Source: Halalkalicoccus sp. CGA53 (GTDB lineage: Archaea; Halobacteriota; Halobacteria; Halobacteriales; Halalkalicoccaceae). From it: a DNA stretch of 64,000 bases. Below the pieces are notes generated by a model. That model made no database searches. It was not told the DNA's origin and was given only the letters and a program-made list of their open reading frames with translations. Where the stretch lies: contig NZ_CP144124.1 in the NCBI RefSeq assembly GCF_036429475.1, forward strand, positions 186,001 to 250,000, written 5' to 3'. The position numbers were made by a program, and so were the translations under genes. This document shows, one piece after another, positions 1-64,000 of the stretch (positions are counted from its first letter, which is position 1; every line of letters starts with the position of its first letter).

Positions 1-211
1 GATGCTGCTGAAAAATGGCGTGAGATGAGATTTACACCGGAATAAAGAATTGGCAGTACGCAGCAGAGATCGGTCCCACGGGCCCGTACCGTGTTGTAAT
101 GGGCACGCCGATTGCGGCAGTCGGCAGGAGCAGGATGCCAAGGTCGTCTCCGCCAATGGGGACCTGACACACCCGGAAACGAAGGAGATCAATGACGTGG
201 AGGAATACTGA
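1..211 (+). pseudogene. C-terminal remnant of an unrecognised gene
   Basis: The left edge holds broken coding sequence. One frame ends with a stop at about 43-45. A different frame, ending at the TGA at 209-211, gives an acidic tail (reads ANGDLTHPETKEINDVEEY) that looks like the genuine end of a haloarchaeal protein. No single frame is open across the segment, so I read it as a decayed gene continuing to the left. I do not recognise the family. Confidence 0.3.
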
Positions 212-218
212 TTATCCA

Positions 219-263
219 CCTTGTGCAACTCTTCTGCAACTGGGTACTGAATGTTGAACAAGG
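219..263. repeat. Spaced palindrome, copy 1 of 3
   Basis: The left arm CCTTGTGCAAC (219-229) and right arm GTTGAACAAGG (253-263) are inverted with one mismatch and a 23-base spacer, 45 bases in total. The same arms and nearly the same total length recur at 55005-55049 and 63444-63489. Copy 1 lies upstream of the zinc-ribbon/coiled-coil cassette at 618-1831; copy 2 lies close to that cassette's paralogue. The geometry suggests a binding site for a dimeric or tetrameric protein. Confidence 0.75.
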
Positions 264-617
264 TAGAAAGTCACAATCTATTTTTCACCTGGCGTACCTG
301 ATTAATGTGAGGAGAAGTAGAGCCCCTCAAGGATGTAACGAATAACAACGGCTAACGTGATTCCCATATTTTAGGACAATGGTATCTGTAACAGACGTCT
401 GTTACAGGCAGATATATAATTACGTATTTGTCACGAAGATTACAATGCACTGTGATCTCATCGTCGTCTGTGCCCAAAAGTGGATCGAGGACGAACCATT
501 GCGTATCAGGTGACCCTTTTGCACCGGATGTGAGATCGAGACACGGGGATCGCGGTGACCGGTCGGCACACGACGACCTCCGATTCCACTTCGTAGGAAA
601 TCGCGCTCACAGTCTCG
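264..617. other. Non-coding leader before cassette A
   Basis: I see no convincing gene here. The stretch holds a 22-bp perfect palindrome and a TATA-like sequence (listed separately). A 22-codon reading frame begins at the ATG at 445, but nothing marks it as a real gene. Confidence 0.5.
386..420 (+). promoter_or_regulatory. Perfect 22-bp palindrome next to a TATA-like box
   Basis: CTGTAACAGAC at 386-396 is followed directly by its exact reverse complement, GTCTGTTACAG, at 397-407. A TATA-like run (gatatataat) follows at 411-420. The palindrome sits where the BRE would be, so a protein bound there could block TFB/TBP. The likely controlled unit is the cassette starting at 618, or something starting near 445. 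Confidence 0.6.
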
Positions 618-1082
618 GTGCTCACCAAAATCTCCGATCGCAGAGAGCTCCGAACGGACGGGGGCCAATCCGTCGATTCCGATTCAAACACCGACGATGA
701 CGAAGACGACCACCCCGGAATGCTGATCGCGGGTGCGTTCTACTATATTCGGGTTTACTACCTCGACGAAGGCACGGGCACAACGCTCTGTGGACTCGAC
801 GGCGAGTACGCCTCGGTCTCACTCGACAAAGCGAAACCGAGTGCATTTCGTGTCTGCCGACGCTGTGAGAGCACCCAAAATGGAGGCTACAGTACTCGTC
901 CTTGTCCACACCGCAACAAAGCGGTCGTCATCACCCACTGACCGATGCACGTTCGCGAGTGTTCGGGCTCGAGCCAGCTCGGTGTTAGAGACGAGAGTGA
1001 GGACTGTACGAATTCCGAGGAGCAGGACACAGGTGCCAGCCAGGATCGTCCCTCCGAGACGACCAAGGAGACGCACCGATGA
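618..1082 (+). pseudogene. Zinc-ribbon protein of cassette A, interrupted by a nonsense codon
   Basis: The frame opens at an ATG at 618 with an acidic N-terminus, then matches the protein at 56517-56978: a YYIRVYYLDEG segment and a zinc-ribbon-like core with CRRC and a later CPH. The frame meets TGA at 939-941, where the paralogue has Trp in SQWPQHVRRC. Downstream the same frame continues as PMHVREC and runs to a TGA at 1080-1082, which overlaps the ATG of the next gene. This is most simply a TGG-to-TGA mutation. The fourth zinc ligand of the ribbon (paralogue CPKC) is also changed here. Function is unknown; the paired gene order suggests it works with the coiled-coil protein. Confidence 0.65.
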
Positions 1083-1831
1083 GCCGTCCCGAATTGCCTC
1101 GTTCGGTCGAGACCATCGACGAGCAACTCGAAGCCCTCACTGACCGGATCGAGGCACTCGAAGCTGAGAATACGGCACTGAAAGCCGAGCATCGAGCCCT
1201 TGCTCGGGCGCTTGAAGCGAACACCTCCCCCGATTCGAATCCAGCGACCGACGCCACCGGTTCGAACGCGACGAGCATACCAGACGTCCTCGAGCTTCGT
1301 GGAGCCGATTCACCCGAAGACGCACGACTTGATCAAATTTGGATTGCGGGGCATCCGATCGGGTTGATGCTCACCCGACGTCGTTCTGAGATCGAAGCGC
1401 TCTCCGAGGTACTCGATGACCTTAGGCTGGACGGGGGTTCGAACGCGCTGCCGATCGACCAGCTGCTTCCGATCCAGGAGACCGCCAGGGATTACGAAGT
1501 CGATCCCTCGCTTCTCACGGCGAACAAGCGACGAGCAGCGCTCATCTGGACGACCTTTTTCGAGACCTGTGAGCGAACCCCGACGAAGTTCGTCCTCGAT
1601 TCTGGCGCAGTGAAGACGATCCTCCGAGTGAACGACGAGTCCCATCACAACGAGACCGTTCGTCGAGTGATGGAGCTAGTGAGCGAGCTCGGTGAGGATC
1701 TCATCAGCTGTGAGACGCACCGAAACACGAAGCGACTCATGATCGATCGGGCCGAGTTCGAGGCGTTCGTCGACCGGCTTGGAGAGAGCAGCTCACGCAA
1801 GCGAACCGAGACCACGGAGACCACCCGATGA
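1079..1831 (+). CDS. Coiled-coil protein of cassette A, haloarchaeal accessory family
   Basis: This 250-aa protein has an N-terminal coiled coil (about residues 10-45, repeated Leu/Glu heptads) and a folded C-terminal half starting near the LPIQ motif (about 128). The C-half aligns by eye with the protein at 55703-56533, which has LLPIQKLATWDTEDL where this one has LLPIQETARDYEVDP, and both share the later conserved helical blocks. The ATG at 1079 overlaps the TGA of the zinc-ribbon gene (ATGA), so translation is probably coupled. A third, truncated copy of its middle section survives at 35232-35318. I know of no function. Copies near Orc1 genes and spaced palindromes suggest a plasmid or mobile-element maintenance role, which is inference. 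Confidence 0.7.
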   Translation: MSRPELPRSVETIDEQLEALTDRIEALEAENTALKAEHRALARALEANTSPDSNPATDATGSNATSIPDVLELRGADSPEDARLDQIWIAGHPIGLMLTRRRSEIEALSEVLDDLRLDGGSNALPIDQLLPIQETARDYEVDPSLLTANKRRAALIWTTFFETCERTPTKFVLDSGAVKTILRVNDESHHNETVRRVMELVSELGEDLISCETHRNTKRLMIDRAEFEAFVDRLGESSSRKRTETTETTR

Positions 1832-2033
1832 CCGATCGACCAACCTACCCAAGAGACCCGCTCAGTCGACAGCGAAAGCGTTCACTGCGGTTATCGTGTT
1901 CGTAGTATTGGTCACGGTGTTTGCTGAAACAGGTGATGCTGCAGCTGCCGTCTTGGGACTTCTGTCGATGACGTATGTCTTATCTATGGCGTCGGAAGAC
2001 GATCCCAAATACAATACGTGTGGTATTCGGTAA
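1828..2033 (+). pseudogene. Small membrane protein, probably frameshifted
   Basis: An ATG at 1828 overlaps the stop of the coiled-coil gene (ATGA) but its frame closes after 25 codons. The overlapping frame, from about 1875 to 2033, encodes two hydrophobic segments (AFTAVIVFVVLVTVF and AAAAVLGLLSMTYVLS) and a short polar tail. Joining the two frames with one shift near 1874 would give a roughly 68-aa protein with two membrane helices as the third gene of cassette A. No equivalent is obvious after the paralogous cassette at 55703. Confidence 0.35.
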
Positions 2034-2067
2034 CAAATGTTATCCCCATACAGAAAGATGTATAGTT

Positions 2068-3507
2068 ATGTTCAGAAATATAACCAATACACGAAGATGT
2101 CTCGATGGACTTGAGCTCAGACGGTTCACGGTGGGAGAGACGACCTTCGGTAGGAGCGCCACGATTTCATGGGCAATCAACGAACCTCGGGGACAGAACT
2201 GTAGCAACGTGAAGTATCGGATCGATTCGGAACCGAATCTCTACGATGACCTTGATCCCGGGGTGGATTATCAGGTCGGTCAGGAGCGACATCGCTTCGA
2301 CCAGCTGGAACCAGCCGGCGATGTGAGTGTTAACCCTGCTCGGACACGCACGTACACATTGGAGGCGATCCCCCGAGGACTAGTTGGTCGTATCCCCAGT
2401 CTCAAGGAAAAAACACTTGCCAGCGGAACGGTCGTCGCCGGAAATATCGTCAGATACACGCAGATGGGAGACGAGTGGGTTCGCAACCCCAATCCCCATT
2501 CTGACGCGTTCGACGACAATTCCAATGATGCAGCCGAGAAGGCCGCTGAAGGGTCACGAGAGATCATCGGGAGCCTCTCGGAATCGCATCGGCGGCGTCT
2601 TCACAACAAAGTCATTAAACTCCATCTCATCCCCGTCGACGCATCGATCACCGATCTTCCCCCATACAAGAACCTCGCGGGCGACACCAAAGGTGGGAGC
2701 GACTGGGCAGACGCAGCTGGCGCGGGAGGCGTCCTTAAAGAGGAGGGACGTATCGTGATGGCATGCGCAGAGGTCGAGATGCTCGATCTACCCGGTCGTC
2801 GATACCCTCTAGGGTACATTCTTGCTCACGAGATGGGCCATACCGTCCTTGGATCGCCACGGTCAGGAGGCCAGTTCCAGCTACACGCCGTTTCGGAGGC
2901 TGAACTCCGGAAGCTCAAAGAACTCTTCGAGGCACGCGTCGAGGAGGGAGGGGAGTTCTTGCCCGGTGTCGAGATTCTGGGCGACAACAAGGACTTTGAG
3001 GAGTACTTCGCTGAGGGAACCGCGGCGATGTTCGAGAAACCGTGGGACGGAAACAATCCTGATTCCGTTTCCATGTACACGCCCGATTGGTTGAGAGAGA
3101 ACGACCCGGACCTGTACGACCTGCTGGCCCGGATCTACTCGATGCCGAGACGTCCTCCTGTGATTGACCGATCTCGCTCGACAGTTCGTGATCATAGAGC
3201 GGAGACAGGCGACCGTGACAGGAGAGATAGCGGGCCAATAGTTCGTGATCATAGAACTCAACCCACTGTTCGTGACCATCGGAGGCGTCCTATTGTTCGC
3301 GATCACCGGGAAGAATCAGGCAGTGGAGTTGGGGATCAAGACCCAATAGTTCGCGATCACCGGAAGAACACCGGAACTCGGGAGGAAAGCGATCGAGATC
3401 CGATCGTTCGCGATCACCGAGAAAGATCCCGTGAGGACGCAGACGGCCCAGATGAACCCGATCAGGGTCCGAGGGTTCGCGACCACCGCGATTACCGAGG
3501 ACACTGA
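2068..3507 (+). CDS. Zincin metallopeptidase with a VRDHR-repeat tail
   Basis: A protein of 479 aa if it starts at the ATG at 2068; the frame is open further upstream. An HExxH zinc site, HEMGH, is at about residues 254-258. A downstream acidic motif, EEYFAEG, at about 311-317 supplies a likely third ligand. The HExxH plus [E/D]YFAE arrangement is typical of anthrax lethal factor-like zincins, so I call a zinc-dependent protease. No signal peptide or membrane helix is seen. After about residue 365 the protein becomes a charged, low-complexity tail with seven VRDHR motifs (373 to about 472), most preceded by Pro-Ile or Pro-Thr. The same motif occurs in the 3225-aa protein of the operon at 10.2-33.4 kb, so the peptidase probably works with that complex, as a processing enzyme or as cargo. 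Confidence 0.7.
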   Translation: MFRNITNTRRCLDGLELRRFTVGETTFGRSATISWAINEPRGQNCSNVKYRIDSEPNLYDDLDPGVDYQVGQERHRFDQLEPAGDVSVNPARTRTYTLEAIPRGLVGRIPSLKEKTLASGTVVAGNIVRYTQMGDEWVRNPNPHSDAFDDNSNDAAEKAAEGSREIIGSLSESHRRRLHNKVIKLHLIPVDASITDLPPYKNLAGDTKGGSDWADAAGAGGVLKEEGRIVMACAEVEMLDLPGRRYPLGYILAHEMGHTVLGSPRSGGQFQLHAVSEAELRKLKELFEARVEEGGEFLPGVEILGDNKDFEEYFAEGTAAMFEKPWDGNNPDSVSMYTPDWLRENDPDLYDLLARIYSMPRRPPVIDRSRSTVRDHRAETGDRDRRDSGPIVRDHRTQPTVRDHRRRPIVRDHREESGSGVGDQDPIVRDHRKNTGTREESDRDPIVRDHRERSREDADGPDEPDQGPRVRDHRDYRGH

Positions 3508-3738
3508 GTCACTGTAGGTTCCCCAACGACCCATATTGGAGGGATTACGGCTGACTCCAGGTGTCTGTGGGAGAGTCTGAGCCGTTTGCTATTCCATTGA
3601 ATCATGGCATGGTTTTCTCGTTTCCTCGGTCCGATTCACAGATCCCTCGGTGTCGGTGCGGAAGTGGCATCAAATCGCTATCGGTAGGTCTGCCGAAGGA
3701 TCTTTATGAGTTCGCTGTAAATTGTAATCTATACGCCG

Positions 3739-4338
3739 ATGTCCCGTACTTCGAACCGAACCAACGGCGAGATCGTCCGCGACTTCCTTTCGATCGCGGA
3801 TCTATTAGAAGAGCCAAAGCTGGCTCAACTGTACGCTTATCTCGCTCGTCACGGTAATTCGACTGTTCAGGAACTAATCGAGGCGCTTGGACTCCCTCAA
3901 GGAACCGCGTACGCCTATGTAAATCGGCTCGTCGAGGGAGGTATCGTTGAGACGACGAACAACGAGCAACCACGCAGATATAGAGCTCGTGATATCGAAC
4001 TGACCGTCACTGGGGCCGATAGTGAAGGGACGTACACGATAACACCAGCACTCATCGACGCGGTCGGACGGCGCGAAACAGATGAGAACATCGACCACTA
4101 CATTGATCGACACGGGGTTGATGGTCTTGCTACCGCACTAACCTACGCCGTCGCCCGAGAACAAGGGGAGGTGACCCATCGACTCATGGCGAAGGATCTG
4201 GATATTCCTCCAATCGCCGCAGAGATCATCCTTCAGACGCTTCGTCCTGTCGTTCACGAACATGCTGATATTGAGATAGCTGGCGCTTCGGTTGCAGAGA
4301 TTGATCTTGGTAGACGAGACTCGGCTGACGACGCGTGA
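3739..4338 (+). CDS. Haloarchaeal winged-helix regulator, DUF7437-like
   Basis: This 199-aa protein has an N-terminal winged helix (about 15-80, with AQLYAYLARHGNSTVQELIE followed by a wing) and a C-terminal helical domain with the ITPALIDAVGRRETDENIDHY block and the RPVVHEHADIE end typical of a widespread haloarchaeal regulator family. Such genes are often followed by a PIN-like partner, and here the stop overlaps the GTG start of a broken PIN-like gene (GTGA at 4335-4338). It probably represses its own two-gene unit like an antitoxin. The DUF number is from memory. Confidence 0.7.
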   Translation: MSRTSNRTNGEIVRDFLSIADLLEEPKLAQLYAYLARHGNSTVQELIEALGLPQGTAYAYVNRLVEGGIVETTNNEQPRRYRARDIELTVTGADSEGTYTITPALIDAVGRRETDENIDHYIDRHGVDGLATALTYAVAREQGEVTHRLMAKDLDIPPIAAEIILQTLRPVVHEHADIEIAGASVAEIDLGRRDSADDA

Positions 4339-4640
4339 ATCCGGTTCATATCGCCAATACAGGCTTGTTCGTCGTGATGGGCCAACCAACGAATGATCGG
4401 TATTAGGCGATCCGACGATTCGCACATCGAAATGACATCACATTCGTTCTCCCAGAGCGAGTCTACGATGAACTGGCCGTCGGCGGTTCTGATATGCGGA
4501 CACCGACGATCGAAACGACACTCAAAGAGGGATGGGTGGATGTCGCCGGTCCGCTTGATTTTTCCAACCAATCGTATCACAAGTCATGGACGGTGTACAA
4601 CGGTACATCGCAAACGTGAACTCATCTGTGGAATCCTATC
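4335..4640 (+). pseudogene. PIN-like toxin gene, decayed
   Basis: Read from the GTG at 4335 the frame gives NPVHIANTGLFVVMGQPTND, a start I associate with haloarchaeal PIN-like proteins partnered with the upstream regulator. An in-frame TAG stands at 4404-4406. The same frame then resumes with ITFVLPERVYDELAVGG and GWVDVAGPLDFSNQ. Near 4575 it must shift to continue as MDGVQRYIANVNSS at 4586. The rest of the expected domain is missing. One stop, one frameshift and a truncation make it inactive. The upstream regulator is now without its partner. Confidence 0.6.
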
Positions 4641-4805
4641 ACAAGTGGAATGACTCTCTCGCGATTTCGCCCTGGTTCCGTTGTCATGCCAATTTATTAA
4701 TATCCGTTCACCCGCCGGAGTTCGGACTTTAGGAGCTGCTGGAGTAGCTCAACGTGATAGCTCGTGTTCCACAACCGTTTTTATCTCAGAGAGCCATCTA
4801 TACTA

Positions 4806-4824
4806 TGATTATCTATCATAATCA
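4806..4824. promoter_or_regulatory. Inverted repeat directly before the cupin gene
   Basis: TGATTAT (4806-4812) and ATAATCA (4818-4824) form a perfect 7-bp inverted repeat with a 5-base spacer, ending 6 bases before the chosen ATG at 4831. A T-rich TATA-like sequence lies at about 4778-4788. It fits an operator overlapping the transcription start. Confidence 0.45.
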
Positions 4825-4830
4825 ATAGTG

Positions 4831-5358
4831 ATGATAGTGAGCAAAGAAAATTTGATACAAGAATCGGCACATTCGACTCCGCAACCGTTCGTCATCGGCC
4901 CTGAGGAGGGCGAAGCCTACTGGATGCTTGGCACCCTCACGATCATCAAGGCGAGTGGCGAGGAGACCGACGGCTCGTTCTCGATGTCCGAACAGCTCGC
5001 CCCGCCAGGATTCTCACCTCCTAAGCACGTCCACCCCGAGGATGACGAACTGTTCTACGTCCTCAGTGGGCGGGTTACATTCGAGATCGACGACGAGCGC
5101 ATCACTGCGACGCCCGGATCAACAGTATACGCTCCGCACGGTATCCCGCACAGTTACCTGATTGAGGAAGAGACCCGCGTTCTCATCATGGTGTTCAAAC
5201 CCGGGTTTGAGCAGTTCTTCGCCGAGGTTGGCCGTCCCGCCGAATCCTGGACAATCCCGACCGAGGAACCGACCGAGGAGGAAGTAGCGAAGGTCAGTGA
5301 TATCGCCGAACAATACGGCTTCGAGATCGTTGGTCCGCCGATGAATGCCGAGCACTAA
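4831..5358 (+). CDS. Single-domain cupin protein
   Basis: A 175-aa protein with one double-stranded beta-helix (cupin) domain. Motif 1 appears as PPKHVHPEDDELFYVLSGRV (about 67-86), giving the His-x-His and Glu metal ligands. Motif 2 appears as GSTVYAPHGIPHSYL (about 100-114) with the last His ligand. This arrangement is common in quercetinase-like and sugar-binding cupins; the substrate cannot be predicted. The start at 4831 is preferred over the GTG at 4828. The gene stands alone, with an inverted repeat at 4806-4824 that may regulate it. Confidence 0.75.
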   Translation: MIVSKENLIQESAHSTPQPFVIGPEEGEAYWMLGTLTIIKASGEETDGSFSMSEQLAPPGFSPPKHVHPEDDELFYVLSGRVTFEIDDERITATPGSTVYAPHGIPHSYLIEEETRVLIMVFKPGFEQFFAEVGRPAESWTIPTEEPTEEEVAKVSDIAEQYGFEIVGPPMNAEH

Positions 5359-5521
5359 GTCGAGACGAGTTGCTGAAGCATCCCCTCGAACGCCAACTGG
5401 TTGAGCATAATCGACTGCACCCGGCGAGATGCCTACTTCCACTGGCGGCTGTTTACTACGCTACGTTGCGGCTCTGTTGCAATCCTTAGTGAATTACAGA
5501 TTCAGTCGGTAGTTTGAGTAG

Positions 5522-6343
5522 ATGCAGGCACTCCCAAAATCTCGATTGCTCCGATTTGCCGAGGAAGCATTTCAGTTAGCGCAACGTGCTGTGGCTCGAT
5601 ACTCCTCGAAGTTCTCGAAACAACGCTACACGCTCCATCAGCACATCGTTCTCCTGTGTCTCAAAGTTCGGAAGGACACAACGTATCGAACACTTCTCGA
5701 CGAACTCATCGAGATGCCCCGTATTCGGAGTGCGATCAACCTCACCGAACTTCCCTCCCCGTCAACGCTGTGCAAAGCGTTCGATAGACTCGATATGGCG
5801 GTCTGGCGGGTGCTTCTCAATCTCTCGGTTTCACTGCTCCCGACCAACGGTGTTGCGGGGATCGACGCTTCGGGCTTCGACCGGAATCACGCCTCAAAGC
5901 ACTACACAAAACGGACAAAGATAACGATTCAGCAGTTGAAAGTCACACTCTTAGTCGATTCGAGAGTAAACGCAATCCTCGATCTCCACGTTACAACGAC
6001 CCGCAAGCACGATACACAGATCGCACCGTCACTCATCAACCGCAACACAGCTGAAGTCGAAGTCCTGCTCGGTGACAAGGGATACGACGATCAGCAGATT
6101 CGAGCAAAGGCCCGCAAGAACAATATTCGTCCACTCATCAAACACCGTGAGTTTTCCTCACTTCAGAAAGCATGGAACGCTCGATTGGATGCCGACCTCT
6201 ACGCTCAACGGAACCAGAGCGAAACGGTGAACTCTCGACTCAAGCGTAAATACGGTGCGTTCGTCCGCTCACGACGCTGGTGGAGACAGTTTCGTGAACT
6301 CGCCCTTGCATGCCTCGTCCACAATCTCGACCTAACCCTTTAA
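5522..6343 (+). CDS. IS5-family transposase
   Basis: A 273-aa DDE transposase that appears intact. Its N-terminal helical part (1-110) precedes the catalytic core: GIDASGFDRNHAS near 114-126 gives the first Asp, LLGDKGYDDQQI near 183-194 the second Asp (DKGYD is the classic IS5/IS4 motif), and NQSETVNSRLKRKYGA near 231-246 the Glu of the final motif. The C-terminal WWRQFRELALACLVHNLDL segment is typical of haloarchaeal IS5 members. The ATG lies 52 bases inside the left inverted repeat. Related but truncated C-termini are at 35319-35584 and 39777-39890. Confidence 0.9.
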   Translation: MQALPKSRLLRFAEEAFQLAQRAVARYSSKFSKQRYTLHQHIVLLCLKVRKDTTYRTLLDELIEMPRIRSAINLTELPSPSTLCKAFDRLDMAVWRVLLNLSVSLLPTNGVAGIDASGFDRNHASKHYTKRTKITIQQLKVTLLVDSRVNAILDLHVTTTRKHDTQIAPSLINRNTAEVEVLLGDKGYDDQQIRAKARKNNIRPLIKHREFSSLQKAWNARLDADLYAQRNQSETVNSRLKRKYGAFVRSRRWWRQFRELALACLVHNLDLTL

Positions 6344-6364
6344 CGATCAGTACAGACTGTCTAT

Positions 6365-6931
6365 TCAGCGAGGATTGTCCGTCAACCACTCTAAAACTTC
6401 ACTCGCATGTTCGTCCGGTGGGAAGATTGGATAGAAGACGTATTCGATACGTCCATCAGAGACAATCAACGTTAACCGCTTCAGATAATCGTCTCCCCCA
6501 ATGCTGAACCTTGGCAAGTTAAGTTCATTCGCCAATTCCCACTCGGCATCGCTGAGCATTTCGAAGGGGAGGTGTAAGCGGTCACGGGCTTCACGTTGGT
6601 ACTCATTTGATTGCGTAGACAGTCCGAACACCTCCCCGACACCATTGTCCCGAAGTTCGTCGTAGTGGTTTCGAAACCCGCACGACTCAGGAGTACAGCC
6701 ACGGGCACCCGGTATGTCTTCCCACCCTTCTGGGATCACGTCCTCGTCAGGACGCCCCGTCATTGGATAGACGTAGATGACGGTTCGTGATGGGAGGTCT
6801 TGGAGGTTGACCGTCGTATCGTCAGTTGCTGGGAGTGACAGGTTGGGAATCTCCATTCCCTTGAGATGGTCAGCCTCACCATCATCTTCAGGTTCTGGCA
6901 GGTCGTCCGGAAGAGGGAAATCGTGGGACAT
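6365..6931 (-). CDS. Peroxiredoxin, BCP/PrxQ-like, inside an IS
   Basis: A 188-aa AhpC/TSA-family protein if it starts at the ATG at 6931; the frame is open to 6979. The thioredoxin-like core includes TVIYVYPMTGRP and the active-site stretch GARGCTPESCGFRNHYDEL. Two cysteines separated by four residues match the peroxidatic/resolving pair of atypical 2-Cys BCP proteins. It would reduce peroxides in the cytoplasm using a thioredoxin-type donor. It is convergent with the transposase and lies between the IS inverted repeats, making it a passenger gene. Both functional residues and frame are intact, so it is probably active. Confidence 0.8.
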   Translation of the reverse strand: MSHDFPLPDDLPEPEDDGEADHLKGMEIPNLSLPATDDTTVNLQDLPSRTVIYVYPMTGRPDEDVIPEGWEDIPGARGCTPESCGFRNHYDELRDNGVGEVFGLSTQSNEYQREARDRLHLPFEMLSDAEWELANELNLPRFSIGGDDYLKRLTLIVSDGRIEYVFYPIFPPDEHASEVLEWLTDNPR

Positions 6932-7186
6932 AATGCCGAGTATAACTCCTGAGCAAATAGATTTGCCGGGAAGCTCCATGTTGGAGGCCGATTTCAGACT
7001 TCTTTCTGAATAGTGAGACTGGGATCACCGGTGCTAAGCGGATGTTATTATCCGCGATGAATAGACTCCACCGACCGACTGTTTCATCCTATATTGTGTC
7101 TGAAGAATAGGATTTCAACAGAGCCTACGTTGCGTAAGTACACAACCATTCGAAAAATTACGGTATCGTCTTCAGCCCCCTTTCTA

Positions 7187-7750
7187 TTAGGGGATCTCGG
7201 ACTCCGTATGCTCGATGAGTTCCGTATCGGTTCGCCAATGGAGGAGGTGACCATGTTCATCGATCAGTTCGAAGAAATGTGCAAGCATCGCATCAAATGC
7301 TTCGCGCTCTTCTTTTTCGGTTGCGTACTTCCGTTTGAGAATCCACGTTTTCCTTCGGAGAGACGGTTCCGAGAGTGCACCAGCTTCCCATTCGTGGCCC
7401 CCTCGGTTATGCTCAAACACGCCGACGACGACGTCAGTTCGGCGAATCAGCACGTGGAACTTGAGGACAAAATTGCTTGTGAACGCTGGAACGTCTTTCA
7501 TAAGAAAGGCATGATCGCCGACGCGACGTCCTGCAAGTGCTTGTTTCACCGCGAGAAGTCGCTGTTCTTCTCGTGGGTTGTAACTCCCGGTCACGAAGTA
7601 CGAACGATCACTCTCGAGGACTCTTGAAAATACAGCATCGGATTCGAACAGTGCATCTTTGAGATCTTGTATATCCGTCGGTGTGAGCGGTCGATCGGCC
7701 ACCTCTTTCAAATCATTGAGAATGAGAGTTACGACGTCCTCGTCCATCAT
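7187..7750 (-). CDS. Conserved haloarchaeal protein, possible deoxyribosyltransferase/TIR-like fold
   Basis: An acidic 187-aa protein. After a helical N-terminus it has RSYFVTGSYNPREEQRLLAV (about 49-68), then RRTDVVVGVFEHNRGGHEWE (about 103-122) with a conserved-looking Glu, then KTWILKRKYATEKEEREAFD. The beta-strand, GSY, VVGVFE..GGHEWE pattern recalls Rossmann-like nucleoside 2-deoxyribosyltransferase and TIR-related proteins that place a Glu in this region. That similarity is from reading only. The gene is divergent from the HTH gene at 7874. The plus-strand frame over the same DNA is a shadow. Confidence 0.5.
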   Translation of the reverse strand: MMDEDVVTLILNDLKEVADRPLTPTDIQDLKDALFESDAVFSRVLESDRSYFVTGSYNPREEQRLLAVKQALAGRRVGDHAFLMKDVPAFTSNFVLKFHVLIRRTDVVVGVFEHNRGGHEWEAGALSEPSLRRKTWILKRKYATEKEEREAFDAMLAHFFELIDEHGHLLHWRTDTELIEHTESEIP

Positions 7751-7873
7751 TCAGGGACTCTCATTCGTGTTATTTATATATTGCTACTGGAATGGAGACT
7801 ATGGTGATCCTTATTGTGCCAGTCGTCACCCGAACGGTTATGAGGTAGCCGAACCTACGCATCAGTACACAGA

Positions 7874-8302
7874 ATGTCACAGGACACTCGACACTCCGAT
7901 ACGGAAGCGGCTACAGATCATCAATCGGAGTGGGAGGTTCTTCGGTTGATATCACAGCCGACGCGAGCAGCACTCCTTAGCGACATTTTGGGACATCCAC
8001 AAGAGCTACCCAGCGTTCGTGAGTTCGACTATTTCAATCCGGACGTCAAACGGAGCAACATCGAGTACCATCTCAACAAACTCGTCGAGGCGAATATCGT
8101 CGAGAAGCAATCGCTCCCTCCAGGCGAACGGAAGCGTGACCTCCCCTCGACATTCTATGGACTCACCGACGAGGGGTGGTCTATTCTTGAAAAACACGGT
8201 CTCACGGACGAGCAGCCCGTCTGGAAGGCCGTAAACGAACGCGTAGAGAAACCGCCAGAAATCCAAGAAATAGAACAGATGAAACGACCGTCAACGGCGT
8301 AG
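7874..8302 (+). CDS. Small winged-helix transcription regulator
   Basis: A 142-aa protein with an ArsR-like winged helix: EVLRLISQPTRAALLSDILG (about 22-41) as the first helices, RSNIEYHLNKLVEANIVEKQ (about 59-78) as the recognition helix, and a wing ending in FYGLTDEGWSILEKHG. The TDEG end of the wing is common in haloarchaeal HTH regulators. No ligand-binding domain follows. A T/A-rich stretch at 7762-7780 between this gene and the divergent gene at 7187 probably holds both promoters. Target unknown. Confidence 0.7.
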   Translation: MSQDTRHSDTEAATDHQSEWEVLRLISQPTRAALLSDILGHPQELPSVREFDYFNPDVKRSNIEYHLNKLVEANIVEKQSLPPGERKRDLPSTFYGLTDEGWSILEKHGLTDEQPVWKAVNERVEKPPEIQEIEQMKRPSTA

Positions 8303-8475
8303 GTATCTCGTTGGCCCAATTTTCGATAGTTTGAGTAGCATCGAGGCGAGTCGGCACCAACTACGGTGATAATCTTAGTGTGAGAAGCTTGCTTATTGGC
8401 AGTTGTTAGACACCATCTTACCGGGCTCTTATCAACTGCAGTTGGTTTCGCTTACTGGGTAATTTCAATGCAATG

Positions 8476-9544
8476 TGAGGGTGTCATAGAACGATTAGCA
8501 CACCAAAGAGCAGGGTGAATGCTGAGGTGGCATGTGCTCAGCGACCCTGCGAGATGATCCTTCGGTAGAGTCGTTCTTCAATGCCGTGGAGACAGAGACG
8601 CTAGCGCTGTTCGAGCATCTCTCCTTCGAGTTCCTCGAAGAGTTCGACGTGTTCGCCCCGTCTCCGCCGGGGCGAACACGAGACCTTGAGCCACCAGAGA
8701 TGATGCGTGGCTTTCTCCATTGCTACTACAAAGACATCTACGGGGTTCGTCCTGGTGAACGGGAGCTTCAGAACACGTTCGTCTGGCTCGGCTGTGGGTT
8801 CGATCGACCGCCGTCAAGAGACGCGGTCGATCGGTTTCTCACTGACCTCGAACACGTCGTTGACGAACTCTTTGCTCAGCTCGTCGAGCAGGCCGCGGAG
8901 AGCGGCCTGCTCGAGTTGACCTACTCCGTCGATACACCGATGTGAGAACGATGCCTGCCGACCAAGATGCATCGAAATGCTACGATCCACCCGCTGAAGA
9001 GTACTATTACGGCTACGGTTGTACAATCGTCTCGACCGGACAAAAGATCCCGATTGCAGCGGAGTTCACCGAGAGCAACAAGCACCAGAAGAGATGGCGA
9101 TGCGCGTCACACGTGACGCGCTCGCTGTCAAACAGCCGATCTGGATGGTCGGTGACAGCGCCTACGATACGCTCGACTGGCACGACCACCTGCTGGCCGT
9201 AGGGGTCGTGCCAGTTGCCCCGTACAACCCACGAAACACTGACGAGCCGAACGACAGTGAGTACAGGGTCGAAGACCGCATCACCGAACACAGCGAGGAC
9301 GTTCAGTTAAAGCAATCGACGCTAGACGAGACGTACACCCGTCGGAGTGGAGTTGAACGTACCAACGACGCGGTCAAGGACTGCGGCCTCGGGCACGTCC
9401 GCGCCCGAGGCCGCGTTCACGCACGAGCACAGGTGTTCCTTGCACTGTGCCTTCGCATTGTCGTTGCAATCACCAACTACGAACGCGGAGACAATCCGGG
9501 AACTACCGTGATCACGGTATGAGAACTCTTCTATGACACCCTCA
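8476..9544. mobile_element. Decayed haloarchaeal IS with 16-bp inverted repeats
   Basis: TGAGGGTGTCATAGAA at 8476-8491 is exactly inverted at 9529-9544 (TTCTATGACACCCTCA), enclosing 1069 bp. The single gene inside is a transposase broken by frameshifts. I could not find a direct target duplication at the flanks, so the element is old or has rearranged flanks. Confidence 0.75.
8532..9522 (+). pseudogene. Transposase with two frameshifts
   Basis: The N-terminal part (8532-8945) reads ESFFNAVETETLALFEHLSF and later FVWLGCGFDRPPSRDAVDRF. It stops just where DST/VRTMPADQD should continue, so a base was lost near 8935. The middle frame (8942 to about 9090) carries YYYGYGCTIVSTGQKIPIAA. A second shift near 9090 leads to EEMAMRVTRDALAV, then MVGDSAYDTLDW (second catalytic Asp) and RRSGVERTNDAVKD (catalytic Glu), ending NYERGDNPGTTVITV. 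All three parts would join into one DDE transposase of about 330 aa. It is inactive as it stands. Confidence 0.8.
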
Positions 9545-10233
9545 TCACGCTGTCAAACCCACAATTGTGGACTCACTGACTACTTATAGAGTCACTCGAT
9601 ACCCCACTCTCGAAGTTTCTCAGCGACCAGCTCGGGGTTCTCCGTTGCAACAACCATCGCGGTTTCGCGGGCGTCGCCTCTGGTTGTGATCGTTCAAAGA
9701 GTTCATCAAGATGCTGTGTCGGACAGCGTGTACGGCCCTTGTGGTGCGCCGAGCCGTCCCCGCCAATCGGCCACCTGACGACCGGTTCTACCGACAATCA
9801 CCGGTCGAGTACGCCTTCTCGTGAGTGGCAACGCTGTCGCGTCGGCGGCGGTCAGCCGCCGACAGCTCCGTCTTCGCTTAGCGTAGCTCAACCGCTGCTG
9901 ACGACTCGTTAAGACAGAATCGGAGACTCAGATTGAGTTAGCTGGTGACGCTTTGTGAGGTACTGAGGTTCATCATTTCTCCCTCGACTTACCGTCGATC
10001 GAAATGGATCTCAGAAGCCAGTATCATATAGAGGGACGACTCCCTGTCGTCCGAGCAGCACTCAACGAGTACGACTGGGCGAGCGAACGAGACGCTCTCT
10101 CAGTGTGAGGACGATCTGATGGCCCTTCCTGGTGAAATTGATGCAAGTGTCTATGAGGGATTGAGAGACGTGCTATAGCGCCAGCCAGATGTCACGACAC
10201 TGAAATCCGACCATATGAGTGGGAAGAACGTGT
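9545..10233. other. Gene remnants between the IS and the giant operon
   Basis: No intact gene is visible. On the minus strand a tail reading ETAMVVATENPELVAEKLRE ends at about 9592 and looks like the true C-terminus of a lost protein. On the plus strand a short frame from the ATG at 10004 (MDLRSQYHIEGRLPVVRAAL) and a following piece ending at about 10178 look like scraps of another gene. The stretch is a junction of decayed DNA. No clear terminator is seen after the operon's last stop at 10234. Confidence 0.4.
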
Positions 10234-12819
10234 TCAGGACCAATCCCCATACCCGTATTCGAAGACGAGGTCATCTTGGTCATCGAAGATCCGCACGACG
10301 TCCCCCTCGGCCCGCCAGAGATGTGTCCCGAGACTCCAGTACAGATCAGTCATCGTGTCCTTTCCGTCGGCTGTCCAGACCGTTACTTCCTCGTCCGGGC
10401 CCAGTACGAATCCATTGGGGAACACGTATGCGTCGTCGATTGGTGTGTCAACAACCCCCTCATCAAGCCGGTCCATCAGTTGCCAGCCTGTAAAGTCGAT
10501 GGGCTCATCGCCGGTGTTTCGAAGCACGACGTGTTCATCCTCCAGTGGAACACCGGCGACATTCAAATCAATGGCAAGGTCCACCTCGTTAATTTCATCA
10601 ACATCGTGGACTTCGTCGACCTTATCGACTCCGTTGACCTCTTCGGCCTCGATGGCCTGTTTAAATTCTCTGACCTCATCGGCAGATCCTGATTGCGAGG
10701 ATTTCCTCTCGTTGTTATGGAGGCCGACGTCGGACCGGTCCTCAAGGATATCAAACCGCAGCCCTGACTCGAGCTGAGTATCGCCGATGCGGCTATGTCG
10801 ACCACTCCAGAGATAGCCCCTTCCGTCGATTCCCCTGGCGAACCGGTACTGACGAATCACCTCTCGCCCACCGAGCGGAACCTCCTCATCGATGATCCGG
10901 TAGGTCTCAGCTTCATCCGGGAGGAGGTCAGGATCAGGCCTAAGGATCTCCCCATTTGGACGGGGAATCTCCTCCAGTGGTAAACCCAGCGAGTCAGCGT
11001 CGAGCAACAGAGCACGTTCGAGCCTGAATTCGTCGCTTTCGGCGGTGAACGGATCCCCCAGGGACGCAGCATCGTCCCCGTCGGTCGATCGAACCGGGAC
11101 GAATGGGAACCAGTACGGGGGCACACTCGTCGAGAGTCGGTAGTCTGCACGCGCAGGCGCTGGTCCGCTCAGTGACTTCCGGAGAATGAGTCTGCCCTCA
11201 TCGTTTCGGATCTCCACGGAGTCTGCATCCGTCCATACTGATTCCAATCGATTACAGCCGATCGCATCGTTTTCCGGCGCCTCACCAGTGTACACCTCGA
11301 GTGTCCCGCCAACCGCGAGGGTTTGCTCGTCGATCGAGCAGACCGTCTCCGAGGAACCATCGGAACGCCCCGCATCGATCCGATATCCATCAAGAACGTA
11401 GCGGTCCTCACCTGGATTAGCGAGCCGAAGGTACTCAGCGTCCGGGTCTGTATTGGCCGTGGCAGCGTCGACGACGAGTCGTGGCTCGCGAAACTCCGTC
11501 CGATCGATCGACCGTCCGGTCGGCCCTTCCACCCGCCGTTCGAGCGCGAACACCAGGTTCGCCGTGTTGTCGCGCGAGAATACCACTTGTTCGACGGGGT
11601 CGCTCTGCCGACGCTCCCCCGCGGTCGGTAACATAAGTAATCCTGGCTCCTCGTGTCCGGGAAGCTCGTGCATAAACAGGTGCCATTCATCCTCAAGCAC
11701 CGGAGTCGCCGTTTCAATGATGCCGAACGAGTCGGTGATGGTGAGTTCTGGGATCCGAGAAAGCGTCCCAACCCCAGTCTGCAGGGGGATCCGGAACCAA
11801 TCGTTGCCGAACTGTAACGCGAACTCGACCAGTAGCAGCCGACTGAGCGCCGCGCCGTCCTCGGTGACGTCCGTGAGGTCGACGTCGGCCTGCTCGAACT
11901 CCCACCATTGTGGGGCAGGCATCCCAGGGACCGAGATTCTGGTCGGAACGATGGCCTCCGACCGCCCCTCGGTCGCGCCGTCCGAAGGTGGATCGAGCGA
12001 CTCACCGTCTGTGGGAGAGACCGAGTACCAGTCGAGTCGGTCGCCGCGGTACTCCGAAGCCTCGAAGACGGTCTCTGTCTCTTGGTCGCCCGTTGAGACC
12101 GCAAAGGAGTACTCGAGTCGTTCGGGGTTCCACGCGCCGCCCGACTCCTCGGTCGGCTCGTCGTAGAGCCCGACGTACCACCCGTAGTACGACTCGACAC
12201 ACCCCTCAAACTTTGCGGACCGATCCGCTTCGTTCGGCAGCGGCAGTTCGGACTCCTTCACGTCCTCCCAGTCGCTCCCGCCCTCGACGACCTCCTCGAT
12301 GTTCCCGACCGCTCTTCGGATCGACCGCGCGACGGCCGTCCCGTCGAGCGTCCGGCCGGCCATCACGTCGACATACCGTCGGTCGGGCGCCTCGAGTCCT
12401 CCCTCCGGTGCGGAGAGACGGAGTCGCTCGTCAAACTCATCCGGGGTAAACTCGCCGACGCCCCGTCGCTCCAGCAGCCGTAGGAACTGCTGGCCGGCCT
12501 CGGCCCGCAGCCGTAGCGGGGGATCGTCAGTCACGTGCTCTCGCTCGATAGTCGCTTCGAGCGGATCCCCAGGGTATGCGAACGGATCGACGTCCCCGCG
12601 GCCGCCGGCACGGTGATCGATCATGGTGAGACGGTCCTCCTCGATCTCGAGATCGGCTCGTACGGCCGAACCACCGTCAGTGCCCCGGAACTCGTTCACC
12701 TGCCACTGGCGGCTGAGAAGCCACAGCGGATCCCTGACCGCCGCTTGCAGCCCGTCGTCCATGTCGTCGCTCCGCGGACGTGGCTCCAGGCGAGTCCACG
12801 TCGTCCGCTGTTGCATCAT
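10234..12819 (-). CDS. 861-aa operon protein with lamin-tail-like domains
   Basis: The last gene of the operon. The N-terminus reads RLEPRPRSDDMDDGLQAAVR, then DPLWLLSRQWQVNEFRGTDG (about 30-49). I recognise this signature from large uncharacterised bacterial proteins, but it has no function I can name. Two lamin-tail-like beta-sandwich regions follow: about 454-540 (AEYLRLANPGEDRYVLDGYR) and about 749-861 (VVLRNTGDEPIDFTGWQLMD, then VFPNGFVLGPDEEVTVWTAD). Between them is a Val-Asp-rich linker near 725-748. No signal peptide or membrane helix. The ATG overlaps the TGA of the giant gene, so translation is coupled. Lamin-tail domains usually mediate binding or surface attachment, suggesting a structural or targeting role. 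Confidence 0.75.
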   Translation of the reverse strand: MMQQRTTWTRLEPRPRSDDMDDGLQAAVRDPLWLLSRQWQVNEFRGTDGGSAVRADLEIEEDRLTMIDHRAGGRGDVDPFAYPGDPLEATIEREHVTDDPPLRLRAEAGQQFLRLLERRGVGEFTPDEFDERLRLSAPEGGLEAPDRRYVDVMAGRTLDGTAVARSIRRAVGNIEEVVEGGSDWEDVKESELPLPNEADRSAKFEGCVESYYGWYVGLYDEPTEESGGAWNPERLEYSFAVSTGDQETETVFEASEYRGDRLDWYSVSPTDGESLDPPSDGATEGRSEAIVPTRISVPGMPAPQWWEFEQADVDLTDVTEDGAALSRLLLVEFALQFGNDWFRIPLQTGVGTLSRIPELTITDSFGIIETATPVLEDEWHLFMHELPGHEEPGLLMLPTAGERRQSDPVEQVVFSRDNTANLVFALERRVEGPTGRSIDRTEFREPRLVVDAATANTDPDAEYLRLANPGEDRYVLDGYRIDAGRSDGSSETVCSIDEQTLAVGGTLEVYTGEAPENDAIGCNRLESVWTDADSVEIRNDEGRLILRKSLSGPAPARADYRLSTSVPPYWFPFVPVRSTDGDDAASLGDPFTAESDEFRLERALLLDADSLGLPLEEIPRPNGEILRPDPDLLPDEAETYRIIDEEVPLGGREVIRQYRFARGIDGRGYLWSGRHSRIGDTQLESGLRFDILEDRSDVGLHNNERKSSQSGSADEVREFKQAIEAEEVNGVDKVDEVHDVDEINEVDLAIDLNVAGVPLEDEHVVLRNTGDEPIDFTGWQLMDRLDEGVVDTPIDDAYVFPNGFVLGPDEEVTVWTADGKDTMTDLYWSLGTHLWRAEGDVVRIFDDQDDLVFEYGYGDWS

Positions 12820-15800
12820 CCACCCCCACCCCCAAGCACTGTCTCCGTCCCGCCGGAGCGGACGACCTGGTCGCGGAAGAAGGCCGGCTCAAGGAGAGCG
12901 TCGACAGCCGTCCAGTCGTACCAGTCAAGCATCCGGAGGTCGACGAGCGGCTGTCGTCGCCTGGCGCCCGCGACCGGAAGGTAGAGCCCCGGCAGGAGGT
13001 GATCGATCCCGTTCATGTCGCCGTAGTCGACCGCTCGCCGGCGGGCCCACTCGCTAATCTCCGCGATTGCCGCCGCGATGTCGGAGAGCGTGAGCGACCG
13101 GTCGGGCGGCGGCGGGACGAGGAGGACGGCGTTGGGCGCGCGGTTACCGGGGTCGTTGTAGTGTAACGCGACCCCTGTCGTCTCGGTCTCGTGGGGGACA
13201 CTCTCGTGCCACTCGTCGACGAACAGGCCGACCATCCGCCCGTCGACATCCGCCGGGTCGAGGACCGGTCCGAACGCCGCAACCACCGACAGCCGGCCCG
13301 GCAGCGGATCGACCCCGTCAACGCCGACCCAGGTGTCTCCCGGCTCGTAGGGGACCTGACCGATCGTCAGTGGCTGGGCGTGGGTGCCGGTGAGCACCTC
13401 GCCGTAGGTCCTGGCCTCGCGGAAATGGTCGATCCGATCGCGGACCGTCGCTGCTCGTTGCAGCCATGTCTCCGCTGCGAGCTCCCGATCGTCCGGAACG
13501 AGGTCCTCGCTCGTGAACGTGGTCCGGAGCTCCCCCGGGTTCGTAGGCGTGAAGGGGGGCAAGACGACGAAGCCGTCGCCGAAGAGGGTTTCCAGCCGGT
13601 TGACCTCCGCTCCCACGCGGGCCTCGAGGGCGTCCTCCTCGTCCGGTGGCTCCATCTCGACCAGACGCCCACGAACACGCCGCAGCACCGCACGGGCCTG
13701 CACGCAGAGCTGACGTTCGGCATCGGGCGTACCGCCAACGGGAGTGCGCGGCGTCGCCCCCAGGACGCCGTATCGGGCGACCGCTGCCATCGGCCCGCGG
13801 AGGCTCTCGAGGATGCCCTCCCGGAACGCTTCGTCCACGGGCTCCTCGGCCACAACTCCGTCTATCGCCCGCTTCAGCTCGTCGATAGCGGACGAAAGCT
13901 CCTCGACGGTCGATTGAGCGCTCGGAACCGTCCCAGCCGTGTTGTCGGCGGGGAGCTCCTCCGGACCCTCCTCAACCAAATCCGCCACCGTCTCAAGGTG
14001 GGAGACGAACTCGGCGAGCGGGCTCGATCCCCCCTTCGCAGGCAGAGCCTCGAACAGCGCGGCGAGCGCCGGGTACTCTTCGACCGACGCCGAGAGGTTT
14101 CGAAGGAGGGTAGCCAGTTTCTTCGGGTCCTTTACCGCGTCCGGGTCGTACAGCCAAGCTGTCAATCCCGATATGAGCGGAATCGCCTCGATGTCCTCGC
14201 GGGAGAGATACCGAATGACCGATCCGGACGCAGCGAGGAACGCATCGAGGTAGGCAGCGACGACGACTCCGTCTGACCGATCCGCGAGTTTGCGTGCGAT
14301 TCGCTGGTCGTAGGCGAGCAGCCGGGACGGGTGTCCATCGTCGGCCGGCGCTGGGCCCTCAAGCAGCCGGTGGAGCCTTGCCCTGACCTCGGTGAGCGTC
14401 GACCGTTGCATATATCGGATCGACCCGCCGACGTCGGGGTTCTCGCCCGTGACGAGGAACAGGTCGTGGAGCCCGCTTCGGCTTACGGGATCGATCAGGC
14501 TGAGCGCGGCCGACGTGAATTCCTCCGGATCGACGTTCCCGAGGGCCAGCAGCGCGTCGACCGCCGCGATGTCCTCCTCGGTCAGCACGGTCCCGTCGGG
14601 CTCCATCCCCTCCCGTTCTTCGGCGATTCGCTCCCAGTCTGCCGCCTCGATCGCCGCCGCCAGCGCACCAAGGGGAGCGTTCTCTGCATTTAGGACGCTC
14701 GAGGCGTCGAGGATCGACAGCAAACGTCGGAGGTTCGGACACCGGGTTGCGAGCACCTCACCCGGGTCCGGCCGGTCCCTGGGTCCATCGCGGACGACCC
14801 GACCGTCGGCGGCGTAGACGACCTCGCCGTCGCTCTCAAGTATCGCCGCGACAGTGAATGGAGTGCCGGGCGCCACCGATGAGAGGTCGACCGAGGCGGT
14901 GAACGTGCCGTCAGCGTCCACGGAGACGCTCGTCTCGCGCTCGAACCAACCGCTGCCGTCGCTTCCCCAGATGGTGACCGCGACAGTTTCGTCGTCGTCC
15001 AACGGGGAGGCATCGGAGGGTAGGGCGTTGAGCGCGGAAGCAGTGCGGTTCAGGAAGCTTCCGATATCAGTCCCGAAGGTCGATCCGTCCGGCTCGGCTT
15101 TGTCCGCGAGCACGTCGGAATCAGCCAGTTCGCTCTCGACAGCACCCGCGATGATGGCGTCGGGCGATGAGCGAGCAGTGACCGGTTCACGGACGGCGCT
15201 CCGCGTGCTCGGTCCGACAGGCAACGATTCCAATAGACTGCGGAGTTCGCCCTCGAGTTCGTCAGCGTTGACTGAGTTCGAGAGTGCTCCGAGCTTCGAG
15301 AGTGGGACCTCTTTTTGAACGTCCTCGGCCGTCTCGGCGAGCCAGTCGACCTGTCCGGTCACCGTCCGCGACCGGTCGTCCATCTTGTCGCGTGCGGCGG
15401 TCGCTTCAGAGCCGGGCAGCAGTGGATCGCCGGCGAGCGCCTCCCAGCCTCCGTCGGATCCCGCGTCCTCGCCAATAGGCTCCCCATCATGGGGTCGCGG
15501 GAGGCCGGCGGTCGCGTCGCCGATCGAGTGATCGGCGTCAAGCAGCGCCAGACGCTCATCGAGGACCTCAGCCCACGTGTAAAGACCGGTCCAGGCAGCT
15601 CCTGCACGTTCTTCCATTACCTCAAGGGTCGCCTCGTCGAGGCCCGGCCCGCGTGCTTCGGTGGGATGGGTCAGGTCGTCTGCCCGCACCGGACGCGACT
15701 CCTGGACGAGCGTCCGCAAGCTCCGAGCGAACTCGAGGACGGCCGCGACGCTTATCACTTCCTCGCGTTCGGTCTCCGCGAACGCTAGCTCGACCGCTGA

Positions 15801-18800
15801 ATCCGCCGGGATCCCCTCCTCGGGGGGGTCGCGCAGCAGCCGGTAGGCAAGCAGCGACTCAAGCTCCGCTCGCGCCCCCTCCGCGTCGGATCCGAACAGG
15901 TAGAGGGTGTCGAGCGGGCCAAGCTCCAACTCTGACAGGGTCACGGTCGTCGATGTCGATCTGGGCTCGTCGTCCCCGTCCGTCCAGCGGATCGTCGCCC
16001 GACACTCGACCGAATCGGGGTCGGGAAGCAAGTGCTCGACCCAGGTCGCTATCGCGGGCTCCACCCGCCCGCGTGGAGTTCCCCTCGGGGGCTCCTCCGT
16101 CGCGTCCAACAAGACGCAGTGGCGGTGGGGGAAGCCGGTGTTCGTTCGCGGGGTCTGGACGACCGCTGGGTCGGGGAACGCCTCCCCCTTGGCTAGCGCG
16201 TCGATCGAGCCGCCGGCCCTCTCGAAGTTGCCCTGGCCGAGCTGGTGGACGCTCTCGGCGGTCAGCAGGTCGCCCGCGGCGCGGACGGCCGTCCGCAGCT
16301 CCTCGACGATTCCTTCAAGGACCGCGTACTCCGTGACGTCAACCTGGGCGTCTGGGAGTTCATCACCGCGGCCGAACGGGTAGCGATCCCATCGCTTCAC
16401 GAGGCGGTAGCCGTCGACGGTGTCGCGGCCGGCGAGCTCGGCCTTCCGGCCGTCGTCGCTCCCCCTGGTGTCGTCGGGCCGTTCGATCTTATCAACGATC
16501 GCCGGGAACGCCGAGCGGAACGCACGCAGGTATCGCATGAGATCCACCTCCTCGCGGTCCAGTTCCTCGGCATCGGCAAGGGTTTCCTCGTGCAGTCGCC
16601 GCTCGAACCGGAACCCGAGCAGTTGGCCAAGGGATCCACCCCGACGAACGCCCCTGATGAGCCACAGCCCCGCTCGGACCCGCTCTGGCGAGAGGTCAAT
16701 CCCCATGATGTTCCCGCCCTCGTCGGCTGTGTGCGCGTCGAGCCCACTCCGGAGCAACGCGGCCGTCGTCGCGTGTCCCTCGGATGGAGTGTGAATGTAC
16801 TCAGGTCCGGTCGCTTCGTCCAGGTTCGGTCGGAGTTCCTCAACGAACCCGTAGCCGCCGACGTACAACCCGGGATCGTCCTCGGCCCGACGGAGTAGCG
16901 AGTCGGGATCGTGCTTGGGTTCGTTCTGGGTTTCAACGGGGGCAGATGGCTTGTCGCTTCCCCGTTCTTCGTCCTCTGTTCGATGGTCGCGTACCTGTTC
17001 ATTGGACCCCCGACGTGCTCTCACTTGTTGACGGGGACGATCAGGTTCCTTCTTGGATTCGTCGTCCGATGGCTCGTCGGTCACGGGTTCTTCGTCCTCC
17101 GTCCGATGGTCGCGTCTTCTCGCACGTCGACGGGAACGATCGGACTCTTCCTCGCCACCGTCGGGGATCGTTCGGGAGTCGTCCCCCTCGAATTCCTCTG
17201 ATCCCTCGGAGTCGCCGAAGAACGAGCCGGAGAGCCCAGGCTCCACCGTCGTGAGCTGGACGTTGCCGTCCGGACCCGCCCAGGTCATCGCATCGAGACC
17301 GTCGCCCTCGGTCCCCTGAACCTCGCGGAGCTCCAGGAGGTCCTTCGTTGCGATCGACGTCCACCAGGCGTCGAGACGGTGGTTCGCGAGATCGAGCGTC
17401 TCGTGCATCGCCGCCGCGAGCGAGACGGGATCGCGGTCGCGGAGGTACGCCAGACTGTCGGCGTACTCGCTCGTCCGCGGATCGATCGACGTGGACGAGG
17501 AACCCTCCCGAGCGACGATCCGGAGAAGATCACCGTAACTCATCTCCGGATCGACGTCCGGCCGGAGCGCTAGCGCCGGCGGAACCGGGTCGTCGAGGCT
17601 GTCGAGCGGGCCACGGTCGTCCGTCCAGAGCGACGGCTCTGGCCATCCGTCCGGGTGATCGCTGAACTCGGCGCCGATCCTTCGTCTCGCGGTGATATAC
17701 GCTTGAAGCGTCCCGAACTGCAACAGGATCCGAAGCAGCGACCGGAGCGCGCCCGAGTCCCCGAAGTCGGCCGCGTTCTCGGCCATCACCGTCGGTTTGT
17801 CGGTCCCCCGGCTCTCCGCTACCATTCGCTCGACGAGGCCGATCGGGTCGTCGCTAGTCTCGATTTGCTCGACGAACCGCTTTCGCTGGGCGGTCATGCC
17901 CAGGCCCGCCCACTCCTCTCTGGAGAGGTCAAGGACGTCGAAGTCGATCCCCACCCACGGGTACGATGGGGCGTACGGAATGTGTACAGTGATTCGTTCG
18001 TCCTGCCAGAGATCGAGCGGGTGGCCGAGTTGGTCGATCGCGCGCGGGCTCCTCGCGAGCAGGATGTCGACGAACGCGTCGATGTTGGCGTCGACGTCGT
18101 CGTACGGCGAGACGATCCCTCTGTGTGGGGATCCGACCACGTCGTGGAACTGCTGGAAGTGGGAGAATCGCGGAATCCCAGAGTTGAGATCGAGCTGCGG
18201 GGTCAAGTCCCCATCAAAGGGGTACAGCGAGCCGACTCGCGGGTCCAGGTCGGTCGCCCCGGCGCGCTCAAGGGCGTTCCGGACGGTCCGACGGTGGCCC
18301 GGGAGAAACAGGTCGGCCACTTCGGAGCCCACCGGATCCTCCGTTTCGTGATCCTCGCCCGAGTAGACCATGGTCCGGTGGCGAACGTCGGAGGAGACGG
18401 CCGTCCGCTTAAGCAGGCGGATGAGCGCATCCTCGTCGACGTCCGAGCCGAACGGGAGTTCTGCCGCGGCGGCGCTCCACTGGGCGCCGAAGCCGACGAC
18501 GCGCTCGCGGAGCCGGTTCCGCATGAAACTGTCGAGGAGGGTCGGCGAGACTAGACGGGTTCCCCCGTCCTCGACGAGCCCGTACGATCCCTCGACGCCG
18601 CCCTCGTCCACAGACCGTGTTGACGCCGTCCGCTCTGGGGTCCTCTCGATCTCGCTGTTCGAGCCGGGGCCCAGTCCCTCGCGTGGCGTCGCCGGATCGA
18701 AGCTGAACCGGTAGAGCTCCCGTTCAGCTTGCTTGAGGTCCTCCGTCATGGAACGGGCGTAGAGGACGTCCTCCGACAGCGCGTCGGCCGTCGGGTCGCC

Positions 18801-21800
18801 TCCTGTTGTAGCGGCGGTGCCGGCGGCGAGATCGGGCTCCGACTCGATCCCGTCCGTTTCGTCTTCTTCATCAGATCGGCTCGGATCAACGCCGGCCGCC
18901 TCGAATTGCTCTCGCGTCAGCCCTGCCTTTATCAGCGTCTCCGGATCGACGCCTGCGTCCATCAGTGTCCTCGTCGTCACCCCGTTCGAGAGGAGCGATT
19001 CTGTATCGAGCCCGGCGGTGATGAACTCCCCCAGTCCGTCGCCAAGCGCGGTAAGCACCTTGGGGAGGACACTCGCCTCGGCGAGTGTCCGGGGGTCGAA
19101 CCCGGCCTCTTCTAGGTCCACGGGGGTCACGGCCCCGTTGAGCACGGCGGCTGGCGTGACTCCGACGTCCTCGAGGGCGGCAGCGGTGACTCCCGCCTCC
19201 CGAAGTCCGGTGGGTACCAGTGCGTCGGCGACCGCGTCGGTGGTGATCCCCACCGACCGGAGCGTCTCGTCGGCGATCGTCCCGTTGAACAGCTCCGCAA
19301 CGGTCACGCCTGCCTCCGAGAGCCGGTCAGAGGTAATCCCCGTCGCCAGCATCTCGTTCGGTAATATCGTCTCGGCGACCGTGGCGAAGTCGATCCCGGC
19401 CGCCTCCAGCGTCCCGTCCTCGACCTCGCCGTTGACGAGTGCCCGCGGAGAGACCCCGGCGTCCTGGAGGATCTTTGGGGTAACGCCGGCGCGCTTGAGA
19501 TTCCGTGGGAGGACGGCCTCGGCGACCGCTCGGGTATCGAGCCCGAGCGCTTCGATATCACGATCGGAGAACTCGCCGCGGAGGAGCGCCGTCGGGGCCA
19601 CCCTGGCGCGGGCCATCGCCTCGGGGGTGATCCCGAGCTTCCTCGCCTCATCGCACAGCACTGCCTCGGCGACCTGCTTGATCGAAACTCCCGCCTCGGC
19701 GAGCCGGTCGTCGGTCACCGCACCCCGCGCGAGATCACCGGGCGCGATCCCAACCGAGGCGAGGCGGTCGGTATCGATACCGACATCCGCGAGCCGGTCA
19801 CGAGAGAGCCTCGACGTCGCGGTGAGGCCGACCCCATCCCGGATCAGTCCCGGGGGAGTGATCCGTTCCTGGTTAACCTCGATTGCCTCCTGGGTCGACC
19901 CGCGAACGAGGTGTGACGGCTCCGCACCGGCCTCGATCACCGCGTCCGACCGGGCCCCCGCTTCGATGAGCAGTTCCGGATCGATCCCGCCGGACGCGAG
20001 GTCCTCGAGGTCGTAGCCTCGGTCCCGAATTTCCTCGATGTTGACCCGTGAGGCGAGCAGGTCGGGGAGCAGCGACGACTCGAGCACCGAGAGGTCGCGT
20101 TCGGTCTCGACGGCGGTCGTCGGCAAGATCCCGTACGGGTGGGCTCCAATTCGCAGTGCGGGAAACGGACCCCGGCCCCGAACGTACCTGATGAAGTGCC
20201 GCCGGTAGGCGTCGAGCCACAGTAGGTGCGTATTGACAGTCGGCCCACCCTTGTCGTCCCGATTGCCCCAGAGGCTCTGGTTCCCCACGAATTTGTTGTC
20301 GACCAGAACGTGCTGGAGCGAGTAGCCTAGGGTCGCCGGCCACAGCGCGGAGTTCATATGGCGGGCATCGCGCTGTTCGGTCCCGTCAGCATTGGCGACG
20401 TTCGCGAAGACGTGGTCAGTCCCGTCCCCCCGATCGATAGCTAGCGCACGAGCGAGGAGGTCACCATCGCTGCGATCATATGACTCGACCTTCGGGGGGA
20501 CGCACTCGATCTCCATAGTCTCGCGTGGGTCGTCCGCCCGGGAGTAGCCCGACGGGAGGTCGTGGTTGTTCGTGGGCGTGCCCTGTTCGACGAACGAAAG
20601 TCCATCCGTGTAGTGGTGCGCGTCGAGGAGGTCTCCGAGCGCGTTGGGTGTCTCCGACGCGTTCATCGAGGCCTTCACCCCGACGACAGAGAGTCGGTCG
20701 AATCCGCGGCGATGGTCGAACCCGGCGAGGGCGCCTAGCGGGAGCCGAAGGGCCATGCCGACGTTCTCAGCCTCCCGAAAGTCGACAAGCCACTCGGTTC
20801 CTTCAGCAGCCGGCGAGTCGCTTTCAAGGGTCTCTGAAAGCAGCTCTTCTGCCACCGACTCCAGTCCCGGCCCCACCTGAAGGGGGTCGGGGATCGCCTC
20901 GCCAGCCACGGCCGTTCGGTGGCTCGTGCCACCGGCGTCTTCCCACTCGGCGATCGCGACCCAGCGGTCTGGAAGGAGTTTCGCGCGGGCGCTTTTCGTC
21001 CACGACTCCGGTCGTCGCGGGACCTCTGGGAAAGAAAGCGGGGACAGTCGCTCAGGCAAGGCCGGTAGCTCCGGAAGCTCCTCAGCCACCTCGTCGTCCG
21101 ACTCTGCGGCCTCTGCATCACCGGCTGCTGGCCGCTCGGTACGGTGGTCTCGGACGATCCGCGAGCCCGTCCGGGTTCGCATTCGCTCGGAGGGATCGAT
21201 CCGTCTCGCCTGTGAGGCGTGAACCCTGGTCCTCGGCCGCGTCCGGTCCTCTTCCCCTTCAACCGGCTCCTCCACGACGTCGAGTTCCTCTTCGATCGGA
21301 TCCTCCACATGGAGTTCGTCGTCCGGTTCCTCGATCACGTCGAGTTCCTCTTCGGTCGGCCGTTCGATTACGTCCGGCCGCTCCACCTCTCTGTCGATGA
21401 GCTGCCCCTCCTCTTTATGCACGATTCTACCGAGTGGGCGGTCGTAGCCGTCGTCCGGCGGCTTTGGAGGCGCCGTCAGCAGATCCACCGCGAGCCCCTT
21501 ATCAGTCGGTTCGAGACTATGGACGACGAACGCCGCCCGCTCGCGGCCGAACCGGTCGAGCAGCTTCTTCCAGGCGCGTTCTTTCAGTTCATGATAACGA
21601 TCGTGGTGTCCACCGGAGAACTTACCCGTTGAAACGTCACCGGCGAGGCTCTCGACGACCGATCGCAGCCGACGATCGGGGATCCGCTCCTCGAGGTAGC
21701 CGTTCGCGTCCTCCACCACTTCTGGATTGGGGTGTCGGGCGAACCAGAGCACCGTCCAGAAGTACGTCCCCCACTCGACCTCGTCCTCCGTTAGTTCGGA

Positions 21801-22493
21801 CTCGTGGGCGTCCACGTGAACCTGGTCGGGGTAGACCCGCACGAGCAGCTGTTCGGGATCATTATCATCTTCCAGGAACCCCCGGCCCCCGTCCCCATCT
21901 ACGAAGCGGGTCTCGAGTCGTATCGGGAGGAGCGCGATCGGCTGTTCCTCGAGTTCTGGAAGGGGTTCGGAGAGCTCGTCGTACGCGTCCTGAAGGGCCT
22001 CGACGAGGTGCTCGGACTCCCGCTCGCGCCCAGCGATGCCGGCTTCGACCGTGATCCCGAAGAGGACGATCAGATCTCCGATCGCCTTCTCTTCGATCGG
22101 CTCACGGTCGAGGACTTCACCGACGGCCTCCTCGACCGATTGCCAGTCGGCCTCGCCGTCCCCGACAGCAACGAGGCGTTCTAGACTCACGGTGGCTTCT
22201 GGACCGATCTCTCGGCCGGCGTTGAATTCGTCGGCGAGAGTTCGTCCGTTCGGAAACACCGGCTCCGTTAGGAACCAAAGCGACTCTGCCAGGCCGGCCT
22301 CCTCGCCACCGAGTGCCTCAAGTGACGATCGAACCATTTCGACCGCTTCCTCCTTATCCCGTTCGCGTACGACTGTGTCCCGCAGCTCGGTCAGCGCGGC
22401 GTGAACCGAGCGGAGAGGGTTCAACCGCGCGTCAATCGCATGCCAACGCGACCGCGCCTCGGCAGCTTTGCCCAGTGAGCTGTCAGCGCTCAT
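12816..22493 (-). CDS. Giant 3225-aa multidomain protein
   Basis: The central gene of the operon. Residues 1-350 form an acidic helical region with LLPIRLETRF (189-197) and RVYPDQVHVDAHESELTEDE (219-238), a signature I recall from large uncharacterised bacterial proteins. A disordered acidic linker (about 360-470) carries VRDHR at 447-451. A conserved block near 768-800 reads RRHFIRYVRGRGPFPALRIG followed by HPYGILPTT. Residues 939-1134 are four exact 49-residue modules of a decapeptide-like repeat, with looser repeats on both sides. A second disordered linker (about 1760-1860) has RRDHR at 1793-1797 and VRDHR at 1834-1838. The rest is helical and acidic with beta-rich insertions; the end is Gly-rich. 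No signal peptide, membrane helix or enzyme motif was recognised. The start overlaps the upstream stop (ATGA). Likely a scaffold; this is inference. Confidence 0.75.
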   Translation of the reverse strand: MSADSSLGKAAEARSRWHAIDARLNPLRSVHAALTELRDTVVRERDKEEAVEMVRSSLEALGGEEAGLAESLWFLTEPVFPNGRTLADEFNAGREIGPEATVSLERLVAVGDGEADWQSVEEAVGEVLDREPIEEKAIGDLIVLFGITVEAGIAGRERESEHLVEALQDAYDELSEPLPELEEQPIALLPIRLETRFVDGDGGRGFLEDDNDPEQLLVRVYPDQVHVDAHESELTEDEVEWGTYFWTVLWFARHPNPEVVEDANGYLEERIPDRRLRSVVESLAGDVSTGKFSGGHHDRYHELKERAWKKLLDRFGRERAAFVVHSLEPTDKGLAVDLLTAPPKPPDDGYDRPLGRIVHKEEGQLIDREVERPDVIERPTEEELDVIEEPDDELHVEDPIEEELDVVEEPVEGEEDRTRPRTRVHASQARRIDPSERMRTRTGSRIVRDHRTERPAAGDAEAAESDDEVAEELPELPALPERLSPLSFPEVPRRPESWTKSARAKLLPDRWVAIAEWEDAGGTSHRTAVAGEAIPDPLQVGPGLESVAEELLSETLESDSPAAEGTEWLVDFREAENVGMALRLPLGALAGFDHRRGFDRLSVVGVKASMNASETPNALGDLLDAHHYTDGLSFVEQGTPTNNHDLPSGYSRADDPRETMEIECVPPKVESYDRSDGDLLARALAIDRGDGTDHVFANVANADGTEQRDARHMNSALWPATLGYSLQHVLVDNKFVGNQSLWGNRDDKGGPTVNTHLLWLDAYRRHFIRYVRGRGPFPALRIGAHPYGILPTTAVETERDLSVLESSLLPDLLASRVNIEEIRDRGYDLEDLASGGIDPELLIEAGARSDAVIEAGAEPSHLVRGSTQEAIEVNQERITPPGLIRDGVGLTATSRLSRDRLADVGIDTDRLASVGIAPGDLARGAVTDDRLAEAGVSIKQVAEAVLCDEARKLGITPEAMARARVAPTALLRGEFSDRDIEALGLDTRAVAEAVLPRNLKRAGVTPKILQDAGVSPRALVNGEVEDGTLEAAGIDFATVAETILPNEMLATGITSDRLSEAGVTVAELFNGTIADETLRSVGITTDAVADALVPTGLREAGVTAAALEDVGVTPAAVLNGAVTPVDLEEAGFDPRTLAEASVLPKVLTALGDGLGEFITAGLDTESLLSNGVTTRTLMDAGVDPETLIKAGLTREQFEAAGVDPSRSDEEDETDGIESEPDLAAGTAATTGGDPTADALSEDVLYARSMTEDLKQAERELYRFSFDPATPREGLGPGSNSEIERTPERTASTRSVDEGGVEGSYGLVEDGGTRLVSPTLLDSFMRNRLRERVVGFGAQWSAAAAELPFGSDVDEDALIRLLKRTAVSSDVRHRTMVYSGEDHETEDPVGSEVADLFLPGHRRTVRNALERAGATDLDPRVGSLYPFDGDLTPQLDLNSGIPRFSHFQQFHDVVGSPHRGIVSPYDDVDANIDAFVDILLARSPRAIDQLGHPLDLWQDERITVHIPYAPSYPWVGIDFDVLDLSREEWAGLGMTAQRKRFVEQIETSDDPIGLVERMVAESRGTDKPTVMAENAADFGDSGALRSLLRILLQFGTLQAYITARRRIGAEFSDHPDGWPEPSLWTDDRGPLDSLDDPVPPALALRPDVDPEMSYGDLLRIVAREGSSSTSIDPRTSEYADSLAYLRDRDPVSLAAAMHETLDLANHRLDAWWTSIATKDLLELREVQGTEGDGLDAMTWAGPDGNVQLTTVEPGLSGSFFGDSEGSEEFEGDDSRTIPDGGEEESDRSRRRARRRDHRTEDEEPVTDEPSDDESKKEPDRPRQQVRARRGSNEQVRDHRTEDEERGSDKPSAPVETQNEPKHDPDSLLRRAEDDPGLYVGGYGFVEELRPNLDEATGPEYIHTPSEGHATTAALLRSGLDAHTADEGGNIMGIDLSPERVRAGLWLIRGVRRGGSLGQLLGFRFERRLHEETLADAEELDREEVDLMRYLRAFRSAFPAIVDKIERPDDTRGSDDGRKAELAGRDTVDGYRLVKRWDRYPFGRGDELPDAQVDVTEYAVLEGIVEELRTAVRAAGDLLTAESVHQLGQGNFERAGGSIDALAKGEAFPDPAVVQTPRTNTGFPHRHCVLLDATEEPPRGTPRGRVEPAIATWVEHLLPDPDSVECRATIRWTDGDDEPRSTSTTVTLSELELGPLDTLYLFGSDAEGARAELESLLAYRLLRDPPEEGIPADSAVELAFAETEREEVISVAAVLEFARSLRTLVQESRPVRADDLTHPTEARGPGLDEATLEVMEERAGAAWTGLYTWAEVLDERLALLDADHSIGDATAGLPRPHDGEPIGEDAGSDGGWEALAGDPLLPGSEATAARDKMDDRSRTVTGQVDWLAETAEDVQKEVPLSKLGALSNSVNADELEGELRSLLESLPVGPSTRSAVREPVTARSSPDAIIAGAVESELADSDVLADKAEPDGSTFGTDIGSFLNRTASALNALPSDASPLDDDETVAVTIWGSDGSGWFERETSVSVDADGTFTASVDLSSVAPGTPFTVAAILESDGEVVYAADGRVVRDGPRDRPDPGEVLATRCPNLRRLLSILDASSVLNAENAPLGALAAAIEAADWERIAEEREGMEPDGTVLTEEDIAAVDALLALGNVDPEEFTSAALSLIDPVSRSGLHDLFLVTGENPDVGGSIRYMQRSTLTEVRARLHRLLEGPAPADDGHPSRLLAYDQRIARKLADRSDGVVVAAYLDAFLAASGSVIRYLSREDIEAIPLISGLTAWLYDPDAVKDPKKLATLLRNLSASVEEYPALAALFEALPAKGGSSPLAEFVSHLETVADLVEEGPEELPADNTAGTVPSAQSTVEELSSAIDELKRAIDGVVAEEPVDEAFREGILESLRGPMAAVARYGVLGATPRTPVGGTPDAERQLCVQARAVLRRVRGRLVEMEPPDEEDALEARVGAEVNRLETLFGDGFVVLPPFTPTNPGELRTTFTSEDLVPDDRELAAETWLQRAATVRDRIDHFREARTYGEVLTGTHAQPLTIGQVPYEPGDTWVGVDGVDPLPGRLSVVAAFGPVLDPADVDGRMVGLFVDEWHESVPHETETTGVALHYNDPGNRAPNAVLLVPPPPDRSLTLSDIAAAIAEISEWARRRAVDYGDMNGIDHLLPGLYLPVAGARRRQPLVDLRMLDWYDWTAVDALLEPAFFRDQVVRSGGTETVLGGGGG
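19092..19679 (-). repeat. Four 49-residue (147-bp) solenoid modules in the giant protein
   Basis: Residues 939-1134 divide without gaps into four modules of exactly 49 residues. Each starts with xxVAEAVLPxxLK, then RAGVTP, then three ten-residue units of the form xxLxxAGVxP, xALxNGxVxD and xxLEAAGIDx. The decapeptide extends less regularly from about 815 to 938 and from 1135 to about 1200. The copies differ at many positions while keeping length exactly, which implies selection for a regular solenoid fold. Confidence 0.8.
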
Positions 22494-25400
22494 CGGATAC
22501 CCCCGAGACGTACGATCGGCCGGGGGTAATCAACCAACCTTGCCGAAGTTGCCTTCCCCCGTGACATGGCCTCCCGATCCGGGTCGGCGATCATGTCGGC
22601 AGCGTGTATACTCACACGAATTGGCCTGATCCACGTGGCAATGGCCATGTGGGCGCTGTTATGTCCCCATTCAGCCGCATCCTCTCGCCCGTACTCGTGG
22701 TTCCCACCTTCTTCGAACGAGCTGCCGGCCTCGACACGCCACGTCTCTCGCCCGGGTCGCGAGCTCGAGACGTCGACAAACTTCGCCGCGTTCGGATCTC
22801 CGTTATCGACGAGGTGTGCCCAGGAGACGGCGCTCCACCCGTGGTCCGCGGGTCCCGCGTCCGCGTCACTCCCAAGCTGGTGGAGGCGGCCGTCGCCGTC
22901 GGTAATACCGGGTGGAACCTCGCCGACGTCCTCCTCCGCGCCCACGTCGAGGCCAAACCGTGGCTCGCCGGGTGCTTCTTGGAGAACAAAGAACCACCCC
23001 TCGTCCGCGTGGTCGTCGGCCGTTTCCCTATCGTAGGGGGCGTAGAGCGCCTCCTCCACGGTCAACGAGAACCCGAAGAACGTGATGTCCGAGGAGAGCG
23101 TACCGCGAAAGATGGGATAGGCGATCTCATCGTCCTCGTCGTCCTCGGGCATAACGTGCGTCCGTGGCAGCGCCGGCGTTCGATCCCCTTCGTCCTCCAC
23201 GGCCTTGACGGCAAACACATCCGTCGTGGGATAGCGTCGGAGCAGCTCGCCCCTGATCAGGAGGACGACCGTCGCTTCGTCGTCACTGGGGCTGTTCTTG
23301 CCAAGGGAGTTCCCGGTCCAGGTGTGAATCGGTTCGATATCGGCCATCGCTTCGGGATCATGAGGATCCAGGCCTGGCGCGCCTTTCCGGTTCCAGAACC
23401 GCCGGAAGTACGTACCTCGCCGATCGGTCGGAAATCGGTGCCACTGGAGCTCGCGAGCCATCTCGTGGTTGAGTCCGGTCGTGAACGCCTCGATGAATTC
23501 GGGGTTTGTCACAAGCGTCCCCATCGAATTCGTCGGGATCGATTCGACGCCCGGGAGCAGGTACTCCTCGTCCAGCTCCGCGAGCAGCCTGAACGTCGGC
23601 TCCGTGAACGTCGGGGCGGCCATGACGTCCCCGAGGGGATCCTCGCGTTCCTCGAGCGTCGGGATCCCCAGGGCGGTGCCGGCGTGTCCGTAGAGTCGTT
23701 TCGTAGGCTCGAACCCTTCGGCGATGGCCGAGGTGAGCTCGGTTTCCTTCGGAATCGAGAGCTCCCTCGGGGTCGACGCCCCGAGCGGTTGGGCGCCAAG
23801 CGTCTCAACGTCGATCCCGTCGATCTCGATCTCTTCGACGGCCACGCCGGCGAGGGTGGTCGTGTCATCCTCGATTCTCTCCGACCGGGCGTCAAGCGCG
23901 ACCCGGAGCCGCATCGTTACCCCTTCGATGCTCGTCAGTGCATCTCTTGTTCGATCGAGGGCATCTCGGACCGCCCTGAATTCGTCTGGGTTCGATCGGA
24001 GGAGCTCGATCGCCCTCTCGACCTCGGTTAAACAGCGGCGATGGTACAGGCGGAGCTCCTCAAGGCGCTCGCCCGCGACCGCATCCTCCAGGGCAGTCTC
24101 GACCGAATCGATCGCTTTCTCGATCCGCACCACCGCCTCGTGGACGGACGAGGAATCCCCGATTTCGACGTCTATGGCGTCCCGGTCTTCCCTTCGGATC
24201 GAGTGCGAGAAGGTCGAGATCGCCTCGCGGGCGCCACTGCACTCCTCGTCGAGGCTATCCAACGCGGAATATCCATCGCGGACCGTTTCGGGAATGTCGT
24301 TCCGTTCCGAAAGCGGCATAAAGGCCCGATCCGCTTCCATCGTAGCCAGTTCCTCGGGCTCGGCGAGCCGGTCGGCCACTGCCTCCACAAACTCCGTATC
24401 GGCGGCCAGTCCGGCACCAGTATCGAAGAATGCGCTCGGATCGGCGACGTCCGCGATGATATTGGTCTCCCCCGGCGGTCCGAAGTCGGGCTCCAGTAGC
24501 GCCCGACCGCTCTCGAGGACCACCTCCTCGGTCTCTTCGTCTCCCACCTCACTATCCGCGGTAAAGGCGAGTCCGTCTGTCAGCCGCGGCACCCTCCCCG
24601 TTTCCAACCGCGTGTTGAAATTCGGCGTATTGACGGCCATTCCAGGTCGCCGCGCCAGTGGGCCGGTCGACCGGGTCAACCGTCGGAAGGCAGGCGAGGT
24701 GAGCTCCGTCGGCTGATCGCTGTCCACCGTTCGGGCGTGAAGCGTCGTGGTTCCCGTCCGAACCGAGCCGTGTAGAGGGGCGGTCAAGCTCATCATTGTG
24801 CCCATCGGGAGCGTCTCGAAGACCCGGAACCTGTCGGTCAGGACGAGCTCGTCGACCTGGAGCCGGTGAAGCTTCCGGTTGGCCTCTCTGAGCTCGCCGA
24901 ATTGCTCCCACGCGCTGTGAAGCAACCGGTCCGCCTCCCGCTGGATCACCTGCGTCCCGTAGCCGGCTGCGATCCGGTGGCGCGGATCAGTGTTGAGTTC
25001 GTCGAACCAGCGCGGGTAGTCGCTCGCCCCCTCCGGGTCCTTGAGCTCCGGAACGCCGGCGTGCCACTGGCCGTAGAGGTGTGGTCCCACGGCGCCGTAT
25101 CCGACCTCTTTTCCGTGTTCACCTTCCTTTGTCAGTTCTTCGATCTCCCGTGGCTGATTGAGCAATTCGCGGAGACGCCTCTTAGCCCTCATAGTGTAGG
25201 TGATCGGCTCCGCGCCGATTGAGCGAAGGGCCCCGCCGAGTCCGACGATACCCTGATCAGTCTCAGGATCGTAGCTAAGTTTCAGATCGACGGGACCGGG
25301 ATCGGTAACATCGATCGTCTTGAATCCGATCCCGGGGCCGAACTCGACCGGCTCAAGCAGGCGGGCGAGGTACTCGAAGTCGCCGACTGCGTCCGTACGG

Positions 25401-26269
25401 AACGTCCAAGAGTGATAGACAGGAAGCCTGACGGTTCGCTCGTCCTCCCAGGCGAACCCGATTGAGTCGCCATTGTCCTCCGGCTTTAACCCGAGGCCGG
25501 CCCGCCGGCCGGGTTCAAACGTCGGTACGACACACGCTCGGTACTTTGTCTCAGCTGAAAGATTCCGCGGACAGAGAAGCCGCGAGCGGGTGTGCGTCGA
25601 GTCAGTTGAGAACGCCTCCTCCAGGTCCTCGGCACCGACGTGCTGAGCGTGCGCCCAGGCCCATGACTCGACCGGATCCGGGAGTTCGTCTGTCGGCGTA
25701 CGGACAACCGGCAATGGACCGACCCCAGCGGGTTCGTACTCGATCCGATCCTCTCTGAGTGCGACCAGACAGAGCCACGGTCGGTTTCGACCGTGACCGT
25801 CGGCACGCTGAGGACTGTAGCGCCAGGGCAGCTCCGGGTTGTCGAACTCGATCAGTGGAAACTGGTTCGGTGGGAACTCCTGGGTGTGCGGCTCGGGCTC
25901 CATCCGGACGACCTGGTCCGTGTCGATTCCGGTGACAGCACCCGGTCCGTAGATCGAGACGTCAACCGAGACTGTCCTGGTTATTTCGCCTGCCTCGCCG
26001 CGGCCGCGGACGTCGAGGTCGATCCGAGTCTCGCCGGCAGCCTCGATTCTCTTGGCACCTCGCTCGAATGTCTCGGTGGGTCGGTAGCCACTCCTCGCGA
26101 CGGGGACGAACGTGAACTCCGTCGTTGGATCGCTCCCGGTCTCCGGTGAACGCCGTCTCCGCCGGGCGGTCGTTTCCGCCTCTTCGAACGTTGCTTCCTC
26201 GAACGCCGTCTCATCGGTCGGTTCATCGGCTCTCCGAGCGCGTACGGTAGTCCTCGGTCTCTCGGTCAT
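22490..26269 (-). CDS. 1259-aa operon protein of an uncharacterised family
   Basis: The N-terminus is basic and disordered, with VRARR at 9-13 and a run of five Arg at 36-40. A conserved block follows: GPGAVTGIDTDQVVRMEP (108-125), FPPNQFPLIEFDNPELPWRY (132-151), RNRPWLCLVALRED (161-174), ESWAWAHAQH (201-210) and SRLLCPRNLSAETKYRACVV (229-248). I recognise this pattern from large bacterial proteins found beside homologues of the giant protein, without a known function. The middle (about 650-850) is helical, possibly coiled coil. The C-terminal part has GWSAVSWAHLVDNGDPNAAK. No catalytic motif seen. The ATG overlaps the TGA of the DUF6603 gene and its own stop overlaps the giant gene's ATG. 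Confidence 0.7.
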   Translation of the reverse strand: MTERPRTTVRARRADEPTDETAFEEATFEEAETTARRRRRSPETGSDPTTEFTFVPVARSGYRPTETFERGAKRIEAAGETRIDLDVRGRGEAGEITRTVSVDVSIYGPGAVTGIDTDQVVRMEPEPHTQEFPPNQFPLIEFDNPELPWRYSPQRADGHGRNRPWLCLVALREDRIEYEPAGVGPLPVVRTPTDELPDPVESWAWAHAQHVGAEDLEEAFSTDSTHTRSRLLCPRNLSAETKYRACVVPTFEPGRRAGLGLKPEDNGDSIGFAWEDERTVRLPVYHSWTFRTDAVGDFEYLARLLEPVEFGPGIGFKTIDVTDPGPVDLKLSYDPETDQGIVGLGGALRSIGAEPITYTMRAKRRLRELLNQPREIEELTKEGEHGKEVGYGAVGPHLYGQWHAGVPELKDPEGASDYPRWFDELNTDPRHRIAAGYGTQVIQREADRLLHSAWEQFGELREANRKLHRLQVDELVLTDRFRVFETLPMGTMMSLTAPLHGSVRTGTTTLHARTVDSDQPTELTSPAFRRLTRSTGPLARRPGMAVNTPNFNTRLETGRVPRLTDGLAFTADSEVGDEETEEVVLESGRALLEPDFGPPGETNIIADVADPSAFFDTGAGLAADTEFVEAVADRLAEPEELATMEADRAFMPLSERNDIPETVRDGYSALDSLDEECSGAREAISTFSHSIRREDRDAIDVEIGDSSSVHEAVVRIEKAIDSVETALEDAVAGERLEELRLYHRRCLTEVERAIELLRSNPDEFRAVRDALDRTRDALTSIEGVTMRLRVALDARSERIEDDTTTLAGVAVEEIEIDGIDVETLGAQPLGASTPRELSIPKETELTSAIAEGFEPTKRLYGHAGTALGIPTLEEREDPLGDVMAAPTFTEPTFRLLAELDEEYLLPGVESIPTNSMGTLVTNPEFIEAFTTGLNHEMARELQWHRFPTDRRGTYFRRFWNRKGAPGLDPHDPEAMADIEPIHTWTGNSLGKNSPSDDEATVVLLIRGELLRRYPTTDVFAVKAVEDEGDRTPALPRTHVMPEDDEDDEIAYPIFRGTLSSDITFFGFSLTVEEALYAPYDRETADDHADEGWFFVLQEAPGEPRFGLDVGAEEDVGEVPPGITDGDGRLHQLGSDADAGPADHGWSAVSWAHLVDNGDPNAAKFVDVSSSRPGRETWRVEAGSSFEEGGNHEYGREDAAEWGHNSAHMAIATWIRPIRVSIHAADMIADPDREAMSRGKATSARLVDYPRPIVRLGGIR

Positions 26270-29200
26270 TGGATTTCCTCCATCGGAGTCTCTCTCGTGG
26301 GGACGACTCTGAGCGAGCGAGCGTGAGTCGGATTCTGCGATCGGTAGCGGGACAGCGCCCGCTTGGCGGTCGCCTTCGACATTCGCGCGTTCGGTGCGGT
26401 TGGGATGCTCACAGGAGTTAGCGAGCCACCCTCGACAATCACGTACCGGTCGCTCGACATCGAGATCTTCCCGCCAAGTCCTCCCACATCCGGGTTCGCT
26501 CTACCGCGGTGGCCTTGCTGGAGACCGTCGTCGGTGTGCAGCGGCACGGTCCTACCGTCGGTAATCGCTCGATCCGCGAGTTTGTCCGCCTCACTTAGCC
26601 GGAACCGCCGCAATCCGGTCCGTCTGGCTGGCGAGTTCGCCACGGCCCCTACGTCCTCAAGCGCGGCGACGACCCCGGTACCGAAGCCCGAGAGCGAAGT
26701 GGTGAAACCGCCGAGAGAAGCCAGGGGTGCGCCGTTTCGCTCGCTCGCTTCGTCGAAGACGACGCAGGAGTACTCGAGCGTCGTCTGCCGGAGGTTCGCC
26801 TCCCGGCCGTCTCCGTCGTCGTACCCGAGGTAGACGCCTCGGTCGCGCAGTTTGCGTCCGGCGGGGTGGGTCTCGAAGGCGGGACTTTCGAGACGCTCTG
26901 CGTCCGATAGCTTCGCGTACTGTGCGGGCGCGAAGTGCTCTTCGGTCTCCGCGGCCAGCTCAAGGGCAGCCCCCTCGACCGTCGCGTCCGCCAGCTCGAA
27001 GTGGGTGTACTCCGAGGGCGTGGCCTCGCCGAACTTCTCGATCTCAAAGCCCAGCGGGACGACGGTCTGTCTAACACCGATCTCGGCGAGAGGGTGAGCG
27101 ATCACGCGCTCTCCATCCTCGTCGATCTCCCGGAGGTCAGCAAAACCATCGCCCACGTTGGGTAACTTGGCCATCCAGTTCGCCGCGCGGGCGAGTTCGG
27201 CCTCAAGTTCGGGCATGACCCGCGCCCTGGGGAGCTCGACAGTCACACCCGAACCGAGTTTGACGTCGAGGCTCGCCGAAATCGAGAACAGAAAGAGCGA
27301 GATTTTGATCTTTCCCTGAACGCGGAACGGACCCGGTCCCGAGATCGTGCCGTCAATGTCGACCGAGAACCCCTTGCCTTTGACTGTCACCGAGAACGAC
27401 GAGTGGAAGTCGGCGACGAAGCCGAAGGGATCGAACTCGATCAGTGCGTCGAACGAGATTCGTCCCTCGGCCAACGCTGGCCCGGCTTTCGCGACGGCGT
27501 CGACGCTGGCGCCTGCTTGGACCGTGTTCGAGGTGATCGCGAGGTAGCCAGCGAACTCGAGGGTGGGGTTCCCGCTCGACGGGCCGAGCGTGGCTGTTAC
27601 CCGCTCGAGCGAGGGGACATCCGATGGGGGATCGTACCGAGGGTTGAACCCGCCGATCGAAAGGACAAACTGGGGGTCATCACCGCGTTTGGTCCGCAGC
27701 GCCATGTCGCCGGTGAGCGTCCACTCAACCAGTCGGGAGTCATAGAGGCTCGCGTCGACGTCCACCCGCTCCTCGTCAGGATCGATGATCCCGCTGGCGG
27801 CCATGTTGAGCGTGACGCGGTCATTATCCTCGTTCGGGAGGACGACTTGGAAGTCACCAAGGACCGCAATCTTCCAGCTCGGAAGTTCGAGTACCACCCC
27901 AAGGTTGGCGGTGAGAATTGTCGGCTCGCCCCATTCAAGCTGGACGATCGGTCCGAAGACGTGCGAATCCGGCGTCACCGGAAAGATCCGGCGGAGATCA
28001 CTCAAGATGCGATCGGCGTTCACCACCGGATCCTGCGGGAAGAGTACGGAATCGAGCGCCCCGTCGCGGACGACCTGGCCGAGGGACTCGGCCTTGACCG
28101 ACCGGTGCAGCCCAACGATCCCCCCGGCCCCGGTGAGCGAGAATCCAAGTCCGAGGCGAATCCGTGGGAACTCCCCAGCGACGATTACGAGCAGCGAGTA
28201 TGCCGCCTCGTCCCCCGGAACGTCGGTGCTGAGCAATCCGACCGCGTTGAGGGTGATCTCGCCGATTTTTAGGACGACTACGCCCGTGTAGCGCTCATGT
28301 TCTGGATCGTAGTCGAGGAAGCCACCGCCGGTGACCACCCCTACGTCGATGGATATAGCGATACCGTTCGGCGGTTGGACACCGACGTGGAGGTCGATCG
28401 GGCCGAGGTTCCCATTCCCATCCTCGGGGAAGCCCACTTCGGCGGCGATGCCGAATCGCGATATCGATCCGGTTACCGGGCCAATCTCAACGTCTGCTGA
28501 CGCGGAGCCCTCGAACCGAACTTTGTCGGCGTCTTCGTTCGGGAGGACGCCGAGGTAGAGTTCGGTCAACTCGATCGGACCGACGCGCTGTTGTTGCGGA
28601 AGCGACACTTCGAGACCGGTGCCCCGTTCGAGGAATAGCCCCCGATCCGACGACCAGCCGACTGTCACGTCGAAGTCGTACTCAAGGCCGTCGTCGGGGA
28701 GCATCGACGCGAGGAAGGCATCGAGTTGATTGGTGTCAACGACAAGCCTGCCCCTCGTTGGCACGTTTACTTCGAAAATGGCTTGTCCGTTTTTGATCCC
28801 GACTGACGCGCTTAGTTCAGCATATTGTACGGAGAGACGGCTTCCGGTAGCACCGCCGAGTAGCGTAGTCCCGGCTCGCCCCGATTCAAACCCTGTAAAT
28901 ACCAGTCCTGTGGTCGCGTCAAGATTCGGAATGGGATGATCAGTCCCGATGACTTCCGCATGTGATCCCGAGTTGTCAGTATCCGGCCATAGGCCGATAC
29001 CCCAGCCCGTCTGGTCAGCGTCCGTAGCAACGTTGAATGTCCATCCTTCCCCGACCTCCACGGTTTCCGAGGCTCCAGCGAGACCATACGGAACGACGGC
29101 CATCCCCGGAAGTTCGTGTTGGGGCGTTCCGGGAAGAGGGACAATACGAAAGCCCACCGACGTGGATCCATCCTCCTCGAACACACTGATTACCGGCACT

Positions 29201-29910
29201 TGGAGTTCCTGTTCGAGCTGGTCGTATTCCACGGCTGTGCCGACGAGGTCCTCTACCATCGATCTCGGCGGTTCCTGAAAGGCTGCGGGGATCTGGAATC
29301 GCCAGAATATCGTGCGTACATAATAAAGAACCAGGAACCCGGTAAACGTTTCCTCCCCCCATCCGAACACATTCACAAAGACCTGATTGGGATCATCCAG
29401 AAACTCCGGAAGCTTCGAGAAGTCAACCCTCAGTGGGACACCCTCCTCAATAATCCCAGCCAAACAAAGCGCGTCGTGAATTGATCGGTGATAGGTGGAA
29501 AGATACTTTACAAGGAGAAAATCGAGCATTCGAGTCGCGACCTCGTTACCGGAGATGTGTGTAAAATCCAATGTTTGGAGTGTTCGGATGCCCGAGTAGA
29601 CGTCGTTGATAGCCCCAAGGAGCACATGATAGTTCAGGCCATCAATCGAGATGTTCTCGCCAGATCGGATGGGATCGAAGAACTGATTTCGGAGCGTCTC
29701 CAAGGCAGATCCTACCTCGTCTTCAACCAGAGAACGAATCGTTTCAACTTCGGCATCGAGGACGTCCTCGCCGAGACCGAGTCTATCCAGCAGATCTGCC
29801 ACTTCGTGAGTGCCCCCACGGAGGGCAGTATCGAGGGGTTCGAGGACCCGCACTAACTCGACCGTGAGCTTTTCCGCTGAGCTGAGTTCCGGGGATTCTT
29901 GTTCGGTCAT
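26266..29910 (-). CDS. DUF6603-type beta-rich protein, 1214 aa
   Basis: Residues 1-120 are helical. From about 290 to 960 the protein is rich in amphipathic beta strands with repeated short hydrophobic blocks. The block GFSLTGAGGIVGLHRSVKAE at about 590-610 followed by DSVLFPQDPVVNADRILSDL is the signature I associate with DUF6603, a family of large bacterial proteins of unknown role. The C-terminal part is polar and Arg-rich. No signal peptide. The DNA of the first 370 codons (28.8-29.9 kb) looks clearly poorer in G+C than the rest, suggesting a recombination boundary. The ATG directly follows the stop of the 918-aa gene. A large beta structure that binds or shields a partner is plausible but unproven. 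Confidence 0.75.
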   Translation of the reverse strand: MTEQESPELSSAEKLTVELVRVLEPLDTALRGGTHEVADLLDRLGLGEDVLDAEVETIRSLVEDEVGSALETLRNQFFDPIRSGENISIDGLNYHVLLGAINDVYSGIRTLQTLDFTHISGNEVATRMLDFLLVKYLSTYHRSIHDALCLAGIIEEGVPLRVDFSKLPEFLDDPNQVFVNVFGWGEETFTGFLVLYYVRTIFWRFQIPAAFQEPPRSMVEDLVGTAVEYDQLEQELQVPVISVFEEDGSTSVGFRIVPLPGTPQHELPGMAVVPYGLAGASETVEVGEGWTFNVATDADQTGWGIGLWPDTDNSGSHAEVIGTDHPIPNLDATTGLVFTGFESGRAGTTLLGGATGSRLSVQYAELSASVGIKNGQAIFEVNVPTRGRLVVDTNQLDAFLASMLPDDGLEYDFDVTVGWSSDRGLFLERGTGLEVSLPQQQRVGPIELTELYLGVLPNEDADKVRFEGSASADVEIGPVTGSISRFGIAAEVGFPEDGNGNLGPIDLHVGVQPPNGIAISIDVGVVTGGGFLDYDPEHERYTGVVVLKIGEITLNAVGLLSTDVPGDEAAYSLLVIVAGEFPRIRLGLGFSLTGAGGIVGLHRSVKAESLGQVVRDGALDSVLFPQDPVVNADRILSDLRRIFPVTPDSHVFGPIVQLEWGEPTILTANLGVVLELPSWKIAVLGDFQVVLPNEDNDRVTLNMAASGIIDPDEERVDVDASLYDSRLVEWTLTGDMALRTKRGDDPQFVLSIGGFNPRYDPPSDVPSLERVTATLGPSSGNPTLEFAGYLAITSNTVQAGASVDAVAKAGPALAEGRISFDALIEFDPFGFVADFHSSFSVTVKGKGFSVDIDGTISGPGPFRVQGKIKISLFLFSISASLDVKLGSGVTVELPRARVMPELEAELARAANWMAKLPNVGDGFADLREIDEDGERVIAHPLAEIGVRQTVVPLGFEIEKFGEATPSEYTHFELADATVEGAALELAAETEEHFAPAQYAKLSDAERLESPAFETHPAGRKLRDRGVYLGYDDGDGREANLRQTTLEYSCVVFDEASERNGAPLASLGGFTTSLSGFGTGVVAALEDVGAVANSPARRTGLRRFRLSEADKLADRAITDGRTVPLHTDDGLQQGHRGRANPDVGGLGGKISMSSDRYVIVEGGSLTPVSIPTAPNARMSKATAKRALSRYRSQNPTHARSLRVVPTRETPMEEIQ

Positions 29911-32667
29911 TCACCACACCACGGGTACCTCTACGGGGTGACGCTCGATTTCCATACGTTCTCGAGATACAATCGGCAACTCAGCAGGCCGTACCGACAC
30001 TGATCTCCCCCGTCCCATCGACCGAGCGAGATCCGGTGGCGCATACAGAACTTCGGCGTAGTATTTATCGCGTGATGCGATCTTCGAAGGAGCCACCCCG
30101 AAGATCTTCTCGGGGCTTTTCCCTTGGGACATGTCCCAGATCTTCGCATCCCACTTTTTTATCACCCATTCACCGTCGTCGGTTAACGCCTCTTCCGAGT
30201 CAATTTCGAGATCAAGGGTGGAGTCTGGGAAGTTCACTCCAGTCCACTTTTCGATTGCATCTAAAAGAGGATATTGTTCGAAAACGGCAAGTTCGGTTTT
30301 CCATGAAGGGTCAGTGACCGTAAGGTGCCTCCCTGATACAATGTCATCGTCACCAAGAGGAGCACCGAAGCTGAATCGGTGGAGATGGTCGTGAGGCAGG
30401 TCTAATGGACGGTACCGCCACACGGTTTCCAACGGGGGGTGTCCGCCGGTTTCCCGTTGCCGATGTTCGTTTACCACCGGCAAAAGTCTGAGAAAGAGCG
30501 CTCCATTTCCCATAATCCGGATATCCTCCGTAGTATTGTAGACATCCGATGGCTCAATTCGGATACGTCCATAGTATCGTTCGGTACCTTGATGCATTTG
30601 TTTCCCTAACGTAATCTCTTTCAGGCCAATAGGACGTATTTGACTGTACATTTGGGAAACTTGTGCCGTGTAATTGGGGTCGCCAATCCAACCGTGACCA
30701 GGTAGAAACCGTTGCACGATCCCTCCTTTGTCCGAATCGATCTTCCGATAGCCGAACGTGTCCTTTTCCGGTTTTATATAATCTTCATCCGTCAAATCAT
30801 CCCATTCAACACCAAAATAGGTTGTCCGTAACCAATCGGCAATCTCCGAGTCCGAGAGAGCCGCGATCAATATGATTCCGATAACAGCGATGTAAATCGC
30901 GGCGACGCCAAATCCGACAGACGCAGCCAAGACTCCCGCGGCCGAGTAATACGCCGCCGAAAGGCCGAGTACGCCGCTGAAAGCGGCAGCTCCATATCCC
31001 CAGGCAGCATTGTCACCACGTTCGATCGCATCGGACATCGAATACACGTTGAGGTAGATGTCAAGGATGTCCAGTGCTGGACCGATTCGTTTAGCAGCTT
31101 CACCTGCCAGTGCGTTCGCTTGGACGGATTGCCTCCGAGCAGCCTGCTCCGGTACACCGAACAACTTCTCAAAGTCGTTTCGGAACCGTGTGATAATCTG
31201 TGGTCCGTCGATGAGCAGTCCAATCATCGTCCGAAACGCCCGAGCTTGTTCGACATCCGATGCGTCTGTATCCGCCATCGTACTGAGTGCCCCGAGTGCA
31301 CCTGAAACGCCAAATGCGAGCTTCAGTTGACCCGTCGCAATTGCGGCGCTTGGGACCTCTAATTGACTAACGAACTTATCAAGCCCATTCACGAGTACAG
31401 TCGAAATGGCCATCGTCTCCTGGGTCGTCCATGATTCGATGCCTTCGCGCTCAAATTCGCTCAGCCGCCCTGATTCCCATTTCGGACGGACGGCGTCGAT
31501 GTCCCTCCACGAAATTTCATCTATCGCGTTTTCTATCAGTTCGTCGGTAGCGTAAAGTGAGGTGATGCCTGCAAGGAACTTCTCCACTACTTCGCTCGGT
31601 TTGGGCTTGTTGGCATGCTCTACGAGACTCTTGTAAGTTGGATCGGGTTCCCTAGTGGCATAAAATTGATACAATCCTGGGAGCAGCTGAGACAGGAGGT
31701 CCGTGACGTACTCGCCAATAGAATAAGGTTCCAACGTACCCAGTTCCGATGCGGGGATGTGAGCAAAACTCAACCGACGCGAGTCCCCTGAACGAACATA
31801 ATAATTTTCCACCTGCTCTTGGTTCTTTGCAAAGACGGTAATGTAGATCTCTTTTGCAAATTCGATTGCCTCATCATCTTCTAAAAGAATCTTGTTATCC
31901 GACTCATCCCTCCCTTTCCATAGTCGAATTGGGCCCAAAAATGAGAAAGGATTCAGTATCGATTTTCTCTGATATTCGAACAAATCAGCCAGGAATTCTC
32001 GCCCACAGTGGGAATGTGAGAGCCCTTCGGTGAGCTCCCGGGCGATGATGATCTGGTCTCGGAAGCTGCATTTGACAAATGCGGCATAGAATTCATTGTC
32101 TTTGGGGTTAAAATCGACTTCCCTCGGTGTTTGCACCTCCTCCCGGGGGTTTTCCGAACCGTATTTCATATAGTGAATCAAACGCTTTGCCTTCCACTCG
32201 ACCGAGGTGCGCCGCCAGAAGAGTTGCCGTCCGAACGAGATGAACTCATTATCGAACGAATCGTCGTCGAACAACCGAGTCTGTAGCCCGCCCACTAAAT
32301 AATCAATTTCCGCCTCCAAATCGAGTGCAGCGGCGAGATTCTCGTCCCCATCCCAATCGCGTCCCCTCGCCTCGTGAAACTGATCCACACCGAGGGCTCG
32401 GTACAATTCCTCCGTTGAGAACCCGTCAGATTCTCTGCCTTGGCTGATTAGCTGTTCGATCGTTGACCACAGGTAGACCTTGCCGATATGGCGCTGCTGG
32501 AACGCCTGCCACTCGTCTAACGCGGATTTGTATTCCTCATGAAACCCTATTGCCGTTCCTATTGGGCCCAGCCTCGGCATCGATCTCCCCGGGGTTATTT
32601 TTCCTTCGGGTAAGATATCCCGCGGCCCATCCATACCGGAACCGTCACCTGAACTCACCCTATACAC
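29911..32667 (-). CDS. 918-aa protein with a hydrophobic hairpin, possible membrane-active effector
   Basis: The start is taken as the GTG at 32667, overlapping the upstream stop by 8 bases. Residues 1-550 are mainly helical and acidic. At about 555-615 lie two long hydrophobic stretches (AAAFSGVLGLSAAYYSAAGV and ASVGFGVAAIYIAVIGIILI) separated by a few residues, followed by SDSEIADWLRTTYFGVEWDD. A hydrophobic hairpin followed by a WLR..FG segment recalls pore-forming type VI effectors of the VasX kind; this is weak resemblance read by eye. The C-terminal 280 residues look beta-rich. Its base composition is more A+T-rich than the rest of the operon, as expected for an exchangeable toxin-like gene. 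An alternative is a structural membrane anchor. Confidence 0.6.
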   Translation of the reverse strand: MYRVSSGDGSGMDGPRDILPEGKITPGRSMPRLGPIGTAIGFHEEYKSALDEWQAFQQRHIGKVYLWSTIEQLISQGRESDGFSTEELYRALGVDQFHEARGRDWDGDENLAAALDLEAEIDYLVGGLQTRLFDDDSFDNEFISFGRQLFWRRTSVEWKAKRLIHYMKYGSENPREEVQTPREVDFNPKDNEFYAAFVKCSFRDQIIIARELTEGLSHSHCGREFLADLFEYQRKSILNPFSFLGPIRLWKGRDESDNKILLEDDEAIEFAKEIYITVFAKNQEQVENYYVRSGDSRRLSFAHIPASELGTLEPYSIGEYVTDLLSQLLPGLYQFYATREPDPTYKSLVEHANKPKPSEVVEKFLAGITSLYATDELIENAIDEISWRDIDAVRPKWESGRLSEFEREGIESWTTQETMAISTVLVNGLDKFVSQLEVPSAAIATGQLKLAFGVSGALGALSTMADTDASDVEQARAFRTMIGLLIDGPQIITRFRNDFEKLFGVPEQAARRQSVQANALAGEAAKRIGPALDILDIYLNVYSMSDAIERGDNAAWGYGAAAFSGVLGLSAAYYSAAGVLAASVGFGVAAIYIAVIGIILIAALSDSEIADWLRTTYFGVEWDDLTDEDYIKPEKDTFGYRKIDSDKGGIVQRFLPGHGWIGDPNYTAQVSQMYSQIRPIGLKEITLGKQMHQGTERYYGRIRIEPSDVYNTTEDIRIMGNGALFLRLLPVVNEHRQRETGGHPPLETVWRYRPLDLPHDHLHRFSFGAPLGDDDIVSGRHLTVTDPSWKTELAVFEQYPLLDAIEKWTGVNFPDSTLDLEIDSEEALTDDGEWVIKKWDAKIWDMSQGKSPEKIFGVAPSKIASRDKYYAEVLYAPPDLARSMGRGRSVSVRPAELPIVSRERMEIERHPVEVPVVW

Positions 32668-33394
32668 CCCCCATTGATCGGATTGGTCGGACTTGGTTAG
32701 GGAGCCAACCTATTACCAGATTGGCCGTCTCGGTGATCACCTCGACGCGCAGCCGGAGACATCCCGCGATCAACTCGGTCATTTCCTCGAGCCACGACGC
32801 TGGGAAGCCGTCGCTTACAACGTGCACCTGCTCGGAAGCCGAGACCTCTGCGTAAACACCGTCGGTTGCGCCCGTGGTTCCTTGCTCGCTACGCGTGGTA
32901 TATGATTGACTGATCAGGGGCGGCCTCGCTTCGAGTCGGTCCGACCGACGGATGGAGGACGTATCGTTCGACGGTGTCCCCATCTCGCATCCGATTCCGT
33001 GCGACCAGTCGAATGATTGTGCGCCGATATCGGAGACACGCTCCTCCGCCCCGCCGACGTCGACAGTACCGTCGAAGTCGTCAGCGCTCTCGGGGTACGG
33101 TCCGACTGGCAGCCTCCAGTCGTAAGTGACAATGAAAAGTGTCTCGTCGAGTGCGTAGCCGACGTTCTCCAGGCTCACGATGAGATCGTAGTAGTACCCG
33201 CCGAGCGGATCGACTTCGATCACCTGTTCATACTTGGACTCGTCATCGTCGTCCGATACGGGCCGTTCCGGTTCGATCCCCCGCGTGAGAAACCACTCCT
33301 CCATGTGCTTTCCCGCACCGAGCGTACCTACAATTCCCGGTACGATCAGCACGGGGCGTTCGACGTGATCGGGACGGTCCTCCTCCTCACTCAT
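32660..33394 (-). CDS. Shortened LCAT-like alpha/beta hydrolase, probably defective
   Basis: The first gene of the operon. From the ATG at 33394 the protein begins RPVLIVPGIVGTLGAG, then WFLTRGIEPERP, VDPLGGYYYDLIVSLENVGY and ETLFIVTYDWRLPVGPYPES, which is the N-terminal half of lecithin:cholesterol acyltransferase-like lipases. The GHSMGG nucleophile elbow that should follow is missing. The remaining residues are poorly conserved, although GTTGATDGVYAEVS and HVVSDGFPASWLEEM near the end could be the far C-terminus of such a lipase. An in-frame internal deletion is the simplest reading. The protein cannot be a normal serine hydrolase. Its stop overlaps the next GTG start. Confidence 0.55.
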   Translation of the reverse strand: MSEEEDRPDHVERPVLIVPGIVGTLGAGKHMEEWFLTRGIEPERPVSDDDDESKYEQVIEVDPLGGYYYDLIVSLENVGYALDETLFIVTYDWRLPVGPYPESADDFDGTVDVGGAEERVSDIGAQSFDWSHGIGCEMGTPSNDTSSIRRSDRLEARPPLISQSYTTRSEQGTTGATDGVYAEVSASEQVHVVSDGFPASWLEEMTELIAGCLRLRVEVITETANLVIGWLPNQVRPIRSMGGV

Positions 33395-34092
33395 TAGTGG
33401 ATTCCCCAATACCGCTTCGACCGGTCCACCACGGTCGTCGACTCCCGATCCGCCGTCCTCGGTACCACGTCTTCCGTCGGTCCCACCGCCGGCCAGCGCC
33501 CTCGATTACTCTAGTTGTCATTATCTCGTGTCTCTTCAGGATCGACATCTAACGGGTAGGTCCCCAGACACTGCTGTCGTTGTAGCCGATCGCGTACCCG
33601 GGCGGTCCAAACGCTCATAGATACTCAAGCGTCTTCGACCGACTCTTGGTGTGGGGGGAGACGAACGCTTCAACGTTCGAATAACCGCCGGAAAAAGTGG
33701 ATTTGACGTCGGCTGAGTGAGGCGCTTTAGCAAGGCCGCTTATCGTACATGTGTTTTGATCGAGGCCCTTGGTAGTCGACGATCGGGCGGATCGATCCCC
33801 GATGACAGCGCCGCGCATAACATCGTGGATCATGGCCGAGCGAGGTTAGATAACTATCCGTTGAAATTCACCCAACAGGTGAAAATTGTGCAAATAGTGA
33901 AAATAGACAGGTGATCACTTCTTCGCAAGATTATCGAACTTCGAGCGTGGGCAGATGAAGTTGACTCGGAGATGGGTGGCATCTATCGAATTTGATCCAC
34001 CAGGAGAGCCAGAGACCCCTTGAAAGTCACGGGCAATACCAGCTGCCTGTAGCCATCGCTGGAATATAGACGAGGGTCCTTGGTTTAGCTGA
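33395..34092. other. Upstream region of the giant operon
   Basis: Seven hundred bases without a convincing gene. Several short frames on both strands lack family features. The promoter of the minus-strand operon should lie within the first 100-200 bases above 33394, but no strong TATA box stands out there. An A/T-rich tract with GTGAAAAT and GTGAAAAT-like direct repeats (cagGTGAAAATtg, atagTGAAAATag) is at 33882-33908. Confidence 0.4.
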
Positions 34093-34533
34093 TCAATCGG
34101 TGGTTTCTTTCCAGAGATCTTCAATTCGTTCGCGGATGATCGCCAGTGTCCGCCCGAACATCTCCATTGGAGAAGCCTCTCCAACTGGGTCCGTGACGGG
34201 CTCACCACTCCCATCTGGCGGCTCGTGGAAGTGCGATCTCGGTGTATAATGCGTGTGCGGATGACGATCCCAGCGACACTGCCACCCCGCCTTTTCGATC
34301 CACTCCTCTCGATAATGGATTCGGTAATCGCCGTTCATATACCATCGCCACCGGATGAACGCCACCTCGACTGACGGAGGATATCGATCGGGATCCAGCT
34401 GAAAATACAGCGCCGTTCGTCCTGCCTCATCCTCGGCCAAAGAAACAGAATCGACAAGCGAGTGCGTACGTCCTCGTGCCGAAAGAGCCTCCAGAACGCT
34501 CAGATCGAGCGGAGCAGTGGGTTCATCAGACAT
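34093..34533 (-). CDS. TumE-like toxin of a toxin-antitoxin pair
   Basis: A 146-aa protein. The middle reads ALYFQLDPDRYPPSVEVAFI, then RWRWYMNGDYRIHYREEWIE and WQCRWDRHPHTHYTPRSHFH. The Tyr-x-x-His-Tyr segment and the His-rich DRHPHTHY..HFHEPP stretch are what I associate with the TumE toxin family. It follows a winged-helix gene 21 bases upstream on the same strand, the expected antitoxin or regulator. If the call is right it would stop growth when the partner is lost and so stabilise this region. Confidence 0.6.
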   Translation of the reverse strand: MSDEPTAPLDLSVLEALSARGRTHSLVDSVSLAEDEAGRTALYFQLDPDRYPPSVEVAFIRWRWYMNGDYRIHYREEWIEKAGWQCRWDRHPHTHYTPRSHFHEPPDGSGEPVTDPVGEASPMEMFGRTLAIIRERIEDLWKETTD

Positions 34534-34554
34534 ATAAGAGTTCGTCGAAACGAC

Positions 34555-35097
34555 TCACGCCGACAGTGGTGTGTCCGTTCGATGCCGGGCGATCCGAAGC
34601 GCTTCACGGTGGAGGTGCATCTCTTCACGAACCGATTCCCAGTCGGTCAACGTCTCCCACAGATCGTGGATTTCGTCATGAGTCGCGTCGTCCGGTGGGA
34701 ACTCGACGGCATCCGGTGTCGAAACCTCGAATCGGTCCCGGTAGTCTGCGTCTCGCTGTTCGAGTCGGTCTAACGCCGTGAGTAGCTCCGATTCCGAATA
34801 CTCGGTTGAGAGGGCGTCCGCACGGCGCCAGCGGTGATACTCCTCGTTTCGCAGGTACCGAGCACCGCGCGAGTCCTCGATCTTTCGAGCGATTCGTTCG
34901 TCAACAAGCTCTTCGAGGTACTTTCGAGCACTTTTCGTCGTACAGTGTGCCTGCTCTGCGACATCTGACGCAGCAAGAGGAGTGCGAACACCCGCTAGTA
35001 CCTGCTTCACTCGCTGTCGTGTCCCATGTGTTTGTTTCCAGTCCGCGACTTCGTCCTCAATCGTTGAGTCCGAAGGCGCCGGCCCGAACGAGCTCAT
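34555..35097 (-). CDS. Winged-helix antitoxin/regulator, DUF7342-like
   Basis: A 180-aa protein. The N-terminal winged helix contains RQRVKQVLAGVRTPLAASDV (about 27-46), AEQAHCTTKSARKYLEELVD and a wing ending in RGARYLRNEEYHRWRRADAL. The C-terminal half is helical with DDATHDEIHDLWETLTDWES, a block common to a haloarchaeal family often followed by a TumE-like gene. It probably binds DNA at its own promoter and neutralises the protein at 34093-34533. The DUF number is from memory. The upstream region (35098-35230) contains its promoter. Confidence 0.65.
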   Translation of the reverse strand: MSSFGPAPSDSTIEDEVADWKQTHGTRQRVKQVLAGVRTPLAASDVAEQAHCTTKSARKYLEELVDERIARKIEDSRGARYLRNEEYHRWRRADALSTEYSESELLTALDRLEQRDADYRDRFEVSTPDAVEFPPDDATHDEIHDLWETLTDWESVREEMHLHREALRIARHRTDTPLSA

Positions 35098-35231
35098 ACG
35101 TTCCCATTCGTTTCAAAAGGGTAAATATGTTCTGTTATAGGGGGAATAGTTACTCACTGAAACGCCCCGCTTAGGTTCAAGCTCGCTTTTCGATCCACGT
35201 TCGAGACACACCACCGGTGCAAATGAAACCG

Positions 35232-35318
35232 GTGTTCTCGAGCTTCGAGGGGCCGACTCACCCGAAGACGCACGACTTGATCAGATCTGGATCGCGGGAC
35301 ATCCGATCGGGTTGATGC
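35232..35318 (+). pseudogene. Fragment of a third coiled-coil cassette protein
   Basis: This 87-bp piece closely matches 1284-1370 inside the cassette A coiled-coil gene, differing at a few positions only, and encodes VLELRGADSPEDARLDQIWI then AGHPIGLM. It is cut abruptly at 35318, where transposase sequence begins. This is a relic of a third cassette destroyed by an IS insertion or deletion. Confidence 0.8.
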
Positions 35319-35584
35319 ACGATCTCTACAACCAGCGCTCGGTCTGTGAGACCGTGAACTCGGTGATCAAGCGCTCGGACGGCTCGAGTGGTCTGCACAA
35401 CGTTTGAACACGTTCTCGCCGAGACTGTGATCGACGGTATGAGAGGATGCAGTTCACAGATCTGGGACGTTCAAAAGTTACGCCAACCACTCCCGCCGTC
35501 CGAGCGCGGGCTTGGTTTCGCCAGTTCCGCGAGATTACGCTCACCGCCGCAGTCTACAACGTCGAAAAAGCTGTCAAACAATGA
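35319..35584 (+). pseudogene. Truncated IS5-family transposase, two blocks
   Basis: The first block reads DLYNQRSVCETVNSVIKRSD, the catalytic-Glu motif of IS5-type transposases. After about 150 bases of unrelated sequence with a stop, the second block (about 35492-35584) reads VRARAWFRQFREITLTAAVY and ends VEKAVKQ. The N-terminal two-thirds are missing. It lies directly against the cassette fragment at 35232-35318. Confidence 0.7.
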
Positions 35585-35889
35585 AATCCGTCGCCCTCTG
35601 CGGATTCAATGGAGCCGAGAGCACAAACATGAAGACGAATGAGAGTACTTCTTGAACGTCAAAAGTGCGGTTCCATACCAATCCGAGAAAATATCGAGTC
35701 TCAAATAGAGAATCTCACAACTTATTTATAAATGCCTTGCATTATTTGAGACACCGTTCCGGGGAGTTGCCGTCGAGTCTCCCTGCCAGTCAAATAGCGA
35801 TGCAGCAGGAATGTTAAGCACTTTCGAACAGATACTGCCGAACGAATGAATACATCAGTCCACCACTACCGAACTATCTGTCCGGCACT

Positions 35890-36750
35890 ATGAGTCAACA
35901 ACTCACCGACTGGAGCGTTGTCGATGACTGGTGGGAACTAGCAGGCACCCATGATACTGACACCCTCGCTGACCTGCACGCGCTGCTCGAAGAAGTAAAC
36001 GAGCAGTGGCGTGAGAGTCCAGCGTGTTTCGACCGCGATCCACTCTGTGCAGCGTGGCGTGACAACGGGCCGCTCCGCACCACTCAGGAAGAAAACTGGT
36101 CACAATGGCTCGCGCATCTCTGCCACACCGCTCCAACGCACTTCATTACCCGTGTCTTCGATATCCAAGTCACTGAGAACCCTGCCCGCGTTCGCTGCGA
36201 AGTTCCCCTCAGTTCGGACGCCACACACGACCGTCGAGTTGATGTACTCATCCAGTACCCAGACACTGGGATTTCAATCGAAGTCAAAATCGACGACGAC
36301 CACTACGCCAAAACACCGGAAACAGCAGGGCTCATCGAACGCCATGACCGGAAAAGAACCTGGCATCACTACCTACTACTCCCGGCCACTAACCACGGAC
36401 AACTTCAAGCGAACACCCGAACGAGACTCGATACTACCACAGACGCTCGCGCGGTACTCCGAGGCTCGCAGTCGAACGAAGCCGACGTGACCGTACTCTA
36501 CTGGCGCGACATCAGCCGCGCACTCCGCCAAACACTCCTCTCCGACGCATCTGCAACCCCACACTGGCAGGCTACCGCGTACACGCTCATCACCATCATT
36601 GAAACCGTGCTCTGCCAATTCGCCACGGAACCACTCCTCGCCAGTCACACTAGCGCTGAAACTGTCGGCTTCGGAGACCAGACTCAACTCCGAAACACGC
36701 CACTCGCCACCCAATACGATTACCTCACAAACACCCACACCCATGAGTGA
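35890..36750 (+). CDS. PD-(D/E)XK-like nuclease-domain protein
   Basis: A 286-aa protein. The stretch DRRVDVLIQYPDTGISIEVK (114-133) gives the pattern of a PD-(D/E)XK active site, with Asp118, Glu131 and Lys133 on adjacent predicted strands. An acidic helical region precedes it and a mainly helical C-half follows. Such domains occur in restriction and other defence nucleases. The stop overlaps the ATG of the next, broken gene (ATGAGTGA), so both once formed a coupled unit. Base use, with many AC-rich codons, differs from the neighbours and suggests transfer. The cellular target is not evident. Confidence 0.6.
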   Translation: MSQQLTDWSVVDDWWELAGTHDTDTLADLHALLEEVNEQWRESPACFDRDPLCAAWRDNGPLRTTQEENWSQWLAHLCHTAPTHFITRVFDIQVTENPARVRCEVPLSSDATHDRRVDVLIQYPDTGISIEVKIDDDHYAKTPETAGLIERHDRKRTWHHYLLLPATNHGQLQANTRTRLDTTTDARAVLRGSQSNEADVTVLYWRDISRALRQTLLSDASATPHWQATAYTLITIIETVLCQFATEPLLASHTSAETVGFGDQTQLRNTPLATQYDYLTNTHTHE

Positions 36751-37309
36751 CGACATCATCACGACCGGCTTCGAAGCCGATCGGTACCTGAAAGCCCGGC
36801 AGCTCGCCTACGACTTCGAAAGCACACTCCTCGGCACTCTCGAACGTACTGGGCGAACGATGCTCCGCGACGCTGAATACCACACCGACGTGGCGTTCAG
36901 TGACAAAGCACTCGGCCCCGATTACACCCCACACTCGCCACGATCCGCACCGAAGCCTCACTCCGACACGACGACAATCCCGATGTGAACACCACACTCA
37001 ACGTTGCCGTCGAATGGGTCACTCCCGACACGATCGATGACGCGCCCGACACCAGTGATGCGTACGGCTACGTCCTGTACAAACTCCAGCACGGCTCCCA
37101 AACCGTATACGACTCCGTCCGCGACAACCACTACCGCTGACGACGCGTGGCCCGCCGTTCGATTCTACGAAGACCAGTGGTACAATCCACAAAAACACGC
37201 TCCTGGCGTTGTCGCCATCCCACTCACTACACCAGGGACGATACACGACCACGTCGACACCCTACACGACCACTTCATCAACGTGTACGCACCCGCACAG
37301 AAACGATAA
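36744..37309 (+). pseudogene. Frameshifted partner of the PD-(D/E)XK protein
   Basis: From the ATG at 36744 the frame reads ITTGFEADRYLKARQLAYDF and LLGTLERTGRTMLRDAEYHT. It shifts near 36925 to continue as TLATIRTEASLRHDDNPDVN and DAYGYVLYKLQHGSQTVYDS. A second shift near 37137 leads to PAVRFYEDQWYNPQKHAPGV and the end ...VYAPAQKR. Together these give about 188 residues of one protein in three frames. I do not recognise the family. The coupled start suggests it worked with the nuclease-like gene, and its loss suggests that the pair is now inactive. Confidence 0.6.
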
Positions 37310-37787
37310 CAGCAGGACTGGAGCAAAAATAATCCAGCGGATTGTAGGATCGCTCGACATCGGTCGTCCGTAAGGGTCTCAAAGATAGTACGAGGAGACG
37401 AGAGATGGGAAACAAGAGCCTCTGACAACCAGTGCCGGCGGAAATTGTAATATCTGTTTGACAATAAATCTTTAATATAGATTGAGATGTTTGTCAGGCC
37501 CATGTCAGACAATGATACAATGGGAAAGTGTTTTCTGACGGATTATTTTTGTGTTAGCTAGGAAATCCCGCCGCTGATGGTGGGAAGGAATCGCGTTCGT
37601 TTAGCTGGGCGGATACAACCGCTACGGCCGGCTGACTGTCCATCTTCAACGGACCTTCGGTGTCCAACGCTTTCGCGTCCTGAATGACGAGTCCGCGCCA
37701 CGTCAGCCTGTGTGCGTCTTTGACTTCTTTCAACCGCTCGTACTCGTCCCCGTGTGTGCCTTCCCCTTGATTAGAAAGGAGCCATCG
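37310..37787. other. Intergenic stretch without a clear gene
   Basis: About 480 bases with only short frames on both strands. A/T-rich blocks at 37450-37480 and 37500-37560 could hold promoters or mark the edge of the nuclease cassette. I see no repeats or RNA genes. Confidence 0.4.
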
Positions 37788-38774
37788 CTAGGAATACTGG
37801 TCGAAGAACGCCTTATCGAGTTTTACGCCCACAGTCGCGAATCCGGGGTGAACGAACTGGTAGAGGCGAACCGTTATCGCGGGATTCACACTCATCTGAA
37901 CGTACGCTTCGCGCTTTCCCAGTCCGTGTTCTTCGACAAGCTCTTCGATCATCGCTTTAAAACAGCCATTCACAGCGTCTTCGGTCGAACCTGCGTTCTT
38001 TGCTGAGTCGACGTGAATGATCGACTCATCGTCTTCAATTCTGAAGACCCCAGGAACGGGCGTATCGACGATCTCGACACTCAGCTCGATTTCCGCGATC
38101 GACTCGACAGCGATTCCCGTGTACTCGGAATCACTCTGTGAGGCATGGATATCACCCACAAAAAGGAGACCACCGTCGTTGAACGAACTGAGATAGACGG
38201 TACTGCCCTGATCGAGATCCCGGACGTCCATGTTTCCACCCCAGGCTCCTTGTGAGGTGACCGAATCCTGGACAGTGCGTCCGGGTGCAGCAGTGATGGT
38301 TCCGATGTGTGGGTTCAGATCCCAGCTCCAGGTGTGATCTCCGAGTTCCATCGTTGCCGTCCCATCGGCAGTCGTACCACTCGGACCAGACTCGAGTTCA
38401 ACTTCGTGAGCGAAGTTGGTCTGACACTCTTCCCAGCCACTGTGGCCGGCAAGACAGCCGAATTCCTCCAGCGTGGTGGTCATTCCTCGTTCTGGGCGGA
38501 TCGCCTCGACAGTGACCGCGAGCGTATCTCCGCGCTCTGCGCCCTCTACGTGGATCGGTCCAGCGAGCGGGTTTCCGTCGAACGCCGGTGGTGGTGCCTG
38601 CAGTCCAGGGATATCCTCAGGCGTAAACGATCCGAGGCCGTGATCGAATAGCGTTCCTTCGAACGCATCCCACGTTTCGACCCGAAATGACTCTCCTGGA
38701 TCAACGTACAGCAACGGCTCCATGTCACGCCCAAACTCGTACTTGTTTGCATCTTCTCTGTCAATTGTCTGCAT
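37788..38774 (-). CDS. Acetamidase/formamidase
   Basis: A 328-aa protein of the FmdA/AmdA family, which hydrolyses formamide or short aliphatic amides to ammonia and the acid. Conserved pieces are NPLAGPIHVEGAERGDTLAV (about 68-87), LNPHIGTITAAPGR (about 153-166), GAWGGNMDVRDLDQGSTVYL (about 176-195) and GGLLFVGDIHASQSDSEYTG (about 201-220). The length and block order match the family. No partner subunit is adjacent. It starts a series of nitrogen-releasing enzymes running to 48.7 kb, though IS and MITE sequences separate it from the others. Confidence 0.9.
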   Translation of the reverse strand: MQTIDREDANKYEFGRDMEPLLYVDPGESFRVETWDAFEGTLFDHGLGSFTPEDIPGLQAPPPAFDGNPLAGPIHVEGAERGDTLAVTVEAIRPERGMTTTLEEFGCLAGHSGWEECQTNFAHEVELESGPSGTTADGTATMELGDHTWSWDLNPHIGTITAAPGRTVQDSVTSQGAWGGNMDVRDLDQGSTVYLSSFNDGGLLFVGDIHASQSDSEYTGIAVESIAEIELSVEIVDTPVPGVFRIEDDESIIHVDSAKNAGSTEDAVNGCFKAMIEELVEEHGLGKREAYVQMSVNPAITVRLYQFVHPGFATVGVKLDKAFFDQYS

Positions 38775-39193
38775 ACACCACTAGCCACACAGTACCACGA
38801 GAAGTGATTTTCTACAAAGGCAGGATCACCACTGATACCTAATTCATATGGAAAGCAAAGCCAGCGACGTATCGCGGTGCTCAAGATATCGATTTACTGG
38901 TAAATACGATATTAGACCGGATCTGGATCGAAGGGTATCAGATCGGCTCGATTTCACTTGCCGACGCTATAAGATCGAAACACTACCCGACCGAACTCGA
39001 TTACACCGGATCTTATGTAGGTAACATCCGAACACGAGTCATTTTTTATACAGATATCCGATGCTCACCCTCATGAATCCTCGACTCATTCGCAACGAAA
39101 TCGAGGATATGTTTTACTGCTAAAACATCATCCTGATTATACTCCAGAAGTCGTTCCCAATCAGATTCTCTCCCACGAGTGGAATAGTCGGAA
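38775..39193. other. Gene remnant upstream of the MITE pair
   Basis: A frame from about 38866 to 39066 on the plus strand reads LVNTILDRIWIEGYQIGSIS and on to a TGA. It looks like the decayed end of a protein and lacks a start. Nothing else is recognised. Confidence 0.3.
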
Positions 39194-39358
39194 CGCTCTT
39201 GGGTAGAGGATTGTTGGTGGAGAGCAGTCTGGCGATTTCGTCATCCACATCGCTTCCGAGAAAGGTAACCGGAACGGTGTTCTCGAGAGTGCTACTGCTG
39301 ATCGAACCAGCCGACACCGGGTCGGAAGCGGTTCACCAACAATCTACGCCACAAGAGC
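39194..39358. repeat. MITE-like unit 1
   Basis: A 165-bp unit starts with CGCTCTTGGGTAGAGGATTG and ends with the inverted form AACAATCTACGCCACAAGAGC. Outer (CTCTTG) and inner (ATTGTTGGTG) parts of the arms match exactly; the 8 bases between them vary. The ends resemble those of the IS1595-type element at 42509-43506. It encodes nothing, as expected for a non-autonomous element moved by that transposase. Confidence 0.7.
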
Positions 39359-39411
39359 ATTCGCTATCCATACATCGACGGATTTGATGTCGGAAGCGCA
39401 TATTCCGACTA

Positions 39412-39575
39412 CGCTCTTGTGAAGGACATTGTTGGTGGAGAGCTGTCTTGCGGTTTTCGAGCTTATGAGGAACAGCAGTAGATCGATCAGATCGAGGTCG
39501 TTTTCGAGTGAGAGGGTGATTCTCCCGCACTGAAAAAGCGTCGGTATCACTACCAACAATCTACTTCCCAAGAGC
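39412..39575. repeat. MITE-like unit 2
   Basis: A 164-bp unit with the same architecture and orientation as unit 1, 53 bp downstream. The left end reads CGCTCTTGTGAAGGACATTG; the right end reads AACAATCTACTTCCCAAGAGC. The 20 bases after the left arm (GAGAGCTGTCTTGCGGTTTT) are close to those in unit 1, but the centres differ. Confidence 0.7.
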
Positions 39576-39776
39576 TTCCCAGAGAAGTAACGACGGTGTC
39601 TCATGCTCGAAAGAGACGCCCCACCGATCCTCGCCATCCGCGGTTGAATACTGGAAATGGGCAGGTCCGAGATCAGGATGATCTTCGTCTTGATGCCAGC
39701 CTGCATGAAATCCTGTATTCGGGTCACTGTAGTTCACGCGAAACGGCTCTGTAGTTTCGGTACCTAGCAGTTGATT

Positions 39777-39890
39777 TCATGGATATCGGACGCTCCGCCG
39801 GAGGTTGTAGACGGTCGCTTTGAGGATCATTTCGCGGAACTCCAGCCACCAGCTCATCGTACGCACGACAGCACCGAGCGTGCGCGATCT
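39777..39890 (-). pseudogene. C-terminal fragment of an IS5-family transposase
   Basis: The minus strand reads RSRTLGAVVRTMSWWLEFRE then MILKATVYNLRRSVRYP and a stop, the last 37 residues of an IS5-type transposase related to those at 5522 and 35319. The rest of the gene and the inverted repeats were not found. The A/T-rich stretch 39940-40120 that follows probably contains the promoter of the next gene. Confidence 0.65.
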
Positions 39891-40140
39891 TGGTATCGAG
39901 AGTTCCGTTAAATCGTTATGATGTGTGCCGTCTACAGCATTATATGTGCTGTAAATGATAAAATCCAACACTGTGTGGAATCCGCTACAGCCGAATAAAG
40001 TATAATACTACATAGCTATACCAAAATATAAATTTTTATATAAAAGTAAGTCCTGTATTTTAATAGATGCAAGTAAAATTATAGTTATATTTGAGTTACT
40101 ATCCGTAAATTATAATCCCACGAGTGTGGAGTGTCGTGGC

Positions 40141-42021
40141 ATGGGAACTAATCCCATTGATGAGAAGAACAGCACAGACACTGTAGATGAACAAAATCAG
40201 GCGCAGGTTTCGGTGTCTCGACGAACTCTCATAAAAAGTTCGGCGATAGCAGGAGGTGTCAGTTTAGTTGGGCTACCATACTCTGTAGCCGCCTCCGAAT
40301 CAGCAGCGTCGAAATGTAATTTCCCTGGATTTGACTGTGGTGAGGCTGTTTCGGGAAAAGATGGTGTGATTGTTTCTGATCACGAAGAAGCATCAAAAAT
40401 TGGAGCGCAAATCCTTCGCAAAGGTGGAAATGCAGTAGACGCAGTTGCTGCAGTCCATTTTGCTTTGAACGTGGCTACACCCCCGATGTGTGGGATTGGA
40501 GGTGGCGGTACGATGGTATACTATGATGCAAGTGAAGAGGAAGTAGTCAGTTTAGATTTCTACCCAAGAGCCCACGCGGATGTGTCGAAGGACTACTGGC
40601 TCGAGGATGGTGAGCCAGTCCCATTCGAAGTGCAATGGCAAAGTGAACTGTCAGTCGGAGTACCAGGGACGCTCTTGGGAATGAAAGCGGCTCACGACAG
40701 ATACGGAACTACCCCTTGGCAGCGAATACTCTCACCGATCGTTAACCTAGCTCGGAACGGAGTTGAGGTAGATTCAGTTACCGCCTCGAGTATCCAAAGT
40801 AGCTGGGAGACCTTCAATGATGCAGCTCAAGAAGTATACAGTGACGAAAACGGAGAGCCACTCGAAGAAGGCGACCTTCTCGTTCAAGAAGACCTCGCTA
40901 AAACCTTCCAACTGATCAAGAAAGAAGGAGTATCGCCCTTCTATGAAGGTGAGATCGCTGAGGCGTTTGTAGATACTGTGCAGGATGGTGGGAGTACGAT
41001 GACTGTCGATGATCTGAGTGAGTACGAGGTTAGCTTTGACGAACCGATGCACTCCAAGTACAAGGAGTACGAGTTATACAATCCGAGACTGCCAATTACA
41101 TCAGGATTTTTGATCCCACAGACGCTTCGCCAATTGGAGCGCTTTAATCTGGGCGAGGAATACGAACCTCAATCGGCAGAAAGATACCACCTATTCGCTG
41201 AAAGCGTTGGCTTAGCCTGGGCTGACAGAGCCGAATACTTAGGCGATCCCGACTTCGTTGACGTTCCGATCGATGGACTGCAGTCTGACTCGTTCATCGA
41301 GGAGCGATCCGAGAAAATTGCATTAGGAGAAACGCTCGCGGATTACGAAGAGGGAGAATGTGTTGAACCAGGTGACCCATGGGCCCATCAAGATGGTGAA
41401 GGGGACAGCGAAAGACCCAGTAGTGAGGTAGAGCCAGATGGTGACACTTCACCAACAACGCACTTCGTGGCAGCAGACAGTGATGGCAATGTAGCCGTAG
41501 TCACAACATCCATAAATTCCGGTTTCGGATCCGGGATAATGGTCCCTGATTATGGATTTATGCTTAATAACTATCTGGCCCTGTTCGACACTAATCCAGA
41601 TTCACCAAATGCCCCGGAAGGTGGTAAGGGTCCTCTCAGTTCAACCAGCCCCACGCTCGTGATGAAAGATGGTGCTCCATACTTCACGTCTGGGACGCCG
41701 ACTGGGACAACAATACCTCAAACAACACTGAATATAATCTTAAACGTAATTGAGTTTGATATGGATATTGTTGAAGCCGTTCTCGAACCGAGAATGCATA
41801 CAACTAACTGTCCACCTAATACGTGGGAAGAAGGAATTCCCGAAGATAGCCGAGAGAAAACCGAAGAATGGGGCCAAGTTTGGGCAGATGATCCAACAGA
41901 GATTGGAGCGGCCAATAATCTCTTAATTGAAGATGGAACATACCAGGGAGCTGCTGACCCGAGATGGAATGGGTATGCCGTTGGTTTCACCCATCCTCGA
42001 AATCGGAGCCGTGGGAATTAA
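40141..42021 (+). CDS. ggt: Gamma-glutamyltransferase with Tat signal
   Basis: A protein of about 626 aa from the ATG at 40141, placed 27 bases after a TATA-like TAAATTATAATCC, as expected for a leaderless transcript. A twin-arginine signal (SRRTLIKSSAIAGGVSLVGL) is at about 27-46, so it is exported folded. The Ntn-hydrolase core has GGNAVDAVAAVHFALNVATP and CGIGGGGTMVYYD, then SVGVPGTLLGMKAAHDRYGT, and the autocleavage site TTHFVAADSDGNVAVVTTSI, with the catalytic Thr starting the small subunit. It removes gamma-glutamyl groups from peptides outside the cell. Base composition is markedly more A+T-rich than its neighbours, suggesting recent acquisition. Confidence 0.9.
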   Translation: MGTNPIDEKNSTDTVDEQNQAQVSVSRRTLIKSSAIAGGVSLVGLPYSVAASESAASKCNFPGFDCGEAVSGKDGVIVSDHEEASKIGAQILRKGGNAVDAVAAVHFALNVATPPMCGIGGGGTMVYYDASEEEVVSLDFYPRAHADVSKDYWLEDGEPVPFEVQWQSELSVGVPGTLLGMKAAHDRYGTTPWQRILSPIVNLARNGVEVDSVTASSIQSSWETFNDAAQEVYSDENGEPLEEGDLLVQEDLAKTFQLIKKEGVSPFYEGEIAEAFVDTVQDGGSTMTVDDLSEYEVSFDEPMHSKYKEYELYNPRLPITSGFLIPQTLRQLERFNLGEEYEPQSAERYHLFAESVGLAWADRAEYLGDPDFVDVPIDGLQSDSFIEERSEKIALGETLADYEEGECVEPGDPWAHQDGEGDSERPSSEVEPDGDTSPTTHFVAADSDGNVAVVTTSINSGFGSGIMVPDYGFMLNNYLALFDTNPDSPNAPEGGKGPLSSTSPTLVMKDGAPYFTSGTPTGTTIPQTTLNIILNVIEFDMDIVEAVLEPRMHTTNCPPNTWEEGIPEDSREKTEEWGQVWADDPTEIGAANNLLIEDGTYQGAADPRWNGYAVGFTHPRNRSRGN

Positions 42022-42162
42022 TTAACGCCTTTTCTCTCTTATCTCGCCTGTTCAGGTCGGGATAACTTGGAGCCAACTCCTACTTCTGAGGACCGCGACC
42101 CGGCCCTCACTCAAGTTCGACCACGTCCGGGCACTGTACGACGCTGCCGAATCGACCACCGA

Positions 42163-42441
42163 TCACTGCTCTGTGGCGTGCGCGACGAAGAGATGACGGT
42201 TCTCGAATCGGACTTGATACGCCCCATAAGAAAATTCGACCGAAATATTGGACGTGTCGCTGTCGATAGCTCTGTCGAGGGCGTCGCCATCGATCGTTTC
42301 GTGCAATTGAGAATCTAACTCCAGAGGTGACTGGTCCTCGAGCTCGGCAATCGCGAGGATGACCGCTGTGCTCGCGGTGGTCGTCCCATCAAGGTCCATC
42401 TCAACGAGAGCGTCCTGGTCGTCACAGCCGGGGTCGTTCAT
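42163..42441 (-). CDS. HalOD1-domain protein
   Basis: A 92-aa acidic protein that fits the haloarchaeal output domain HalOD1: STAVILAIAELEDQSPLELD (about 23-42), then LHETIDGDALDRAI, then ISVEFSYGAYQVRFENRHLF. HalOD1 is usually a stand-alone or response-regulator-attached domain of unknown biochemical activity. Here it stands alone, between the gamma-glutamyltransferase gene and an IS. Confidence 0.75.
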   Translation of the reverse strand: MNDPGCDDQDALVEMDLDGTTTASTAVILAIAELEDQSPLELDSQLHETIDGDALDRAIDSDTSNISVEFSYGAYQVRFENRHLFVAHATEQ

Positions 42442-42508
42442 CAGTGCCCATGACTCATCGGGTGAACTCCTTATCTATGGATGCAGTAATCACATCTGAT
42501 ATCGAGTA

Positions 42509-43506
42509 CGTTCTTACGTAGCACATTGTTGATTTCAGAGCGTCGCTCGGACAGCGTGTTTGAGCGCGTCTCGTCCCGGTTTTCGGTATAATTCTCGCCG
42601 GAGCTGAAACGCTCTGAGATACTGCGTCAACTTGTCTTTGGAGATGCTTCGATGGGGCGAGAGCCACCGTCGCAGAAGTGACGCGTGGCTCTCGCAGGTG
42701 TTCACGTGCAATTCGTCATCAGCGTATTCACCATCGCCGTGGACGACGTATTCGCGGTCGAATGCCTCGTCCTCGTTGAGCGGGTCGTACGCTCGAAAGC
42801 CGTCGGTATAGACGGTCAGCGACTCCTGCTGACGGTCGGCCAGCAGGAGTCGAATCGTCGATTCATCCGCGGCTTTCGCAGGGATTACGTACCGCTGACC
42901 GGTGCCGCGATCAGCGATAATAAAAACGGGTGGTTTGTCACTGGACGAACCACGACCACGCGTAGACAGGCCACGCGAGCGCGACTCCTGGTAGCGCTCG
43001 CGTGGCCTTTCTTCCCGGCAGAGACGTACACTTCGTCGATTTCGACCGGCCCAACGAGATCGAGGGAAGGTGCATCGAGCGCTTCGTCAGAGCGCTCGAT
43101 GCACCGGTAGATCGTCTTGTGTGTCACCTCGATTTCGCACTAGTTACCGGAGACTCGTGTTAAACCGGAGAAACGCATAGATCGAGAACAACCACCGGCG
43201 GAGCGCAATCTTCGAGTGGGCAAAGATCGTGCCCGTCTTGTCGTTGAACGTGCGGTCGCACTCCTTACAGAGATACCGTTGAAACTCTCTGTAGCTGCCG
43301 TTTCTGACCGCCCGGTCAGAACGGCAGCGAGGGCAAGTGACACCGTCACGCCAGCGAACCTGTGCGAGCAGGTCCGCTGCGACCGATTCCGAGTCAAACA
43401 CATCCAGCGGAATCATTCGTATCGGGCACCGCTGAGGCGGTACCCTTGTCCTTTTTGAGTCTACAGCGACTGCTCAGCAGTATCAACAATCTCCTACGGA
43501 AGAGCG
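42509..43506. mobile_element. IS1595-type (ISH4-like) element, decayed
   Basis: The left end (CGTTCTTACGTAGCACATTG, 42509-42528) and right end (CAATCTCCTACGGAAGAGCG, 43487-43506) are imperfect inverted repeats of about 24 bp, enclosing 998 bp with one broken transposase gene. The ends resemble those of the MITE-like units at 39194 and 39412. A clear target duplication was not found. Confidence 0.7.
42535..43416 (-). pseudogene. ISXO2-type transposase with stop and frameshifts
   Basis: The N-terminal part reads WRDGVTCPRCRSDRAVRNGS, a zinc ribbon, then LCKECDRTFNDKTGTIFAHS and a TAA after RFNTSLR. Coding resumes in another frame as TIYRCIERSDEALDAPSLDL and VGPVEIDEVYVSAGKKG, shifts again near 42990, and continues FIIADRGTGQRYVIPAKAAD, LTVYTDGFRAYDPLNEDEAF, CESHASLLRRWLSPHRSISK and LKHAVRATL. 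All parts of an IS1595 DDNK/DDE transposase are there but in several frames. Confidence 0.75.
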
Positions 43507-43682
43507 TTGGAGTATATAGATACTACCCAATGACCACGAGCTGGTTTTCACTGGTCTAACACCAGGGCTGGAGCTAACCGTTGCCAGATCGGTTTATGTG
43601 TTCCTCTTGTAAAGTAGATCGTAAGTGGCAGAGTAACGAATCCCATAGCTATTTGCGGGAATAGGGGCAATCGCCCATCGGA

Positions 43683-44291
43683 ATGATCGAAGAGCGAATC
43701 CCCGAGAAACAAGGGATCTCATTTGCGGTCGATGAGGGAGAACGATTCGAAGTAACCGATCCCGAAGGTGAACAGGTCGCCGACCTTGTCGCGTTCAACC
43801 GTCACGACGTTAGCGAACGGTTCTCGCCGAAATACTCGTATCGACGTAACAACAAGCTTCGCCCGACGACAGGTGATACACTGTATACCACCGAGGGGAA
43901 ACCGATCCTCGAGTTCGTCGATGATGATTGTGGGATTCATGATCTACTGTATGCTCCCTGTAATCACTGGGTAGTCGGTGATTACTACGGCCAAACGGGC
44001 GAAGGTGGATGCAGAGAGAACCTCACTGAGGTATTAGAACCAGAGGGAGTCTCCGAGCGGGACCTCCAAGAGACGCTGAATGTCTTCATGAAATCAACGG
44101 TCGAGGACCAAACACACGTCGAGATCGCGGAACCAGAATCCGAACCGGGCGATACGGTCACATTCGAGGCCAAACAGGATACCATCGTTGGTGTCGCTGC
44201 CTGTTCCGGTGAGTCGACGGTCAACGCTGGCGACACCAAGCCGATCGATATCAGGGTTCCCGAGAACGCAATTTTACACCGGAACTACTGA
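43683..44291 (+). CDS. DUF1989 (urea carboxylase-associated) protein
   Basis: A 202-aa protein of the DUF1989 family. It has the GEQVADLVAFNRHDVSERFS segment (about 29-48), DDDCGIHDLLYAPCNHWVVG (about 80-99) and GGCRENLTEVLEPEGVSERD with the downstream LNVFMKSTV block. Family members are called urea carboxylase-associated proteins, and some pairs form the carboxyguanidine deiminase of guanidine catabolism. Only one subunit is present here and no urea or guanidine carboxylase is nearby, so the substrate is open. It faces the symporter gene convergently, 29 bases apart, and sits with amide- and ureide-type hydrolases. Confidence 0.85.
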   Translation: MIEERIPEKQGISFAVDEGERFEVTDPEGEQVADLVAFNRHDVSERFSPKYSYRRNNKLRPTTGDTLYTTEGKPILEFVDDDCGIHDLLYAPCNHWVVGDYYGQTGEGGCRENLTEVLEPEGVSERDLQETLNVFMKSTVEDQTHVEIAEPESEPGDTVTFEAKQDTIVGVAACSGESTVNAGDTKPIDIRVPENAILHRNY

Positions 44292-44320
44292 CGAACGACC
44301 GAAGTCAAATTTACTTGGGT

Positions 44321-45814
44321 CTAACGTTCCAGCGACTTTGGATCCGCTTCTCGAACGTCCCTAGTGAACTCTCGAACCCGGTCTGCCGGTGGTTCGGCTG
44401 TGAACAAACTCACGAGGACGATAACGACAGATTCGACGGCCGCAGCGAGGAAGCCAGACCATATGTTGTACGGTGCGTCCTGTCCGGTGATGATGAAGTA
44501 GAGGACAATCGCCAATCCAGCGATGAGACCTGCTATGATCCCGTATTTATTCGCCCGCGGCCACCAGAACGCGGCGACGACGACCGGCATCAGCAAGAAG
44601 TATCCGGGGAAGGTAAGGTCAATCACGACCTGAATGATCTCGCCCAGCGGACGAAGCGACACTAACAGTGCAGCGACCGTGATCGTACCGGCGAAGAGCT
44701 TCGACAACCGCGAAAGCTCCCTTTGGCTCATCTTCCCTTCGACGAGTTCCCGATAGATATCTCGGGAGACGATTGAGCCCAACATCAATACGATCGAGTC
44801 CGCCGTGGACATCGCTGCGGCGATAGCTGCTGCCATGAGTATCATGAGGACCCATCCAGGCATCGCGAGAATGAACTCCAGGATCACCGTGTCGGCGGCA
44901 AGTCCCTCGAGACCAGGGAACGCGAGGATGCCGGCAAAGCCGATGATACCCGCACTCACCGTCAACAAGAAGAAATCACCAATACCCTCGGCAAATCCGA
45001 GACCCCAGACACCGCTGTGACGTCGGGCAGCATAGTATCGTTGCCACATATGTGGCCAGACTGGAATTGACAGCGCAAAGCCCATAACGACTGTATAGAG
45101 GTATAATGGTTCGAGGGTGAGTGTCGTAATCTCCGGGGCCTCCTCAGCCACTGTAAGGTAGACATCCGACGGTTGCGTCCAGAAGACGTAGACGGCGACC
45201 GCGACAACGCCGCCAAACAGCAACACTGCCTGAAGCGCGTCACTATAGGCTACGCCACGCATCCCACCGATGGCAATATAGACGACCATGAAAACGCCGA
45301 TATAGACGATAGCCATCGTCTGTGAGATCAGTCCTTCTGAAAGGACATTGAGGATCAGCCCCATTCCTTGGAACTGGATGACGATGTAGAAAAACGAGAA
45401 GCCGACCGCGATCGTCGCGATCAAGATACGAACGGTCTTACTATCGTCGAAGCGATCACAGACCAAATCGGCCGGCGTGACGTAGTCTTTGCCGGGCATC
45501 TTAGCCATCTTCCAGAACTTCTCGCCGATCATCACCATCGCAGGAATGTCGATTATGGCGATGGCGCCGATGATCACGACTCCGGCGAGACCGAGATCAT
45601 AACTGATCCCACCGCTACCGAGGAACGTGAATGCGCTGAAGACCGTTCCCACACCGGTGAGAAAGATAACCAGGCTACTGATGGTCCCTCCCGCGACGAA
45701 GTAGTCACCGACGTTATCTTCGGTCATCCGACCGCCGTAGAATCCCAGGGCAAGCAGCCCAAGGAGGTACACCGTCGTCGCCGCGAGGCCGAGCCAAATC
45801 CAAATCGACGTCAT
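44321..45814 (-). CDS. Sodium:solute symporter
   Basis: A 497-aa membrane protein of the SSS family with about 13 hydrophobic helices. Family features include GTVFSAFTFLGSGGISYDLG (about 56-75), a sodium-site helix, GGMRGVAYSDALQAVLLFGG (about 183-202), and IAAAMSTADSIVLMLGSIVS (about 331-350). It would import an organic nitrogen compound with sodium, fitting the enzymes around it; the substrate is unknown. The ATG overlaps the stop of a small membrane protein gene (ATGA at 45811-45814), so the two are coupled. Confidence 0.9.
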   Translation of the reverse strand: MTSIWIWLGLAATTVYLLGLLALGFYGGRMTEDNVGDYFVAGGTISSLVIFLTGVGTVFSAFTFLGSGGISYDLGLAGVVIIGAIAIIDIPAMVMIGEKFWKMAKMPGKDYVTPADLVCDRFDDSKTVRILIATIAVGFSFFYIVIQFQGMGLILNVLSEGLISQTMAIVYIGVFMVVYIAIGGMRGVAYSDALQAVLLFGGVVAVAVYVFWTQPSDVYLTVAEEAPEITTLTLEPLYLYTVVMGFALSIPVWPHMWQRYYAARRHSGVWGLGFAEGIGDFFLLTVSAGIIGFAGILAFPGLEGLAADTVILEFILAMPGWVLMILMAAAIAAAMSTADSIVLMLGSIVSRDIYRELVEGKMSQRELSRLSKLFAGTITVAALLVSLRPLGEIIQVVIDLTFPGYFLLMPVVVAAFWWPRANKYGIIAGLIAGLAIVLYFIITGQDAPYNIWSGFLAAAVESVVIVLVSLFTAEPPADRVREFTRDVREADPKSLER

Positions 45815-46113
45815 TTCACTGCCTCAGGAGGTTCTGATCCGACGGATTCTGCATCCTCGTCGATCGTTGGCTTCTCGGGAGTGTAAATTTCCGAGAGACT
45901 TGGTTTTCCCAAGTACCACCAAGCGAACACCGAGTGAGAGACGAACGCAAGCCCGACGATTCCTATCAGGACGACAAATGCCTCCGGCAGGATACCGATG
46001 AACTGCATCTCGCCACCGCCCCCTGTGTAGATCAATAGGTAGGCGATAAATATCACATTTAATATTGCTGTCCATGTCCACCAAATCATTCCTCGTTTGC
46101 GCTTACCCGTCAT
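45811..46113 (-). CDS. Small membrane partner of the symporter
   Basis: A 100-aa protein with two hydrophobic helices (WWTWTAILNVIFIAYLLIYT at about 11-30 and LIGIVGLAFVSHSVFAWWYL at about 49-68) and an acidic tail. Genes of this kind (DUF3311/DUF485-like) often sit directly before SSS symporters and act as an accessory subunit. The coupled start of the symporter supports this. Confidence 0.75.
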   Translation of the reverse strand: MTGKRKRGMIWWTWTAILNVIFIAYLLIYTGGGGEMQFIGILPEAFVVLIGIVGLAFVSHSVFAWWYLGKPSLSEIYTPEKPTIDEDAESVGSEPPEAVK

Positions 46114-46387
46114 ACGTGGTATCGCGACCCATGCTACTGTTTTAAACCCTTCTATTTTGAGCTATTCTACACCCGTACCTGATTATTATATCATCCCCTC
46201 ATAGACACAAGCTTGGAAAAGTAGAGAGAAACATCGGACATATTTGATTTATAGCCACCATTTTGATTTACTGAAGTTAACAGCGGAAAACGACAGTGAG
46301 AATCTGTAAATCAAGTCATCGGTGTATTCGATACTCAAGCGTACCACGGACCGAATATTCAAGATGGGAACCGTTCACTCTACGACG

Positions 46388-47311
46388 ATGATCGATCCAC
46401 AGGAGGTCCCTCGATTCGCAGGGGTACCGACATTCATGCGACGTCCACACGTATACGACTTGGAAACGTCGTCTGCGGACATCGCGTTTTTGGGAATCCC
46501 GTATGACGACGCAACGAGCTACCGACCTGGGGCTCGGTTCGGTCCGCGTGCGATCCGATTGGCCTCAACGCTCCTGAAACCGTATAATCCTGTGACTGAA
46601 ACCGATCTCACAAACGTCGAGATCGTTGATCACGACGACGTCCCGGTTGTACCGGGGTACACAGAAGAGACGTTTGATCGCATTGAATCGCGAGTCGCTT
46701 CTGTCCTCGATCACGGTGTGTTCCCCGCTATCGCTGGCGGTGATCACTCGACAACGCTCCCAGTGCTCCGAGCGATTGCCGCTGAACACGGCCCAGTCTC
46801 ACTAGTTCAAATCGACGCACACTCTGACCTCTGGACCGAGTATTTCGGCAAGCCGTACAATCATGGGACGACCGTCCACCACGCGATCGAAGAAGGGTTA
46901 ATCGATCCCGAGTCGTCGATCCGGATTGGCGAGCGTGGTGGTCTGTATGGACCGGAGGACATCACCCGCCACGATGACGCCGGCATTGAGTATCACACGA
47001 TTGATGCCGTCGACGACCTCGGTATCGACGACCTTGGCGAGCGAATTCGAGAACGCATTGACGGTCCCACCTACGCCACGTTAGACATCGACGCAGTCGA
47101 TCCTGCGTTTGCACCAGGAACTGGAACTCCAAGCCCTGGTGGTCTTACATCAAGGGAATTCCTCCACCTCATTCGGGCACTCCACCATGCCGAGCTCGTT
47201 GGTTTCGATCTTGTCGAAGTCGCACCTCCGTATGACGATCAAGCCGGGTCGACGGCGATTCTCGGCGCAACTGCCATCTTCGAAGCTCTGTGTGCGGCTG
47301 TTGAAGACTGA
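46388..47311 (+). CDS. Agmatinase/arginase-family ureohydrolase
   Basis: A protein of about 308 aa; the frame is open to 46322, but the ATG at 46388 has a TATA-like GAATATTC centred about 31 bases upstream. Manganese-site motifs are complete: AGGDHSTTLPVL, QIDAHSDLWTEY and LDIDAVDPAFAPGTGTPSPG. The family hydrolyses guanidino groups of agmatine, arginine, guanidinobutyrate and related compounds to urea; some members act on guanidine itself. With the DUF1989 gene, the symporter and the carbamoylase, it probably serves nitrogen release from an imported guanidino or ureido compound. The exact substrate cannot be read from the sequence. Confidence 0.85.
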   Translation: MIDPQEVPRFAGVPTFMRRPHVYDLETSSADIAFLGIPYDDATSYRPGARFGPRAIRLASTLLKPYNPVTETDLTNVEIVDHDDVPVVPGYTEETFDRIESRVASVLDHGVFPAIAGGDHSTTLPVLRAIAAEHGPVSLVQIDAHSDLWTEYFGKPYNHGTTVHHAIEEGLIDPESSIRIGERGGLYGPEDITRHDDAGIEYHTIDAVDDLGIDDLGERIRERIDGPTYATLDIDAVDPAFAPGTGTPSPGGLTSREFLHLIRALHHAELVGFDLVEVAPPYDDQAGSTAILGATAIFEALCAAVED

Positions 47312-47460
47312 TCCACAACAACCGAGTCTGATCGGTCGCTGCCATCCAAATCGATGATCCGCTAACCCGGGCTTGAATTTATAAACTGTTATCGCCTAGT
47401 TAGGATTCACTGAACCGGTAGCTCCGAACATTAAATATCCACTGCCGAGAGTGGCCTGCT

Positions 47461-48711
47461 ATGGGGATTCGTCTCAACCGCGACCGGTTAGTCGAAACGA
47501 TGAAAACGCAGGCTGAAATCGGCGCAACTCCTGGAGGAGGACTTCGTCGGCTCGCGTTATCGGACGAAGACAAAGAAGTGCGCGATTGGTTCACCGACCA
47601 GCTAGAGGCCGAGGGCCTCTCAGTTCGAATCGACGAATTCGGCAACATGTTCGGGCGAAGAGAGGGTGCGAACCCAAACGCCGCCCCAGTGCTCGTCGGA
47701 TCACACCTCGATTCGCAACCATATGGAGGTATTTACGACGGTGCTCTCGGCGTCGTCGCAGCTCTTGAATTCATCCGGGCTCTGAACGATGCGGACGTCG
47801 AGACGGAACGGCCCGTCGAGATCGTCAACTGGACAAACGAGGAAGGGTCCCGCTTCCAGCCGGCGATGCAAGGTAGCGGCGTCTGGGCCGGTGCCCACGA
47901 CATTGACGAGGAGTACGCAAAGACCGACGAACAGGGAAACACTCTCGAAGACGAACTCAAGCGCATTGGGTACAAAGGCACCGAGCCTGCGGAACCACGC
48001 GAAGAGTACGACGCTTACCTCGAGCTACACATCGAACAGGGACCGTACCTGGAAGAGGGTGAACATCAGGTCGGTGTTGTTACCGGTATCGTCGGGTTCG
48101 TCTGGGGGGCAATCACGTTCTACGGTGAGGCAAATCACTCAGGATCGACACCGATGCATTACCGGAGCGACGCGCTGGTCGGCGCTGCAGACGTGATCAC
48201 CCAGGTCCGCCGGATTCCATCGATGCTTGGAGAACGGACCGTTGGAACAGTAGGGTTCATCTCGGCCAGTCCGAACTCAATCAACATTATTCCCGGTGAG
48301 GTCACGTTCACCTTCGGGTTTCGAGATCCGAGCGACGGGATCATCGACGAAGCGTACGACCGTGTTCTCTACGAAGCCGAAATGGCGGCCGAACGAGAAG
48401 GACTTGACTGGGAGTTCGAAGAGCGAATGCACGTCTCGAGTGTCGAGTTCTCCGATCGCTGCGTTGACGCCGTTGAATCCACGGCTGCGGCGTTGGACTA
48501 TGACTATCGTAAAATCTTCAGTGGGGCCGGCCACGACGCTTCTCACACCGCTCGGGTCTGCGATACTGGAATGGTCTTCGCCGTGAGTGAAAACGGAAAG
48601 AGCCACTCGGAAGCGGAGTACACGAGTTGGGACGATTGCTACGTTGCAGCGAACACGCTCTCGAACGCCGCATTTGATCTTGCACAGTCAATCGACACCA
48701 CCGATTCGTAA
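47461..48711 (+). CDS. M20-family N-carbamoyl-amino-acid/ureide amidohydrolase
   Basis: A 416-aa binuclear metal amidohydrolase. The start fits a TATA-like TTAAATATCC at about 47431. Metal-site segments are VLVGSHLDSQPYGGIYDGAL (His and Asp), VEIVNWTNEEGSRFQPAMQG (Glu pair) and ELHIEQGPYLEE (His), and SGAGHDASHTARVCDTGMVF supplies the last His. The dimer domain with GEANHSGSTPMHYRSDAL is present. The family includes N-carbamoyl-L-amino acid hydrolase, allantoate amidohydrolase and ureidoglycolate amidohydrolase, all releasing ammonia from carbamoyl groups. It is adjacent to the ureohydrolase on the same strand, 149 bases downstream. Confidence 0.9.
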   Translation: MGIRLNRDRLVETMKTQAEIGATPGGGLRRLALSDEDKEVRDWFTDQLEAEGLSVRIDEFGNMFGRREGANPNAAPVLVGSHLDSQPYGGIYDGALGVVAALEFIRALNDADVETERPVEIVNWTNEEGSRFQPAMQGSGVWAGAHDIDEEYAKTDEQGNTLEDELKRIGYKGTEPAEPREEYDAYLELHIEQGPYLEEGEHQVGVVTGIVGFVWGAITFYGEANHSGSTPMHYRSDALVGAADVITQVRRIPSMLGERTVGTVGFISASPNSINIIPGEVTFTFGFRDPSDGIIDEAYDRVLYEAEMAAEREGLDWEFEERMHVSSVEFSDRCVDAVESTAAALDYDYRKIFSGAGHDASHTARVCDTGMVFAVSENGKSHSEAEYTSWDDCYVAANTLSNAAFDLAQSIDTTDS

Positions 48712-49268
48712 CTAGCTCGTGCGGTCGGTTTCTCTTGGTCTCAATGGCATCTGTGTTCGGTTAAGGCCGTAAGTGACGAACTGTCGAGCCTCGGGTCCTG
48801 ACCGAGAAGGTTCAGGCGACCGGATTCAGGGTGTTACACAGCCCGTGAATATTACTGCCAGTGTTAACCGAACACGAATGCTTCGTATACTAAACATCTA
48901 CCGAGGAGAAGCATTCCGCCGCAACTATTACTATGTATATCTGCTTGGTAAACTCACGTATTCGTGCCCTCATATCTATATTTCCCATGCTATTTGTTCT
49001 TGTTTGTCATTGACTACGCTCAGTTATATTCGAAATCGGAATTGCCGTATAGAGTTGGTTTCAGTTTCTGATCTCGATCTCGGTTGCCAAGTGGATCATA
49101 TTCGCATATGAGGGGGGTTCGTTCCTCAGTTTGTGAATACTACGGTCGGCGCAGCCTCGCTGCTCGGGTCACAATCTCTTCGGTTATCGCTAAGACGGTG
49201 AGATTCTCGGGTCTTCAAATCAGCTCCGGTGCGTCTCAACCGCCAGGCGCCTATCCCAGTTGCCGTGA
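48712..49268. other. Intergenic stretch with a short inverted-repeat unit
   Basis: No gene is recognised. The notable feature is a perfect 12-bp inverted repeat, GTGTTCGGTTAA (48753-48764) and TTAACCGAACAC (48864-48875), bounding 123 bp, which may be a very small non-autonomous element or remnant. The rest is A/T-rich (48890-49110) without structure that I can name. Confidence 0.45.
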
Positions 49269-49553
49269 TTACGCAACCAGGGATTCGATGTACTGTGCTT
49301 CCCATTCTTGACGAGCGGAAAGCTCCCGCTCACCACGCTCGGTGAGCGTGTATTCGTTCGTTCGCTGATCCCGTGAACCCTTGCTGACGAAGCCCTTCTC
49401 GACGAGCGTATCGAGATTCGGATAGAGCCGACCGTGGTGAACTTCTCCTCCGTAATACTGCTCGAGTTCCTCCTTGATCGCGAGGCCGTGTGGCTCGCCG
49501 AGACCCGCAATTACATAGAGAAGGTCTCTCTGGAACGCTGTCAAGTCGTTCAT
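49269..49553 (-). CDS. PadR-like winged-helix regulator
   Basis: A 94-aa protein from the ATG at 49553; the frame is open to 49613. It is the typical haloarchaeal PadR domain: LTAFQRDLLYVIAGLGEPHG, LAIKEELEQYYGGEVHHGRL, YPNLDTLVEKGFVSKGSRDQ and YTLTERGERELSARQEW. It lacks the extended C-terminal dimer helix of bacterial PadR. It lies 52 bases after the polymerase gene on the same strand and may be co-transcribed with it. Target unknown. Confidence 0.8.
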   Translation of the reverse strand: MNDLTAFQRDLLYVIAGLGEPHGLAIKEELEQYYGGEVHHGRLYPNLDTLVEKGFVSKGSRDQRTNEYTLTERGERELSARQEWEAQYIESLVA

Positions 49554-49605
49554 ACCAGTTGCTACGAGACGTCGAACATAAACAAATGGCGAATCAGAAT
49601 AGAAT

Positions 49606-51732
49606 TCAGTCATAGAACGCTGTCAATGACGTGTCAGTATGAGACGAGAGGTATCTTTCGAGTTCAGGACGTCGCCATCCAAGGGGTGAACAGACGCTCT
49701 CTGCGGACCGAATCAGCAGGTCGGAATAAAACTCTTCATCATACCGATCAGGTGATTCGTAGACGAGTTTCACACGATCACGCGAGCGTTTTGAATCGTC
49801 AACGACTACGTAGGAGATGTTCTGACCCGGATGTGGATCGAGCCCCCCGTCTTCGGCGCGTTCGAGAGCTGCAACCGTTCGGGTATACTGGGTGTACTCA
49901 TCGATATGCTTCGAAGCACGATTGTCGATAGCAAGCGCCTCTGGATCAACCCGACCTGCTCGAAGTTCACCGAGCTGTCGTTGTAACAGAGCACACACCG
50001 CTTCCGGTGACCGAGAGCGGTCTAACGTCTCGATCAACTCCTGTTGAGCGGTCTTGATCCACTCCGGCGTCGAACGCTGTCGACACTCGATTCCACGATA
50101 CTTGTACTCCAATTCGTCCTCCCCAACTTCATCAGCCACTTTCCCGAAGTACTTCGTGAGTGCGCCTTGGTCGCTACCTCGTAAGGGAACGAACCCGACC
50201 CACTCAAAAGCAGCTTCGTACTCAAGCCGAATCCCAACGCGATCGGTGATCTCCGTCGCGAGCTCATCGAGCGGTCTCTGTTGCTCACCGTCGATCGCGG
50301 TCACCCATAGGCTGTCGACGATCCCGTGGACGAGGTGCCACCCGTTCGCTTCGAGGACCTCCTTAGCCTCGAGCAGGATCTCGCGAGCGTACGCATTGAT
50401 CGCTTCGTGGCATTCGATCCGTCCGAATTTCGCATTCGAGAATCCCTGGTAACCGAAACAGCTCACGAGAATCCACTTGATTGCATCTGCTCGAGATTTG
50501 AGCACGGCCGCCCGCTCAGGATCGTCCGTTTCTGGGATCGCTCGCTTAAACGCATCGCGATCGTCGATCAGCGGTTGAAGCACATCGACGAGATACCCTC
50601 GCTCATCACAGATCGAATAGCCCAGACCGGGAATCTCCTCCCGATCAGCATGACACTCGCAACGAACCGTCTCCGGGCTGATGTTGAACTGACAAATGAT
50701 ATTCGGATAGAGCGAGGAGAAATCCAGCTCGTGGATATCTTCGTGAAACCCAACCTCCGGTGCGAAGGTGTAGCCGCCTCGGTCGGCGTTGTGCAGGGTC
50801 GAGAGTGGCTTGAAGAACTCGTGACGCCATGAGTTCCACGGGACGAGCACGTCGCGATCGCGAGCCTCACAGATTTGAATAGAGGTGAGAACGTTGCCGA
50901 TCGACGCCCAGGCGGTTTCTTGGAGCGGCTTTCGAGAACGCCGAACCATATCCAGACAGCCATCCAACCCGGATTGCTCGAAGAAAAACGTATTCGAGCG
51001 GTCGATAATCGCCCGCCCGGGGACGTTATACCGAGCAGGTGAGTGCCCGATGTTTCCGTAGCTTTCGTACGTCGAGCGCCCGGCCAAGCGCTGCCTGCCG
51101 GGGAGTCGTCCGAGCTGAAGGTCGACATCGAGCCCCTCGGCGGTTTCGTAGAGCGTCGGAATGATCTGACTGGAGGAAACGATCAGGATATCGGGATCCT
51201 CGCGCTCGATGCGACGATGGATCGCATGGAGAACTCCGACCGGTGTACCGATGATCGGTTGACCGTCGATGGTGAGTTCGGTGATCGGTGGATTCGCTAA
51301 TTCGGGCGGAGAAACCTCGATCTCGAGTGTCGAGGGTGTGTGCACTGGCGTCGGATCGAGATCGTTCTCCAAACAGTAGCGGAACTCCCGCGAGAGATCG
51401 ACATTGTAGAGTTTGTACTCACCGGGCTGACCGAGTCCCCGAATCTGGTAGGCGACAGGAAGTAGCTCCTCGAGGCGTCTCACGTCGATTCTGAGGACGT
51501 CCTCGTCTTCGTGACGAAAGCCCCGTCGCCACCGTTCGATTCGCGTTGAGACGACCGTGGGATAGTACCCAAGCCGCTCATGCAGTGTGGATAGCCCGTC
51601 GGTCGTGGTCTGTGCACCATCATATGTTGCGTAAATCGTCGGTGTGTAATCGCTCACACGCTCGTACTCGGCACCGTCATGGGTGATCGACCACTCGTAG
51701 ATGTCCTCGAGATAGTCGATCTTGTAGACCAT
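49606..51732 (-). CDS. Family B DNA polymerase of the haloarchaeal accessory type
   Basis: A 708-aa protein. Motif A is LDFSSLYPNIICQF, motif B is KWILVSCFGYQGFSNAKFG, and motif C is GIVDSLWVTAI. In motif C the first Asp of the usual DTDS is replaced, so only the second, catalytically more important Asp remains. An exonuclease-like fold may occupy the N-terminal 300 residues, but I do not see a complete DxE/ExD set. The protein is shorter than chromosomal PolB3. It is the last of three overlapping or abutting genes (RadA-like, small protein, polymerase), suggesting a translesion or repair unit, possibly with the divergent SRAP gene. Activity is likely but reduced fidelity is possible. Confidence 0.8.
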   Translation of the reverse strand: MVYKIDYLEDIYEWSITHDGAEYERVSDYTPTIYATYDGAQTTTDGLSTLHERLGYYPTVVSTRIERWRRGFRHEDEDVLRIDVRRLEELLPVAYQIRGLGQPGEYKLYNVDLSREFRYCLENDLDPTPVHTPSTLEIEVSPPELANPPITELTIDGQPIIGTPVGVLHAIHRRIEREDPDILIVSSSQIIPTLYETAEGLDVDLQLGRLPGRQRLAGRSTYESYGNIGHSPARYNVPGRAIIDRSNTFFFEQSGLDGCLDMVRRSRKPLQETAWASIGNVLTSIQICEARDRDVLVPWNSWRHEFFKPLSTLHNADRGGYTFAPEVGFHEDIHELDFSSLYPNIICQFNISPETVRCECHADREEIPGLGYSICDERGYLVDVLQPLIDDRDAFKRAIPETDDPERAAVLKSRADAIKWILVSCFGYQGFSNAKFGRIECHEAINAYAREILLEAKEVLEANGWHLVHGIVDSLWVTAIDGEQQRPLDELATEITDRVGIRLEYEAAFEWVGFVPLRGSDQGALTKYFGKVADEVGEDELEYKYRGIECRQRSTPEWIKTAQQELIETLDRSRSPEAVCALLQRQLGELRAGRVDPEALAIDNRASKHIDEYTQYTRTVAALERAEDGGLDPHPGQNISYVVVDDSKRSRDRVKLVYESPDRYDEEFYSDLLIRSAESVCSPLGWRRPELERYLSSHTDTSLTAFYD

Positions 51733-51733
51733 C

Positions 51734-52012
51734 TCACTCCCCGTCGGAGGATTCAGTCGCTTCCTCCAGTCGGGTAAGTCGTGTTTCGAGCTTTTCGAGC
51801 CGGGCTTCTTGTTCGAGATCGATCGAAATCAGCGCGGGGTAGAACGGCTCTGTGTGGTTGAGGTAGCCGCTCGCGTCGGCGTGTGCTCGGATATAGGAAA
51901 ACAGCTGATCGAAGTGCTGTTGATCCTCTCGACGGAGTCCCCGTCGATAGTCTGACCACAGGTTTTCGAACGCCCGGAGGACGTCACGATACGTGGGATT
52001 AGTGCGACCCAT
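51734..52012 (-). CDS. Small protein between radA-like and polB genes
   Basis: A 92-aa protein from the ATG at 52012. It begins GRTNPTYRDVLRAFENLWSD and has an ordered helical core with HFDQLFSYIRAHADASGYLN and PFYPALISIDLEQEARLEKL; the C-terminus is a short coiled coil (RLEKLETRLTRLEEATE). Its start overlaps the upstream stop by 14 bases and the polymerase ATG follows its stop by 1 base. The fixed position suggests an accessory subunit of the polymerase. No enzyme motif. Confidence 0.65.
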   Translation of the reverse strand: MGRTNPTYRDVLRAFENLWSDYRRGLRREDQQHFDQLFSYIRAHADASGYLNHTEPFYPALISIDLEQEARLEKLETRLTRLEEATESSDGE

Positions 52013-52694
52013 CAGCAGGCACCTCCGGGGTCTGTGGGCCTGTCTGAGCGGCATCGTAGATCGGCTGACGAGCATTTAGGATCTCCGCCCAGAATGCGAG
52101 CGTCGTCTGGTAATGGCCGTTCCCGAGCGGATAGACAAGTGTCTCGAACGAGTCAGCGATGAAGCGAGGACCCATGCGTGTGTGCTTACAGCGAATCGTC
52201 TCGATCGCGGCTGCTTTGATCGGATCGGTAAACGAGTCTGCACAGGTTCGTGTGACCAATATCGGAAAGTCGTATTCCCGAGCGATGCCAGCGAGTTCAG
52301 CGAGAATTCGAACAAGCATCTTTGTCGCGTCCTCATCTCGAAGCGCGTCGTCCTTGTACATCCCGTCGAGGGCTGGCAGGACCAGCAGGGTCGTATTCGC
52401 ATCAACGGTCTCTGTGAGGTCCTCTACGAGGCTGTAGTGCTGGAAGGGAGTGAATGCACGCGCCACCTGTATCCGATCCAGTACCCGCTGATCGGAAGCT
52501 AATTTTGCAAGCGGCTGTGTTCTCGCGTGACCGTGCGTATCGACCCAGTACGCGGTGCCTCGGGTGAGCGAAACGTGATCGACGATCAATGCGTGAAGCG
52601 GGCTGATCGATCCGTCATCAGAGGCAAGGAGTCGTATTCCTTTACCGAGGGCGGGGAGTTCCGGGATCGGGAGCTGATCTGTATCAGATCTCAT
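51999..52694 (-). CDS. RecA/RadA-like protein without a Walker A motif
   Basis: A protein of about 231 aa from the ATG at 52694. The middle and C-terminal parts resemble the RecA/RadA fold: AFTPFQHYSLVEDLTETVDA, NTTLLVLPALDGMYKDDALR at the Walker B position, MLVRILAELAGIAREYDFPI and LVTRTCADS. The N-terminal segment, LHALIVDHVSLTRGTAYWVD, occupies the Walker A position but lacks a GxxxxGK[T/S] loop. It is probably a non-ATPase RadA paralogue that assists recombination or the polymerase, by analogy with bacterial ImuA-type proteins beside error-prone polymerases. That analogy is inference. Confidence 0.65.
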   Translation of the reverse strand: MRSDTDQLPIPELPALGKGIRLLASDDGSISPLHALIVDHVSLTRGTAYWVDTHGHARTQPLAKLASDQRVLDRIQVARAFTPFQHYSLVEDLTETVDANTTLLVLPALDGMYKDDALRDEDATKMLVRILAELAGIAREYDFPILVTRTCADSFTDPIKAAAIETIRCKHTRMGPRFIADSFETLVYPLGNGHYQTTLAFWAEILNARQPIYDAAQTGPQTPEVPADGSH

Positions 52695-52730
52695 ATCACA
52701 CAGAACGGTCGAAATCGGAATAAGACTCGG

Positions 52731-52756
52731 CGTGTCTTTTCCAGACCTGCCAGAAC
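52731..52756. promoter_or_regulatory. ORB-core-like motif upstream of the radA-like operon
   Basis: GTGTCTTTTCCAGACCTGCC then AGAACC, about 37-62 bases before the start codon at 52694. It aligns with 54736-54765 before the first orc1 gene and with 63005-63031 before the second; the shared core is TTTCC(A/G)GA-NN-T(G/T)CC(A/T)GA. Confidence 0.5.
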
Positions 52757-52902
52757 CGAGGGAGGTATGCAATCAAACTCGACACCCACGGACAGTTTCG
52801 ACGTTCAGAAATCCTGTTCCAGATCAGTTCCACAAACAACAGTGGAGTATCGATTGCTATCCTCAGGAGCAGGTTGATACACATAGGAACCGTACCGTTT
52901 CT

Positions 52903-53589
52903 ATGTGTGGACGAAACGCTCTGTTCACCCCTCAGGGCGAATTAGAGGCGCGATTCGGGGCAAAGATCGTCACCGATGGTGGGTACACCCCGCGATACAA
53001 CATCGCACCAGGTGATGGACTCGAAGTCATCACGAACGAGGCGAGCGAGGAGATCGACCAATTCCATTGGGGACTGATTCCGTTTTGGGCTGACGAGCCG
53101 GGAGAAGGTATCATCAACGCTCGATCGGAGACCGCTCACGAAAAACGAACATTCGAGGACGCCTGGGAATCGAGACCCTGTCTCGTCCTCTCATCGGGAT
53201 TCTACGAATGGCAAGAGCGAACAGGAGGTCCAAAGCAACCATATCGTATACATCGTGAGGACACTCCCGCGTTCGCGATGGCCGGTCTCTGGGAGGTCTG
53301 GACGAATGGAGAGACAGAGATACCGTGCGTGACAATTCTCACCACAGAACCGAACGAGATGATGAAATCGATTCACGATCGGATGCCCGTAGTGCTTCCG
53401 ACCGACGTCGAAGAGACGTGGCTCGCAGCAGATCCATATGAACGACGAGAATTGTGTGGGCCCTACCCCGACGAGGACCTCGAGGTGTACGAAATCTCAA
53501 CTCAAGTAAATAACCCCGGAAACGATGATCCCTCGGTGATCGAACCGCTGGATTACGACCAGTCCGGACTCGACCATTTCAGTTCCTGA
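52903..53589 (+). CDS. SRAP (HMCES/YedK) DNA-protein crosslink protein
   Basis: A protein of about 228 aa from the ATG at 52903, chosen because Cys2 of MCGRNALF must become the N-terminal catalytic residue. Other conserved residues are present: INARSETAHEKRTFEDAW (Asn), LSSGFYEWQERTGGPKQPYR (Glu) and KSIHDRMPVVLP (His). SRAP proteins bind abasic sites in single-stranded DNA and form a thiazolidine crosslink that protects the site during replication. It is divergent from the radA-like/polymerase operon, supporting a shared repair role. The C-terminal tail is acidic. Confidence 0.9.
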   Translation: MCGRNALFTPQGELEARFGAKIVTDGGYTPRYNIAPGDGLEVITNEASEEIDQFHWGLIPFWADEPGEGIINARSETAHEKRTFEDAWESRPCLVLSSGFYEWQERTGGPKQPYRIHREDTPAFAMAGLWEVWTNGETEIPCVTILTTEPNEMMKSIHDRMPVVLPTDVEETWLAADPYERRELCGPYPDEDLEVYEISTQVNNPGNDDPSVIEPLDYDQSGLDHFSS

Positions 53590-53672
53590 GCGAAAGGTGA
53601 TAGTCAGGAAGGGTGGTAAGGGTACGAGGGTACGTAACGAGGGTACCACACTCACTGCGATGGTTGACCTTT

Positions 53673-54722
53673 CTAAATATAATCTTGGTCGAAAGAGTTT
53701 GAAATCCGATAGAGTCGGTCTCTACTCGTACCCTCAGCAGCGATCAGCCCGTAGCGATCCATCTTTGAGAGATACGTTCGAACGGTCCGATCGCTTTTCG
53801 GACTCTCAACTCGCTTGCGATACGAGGTGTAGAGATCACTTGGGGCGATTTCGCCTTCTTCTTGAATGACCTCATAGAGTGCTCGTTGATGATGTGTGAG
53901 CGTATCCAGATTCTTTCGGTGCATCTCGCTTTGTGCATGCGGGATCGCCTCCTCGACGATCTTCTCAGTGATTCGCTCGCTCTGTTCGTGCATCGCCGTT
54001 CGTGCGGCACTCCGAAGAACGCTGATTGCGAGACGAGCATCACCGGCAGCGGCGTCGGCGATCGTCGCTAACACGGTTTGATCGACAGCACCTTTCCGGA
54101 GTCCACGTTCAGCACGGGCGTGCAGAATCGCCGTGAGATCTTCTACACCATACTTGTCGAACCGGACTCGATCGCAACCCCTATATCGACTGATAATCCG
54201 TTCGTCGAGATCGGCAAAGAGCTCCTCCTCACGATTGGCGATCAGCATTGTCGAGAACTGCGGGAGCGCGTAGAGATCGTACAAAATGCGTTTGTCCTCA
54301 AGTTGGTCGACTTCGTCGAGAATCACGACGCAGTGTGGTCCGTTGTATTCTCGAAGTCGTTCGATGAGCTCGTCGTGTGGAGTCGATTGCCGATGGATGT
54401 TGAGCGTCTTTCCGAGACCCTCGAGGATATGATAGACGGTCCGGAACTGCGAGTGTGCCTGCCAGCAATTGACATACTGAACCGTAGCGTCGAGGGTTTC
54501 TTGTTGGAGTTGATCGGTGACAAAGCGTGCGAGACAGGTCTTCCCTGCACCTGAGGGACCGGTGAGGAGTGCAGATTCGGCCGGCTCACCGTACGAGATT
54601 GGTTCGAGAACACTTGCGAGATGGTTCAACTCCTGATCCCGGTGAACGACTTCTCTCGGGACGAATTCAGAGCGGAGTACACGAGCGTCCCGAATCATGG
54701 CGAAGATGGCTGTCTCGGCCAT
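53673..54722 (-). CDS. Orc1/Cdc6 replication initiator, first copy
   Basis: A 349-aa AAA+ protein, or 341 aa if it starts at the MIRDARVL Met at 54698. Walker A is LLTGPSGAGKTCLARF, Walker B is CVVILDEVDQLED, sensor 1 is MLIANREEELFADLDERI and sensor 2 lies in DARLAISVLRSAARTAM. The C-terminal winged helix with ALYEVIQEEGEIAPSDLYTS and VRTYLSKMDRYGLI binds DNA. It is diverged from the second copy at 61690 and no full ORB cluster was seen beside it; only an ORB-core-like motif lies 20 bases upstream. It may be a regulator or serve a different origin. Confidence 0.9.
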   Translation of the reverse strand: MAETAIFAMIRDARVLRSEFVPREVVHRDQELNHLASVLEPISYGEPAESALLTGPSGAGKTCLARFVTDQLQQETLDATVQYVNCWQAHSQFRTVYHILEGLGKTLNIHRQSTPHDELIERLREYNGPHCVVILDEVDQLEDKRILYDLYALPQFSTMLIANREEELFADLDERIISRYRGCDRVRFDKYGVEDLTAILHARAERGLRKGAVDQTVLATIADAAAGDARLAISVLRSAARTAMHEQSERITEKIVEEAIPHAQSEMHRKNLDTLTHHQRALYEVIQEEGEIAPSDLYTSYRKRVESPKSDRTVRTYLSKMDRYGLIAAEGTSRDRLYRISNSFDQDYI

Positions 54723-54741
54723 ATTAAGTGGTGGTGTGTCG

Positions 54742-54765
54742 TTTCCGGAATTGCCAGAACGCGTA
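54742..54765. promoter_or_regulatory. ORB-core-like motif upstream of the first orc1
   Basis: TTTCCGGAATTGCCAGAACG, starting 20 bases before the codon at 54722. The TTTCCGGA and TTGCCAGA halves are near direct repeats. It is related to the motifs at 52731 and 63007, and its TTTCC.GA part matches the TTTCCTGAGTT core of the origin repeats. Autoregulation by Orc1 is plausible. Confidence 0.5.
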
Positions 54766-54868
54766 GCACGGGCGTCAAACGATATTGATCACCACTGGAA
54801 GTCAGCATACAGAGTATAAACAGAAACGTTAGGTCGAGGAACATCCAGTATCCAAAGATTAGGGCATG

Positions 54869-54926
54869 CGCGGGCGACGCTGTCCCAATGGTAGAAGGGT
54901 TCAGATCGCCCGCGTATCATGGGACA
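54869..54926 (+). other. Interleaved inverted repeats with pseudoknot topology
   Basis: CGCGGGCGA (54869-54877) pairs perfectly with TCGCCCGCG (54906-54914). TGTCCCA (54881-54887), inside that loop, pairs with TGGGACA (54920-54926), outside it. This is the order of an H-type pseudoknot with loops of 3, 18 and 5 bases. It lies between the first orc1 gene and a copy of the spaced palindrome. It may be a small RNA or a structured control element. As DNA it could be a pair of overlapping protein sites. Confidence 0.4.
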
Positions 54927-55004
54927 CAGTAACATCATTATTAACTGTTGTGGTCCGGTAGGGAGCTTGTGTATTAGATCAGAGGACTCTCGATACTCGA
55001 TCAG

Positions 55005-55049
55005 CCTTGTGCAACAACCTTTTAGAGTGTAGCCACTTGTTGCACAAGG
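55005..55049. repeat. Spaced palindrome, copy 2 of 3
   Basis: CCTTGTGCAACAA (55005-55017) and TTGTTGCACAAGG (55037-55049) are a perfect 13-bp inverted repeat with a 19-base spacer, the best of the three copies. The right arm ends 2 bases before the ATG of the DUF6788-like gene, so a protein bound here would block that gene, possibly its own product. Confidence 0.8.
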
Positions 55050-55051
55050 TG

Positions 55052-55399
55052 ATGACGCAACCTACCCCACCGTCAACTCTCCCGGCGTATATCGCTGAAG
55101 GGCTTCCGAAACAGGACGACGCCACCCTTCGGGACGCTCGTGAGTTTATCGATCAACTCCTCACAGATCGCGAACAGCGCCGAGAGGAACCAATCACCGA
55201 AGACGAGCTCCCCGATGACGCCGAAGTCCTCAGGGAAAAATCGGACGGAACGGTCTACCTCGAGTACCGAACCTGTGGCGATGACACCTGCAAATGCATG
55301 ACCGAAGGCAAAAAACATGGCCCGTACAAGTACCGAGCCTACCGAGATGGGGATACAGTTCGCAGAGAGTATCTCGGGAAAGCTGAGGAAAGGAAGTAG
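55052..55399 (+). CDS. DUF6788-like small protein
   Basis: A 115-aa protein from the ATG at 55052. The N-terminal half is helical and charged (PAYIAEGLPKQDDATLRDAR, then FIDQLLTDREQRREE). The C-terminal half has YLEYRTCGDDTCKCMTEGKK followed by HGPYKYRAYRDGDTVRREYL and GK, the Cys-rich GPY..Y.R.G...YLGK pattern I associate with DUF6788. That segment could form a small zinc or DNA-binding fold. The start is fixed by its position directly after the spaced palindrome. Its repeated association with that palindrome elsewhere could be tested. Function unknown. Confidence 0.65.
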   Translation: MTQPTPPSTLPAYIAEGLPKQDDATLRDAREFIDQLLTDREQRREEPITEDELPDDAEVLREKSDGTVYLEYRTCGDDTCKCMTEGKKHGPYKYRAYRDGDTVRREYLGKAEERK

Positions 55400-55459
55400 C
55401 GGCGAGTTGCGTCCACCCCGATGAGCGTCCGTTAACATGAACCGACGTAATGAAATCCG

Positions 55460-55490
55460 CTCTCCGGGGACAATTGTTGTCCCTGGAGAG
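55460..55490. repeat. Near-perfect 14-bp hairpin with GACAA core
   Basis: CTCTCCGGGGACAA (55460-55473) and TTGTCCCTGGAGAG (55477-55490) pair at 13 of 14 positions around a 3-base loop, 61 bases after the DUF6788-like gene. It could be a terminator-like hairpin or a protein site. A relative is at 55647-55677. Confidence 0.6.
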
Positions 55491-55493
55491 TAC

Positions 55494-55543
55494 CTCTCCG
55501 CCGTATCTGGATTGAGGCGGAGACAGGCGGAGAACAGGCGGAC
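55494..55543. repeat. GGCGGA iteron cluster
   Basis: GGCGGA occurs at 55517, 55527 and 55538, spaced 10 and 11 bases apart (one helical turn), within GAGGCGGAGACAGGCGGAGA and the bases that follow. An inverted copy in CTCTCCGCC is at 55494-55502. Helical phasing suggests cooperative protein binding. Confidence 0.5.
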
Positions 55544-55646
55544 TCTCCAGTAACCGACACTTGTTTTCAATTACACGTGTTCGGTTGTTTTCGTGTTTTG
55601 GTTAGATTAGTGTGATGTCGCGGTGATTTCTGGATCCGTGGACACG

Positions 55647-55677
55647 CTCTCCCGGAGACAACAATTGTCCCAAGGAG
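55647..55677. repeat. Second GACAA palindrome
   Basis: CTCTCCCGGAGACAA (55647-55661) and TTGTCCCAAGGAG (55665-55677) share the GACAA-NNN-TTGTC core and the CTCC/GGAG outer parts with the hairpin at 55460, but pair less well. It lies 26 bases after the stop of the coiled-coil gene at 55703. Confidence 0.5.
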
Positions 55678-55702
55678 TGATGCTTGCCGTTTGTATCTCT
55701 GG

Positions 55703-56533
55703 TCATTGCTCACTGTCTCCCGTCGAATTCGTTGTTTCTCCGGGAATCGAGGAGTCTTCGGGGAGGATGAGTCTACGCTCCTGGTAGGAGAGACCATTCT
55801 GTTTCTTCTCCTTTTTGCGAATGACCAGCCGGTTGTTCGATAACCGGAGTATTGCGTCGAAGGTCCGTGAGACGAGCTTTTTCCCGTACTCGTCTGAAAC
55901 GCTCTCTCGTGCTCTGATCGCAGTTTTCAGGTCTCCTGCCTCGACATACTGTCGCACGCCTTTCGATCCTCTCTTCCAAAGACTCCCCGACTCGTTACGC
56001 TGGCTCCAGAGCCAGACCGCGATCCTGACGTCGATGTTCTCGCCCTCCAGATCTTCGGTGTCCCACGTCGCCAGCTTCTGTATCGGAAGGAGATCGGCGT
56101 ACGCGAGTTGCGGCTTCTCATCGCGTTCTAACGGATCATCAGTGTTTAGAAGTCGATAGTAGTACTCTCCGTTTTTCAGAAACCGTTCGATATCGGCGTT
56201 CTCTGGAAGGCTATCGGGATAGAGACTATTTTCGGGCAGGTAAGCACCCTTCTCTATCTCTCGAGCTTGAAGTTCGGCGAGAGCGGTTTCTAATTTGGCG
56301 ATGCTTTCCGTAGTCGAGGTTCTGAAATCTGGTAGTGCGACATTAGGGGAGGTCTCGTCAAGTCGCGATTCGAGTTCCGTGATTCGCTTCTCTTTCCGTT
56401 CGAGTTCCGTCTCTAATTTCTCGAATCGGCCAATCTGTTGTTCGAGAGATTCGACCCGCTCACTTAGACTCTCGAGTACTTCGCAGTCCCCTTCTGGAGA
56501 GGCGGCCTCGATCGACTCAGCGCCCGTCGACAC
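55703..56533 (-). CDS. Coiled-coil protein of cassette B
   Basis: A 277-aa protein from a GTG at 56533, chosen because a strong ribosome-binding sequence (GAGGAGGGAAGG) precedes it and it overlaps the zinc-ribbon stop by 17 bases; the frame is open to 56701. Residues about 15-60 form a coiled coil (LESLSERVESLEQQIGRFEK then LETELERKEKRITELESRLD). The C-terminal half, from YADLLPIQKLATW, corresponds to that of the cassette A protein at 1079-1831. The DNA-contact or partner residues are unknown. Cassette B has both genes intact and is the functional version in the window. Confidence 0.65.
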   Translation of the reverse strand: MSTGAESIEAASPEGDCEVLESLSERVESLEQQIGRFEKLETELERKEKRITELESRLDETSPNVALPDFRTSTTESIAKLETALAELQAREIEKGAYLPENSLYPDSLPENADIERFLKNGEYYYRLLNTDDPLERDEKPQLAYADLLPIQKLATWDTEDLEGENIDVRIAVWLWSQRNESGSLWKRGSKGVRQYVEAGDLKTAIRARESVSDEYGKKLVSRTFDAILRLSNNRLVIRKKEKKQNGLSYQERRLILPEDSSIPGETTNSTGDSEQ

Positions 56534-56978
56534 CCTTCCCTCCTCTTGTGACGTGTTCACCGCGTTTTTCTGACCCTCCCGAAGACTCAGGTTTTCTTGA
56601 AGACTCAGATTGATTATCGCAACGGCGGACGTGCTGGGGCCATTGCGAGATTGGGATTTCAGTTCCACACTTTGGGCACGGACGATTCTCAAACCCACCA
56701 TTTCGTATCACCTCACATTTACGACAGAGGCGCTGAGCGAGTTTTTGGGCCTCAATTTCGATTAGCTCGTAGTACTGGCCGTTGTTTCTACAGAGAGGAT
56801 TCCCGTCCTCATCGATGTAGTGATACACCAGCTCGTTATGGAAGTTTGACTCAGGGAGTAGGACCTTCTCAGAGTCTTCTTCGCTCGGCTGCTCTGTATC
56901 GGTATCCCGATCGGTAGAGCAATCGTTCGTATGAGTAACTGTTTTATCAAGTCCGGACGATGGTTTTGATGGCGTCAT
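56517..56978 (-). CDS. Zinc-ribbon protein of cassette B
   Basis: A 153-aa protein from the ATG at 56978. An acidic, Thr/Ser-rich N-terminus is followed by FHNELVYHYIDEDGNPLCRN and NGQYYELIEIEAQKLAQRLC, then CRKCEVIRNGGFENRPCPKC, a four-Cys zinc ribbon, and ISQWPQHVRRC, where His and Cys could form another site. The C-tail is polar. This is the intact version of the broken gene at 618-1082. It starts the unit whose second gene is the coiled-coil protein. Zinc ribbons of this size often bind nucleic acid. Confidence 0.65.
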   Translation of the reverse strand: MTPSKPSSGLDKTVTHTNDCSTDRDTDTEQPSEEDSEKVLLPESNFHNELVYHYIDEDGNPLCRNNGQYYELIEIEAQKLAQRLCRKCEVIRNGGFENRPCPKCGTEIPISQWPQHVRRCDNQSESSRKPESSGGSEKRGEHVTRGGKGVDGR

Positions 56979-57468
56979 GATAGTAGGGTCTGGCAGCACT
57001 CGTTTCCGAGAGCGAATATCGGTAAAGCGGGTGCTGTTGGATTCTATGATGGTCGTAGTCGATACTTCTCAGAGGGATCGATCGACTGTCAAACGACGCC
57101 CTCCGTCGGGGGCAGTCACTATGTCCCGGCTTGGCAACTGAGAGCATAGAGACAATCCCCGATTCCGGAGTTACGCCGCTCGACGGCCAATCCCTGGCCA
57201 CTTGGAGTGACTGTCTTAGTTTATGAGTTCGTTGTAGCATCTGTCGTTCCTCCTAAACGGCACCCAACGAGCGTGCGATCCTCCCAGTCGATCATCACGC
57301 TCGCTTTTCGCGCAGTGATCATCGCCGGTAGCGTGTCGTCTGTATGTATATCTCGAATTATACGCTGAACTTTGTCCACGTACGCGGATGTCCTCATCCT
57401 TATTCTAGCACGAGGTGTTATTAGATCAGATATGCTTTTGAGGGGTGACACGAACCTTTCTGCAAGCG
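56979..57468. other. Intergenic stretch upstream of cassette B
   Basis: About 490 bases between the divergent cassette B and the HTH gene at 57469. Only short frames without family features are present. It must contain the promoters of both units. No long repeat was seen. Confidence 0.4.
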
Positions 57469-57711
57469 ATGGTCCAGCGTGTAGAGTGGTTTGCAAAAAG
57501 CGATTATCCATTATTTTCTTTCTTCGAATACCATGATATCCAGGTCTCTCCCAAGGTTGTTGGAGAGAATCTCGGGTACCACCCTGGATACATCGGACGT
57601 CGACTCCGAGCGTTGCGGGATGCTGGGCTACTCGATCAACACGACAATGGACTCTACGAGCTCTCTGATCTCGGCAGGCAGTTCCTTGTGGGCGAGGTTT
57701 CCACTGAGTAG
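57469..57711 (+). CDS. Small phage-repressor-like winged-helix protein
   Basis: An 80-aa protein from the ATG at 57469; the frame is open to 57445. It is a single winged helix: LFSFFEYHDIQVSPKVVGEN, LGYHPGYIGRRLRALRDAGL and LDQHDNGLYELSDLGRQFLV. The LGYHPGYIGRRLRAL recognition helix is typical of haloarchaeal PhiH1-repressor-like proteins found on plasmids and proviruses. Its presence supports a mobile origin of the surrounding block. Confidence 0.65.
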   Translation: MVQRVEWFAKSDYPLFSFFEYHDIQVSPKVVGENLGYHPGYIGRRLRALRDAGLLDQHDNGLYELSDLGRQFLVGEVSTE

Positions 57712-57953
57712 ATCGAAGCCCTTGATCCCGAGTTGGAAGACTAAGAATGGCGATTCTGTGCTTCTGAGGCTGATTATCTGCTCTCCAACTACGAACCTGA
57801 GTTCTTATTTCCTTCCTTTGTACTTGGGAATCGCCATCGACCATAGCAAATTCATCTCGATGCGAGGATCATAATTTCACCCCAGGTTACAGTGTCACCT
57901 CCCGTGAAATTGGTTTGAGAAATATTATGCTTTGGATTGCTACTGAGGGCACT

Positions 57954-58811
57954 TCAGAGAATAACTGTGGTTCGACCAACAATAAACGCTGCAGCGGTTA
58001 GGAACATTCCGTACTTCAGGAGAGATTGCCCAGCTGTGGGATCGTTGAAGCTAAGATAACCGGCGTATAGCATCGCCCCGTTCGCGGGTATTACGAGAAG
58101 AACATAGATCACTCCAAACATCCCTAACAGATATGGAACTGGCGTAATTGCGACTGTGAGACAAAGGAATACTACACTGATAACGAGTGAGTGCTTTTCT
58201 CCAATGACAAGAGGCAGAGTAGTTATCCTCTCCTTCTGATCGCCCTCTATGTCTTCGACGTCTTTGATCACCTCTCGGCTAAATGTTGCTAATGCCGCTA
58301 GCACAAATAACACACCGGGTGCAGCAATATCACCGACCGCTGCGCCTCCAAACAGAAACGTACTCCCACCGAGATACGCCACTACAGCGTTCCCAACCCC
58401 CGGTATTCCTTTAAAGATTTCCGTATAGGCAGCAAGAAGGATAATATTGAGAACGGCGATAGCGGTAGCGATTATCGGCAATGTGAGCGCCAACGCACCG
58501 GCACTAACGAATAACACGATACTGAAGACGAAAGCGGTATTTGGGGTAACTAACCCGCGTGGTAGTGGTCGATCTGGATTGTTAACCTGATCCGTTTCGA
58601 TATCGAAATAATCGTTGATGGCGTTCCCCGCTGCTGTCGCTAGAACTGTTATAATAGTCGCGATGACAACGGCTTCTGCGCTATTGATAACATTGCTCCC
58701 CTGGGCAACGAACGCTCCCGTGAAGGTCAATATCCCAGCTACGACTGCGTTTACTGGTCGAGTGAGTTCGACGACACCACGAACGTTATCCACTACCACC
58801 ATTATCAGCAT
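57954..58811 (-). CDS. UbiA-family prenyltransferase, probable DGGGP synthase
   Basis: A protein of about 285 aa with eight or nine membrane helices, starting at one of the Met residues near 58811 or 58802. The first Asp-rich motif is NAINDYFDIETDQVNNPDRP (about 72-91) and the second is SREVIKDVEDIEGDQKERIT (about 182-201). The NxxxDxxxD plus NNPDRPLPRG pattern is typical of archaeal digeranylgeranylglyceryl phosphate synthase, which adds the second geranylgeranyl chain in ether-lipid synthesis; other UbiA enzymes cannot be excluded. It is a core function located among accessory genes, so it may be a second copy. Lower G+C than the region around it. Confidence 0.8.
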   Translation of the reverse strand: MLIMVVVDNVRGVVELTRPVNAVVAGILTFTGAFVAQGSNVINSAEAVVIATIITVLATAAGNAINDYFDIETDQVNNPDRPLPRGLVTPNTAFVFSIVLFVSAGALALTLPIIATAIAVLNIILLAAYTEIFKGIPGVGNAVVAYLGGSTFLFGGAAVGDIAAPGVLFVLAALATFSREVIKDVEDIEGDQKERITTLPLVIGEKHSLVISVVFLCLTVAITPVPYLLGMFGVIYVLLVIPANGAMLYAGYLSFNDPTAGQSLLKYGMFLTAAAFIVGRTTVIL

Positions 58812-58957
58812 CTTCACATCCTTGCCTAAAAGGAAGCCGAAATGCACGTATAGGGTCGTTCAAGAAAATACCAATTATATACTCATCTCCATCGTTACGT
58901 TCAATATTATGGGTGAAAACCGAAATGGCAAGGTAGCGTTCCAGATTGTCGTGAAAG

Positions 58958-60085
58958 ATGAACGATAACCACGTTTACGAAGATCCGGCGGTCACAAATC
59001 CAATCACTGGTGAGCAACACATAGTTCGTGAAGCCATCAATGAATACGTTGATTCGGCTCGACTCGATATTTTACGAGCGATCGATGAACAACCAGTAAC
59101 ACCTTCAGGTATAGAAGATCGTGGATTAGTGACACGGCAGACGGCGTCTGAGTATCTCTCCGAATTTATGAGGTGCGCTTTAGTTGACCTGGACCGAGAT
59201 CACCGGTATGTCCTTACATACGGTGGAAAATTCGCACTTGAATCAGTCGAGAACTGTCTTGAGGAAATTACCCGCGAAGAGCTCGCTTTCCTTTCTCGAT
59301 CTCCTCGGCCATTCAAATTGCTCCAATTTCTCAGAACCGGCCCAACAGAACCGCGCGAGCTTGCGAACGCTAGTCCTGACTCACCGGCCCGGATAACGAT
59401 CTGGCGTGTGTTTCAGGCGTTCGAAGATTACGGATGGTGTGAGTCGCGATCGGGAAAATACCATCTCATTCGTGATGGCGAGGACGCTTTATACGCATAC
59501 CAGGATCTTATTGAGCGAAGCGAACAAGCAATCGCTAAGGCACCGTTTCTACAGCGGCTTTCGACAGACCTACCGGACTTTCCGACACATGCCCTCGCTG
59601 ATGCCGATCTGGTGTTCTCCGAAGCTGCCTCACCAGGTCTGGTGGTCGATGCTGCTCTCAAGCTTTGTGATCCCCGTACTCGGCGTTTCCGGATTGTGAC
59701 CTCCGTGTTTCAACCCACCTTGTTCAAAGCTTATCATAAGCTCGTTAAATTAGGCGTGACACTGGAGCCAATCGTCGATGCCTCCGTCTATGAACGAATC
59801 TCACAAGACGAAAACCTTTGGTATCTATTTGATAATTCGGAGCACGAGAATTATACTCTGACGCGGCTTGAGGAACCACTTACATTAGGAATTGGACTCT
59901 ATGATGATCGAAAAGTAGCGGTAGGTGCATATAACGAAATCGGCGATGGCAACCATGTTGCTGTGATTATCAGTTCGAACGATGAGTTGATCGAGTGGGC
60001 GAACAAGAAATACAAATACTACCGGCAGCAGTCGATTGATCCAGTTGATCCCTCACTCGCGAACAGAGCCTCCAACACCACGTAA
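58958..60085 (+). CDS. FilR1-domain transcription regulator
   Basis: A 375-aa regulator. The N-terminus has two winged-helix-like parts (REAINEYVDSARLDILRAID and LVTRQTASEYLSEFMRCALV, then ELAFLSRSPRPFKLLQFLRT). The C-terminal part (about 210-350) is a FilR1-type sensory domain, with FRIVTSVFQPTLFKAYHKLV, LTRLEEPLTLGIGLYDDRKV and AVGAYNEIGDGNHVAVIISS. Members regulate methanogen and haloarchaeal genes in response to unknown ligands. It is divergent from the prenyltransferase gene with 146 bases between, so it may control that gene. Confidence 0.8.
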   Translation: MNDNHVYEDPAVTNPITGEQHIVREAINEYVDSARLDILRAIDEQPVTPSGIEDRGLVTRQTASEYLSEFMRCALVDLDRDHRYVLTYGGKFALESVENCLEEITREELAFLSRSPRPFKLLQFLRTGPTEPRELANASPDSPARITIWRVFQAFEDYGWCESRSGKYHLIRDGEDALYAYQDLIERSEQAIAKAPFLQRLSTDLPDFPTHALADADLVFSEAASPGLVVDAALKLCDPRTRRFRIVTSVFQPTLFKAYHKLVKLGVTLEPIVDASVYERISQDENLWYLFDNSEHENYTLTRLEEPLTLGIGLYDDRKVAVGAYNEIGDGNHVAVIISSNDELIEWANKKYKYYRQQSIDPVDPSLANRASNTT

Positions 60086-60143
60086 GAGCCTGAGAAGGGT
60101 AGCTCACCAATATATTCTTACAGTTCTGATTTGGTGAAGCAGT

Positions 60144-60251
60144 ATGGCATCACAACCAGAAATCCCTCCAAGCCCCTCTGGCCATCCTGTGATCGGTCAC
60201 GCTCTCGACCTTGCACTCACTGTCGACAATATCGAGCCCGGTCAGGCTTGA
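60144..60251 (+). pseudogene. N-terminal scrap of a cytochrome P450 gene
   Basis: The frame from the ATG at 60144 reads ASQPEIPPSPSGHPVIGHAL then DLALTVDNIEPGQA and stops. PPSPSGHPVIGHALDLA is the proline-rich start of a haloarchaeal P450, but no heme-binding or helix I sequence follows. The rest of the 60086-60412 stretch holds no recognisable gene. Confidence 0.6.
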
Positions 60252-60412
60252 ATGTAAAATCGGATAAAGTGCACTCATCAGCTAATTACCTCTCTATAAG
60301 CCTTTACGTCCGTATCCCAGCTTGCAATCCTTGAGGACCATTTATACGAACCCAACCGCGTAGACGTATTGAAACCCGATAATTTATCACCAGAGTCTTC
60401 GGAATCGTTCCT

Positions 60413-60835
60413 ATGATCGAGATTCCAGACACTCTTCGACTGCTTTTTTCTTCAGAGATCGAACAGAGAGACGGTCGGTATCTGATCAAGCTACCTGCAG
60501 ACCAGATCGATAGATCAAATCCGGCAATTCGGTCTGGTGAACAATATCGCGTCGCGATCATCAAACCGCCTGATGGATCTGAACAGGCTACCGACTCGAG
60601 CGAGGCTCATACTGAATCCAAATCCAAGAGCACCCAGGGTCCACCCGTCAAAGCGGGCGACGTTCGAACCGTTACGATTGAGGCTATCGGCGACCAGGGT
60701 GATGGCATTGCGAAAGTCGAACGTGGCTACGTCGTGATTGTTCCCGGTGGCGAACCGGGTGACGAACTCACCGTCCGAATCGAAGACGTCCGAAAGACCG
60801 TCGGTTTTGCAGAGATGATTAGCGGTCACGAGTGA
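60413..60835 (+). CDS. TRAM-domain protein
   Basis: A 140-aa protein. Residues 1-55 form a small N-terminal domain (LRLLFSSEIEQRDGRYLIKL), followed by a Ser/Thr/Glu-rich linker. The C-terminal 60 residues are a TRAM beta-barrel: VRTVTIEAIGDQGDGIAKVE, RGYVVIVPGGEPGDELTVRI and EDVRKTVGFAEMI. TRAM proteins bind RNA; short haloarchaeal versions are common and have been proposed to act as RNA chaperones. Monocistronic. Confidence 0.85.
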   Translation: MIEIPDTLRLLFSSEIEQRDGRYLIKLPADQIDRSNPAIRSGEQYRVAIIKPPDGSEQATDSSEAHTESKSKSTQGPPVKAGDVRTVTIEAIGDQGDGIAKVERGYVVIVPGGEPGDELTVRIEDVRKTVGFAEMISGHE

Positions 60836-60984
60836 CCGACTGGATCTCATACGGATTTACAGAGTGTAAGGCTGTGAGTGAAATCCCGAGATTTCGCATC
60901 TCTACCAGGCTCCAAGTGTAGAACAGCCGTTTCAATTGCGCCGGTGTTTTATCAGAGCAGTTGATTACTCTCGGCTCGTCACCG

Positions 60985-61443
60985 TTACTCGTCGATCTTG
61001 AGTTTGAACTGGTTGTTCTCGACCGGTGCATTCAGTACGACACTCGTATTGCTTGCCTTGATATTCGAATCTCTCAGTAAGGACTTGATCTGATCGTTCA
61101 TGTCATCGGTATCGCGGAACTTGCCAATCGCGACGATATCGTCGTCACCAGTGACCTCGTAGACGCTCGTAAGCTGCTCTTCGCCCACGAGCCGTTCGGT
61201 GACCTCCTCAAGTGCATTTCCTTCGACCTTCAAATGAAGAATGGCTGTGACGTCGTAGCCGAGTATATCGTAATCCACCTTCGGGGTGTACCCCATGATC
61301 GCGCCTTGTTCTTCGAGATCCGAGAGGTGATTCGAGATCGTTGTCACGGAAACGTCCAGTTTATCGGCGAGGCTTCGTAGACTTGCGCGCCCGTCATCTA
61401 AGAGGGCATTCACGAGCTTCGAATCGAGGTTTTCATACGTCAT
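60985..61443 (-). CDS. Lrp/AsnC-family transcription regulator
   Basis: A 152-aa protein with the standard two-part layout: an N-terminal winged helix ([40 protein letters not shown]) and a C-terminal RAM-type ligand domain ([59 protein letters not shown]). It probably binds amino acids and regulates amino-acid or nitrogen genes. It stands alone beside the second orc1. Confidence 0.9.
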
Positions 61444-61689
61444 TGACCACCCGTATCAAGCCAGAGGACAAAATTGTTGTGAATATACAAAGCAGAAATG
61501 TTGGATCTTTCTTCTAGAGCAGACGTAATGAAATCACTCGATCCAAACAACACGATAGGAGTGAACATAGATATTATATAATACAACTGGATTTCGTATA
61601 CTCCCAACATACAGGACTGGAATTCGATATATGACTCATGAACCTCCCTACTGCCGTTCTGCTAGGGGTTCAACAGCAGTTTTCCGGAG

Positions 61690-62973
61690 TTACGTCTCGA
61701 CTCTATGAACATCGATGGTGATCCAAGGAAGATCACGTTCTTCGAAGGCGTGTTTGATCTTTTCAGAGTCTACATCATCGCTAAACTCGTGCTCGTTCCA
61801 CTGACCCCCACCAACCCCCTTGTTGTGATCTATCGTATTCACAAATCCAAACATCACGAGCTTTGAGAGGTGGTTGAACATGCCTCGTTGGGTAAGCGGG
61901 GCCTTTCCGCTTGCAGTGTTGTAGTTGTGAACAACTTGAGCGTACGCCGAATGAATTGTACGCGTGCGAGCAGGTGTGAGACCCGCCTCGTCGAGGTGAG
62001 CGAGGGCTTTCAAAATGTAGAGTTTCTCGTCGTCTTGATCAACGATCGACTCGACGATGTTACCGTACTCTAGATCCTTGTCGGCCTGACGGATATCGAC
62101 TTCCTCGATCTGCTCAGAGCCCTTTTCTTCAGCGATTTCAGCTGACCGACGAAGAAGTCGAATCGCTCGGCGTGCACTCCCCGACGCCTCCTGATAAGCA
62201 AGCGCTGCACACAGTGAGATCGTCTCCTGATTATATGAGTCCTCATAGAGTGCGATCTCTGCCCGAGCCCGAAGAATCTGAGAGAGCTCTTCTGCGTTAT
62301 AGGCTGGGAATTTGATTTCGGTTTCACAGAGGCTATCTTTCACCTTTGGTGAGAGGTTTTTCCGGAACGTGTAGTCGTTACTGATGCCCACAACACCGAC
62401 GCGAACATTCTCGACGTAGCCGATGTCCCTGGACCGTGGAAGCTCGTAGAGAAGCGTGTCATCGCTCCCGATTTTGTCTACTTCGTCGAGAATCACGAGT
62501 ACTGTACCATCGAGCTTGTCCAGTTCCTCGTACATGATATCGTAGACGTCCTGTGGGGCGTACCCGGTTCCAGTGATTCGATTCCCCTTATCACGTAGCC
62601 GGTTCACGATTCCAACGGCGACCTGGTACGAGGAAGTCTTGTGATCTCCAGTGGTGAAATTCTCACAGTTGATCCAAACGACATTGAGAGTGATCTGCTC
62701 GCTTTCATCAAGCTGCTCGTTTTTGAGCTCGATATCTCGCTCTAGATTCTCTCGAAGATACTTCGTCGCTGCCGTTTTTCCGACCCCGGTATCCCCATAC
62801 AGGAATGCGTTCTGAGGAGGGCGTCCTTTGTAGATAGGTTTGAAAACACTAGTGTACTGTTTTAACACGTCGTCCCTACAAAGGATTTCTTCAGGGGTAT
62901 AATCCTCCTCGAGGACGTTAGCGTTCTTTATTAGTTCTACCTCGTCCTCGAATATCGAGTCCACTTCGTCCAT
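61690..62973 (-). CDS. Orc1/Cdc6 replication initiator, second copy, next to the origin
   Basis: A protein of about 427 aa from the ATG at 62973; a GTG at 62988 is possible. Walker A is LYGDTGVGKTAATKYL, Walker B is GTVLVILDEVDKIG, and sensor 1 is VGVVGISNDYTFRKNLSPKV. Sensor 2 lies in GSARRAIRLLRRSAEIAEEK. The C-terminal winged helix contains LTQRGMFNHLSKLVMFGFVN. It has the long form typical of plasmid and secondary-origin initiators. The ORB repeats upstream (63051-63394) make it the cognate initiator of that origin. Confidence 0.9.
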   Translation of the reverse strand: MDEVDSIFEDEVELIKNANVLEEDYTPEEILCRDDVLKQYTSVFKPIYKGRPPQNAFLYGDTGVGKTAATKYLRENLERDIELKNEQLDESEQITLNVVWINCENFTTGDHKTSSYQVAVGIVNRLRDKGNRITGTGYAPQDVYDIMYEELDKLDGTVLVILDEVDKIGSDDTLLYELPRSRDIGYVENVRVGVVGISNDYTFRKNLSPKVKDSLCETEIKFPAYNAEELSQILRARAEIALYEDSYNQETISLCAALAYQEASGSARRAIRLLRRSAEIAEEKGSEQIEEVDIRQADKDLEYGNIVESIVDQDDEKLYILKALAHLDEAGLTPARTRTIHSAYAQVVHNYNTASGKAPLTQRGMFNHLSKLVMFGFVNTIDHNKGVGGGQWNEHEFSDDVDSEKIKHAFEERDLPWITIDVHRVET

Positions 62974-63006
62974 GTTGGTGTCAATCACACCTGCACATAC
63001 ATGAGT

Positions 63007-63031
63007 GTTTCCGGAGTTTCCTGAGTTTCTT
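63007..63031. promoter_or_regulatory. ORB-core-like motif upstream of the second orc1
   Basis: TTTCCGGAGTTTCCTGAGTT begins about 34 bases before the start at 62973. It contains the full TTTCCTGAGTT core of the adjacent ORB repeats plus a TTTCCGGAG copy, and matches the motifs at 52731 and 54742. Confidence 0.5.
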
Positions 63032-63050
63032 GAGACTCCCGAATAAGTTA

Positions 63051-63394
63051 CCTCTCACACAGCGGTTTTCCTGAGTTGCCCACCCGAAGAGATAGTCCAA
63101 TCGCTGTACGGACCATCTCTCACAGCGGGTTTCCTGAGTTAAACGCATGAGGGAACCACCTTCACTTCATTTCCACCATGCTTACTACTACTATACTACT
63201 TATAACTAGGTGTAGTAGTAGTAGTTACCGGTAGTAGATAACGAGAAAACACGAACACAGGGGCACGTCTGACAGCGGTTTTCCTGAGTTATCCTTCTAA
63301 AATCTCACTCTATTTATAAGGGTGTGATGTGATGGTTGCTCGTCTTCTCGTAGATCGTCTCGTGCGGAACTCAGGAAAACCGCTGTGTGAGTGG
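63051..63394. other. Replication origin with four ORB-like repeats and a trinucleotide A/T-rich element
   Basis: The repeat CTCACA-CAGCGGTTTTCCTGAGTT occurs directly at about 63054-63077, 63117-63140 and 63268-63290, and inverted at 63369-63391 (AACTCAGGAAAACCGCTGTG). Between the second and third copies lies an A/T-rich element (63180-63240) built from ACT and TAG trinucleotides that can pair as a hairpin, a likely unwinding element. A second A/T-rich patch is at 63298-63322. Location directly upstream of an orc1 gene is the standard haloarchaeal origin layout. Confidence 0.8.
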
Positions 63395-63443
63395 TCCACC
63401 GTGGTTCGGTACTATCATCGGTACCTTCGATTGTACTGTTTAA

Positions 63444-63489
63444 CCTTGTGCAACACTCACTCCGATCTACTGCCTCTTGTTGCACAAGG
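63444..63489. repeat. Spaced palindrome, copy 3 of 3
   Basis: CCTTGTGCAACA (63444-63455) and TGTTGCACAAGG (63478-63489) are a perfect 12-bp inverted repeat, 46 bases in total, 54 bases beyond the last ORB. The position beside the origin raises the possibility that the palindrome is a partition or copy-control site. Confidence 0.8.
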
Positions 63490-63579
63490 CCATCCAATTT
63501 TCTGTTCGCTCGGTCCAATCGATGCTACGGTCACAAACTAAAACGGCAAGCAGAACAGTGACGGCGGGGATGTGGAGCT

Positions 63580-64000
63580 TCAGAACTGATCGTAATAGTC
63601 CATTTCACGGTCGTCGATTTCCTTTTGTACGTCTGAGTCGACTCCCTCGCTCGTGTCCACGACGTCACCTGCCGTTGACTCCTCCTCGGGTGGCACATCC
63701 GGCGGGGACTGTTCTACCTGCTTATCGACCGATGGCTCAGATAGTATGGCAATCCCCTCGGAATCACTCTCATCGGAAACTGGTTCGCATATCTCCACGT
63801 CATCAGTACGATCGTCACACCACGCCTCGACCGAGGAGAGCTTACTTGTCTCGGGACCATACATCACGAGATCTTCGTCCATTTCCCGATCGTCGTTAGG
63901 GACGACCGCGATCCGCCATTCGGTCGGGTCGGGGACGTCGTTGCTCCCGTACTCTCCGAACAGGACTTCAGGCACGAGGGGATCGTAGATGTACGACCAA
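63580..64000 (-). CDS. C-terminal part of an unrecognised acidic protein, cut by the window edge
   Basis: The minus-strand frame is open to the edge of the window and reads WSYIYDPLVPEVLFGEYGSN, then DPTEWRIAVVPNDDREMDED, ending in a long acidic Ser/Glu/Asp-rich tail and MDYYDQF. The visible part is 139 codons. Its GTG at 63975 is not needed as a start because coding sequence continues upstream. The disordered acidic tail is typical of haloarchaeal plasmid-borne proteins, but I do not recognise the family. It points away from the origin. Confidence 0.6.
   Translation of the reverse strand, partial: WSYIYDPLVPEVLFGEYGSNDVPDPTEWRIAVVPNDDREMDEDLVMYGPETSKLSSVEAWCDDRTDDVEICEPVSDESDSEGIAILSEPSVDKQVEQSPPDVPPEEESTAGDVVDTSEGVDSDVQKEIDDREMDYYDQF

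Follow-up and report, generated by a model that had tools for sequence, protein, structure and literature searches.

A peroxiredoxin-carrying IS5-family element in Halalkalicoccus, very probably one of a haloarchaeal lineage of transporter insertion sequences and mobile insertion cassettes

Copies of insertion sequences (IS) that carry passenger genes unrelated to transposition have been described as transporter IS (tIS) (PMC3129680; PMC7986276), with a single IS6-family tIS member, ISDsp3, named in one of these accounts (PMC7986276). A comparable organization is found in IS231 and MIC231 of the Bacillus cereus group, within the IS4 family, where modular IS containing passenger DNA occur together with transposase-less cassettes (PMC2266710, its references 2 and 3). 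According to a 2008 survey, no IS family other than IS4, and no further subgroup within IS4, had until then shown IS231-like modularity (PMC2266710). Among the haloarchaea, ISHla2 (IS5 family, Halorubrum lacusprofundi pHLAC01) is a 1193-bp element with a small annotated ORF after its transposase. No literature on haloarchaeal tIS or on ISHla2 was found in a search outside which most subscription journals and ISfinder lay, and the novelty of what follows is provisional for that reason.

The DNA analyzed here, hereafter the window, is a 64,000-nucleotide stretch of the Halalkalicoccus sp. CGA53 genome. Positions 5470-7125 of the window constitute a 1656-bp IS5-family element encoding both an intact transposase and an intact peroxiredoxin of the PrxQ/BCP fold, and its features are as follows.

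5462 to 5469, no strand: left copy of the target duplication, TACGTTGC, read directly and identical to 7126-7133
5470 to 5486, plus strand: left terminal inverted repeat, GGCTCTGTTGCAATCCT
5522 to 6343, plus strand: intact IS5-family transposase of 273 aa (NF033579; DDE_Tnp_1)
6344 to 6356, plus strand: conserved post-stop motif CGATCAGTACAGA, the left edge of the cargo slot, from pairwise comparison after the stop codon
6365 to 6931, minus strand: cargo, a PrxQ/BCP-fold peroxiredoxin of 188 aa (PF08534, PF00578, fold match)
7066 to 7125, plus strand: conserved, element-specific right end of ~60 bp, from matches to the right ends of other elements
7109 to 7125, minus strand: right terminal inverted repeat, AGGATTTCAACAGAGCC
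7126 to 7133, no strand: right copy of the target duplication, TACGTTGC, exact over 8 bp

A sequence-only reading of this locus had described a single IS5-type element that encloses a transposase and an intact peroxiredoxin gene and moves as a unit; this description has been borne out, as has the exact 8-bp target duplication that it reported. The inverted repeats, which it called near-perfect, are genuine 17-bp ends that match at 16 of 17 positions, with one mismatch. As judged from this anatomy, backbone and cargo are shown to insert together, duplicating 8 bp of target DNA. The feature that defines a tIS is present, in that a gene unrelated to transposition lies inside a single pair of ends and their duplication, and the possession of one end pair, one transposase, an internal passenger and mobility as a unit is common to tIS and the window element. 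A composite transposon was also considered and is ruled out by the single transposase, the single pair of ends and the lack of two flanking IS copies.

The transposase scores 217.9 bits against the NF033579 IS5 model (cut-off 140), while the best IS4 model yields 37.7 bits, below its cut-off. Residues Y227-(2)-R230-(3)-E234-(6)-K241 fit the IS4/IS5 signature Y(2)R(3)E(6)K and are conserved, as is D115. Both features of the IS5 family are present, namely a DDE transposase signature and short inverted ends accompanied by a fixed short target duplication, which measures 8 bp in the window element and likewise in IS5 outgroup elements. Assignment to the IS231 subgroup or to the IS4 family as a whole is ruled out by the better fit of the IS5 model, the 8-bp duplication and the location of the passenger downstream of the transposase.

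Support for joint movement of the two genes can be found in a second copy of the element. A search of haloarchaeal genomes for the 1656-bp unit, as the sequence-only reading had proposed, recovered it in G047, which belongs to a different family of Halobacteria. There, the same transposase-peroxiredoxin unit (1657 aligned bases, 94.9% identity) occupies a different site, with borders GGCACAAA and GACACAAA and its own duplication matching at 7 of 8 positions. The two transposases are 96.0% identical and the two peroxiredoxins 95.8%, with values of 86.5-90.1% for the ends; the G047 transposase is interrupted by three stop codons, and the G047 peroxiredoxin frame is open. The presence of the whole unit at another site indicates that transposase and peroxiredoxin moved together, and by this comparison of sequences the passenger moves with the element. 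The dN/dS values between the two copies (0.25 for the peroxiredoxin, 0.31 for the transposase) lie too close together and derive from too few changes to prove selection on the peroxiredoxin, and were dropped as an argument to that effect.

A rival account holds that the enclosure of the peroxiredoxin is accidental, in that a second IS, or an IS right end, lay by coincidence downstream of an ordinary chromosomal gene, without any mobility of the resulting unit. In keeping with this account, all other haloarchaeal homologues found, some 20 in number (L011-L014, L026-L041), lie outside any such element, which indicates that the peroxiredoxin is a host gene by origin that was captured. The exact 8-bp duplication that flanks the complete unit, the G047 copy at another site and dozens of parallel cases in other elements nevertheless render chance trapping extremely improbable, and it is rejected on the basis of the duplication and the G047 copy, barring assembly artefacts in both. 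No empty site was found: the gene on the left flank has an 83% relative in G203, where the match stops ~100 bp short of the insertion point, and there is no match to the right flank.

Within its own genome (G000), the element is present as one full copy, alongside a solitary right end at C1:36232-36277 (L003, L232) and short diverged pieces. The solitary right end is 89% identical to that of the window element and is preceded by an ORF for a ~60-aa two-helix membrane protein and by the slot motif GATCGCTCAGTACAG; it represents the remains of a sister element. More generally, the right end of the window element shares 83-89% identity over 46-60 bp with the right ends of elements bearing unrelated cargo, a range that includes the C1:36232-36277 sequence.

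The passenger itself contains Redoxin (PF08534) and AhpC-TSA (PF00578) domains, and an in-frame ATG upstream, at 6979, would lengthen it to 204 aa. Its AlphaFold model (mean pLDDT 83, pTM 0.83) matches solved BCP/PrxQ structures in Foldseek with E values of 1e-13 to 1e-9, including E. coli BCP, the Burkholderia AhpC-like 5enu, M. tuberculosis BcpB and Sulfolobus Bcp1. Sequence profiles place the protein in the same BCP/PrxQ group as the fold search, its score against the PrxQ equivalog model being below the cut-off. It differs from the matched proteins in being only 20-25% identical to them, in possessing an extra loop (about residues 60-77) ahead of the invariant cysteine, and in belonging to a family for which Cys84 is optional. 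The earlier statement that both active-site cysteines are present is correct for C79 and C84 of the window protein, but an alignment of 29 archaeal and bacterial relatives shows C79 alone of the two to be invariant; many haloarchaeal homologues have Arg or Leu at the position of C84, such that a two-cysteine mechanism is possible without being a family rule. P56 and T58 are conserved (YPxTG) and are followed by a loop of ~17 residues, modelled with low confidence, before C79, so that the classical PxxxTxxC active-site spacing is not kept. A close relative of the protein occurs in 18 of 394 sampled Halobacteria genomes, and among those outside the window only that of G047 sits in an element, the others matching in the gene alone. 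Its intact sequence, predicted fold and low dN/dS make it probable that the peroxiredoxin is expressed and functional.

Relatives were gathered by querying plasmids and genomes with the element and its transposase, a match at E < 1e-100 being present, by our count, in roughly 150 of the 394 sampled Halobacteria genomes. Approximately 135 loci were fetched, in about 15 of which the right end was not recognisable within the available sequence; delimitation of elements by their ends and removal of duplicates left 99 distinct elements, that is, the window element and 98 relatives with transposases 77-92% identical to that of the window. Nearly all relatives share the same left end, separated from the transposase start by 52-53 bp. 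Similarity among them is lost just past the transposase stop codon and regained only over the final ~60 bp, and all 99 carry sequence between the ~13-bp post-stop motif and the conserved right end. A target duplication matching at 7 or more of 8 positions is present in 61 elements and absent in 38. The 61 with a duplication end 303-3145 bp past the stop codon (median 712), and none of them is a simple element that stops after the transposase. The sequence-only reading had offered such simple relatives as grounds for regarding the peroxiredoxin as accidentally enclosed; the sole cargo-free copy seen, L082, is decayed, with a degraded right end, no duplication and a premature stop in its transposase.

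More distant relatives are organized differently. Four IS5 elements at 42-46% identity are simple, with the right inverted repeat located 38-41 bp past the stop codon, and three of the four possess exact 8-bp duplications. In a transposase tree, all 94 of 94 ingroup sequences, ISHla2 included, separate from the simple outgroups with a support of 0.70. Together, the clade-wide presence of cargo, the simplicity of the distant IS5 elements and the tree suggest that cargo carriage is derived and stable in one clade. ISHla2 shares the ends of the window element and has a transposase 77.7% identical to that of the window, but its cargo is a ~57-aa two-helix membrane protein rather than a peroxiredoxin. 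While the families cited for tIS contain few such members, here every intact sampled member carries cargo, and that cargo is nearly always different.

The 99 slots comprise 87 cargo groups at the DNA level and 74 at the protein level, and the usual content is one or two ordinary genes that differ in almost every element. Cargoes assigned by Pfam are listed below.

Histidine kinases; a PALP-family (threonine-synthase-like) enzyme; polyprenyl synthetase; GST
PHO4 transporter with universal stress protein; formate/nitrite transporter with TrkA_C protein
Iron-siderophore-type binding protein with FAD oxidoreductase; TrmB and HTH_10 regulators
Alpha/beta hydrolase; pilin; methyltransferase; GNATs; RibD_C; TrmO; RDD proteins

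Lipoproteins or small two-helix membrane proteins are predicted for many of the other cargoes, and the main ORFs of at least 90 aa lie on the minus strand in 47 cases and on the plus strand in 32. Two slots (L073 and L138) contain another IS. The sequence-only reading had presented the locus as an exceptional IS with an antioxidant gene that could spread a selectable trait under oxidative stress, a view that did not survive as stated: cargo is the norm in the lineage and its content is varied, such that nothing singles out oxidative stress. That reading is too narrow, the peroxiredoxin being one of many cargoes. In the shortest slots (L040-type; e.g., L008, L010, L045, L100, L155), two-helix membrane proteins of 56-70 aa with little mutual similarity are seen repeatedly.

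Cargo might also persist as neutral filler, if the transposase needs its ends to be more than ~1.15 kb apart. The shortest intact autonomous member measures 1177 bp, and several slots hold no convincing gene (e.g., L058, L109, L146, L153, L154), both of which fit such a requirement. The median coding fraction of the cargo is ~0.8, however, and cassettes of 613-702 bp as well as 125-bp MITE-like copies exist with the same ends and with duplications that agree at 7 positions or all 8, which suggests that short elements can move, at least in trans. Retention of cargo as filler is, on balance, unlikely.

The cassettes just mentioned possess the ends of the lineage and lack a transposase. Exact 8/8 duplications flank L203 (1300 bp, with a PALP-family gene), L218 (652 bp) and L219 (613 bp), and duplications of 7/8 flank L222 (666 bp, with an RDD protein) and L225 (702 bp). 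These five show the hallmark of MIC-type elements, namely cognate ends and target duplications in cassettes that encode no transposase. The cargo of L203 is also found in the autonomous elements L104 and L125 (88%), and that of L222 in the autonomous L169 (82%). The MITE-like copies L115 and L221 are flanked by exact 8-bp duplications.

Taken together, the window element is very probably a member of a haloarchaeal IS5 lineage made up of tIS and mobile insertion cassettes. The lineage resembles IS231/MIC231 in combining autonomous, passenger-bearing IS with transposase-less cassettes that have the same ends, and, by analogy, it works like that system without being a member of it. IS231 belongs to the IS4 family, is bacterial and generates duplications of 10-12 bp, whereas the haloarchaeal lineage is IS5, archaeal and generates 8 bp; moreover, passengers of IS231 lie between left end and transposase, while those of the haloarchaeal lineage lie between transposase and right end (features of IS231 from PMC2266710). 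In the proposed organization, the fixed backbone consists of the left end, the transposase, the ~13-bp motif past the stop codon and the ~60-bp right end, both outer ends presumably being bound and acted upon by the transposase. The space between post-stop motif and right end serves as a cargo slot for one or two host-derived genes, here the peroxiredoxin.

Comparison of closely related backbones shows, at the level of sequence, that cargo turns over rapidly relative to the evolution of the transposase. Cargo is shared by 3 of 32 pairs at 95-98% transposase DNA identity and by 2 of 100 pairs at 92-95%, and in L124 and L126 the transposase regions are 99.8% identical, the cargoes are different and each element has an exact duplication. 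Conversely, cargo is more alike than backbone in L053/L107 (93.6% versus 86.8%) and in L104/L125 (93.4% versus 87.5%). These two sets of pairs indicate that cargo and backbone reassort. Identical or near-identical cargo units are also found at different sites (L054/L078, L056/L062, L093/L095). Exchange could take place by recombination among co-resident copies and cassettes with common ends, and a host gene might be newly acquired if it comes to lie between two ends, the inner of which is then lost. No capture event was caught, the closest donor-like copy among the tested cargoes being 88% identical; for the L104 cargo, the best copies found were 84-88% identical, with homology confined to the gene.

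The edges of the slot raise the question of whether filling is site-specific. Among 56 pairs with transposase DNA at least 94% identical and different cargo, shared sequence past the stop codon mostly ends at 11-15 bp (median 13), and a similar degenerate motif precedes the conserved right end; this is the pattern that would result if cargo entered and left at a short motif (..TCARTAC) in the manner of an integron rather than by general recombination. Selection for a functional 3' edge would produce the same pattern, however, and the elements encode no recombinase, the similarity of left and right edges per element is not above background, and some near-identical backbone pairs share 65-84 bp past the stop codon. 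Site-specific filling is for these reasons improbable, and the fixed 11-15-bp edge may reflect either a site-directed step or merely the part that must be kept. Descent from a composite ancestor was also examined by comparing each element's own left edge with its own right end, and gained no support overall, values being no better than those of background windows (p 0.13 and 0.50). An inverted repeat at the slot edges of the window element (6359-6375 / 7050-7066) exceeds the 99th percentile of cross-pairs; with 99 elements tested and with an overlap with the region of the peroxiredoxin stop codon, it may be due to chance. A sub-group of elements (L106, L118, L122, L142, L158, L166, L092) has in common a longer left slot edge ahead of different cargoes, extending up to ~80 bp and containing a small hairpin and GTGACCGA.

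The cassettes bear on a further proposal, according to which the class-B elements are transposase units fused with a neighbouring cassette whose two ends both resemble a right end (R'-cargo-R). Both termini of L218 and of L219 resemble the right end of autonomous elements, and four autonomous elements retain, at the left slot edge, an inverted remnant, TGCTGAAT, of the inner part of such an end. These observations suggest, without proving, that cassettes and transposase units fuse. The remnant is seen in only 4 of 11 class-B elements, though, and the 6359-6375 / 7050-7066 repeat of the window may, as noted, be fortuitous, leaving this origin of class B somewhat doubtful. A broader interpretation, which we put forward tentatively as one that may well prove too strong, is that the IS5 clade and its companion cassettes constitute a dedicated gene-capture-and-exchange system, in which a slot with fixed edges is refilled often and possibly in a site-directed manner.

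The lineage looks, from its sequences, like a natural gene-shuffling vehicle, and a clade-wide slot with rapid turnover is a finding worth pursuing. A compact carrier of single host genes is apparently undescribed for haloarchaea, despite their extensive gene exchange. If the proposal is correct, the lineage spreads genes for regulators, transporters, enzymes and small membrane proteins singly or in pairs, and would represent a counterpart of IS231/MIC231 in archaea and in the IS5 family. The many backbones that are nearly identical yet differ in cargo also make the uptake of passengers by IS, an old question, directly testable. Annotation masks the pattern, as passengers appear as unrelated hypothetical proteins beside an 'IS5 family transposase'.

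Two further ORFs were observed in the window outside the element. The first, at 1975-3507 on the plus strand, encodes 510 aa with an HEMGH zinc-protease-like motif and C-terminal PIVRDHR-type repeats; the second, at 8532-8945 on the plus strand, resembles the N-terminal part of another transposase and is apparently truncated.

Follow-up and report, generated by a model that had tools for sequence, protein, structure and literature searches.

The window analysed here, a 64,000-nucleotide stretch of Halalkalicoccus sp. CGA53 (NZ_CP144124.1, positions 186,001 to 250,000), carries a PolB2 mutasome on a secondary replicon. The three genes iRadA, PPB2, and PolB2 lie in that order at 49606-52694 on the minus strand (Table 1); PPB2, which had been picked out beforehand as a small coupled protein, shares 14 nt with the end of iRadA and stops 1 nt short of PolB2. 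A PadR gene begins within the last 8 nt of PolB2 and is therefore probably co-transcribed with it. An SRAP gene is divergent to iRadA and convergent with a gene for an Orc1/Cdc6 paralogue. The preliminary description of this DNA mentioned neither the Orc1/Cdc6 gene nor the PadR gene, nor the additional copies that this genome has of parts of the system. The genome has a second, chromosomal mutasome.

Table 1. Genes and promoter elements of the PolB2 locus, in window coordinates.
Feature	Coordinates	Strand	Evidence
PadR-family winged-helix regulator	49269..49613	-	Pfam PadR 6.6e-17
PolB2, B-family translesion polymerase, 708 aa	49606..51732	-	NCBIfam NF004418 1139 bits; Pfam DNA_pol_B 2.1e-26
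PPB2 (arCOG07300-like), 92 aa	51734..52012	-	MGRT start; position; name from PMC11791011
iRadA, RadA/Rad51-fold, without Walker A, start MRSDTDQL	51999..52694	-	Pfam Rad51 5.7e-6
Promoter element of iRadA-PPB2-PolB2 operon, TTCTGGCAGGTCTGGAAAAGACACGCCGAGTCTTATTCC	52717..52755	-	28.5 bits, PWM
SRAP (HMCES/YedK family), start MCGRN	52903..53589	+	Pfam SRAP 8.1e-66
Orc1/Cdc6 paralogue, AAA+ and winged helix, start MIRDARVL	53673..54698	-	TIGR02928 188.5 bits
Promoter element of Orc1 gene, TTCTGGCAATTCCGGAAACGACACACCACCACTTAATAT	54721..54759	-	31.7 bits, PWM

The idea that this is an archaeal mutasome-like cluster is borne out, since PolB2, PPB2, and iRadA are the published subunits of the archaeal PolB2 mutasome, whose operon includes arCOG07300 and arCOG07763 (PMC4104785, PMC11791011). 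The 1:1:3 complex has been published as models, in which PolB2, iRadA, and PPB2 form a heteropentamer likened to Pol V (PMC11791011), and the translesion activity comes from Sulfolobus biochemistry: Sulfolobus PolB2 (Dpo2) is induced by damage, is needed for damage-induced mutagenesis, and has extender activity (PMC7390963, PMC8764526). The window locus agrees with the published system in its three subunits and their order, the MGRT arm, an iRadA without Walker A, a motif C that has lost its first Asp, and Orc1 and SRAP neighbors, both of which are enriched next to polB2 (PMC11791011).

A PolB2 match at 1e-30 is present in 189 of the 292 genomes of the class, and the order iRadA-PPB2-PolB2 is kept in 98 of 106 polB2 loci (77 close, 21 with PolB2 further off; in the other 8 not all three genes were found), which argues that the cluster is not a product of chance. 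These loci are not a random sample, having been picked among the better PolB2 matches, and come from genomes that are related to each other; they often lie on plasmids. SRAP occurs in 21 of the 106, and is convergent with Orc1 in all 14 loci where both could be scored. The SRAP protein had been called divergent; the gene is indeed divergently transcribed, but the protein is ordinary in sequence.

In the polymerase, motif A reads DFSSLYP and motif C reads HGIVDS, which aligns to YSDTDG of an archaeal PolB structure (PDB) and substitutes the first Asp of DxD. This changed motif C had been singled out and is present, but it is no peculiarity, and we dropped it as an unusual feature: the lost-Asp motif C is the norm in haloarchaeal PolB2, with HGIVDS in 104 of 105 aligned rows and HGIGDS in the other (one locus with only a truncated PolB2, L014, was excluded from the 105-row counts). 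Window PolB2 has DR at residues 244-245, which we equate with the published D(K/R) motif; the residue after that D is K or R in 44 of the 105 rows and E in at least 50. As to the proofreading exonuclease site, no D-x-E occurs in residues 1-260 and no Pfam exonuclease match was found; for the PolB2 of Halobacterium NRC-1, conserved exonuclease motifs are stated to be present, as data not shown (PMC1906834). The C-terminal tail DTSLTAFYD resembles a PCNA box, but a simple pattern finds such tails in only 4 of 105 PolB2s, and the window tail is therefore weak evidence. Among PPB2 homologs whose alignment reaches the start, the N-terminus is MGRT in 94 of 98, MGRS in 3, and MGRM in 1. The preliminary description was right that the RecA-fold protein lacks Walker A, as G-x4-G-K-[ST] is absent from window iRadA and from all 94 iRadA homologs; iRadA had no match in phage records.

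Comparison of the loci reveals a promoter element of about 39 bp that is held at a fixed position, is nearly confined to the mutasome and Orc1 genes, and tracks one Orc1 subfamily. Its consensus is about TTCNNGGAAANTCCGGAAACGACMC-N8-TTAT, built of two (T)TCCGGAA-like repeats of about 9 bp followed by GACMC, directly ahead of a TATA-like box. The two window elements are alike in sequence, and each ends 22 nt before the ATG, of iRadA in one case and Orc1 in the other. The window locus was one of 66 on which a 29-column PWM was refined; in those loci the PWM gave 83 matches, 78 of them at iRadA, Orc1, or PolB2 starts, against 3 in the reversed control; in 40 held-out polB2 loci it gave 74 matches, 62 at iRadA, PolB2, or Orc1 starts, against 1 in the control, and 36 of the 40 carried the element. 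The element was also found at orc and iRadA on plasmids of H. salinarum R1 and H. marismortui. Judging by plasmid location, the H. salinarum paralogue (WP_012289552) probably corresponds to orc9 of strain NRC-1, reported to be non-essential (PMC1906834).

A strict pattern has 145 matches in 105 of the 292 genomes searched (reversed control, 6), about 123 of them at mutasome or Orc1 genes; when it was drawn up, loci in some of those genomes had already been inspected. Specifically, i) placed against the matches listed, 33 lie at Orc1 starts and 37 at PolB2 starts; ii) a further 37 lie upstream of PolB2 at iRadA-operon distance, and are assigned by distance only; iii) of the 38 left unplaced by coordinates, 16 proved to be at mutasome or Orc1 genes once read; and iv) many of the remaining 22 lack an upstream repeat and, judged by eye, look like chance. 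One strict match with both repeats lies ahead of a radical-SAM gene (L209; Pfam 4e-10). The first aligned codon follows the end of the strict pattern by 28-39 nt in the case of Orc1 and by 30-55 nt in that of PolB2. In the window genome the strict pattern has no match and misses both window elements; a looser pattern with 2 mismatches matches 7 times, compared with 4 times for the control, the Orc1 site being among those with 2 mismatches. We dropped SRAP as a carrier of the element, there being no PWM match at any SRAP start in the 66 refinement or 40 held-out loci, and likewise an inverted repeat over the SRAP start (52879-52908), which is not kept in the duplicate copy.

The Orc1 paralogue matches PDB 2qby_A and 2v1u_A across nearly its full length, and its Walker A and Walker B are conserved in a 49-row alignment. 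The element lies upstream of 42 of 51 scorable Orc1 genes of the window subfamily; of the 46 distant Orc paralogues that these loci also contain, none has it. Thirteen strict elements are at subfamily Orc1 genes with no PolB2 within 30 kb among the matches listed, a list that may miss some PolB2 genes, and two genomes (G222 and G249) have an Orc1 with the element and no PolB2 match among those listed. iRadA or PolB2 carries the element in 51 of 53 loci with Orc1 and in 28 of 52 without an adjacent Orc1 (Fisher 2e-7; in 66 of the 106 loci behind these counts, the Orc1 promoters were among the sequences used to refine the PWM). Once the PolB2 tree is taken into account, the association becomes marginal, with a median p of 0.03 over 14 independent pairs, and p is 0.25 when a tandem variant is counted as the element. 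A strict one-to-one link between element and adjacent Orc1 was dropped, since those 28 loci keep the element; several element-less loci have a subfamily Orc1 elsewhere in the same genome.

We consider it likely that the Orc1 paralogue binds the shared element and regulates both itself and the mutasome on this secondary replicon, probably activating them upon damage or at stalled forks. iRadA, PPB2, and PolB2 would be made from one operon and assemble into a polymerase complex; by analogy with what has been published for Sulfolobus, this complex would extend primers past lesions, mutagenically; SRAP, expressed from the same intergenic region as the operon, would cap abasic sites; and the Orc1 paralogue, most likely bound to the element at the operon and at its own promoter, would probably activate itself and the mutasome when DNA is damaged or forks stall.

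A less probable reading is that a different transcription factor encoded elsewhere binds the element and controls both the mutasome and Orc1, which would then be an effector under regulation, with a role for instance in restarting replication. Winged-helix regulators are numerous in haloarchaea, the PadR gene overlaps PolB2 in the window, and the 28 loci that keep the element with no Orc1 nearby fit this reading; yet PadR relatives occur in just 4 of the other 105 polB2 loci, the element stays at Orc1 in loci and genomes without PolB2 among the matches listed, and an Orc1-type damage regulator of Sulfolobus binds its own promoter (PMC9738581). It is improbable that the element serves as an origin recognition box, with the cluster lying at a replication origin of the replicon: adjacency to Orc1 and frequent location on plasmids speak for an origin, and a CGGAAAC core is common to the element and one published haloarchaeal ORB, but that core is all they share, the consensus lacks the G-string (PMC3528665), the position near the TATA-like box is fixed, and the element is also present where PolB2 or iRadA starts but Orc1 is not close by. 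Least probable of all is an ordinary PolB2 operon with no dedicated regulator, in which a conserved strong core promoter (BRE/TATA) would explain the TATA-like 3′ TTAT, but not the concentration of strict matches at mutasome and Orc1 genes, the conserved repeats extending well upstream of the TATA-like part, or the absence of the element from distant Orc genes.

The proposed regulation by the Orc1 paralogue has a precedent in Sulfolobus Orc1-2, a proven DNA-damage regulator whose regulon is marked by an ANTTTC element and which has a site on its own promoter (PMC9738581). Both proteins belong to the Orc1/Cdc6 family, with an AAA+ domain and a winged helix, Walker A and B being conserved in the window protein, and in both (for the window subfamily, by comparison) the orc promoter carries a site shared with the target genes, proposed ones in the window subfamily. 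The sites differ, however, tandem TCCGGAA plus GACMC in place of ANTTTC (DDRE), and the putative haloarchaeal regulon, as judged by our searches, includes little beyond the mutasome and the orc gene. The element is also distinct in sequence from the damage-associated UV-B promoter motif of Halobacterium, TTTCACTTTCA (PMC2556686). Near-matches to that motif lie ahead of iRadA in 5 of the 106 loci, none of which carries the element; one is the second mutasome of the window genome, which has no such element but a motif similar to the published UV-B one. In one count the UV label was reserved for loci where neither the element nor its variant occurs; a scan of all loci returned the same five. The cluster itself was already known; the shared promoter element is the part that looks new, and in the portions of PMC11791011 and PMC4104785 that were consulted neither the element nor its link to the Orc1 subfamily is mentioned.

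The preliminary description also drew a parallel with bacterial ImuA-ImuB-DnaE2. In lexA/imuA-imuB-dnaE2 cassettes a damage-tolerance polymerase, a RecA-like partner, and a regulator form a compact set, and the haloarchaeal locus is alike in this (as it is to Pol V), but its polymerase is of the B family, its RadA-like protein has no Walker A, PPB2 is part of the set, and an Orc1-type protein replaces LexA. The parallel is a fair functional analogy, not homology. We give roughly even chances to a broader proposal, that the locus is an SOS-like haloarchaeal module in which an Orc1/Cdc6 protein turned transcription factor binds tandem TCCGGAA-GACMC, governs both its own gene and the PolB2 mutasome, and moves with the mutasome on large plasmids, much as lexA is carried by bacterial mutagenesis cassettes, of which the module would be the archaeal counterpart. 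In this proposal other copies could be wired to a UV TTTCAC motif (a label for partial matches to the published 11-mer), so that two mutasomes would give a cell two damage programmes.

The predicted regulation bears on the way in which euryarchaea detect DNA damage and turn on mutagenic repair. Being largely restricted to the mutasome and one Orc1 subfamily, the short element points to a candidate regulator as well as a candidate site, and it does so in organisms with working genetics, the salt-loving archaea. It suggests that in haloarchaea, as in Sulfolobus, a family of origin-binding proteins was recruited to damage regulation, but at a different DNA site.

The locus belongs to a published type of archaeal mutasome, described as an operon of an inactivated-looking PolB2, arCOG07300 and an inactivated RadA (PMC4104785; this and the other papers are cited from excerpts), the parts of which have since been called PolB2, PPB2 and iRadA and modelled as a heteropentamer (PMC11791011). 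The window PolB2 carries HGIVDS (present in 104 of 105 rows) and has DR at the D(K/R) position, PPB2 begins with MGRT (94 of 98 homologues), and no Walker A motif was found in iRadA, either in the window or in any of 94 homologues; because the window shows these published features, the preliminary description was right to see an archaeal mutasome here, and the type is already in print. Sulfolobus PolB2 is an active, damage-induced extender polymerase, and damage-induced mutagenesis in Sulfolobus requires it (PMC7390963, PMC8764526); loss of the exonuclease site is at most tentative for the window PolB2, and a report on PolB2 of Halobacterium NRC-1 runs contrary to it; there orc9 and polB2 are reportedly non-essential and polB2 is conservedly linked with a different Orc clade (PMC1906834).

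Genes of the mutasome locus in the window
Gene	Position	Strand or orientation	Recognised by
PadR-family regulator	49269-49613	overlaps PolB2 stop by 8 nt	Pfam and NCBIfam
PolB2	49606-51732	-	Pfam and NCBIfam
PPB2	51734-52012	-	MGRT start and position
iRadA	51999-52694	-	weak Pfam/NCBIfam placing (Rad51 fold)
SRAP	52903-53589	divergent to iRadA	Pfam and NCBIfam
Orc1/Cdc6 (start MIRDARVL)	53673-54698	convergent with SRAP	Pfam and NCBIfam

On the minus strand iRadA and PPB2 overlap by 14 nt and PPB2 and PolB2 are 1 nt apart, and the order iRadA-PPB2-PolB2 is kept in 98 of 106 polB2 loci examined; PPB2 has no Pfam or NCBIfam match above the curated cut-off. Relatives of the PadR gene occur at 4 of 105 other loci, and SRAP-Orc1 convergent pairs number 14; orc1/cdc6 and SRAP are enriched near polB2 (PMC11791011), and many euryarchaea have an arORC2 gene close to the PolB2 operon (PMC4104785). 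A 15-nt inverted repeat, 87% complementary and without spacer, spans the SRAP start codon (window 52879-52908) and is absent from a duplicate SRAP-iRadA-PPB2 copy.

That duplicate lies with its own element on the small contig of 279,642 bases that also holds the window (L014, G000:C1:33000-43000, 3918-6235), where about the first 45 codons resemble PolB2 before the frame passes into unrelated sequence; several haloarchaea have additional two-gene copies (PMC4104785). The 3.76-Mb companion contig has a second complete mutasome (L015, G000:C2:1414000-1428000, 4838-8028) whose PolB2 is 53% identical, and no Orc1, SRAP or element was found in that stretch; the genome has three SRAP genes altogether. 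Within the class, 189 of the 292 genomes sampled contain PolB2 matches at 1e-30, and 165 plasmid-collection records match the query (88 with at least 80% query coverage), the weaker matches taking in other B-family polymerases, e.g. of Escherichia. On pNRC200 of H. salinarum NRC-1 (NC_002608 286660-286764) the PPB2 match covers residues 34-68 only, whereas R1 matches from residue 1, and the NRC-1 gene may be damaged.

The region upstream of iRadA shares with the duplicate and three relatives a conserved block, GACACGCC-N4-CTTATTCC, which in a wider comparison precedes iRadA and also PolB2 where PolB2 is separate. The consensus is two repeats of about 9 bp, approximately TTCNNGGAAANTCCGGAAACGACMC, followed by a TATA-like TTAT; a start codon some 20-30 nt beyond TTAT would suit leaderless haloarchaeal transcripts, and the two window elements, which are alike, each end 22 nt 5′ of ATG. 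A 29-column weight matrix refined on 66 loci, the window's among them, gave 83 matches at 10 bits or more in those loci (43 at iRadA, 27 at Orc1, 8 at PolB2, 5 unplaced; 3 in the reversed sequences). In 40 held-out loci, at 12 bits or more, there were 74 (29 at iRadA, 17 at PolB2, 16 at Orc1 and 12 that were not placed, against 1 in the reversed control), with a match at iRadA or PolB2 in 36 of the 40. With up to two mismatches allowed, a pattern search of this genome found 7 sites and its control 4; the 7 are both iRadA copies with none, the Orc1 site with two, and four others with two.

A strict pattern, CGGAANNNACMCN8TTAT, which misses both window elements, was scanned over 292 genomes and gave 145 matches in 105 of them (reversed control 6). 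Among the matches listed, 33 lie at Orc1 and 37 at PolB2 by coordinates, a further 37 at iRadA-operon distance from PolB2 (by distance alone) and 38 elsewhere; reading all of the last placed 16 more at mutasome or Orc1 genes, for a total of about 123 of 145. Also among the matches listed, 13 strict elements stand at Orc1 genes that have no listed PolB2 match within 30 kb. Two genomes (G222, G249) have Orc1 with the element and no PolB2 match, as has a third (G006) with an interrupted Orc1 frame. On known plasmids the element precedes orc (26.5 bits) and iRadA (29.1) on PHS1 of H. salinarum R1, and orc (19.3), iRadA (33.3) and polB2 (31.0) on pNG600 of H. marismortui.

The Orc1 genes concerned have conserved Walker motifs and form a narrow subfamily: among 35 candidates in this genome, just one reaches 1e-60. 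With two edge cases excluded, and with loci that include the 66 used for refinement, the element lies upstream of 42 of 51 subfamily genes (at least 45% identity and enough upstream sequence), 0 of 46 Orc genes below 36%, and 1 of 4 in between; the nine misses comprise two truncated frames, four cases with a tandem GGAA repeat, and one each with a single repeat, a degenerate repeat and none. The element stands at iRadA or PolB2 in 51 of 53 loci with Orc1 versus 28 of 52 without (Fisher 2e-7); in tree-independent pairs the sign test has a median p of 0.03, or 0.25 if the tandem variant counts as the element.

When 105 loci were classified, the element was present in 79 and a tandem GGAA variant in 11; a TTTCAC-type motif stood in 5, and the remaining 10 had none of these. 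The five TTTCAC-type loci resemble, mostly as partial matches, the Halobacterium UV-B motif TTTCACTTTCA of radA1 (PMC2556686), and include the chromosomal mutasome of this genome, which has CACTTTCAC, close to that motif, 5′ of iRadA. Several genomes with element-less loci have a subfamily Orc1 elsewhere, which weakens a one-regulator account. As for other genes, an element with both repeats lies 5′ of a gene encoding a radical-SAM protein, which may also belong to the regulon (L209, G094:C1:1685200-1687400), and on the minus strand of L161 a weaker match of 17.1 bits, downstream of offset 12046, precedes a gene for an RNase H-like/PolB-exonuclease-like protein. TnpB-like genes, presumably of IS605 type, now stand 3′ of two elements (L088, L224), which suggests that an inserted transposon now separates each element from its target gene.

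On the simplest reading, the Orc1 paralogue would bind the element and so control its own gene and the mutasome genes. A literature search that took in few subscription papers and no supplements brought up no account of the element, nor of any haloarchaeal Orc1 that regulates the mutasome; one may have been published earlier. Sulfolobus Orc1-2 does the same kind of job at a DNA site that differs from the window element (PMC9738581). The element lies at the edge of BRE/TATA, and by analogy activation would therefore be likelier; repression by Orc1 through the same element is the less likely mode. Haloarchaeal Orc proteins and their adjoining ORBs are reported to be paired by family (PMC3528665), and one ORB quoted in that paper has the CGGAAAC core in common with the element here, which lacks the G-string; conversion of an origin binder into a promoter binder would fit.
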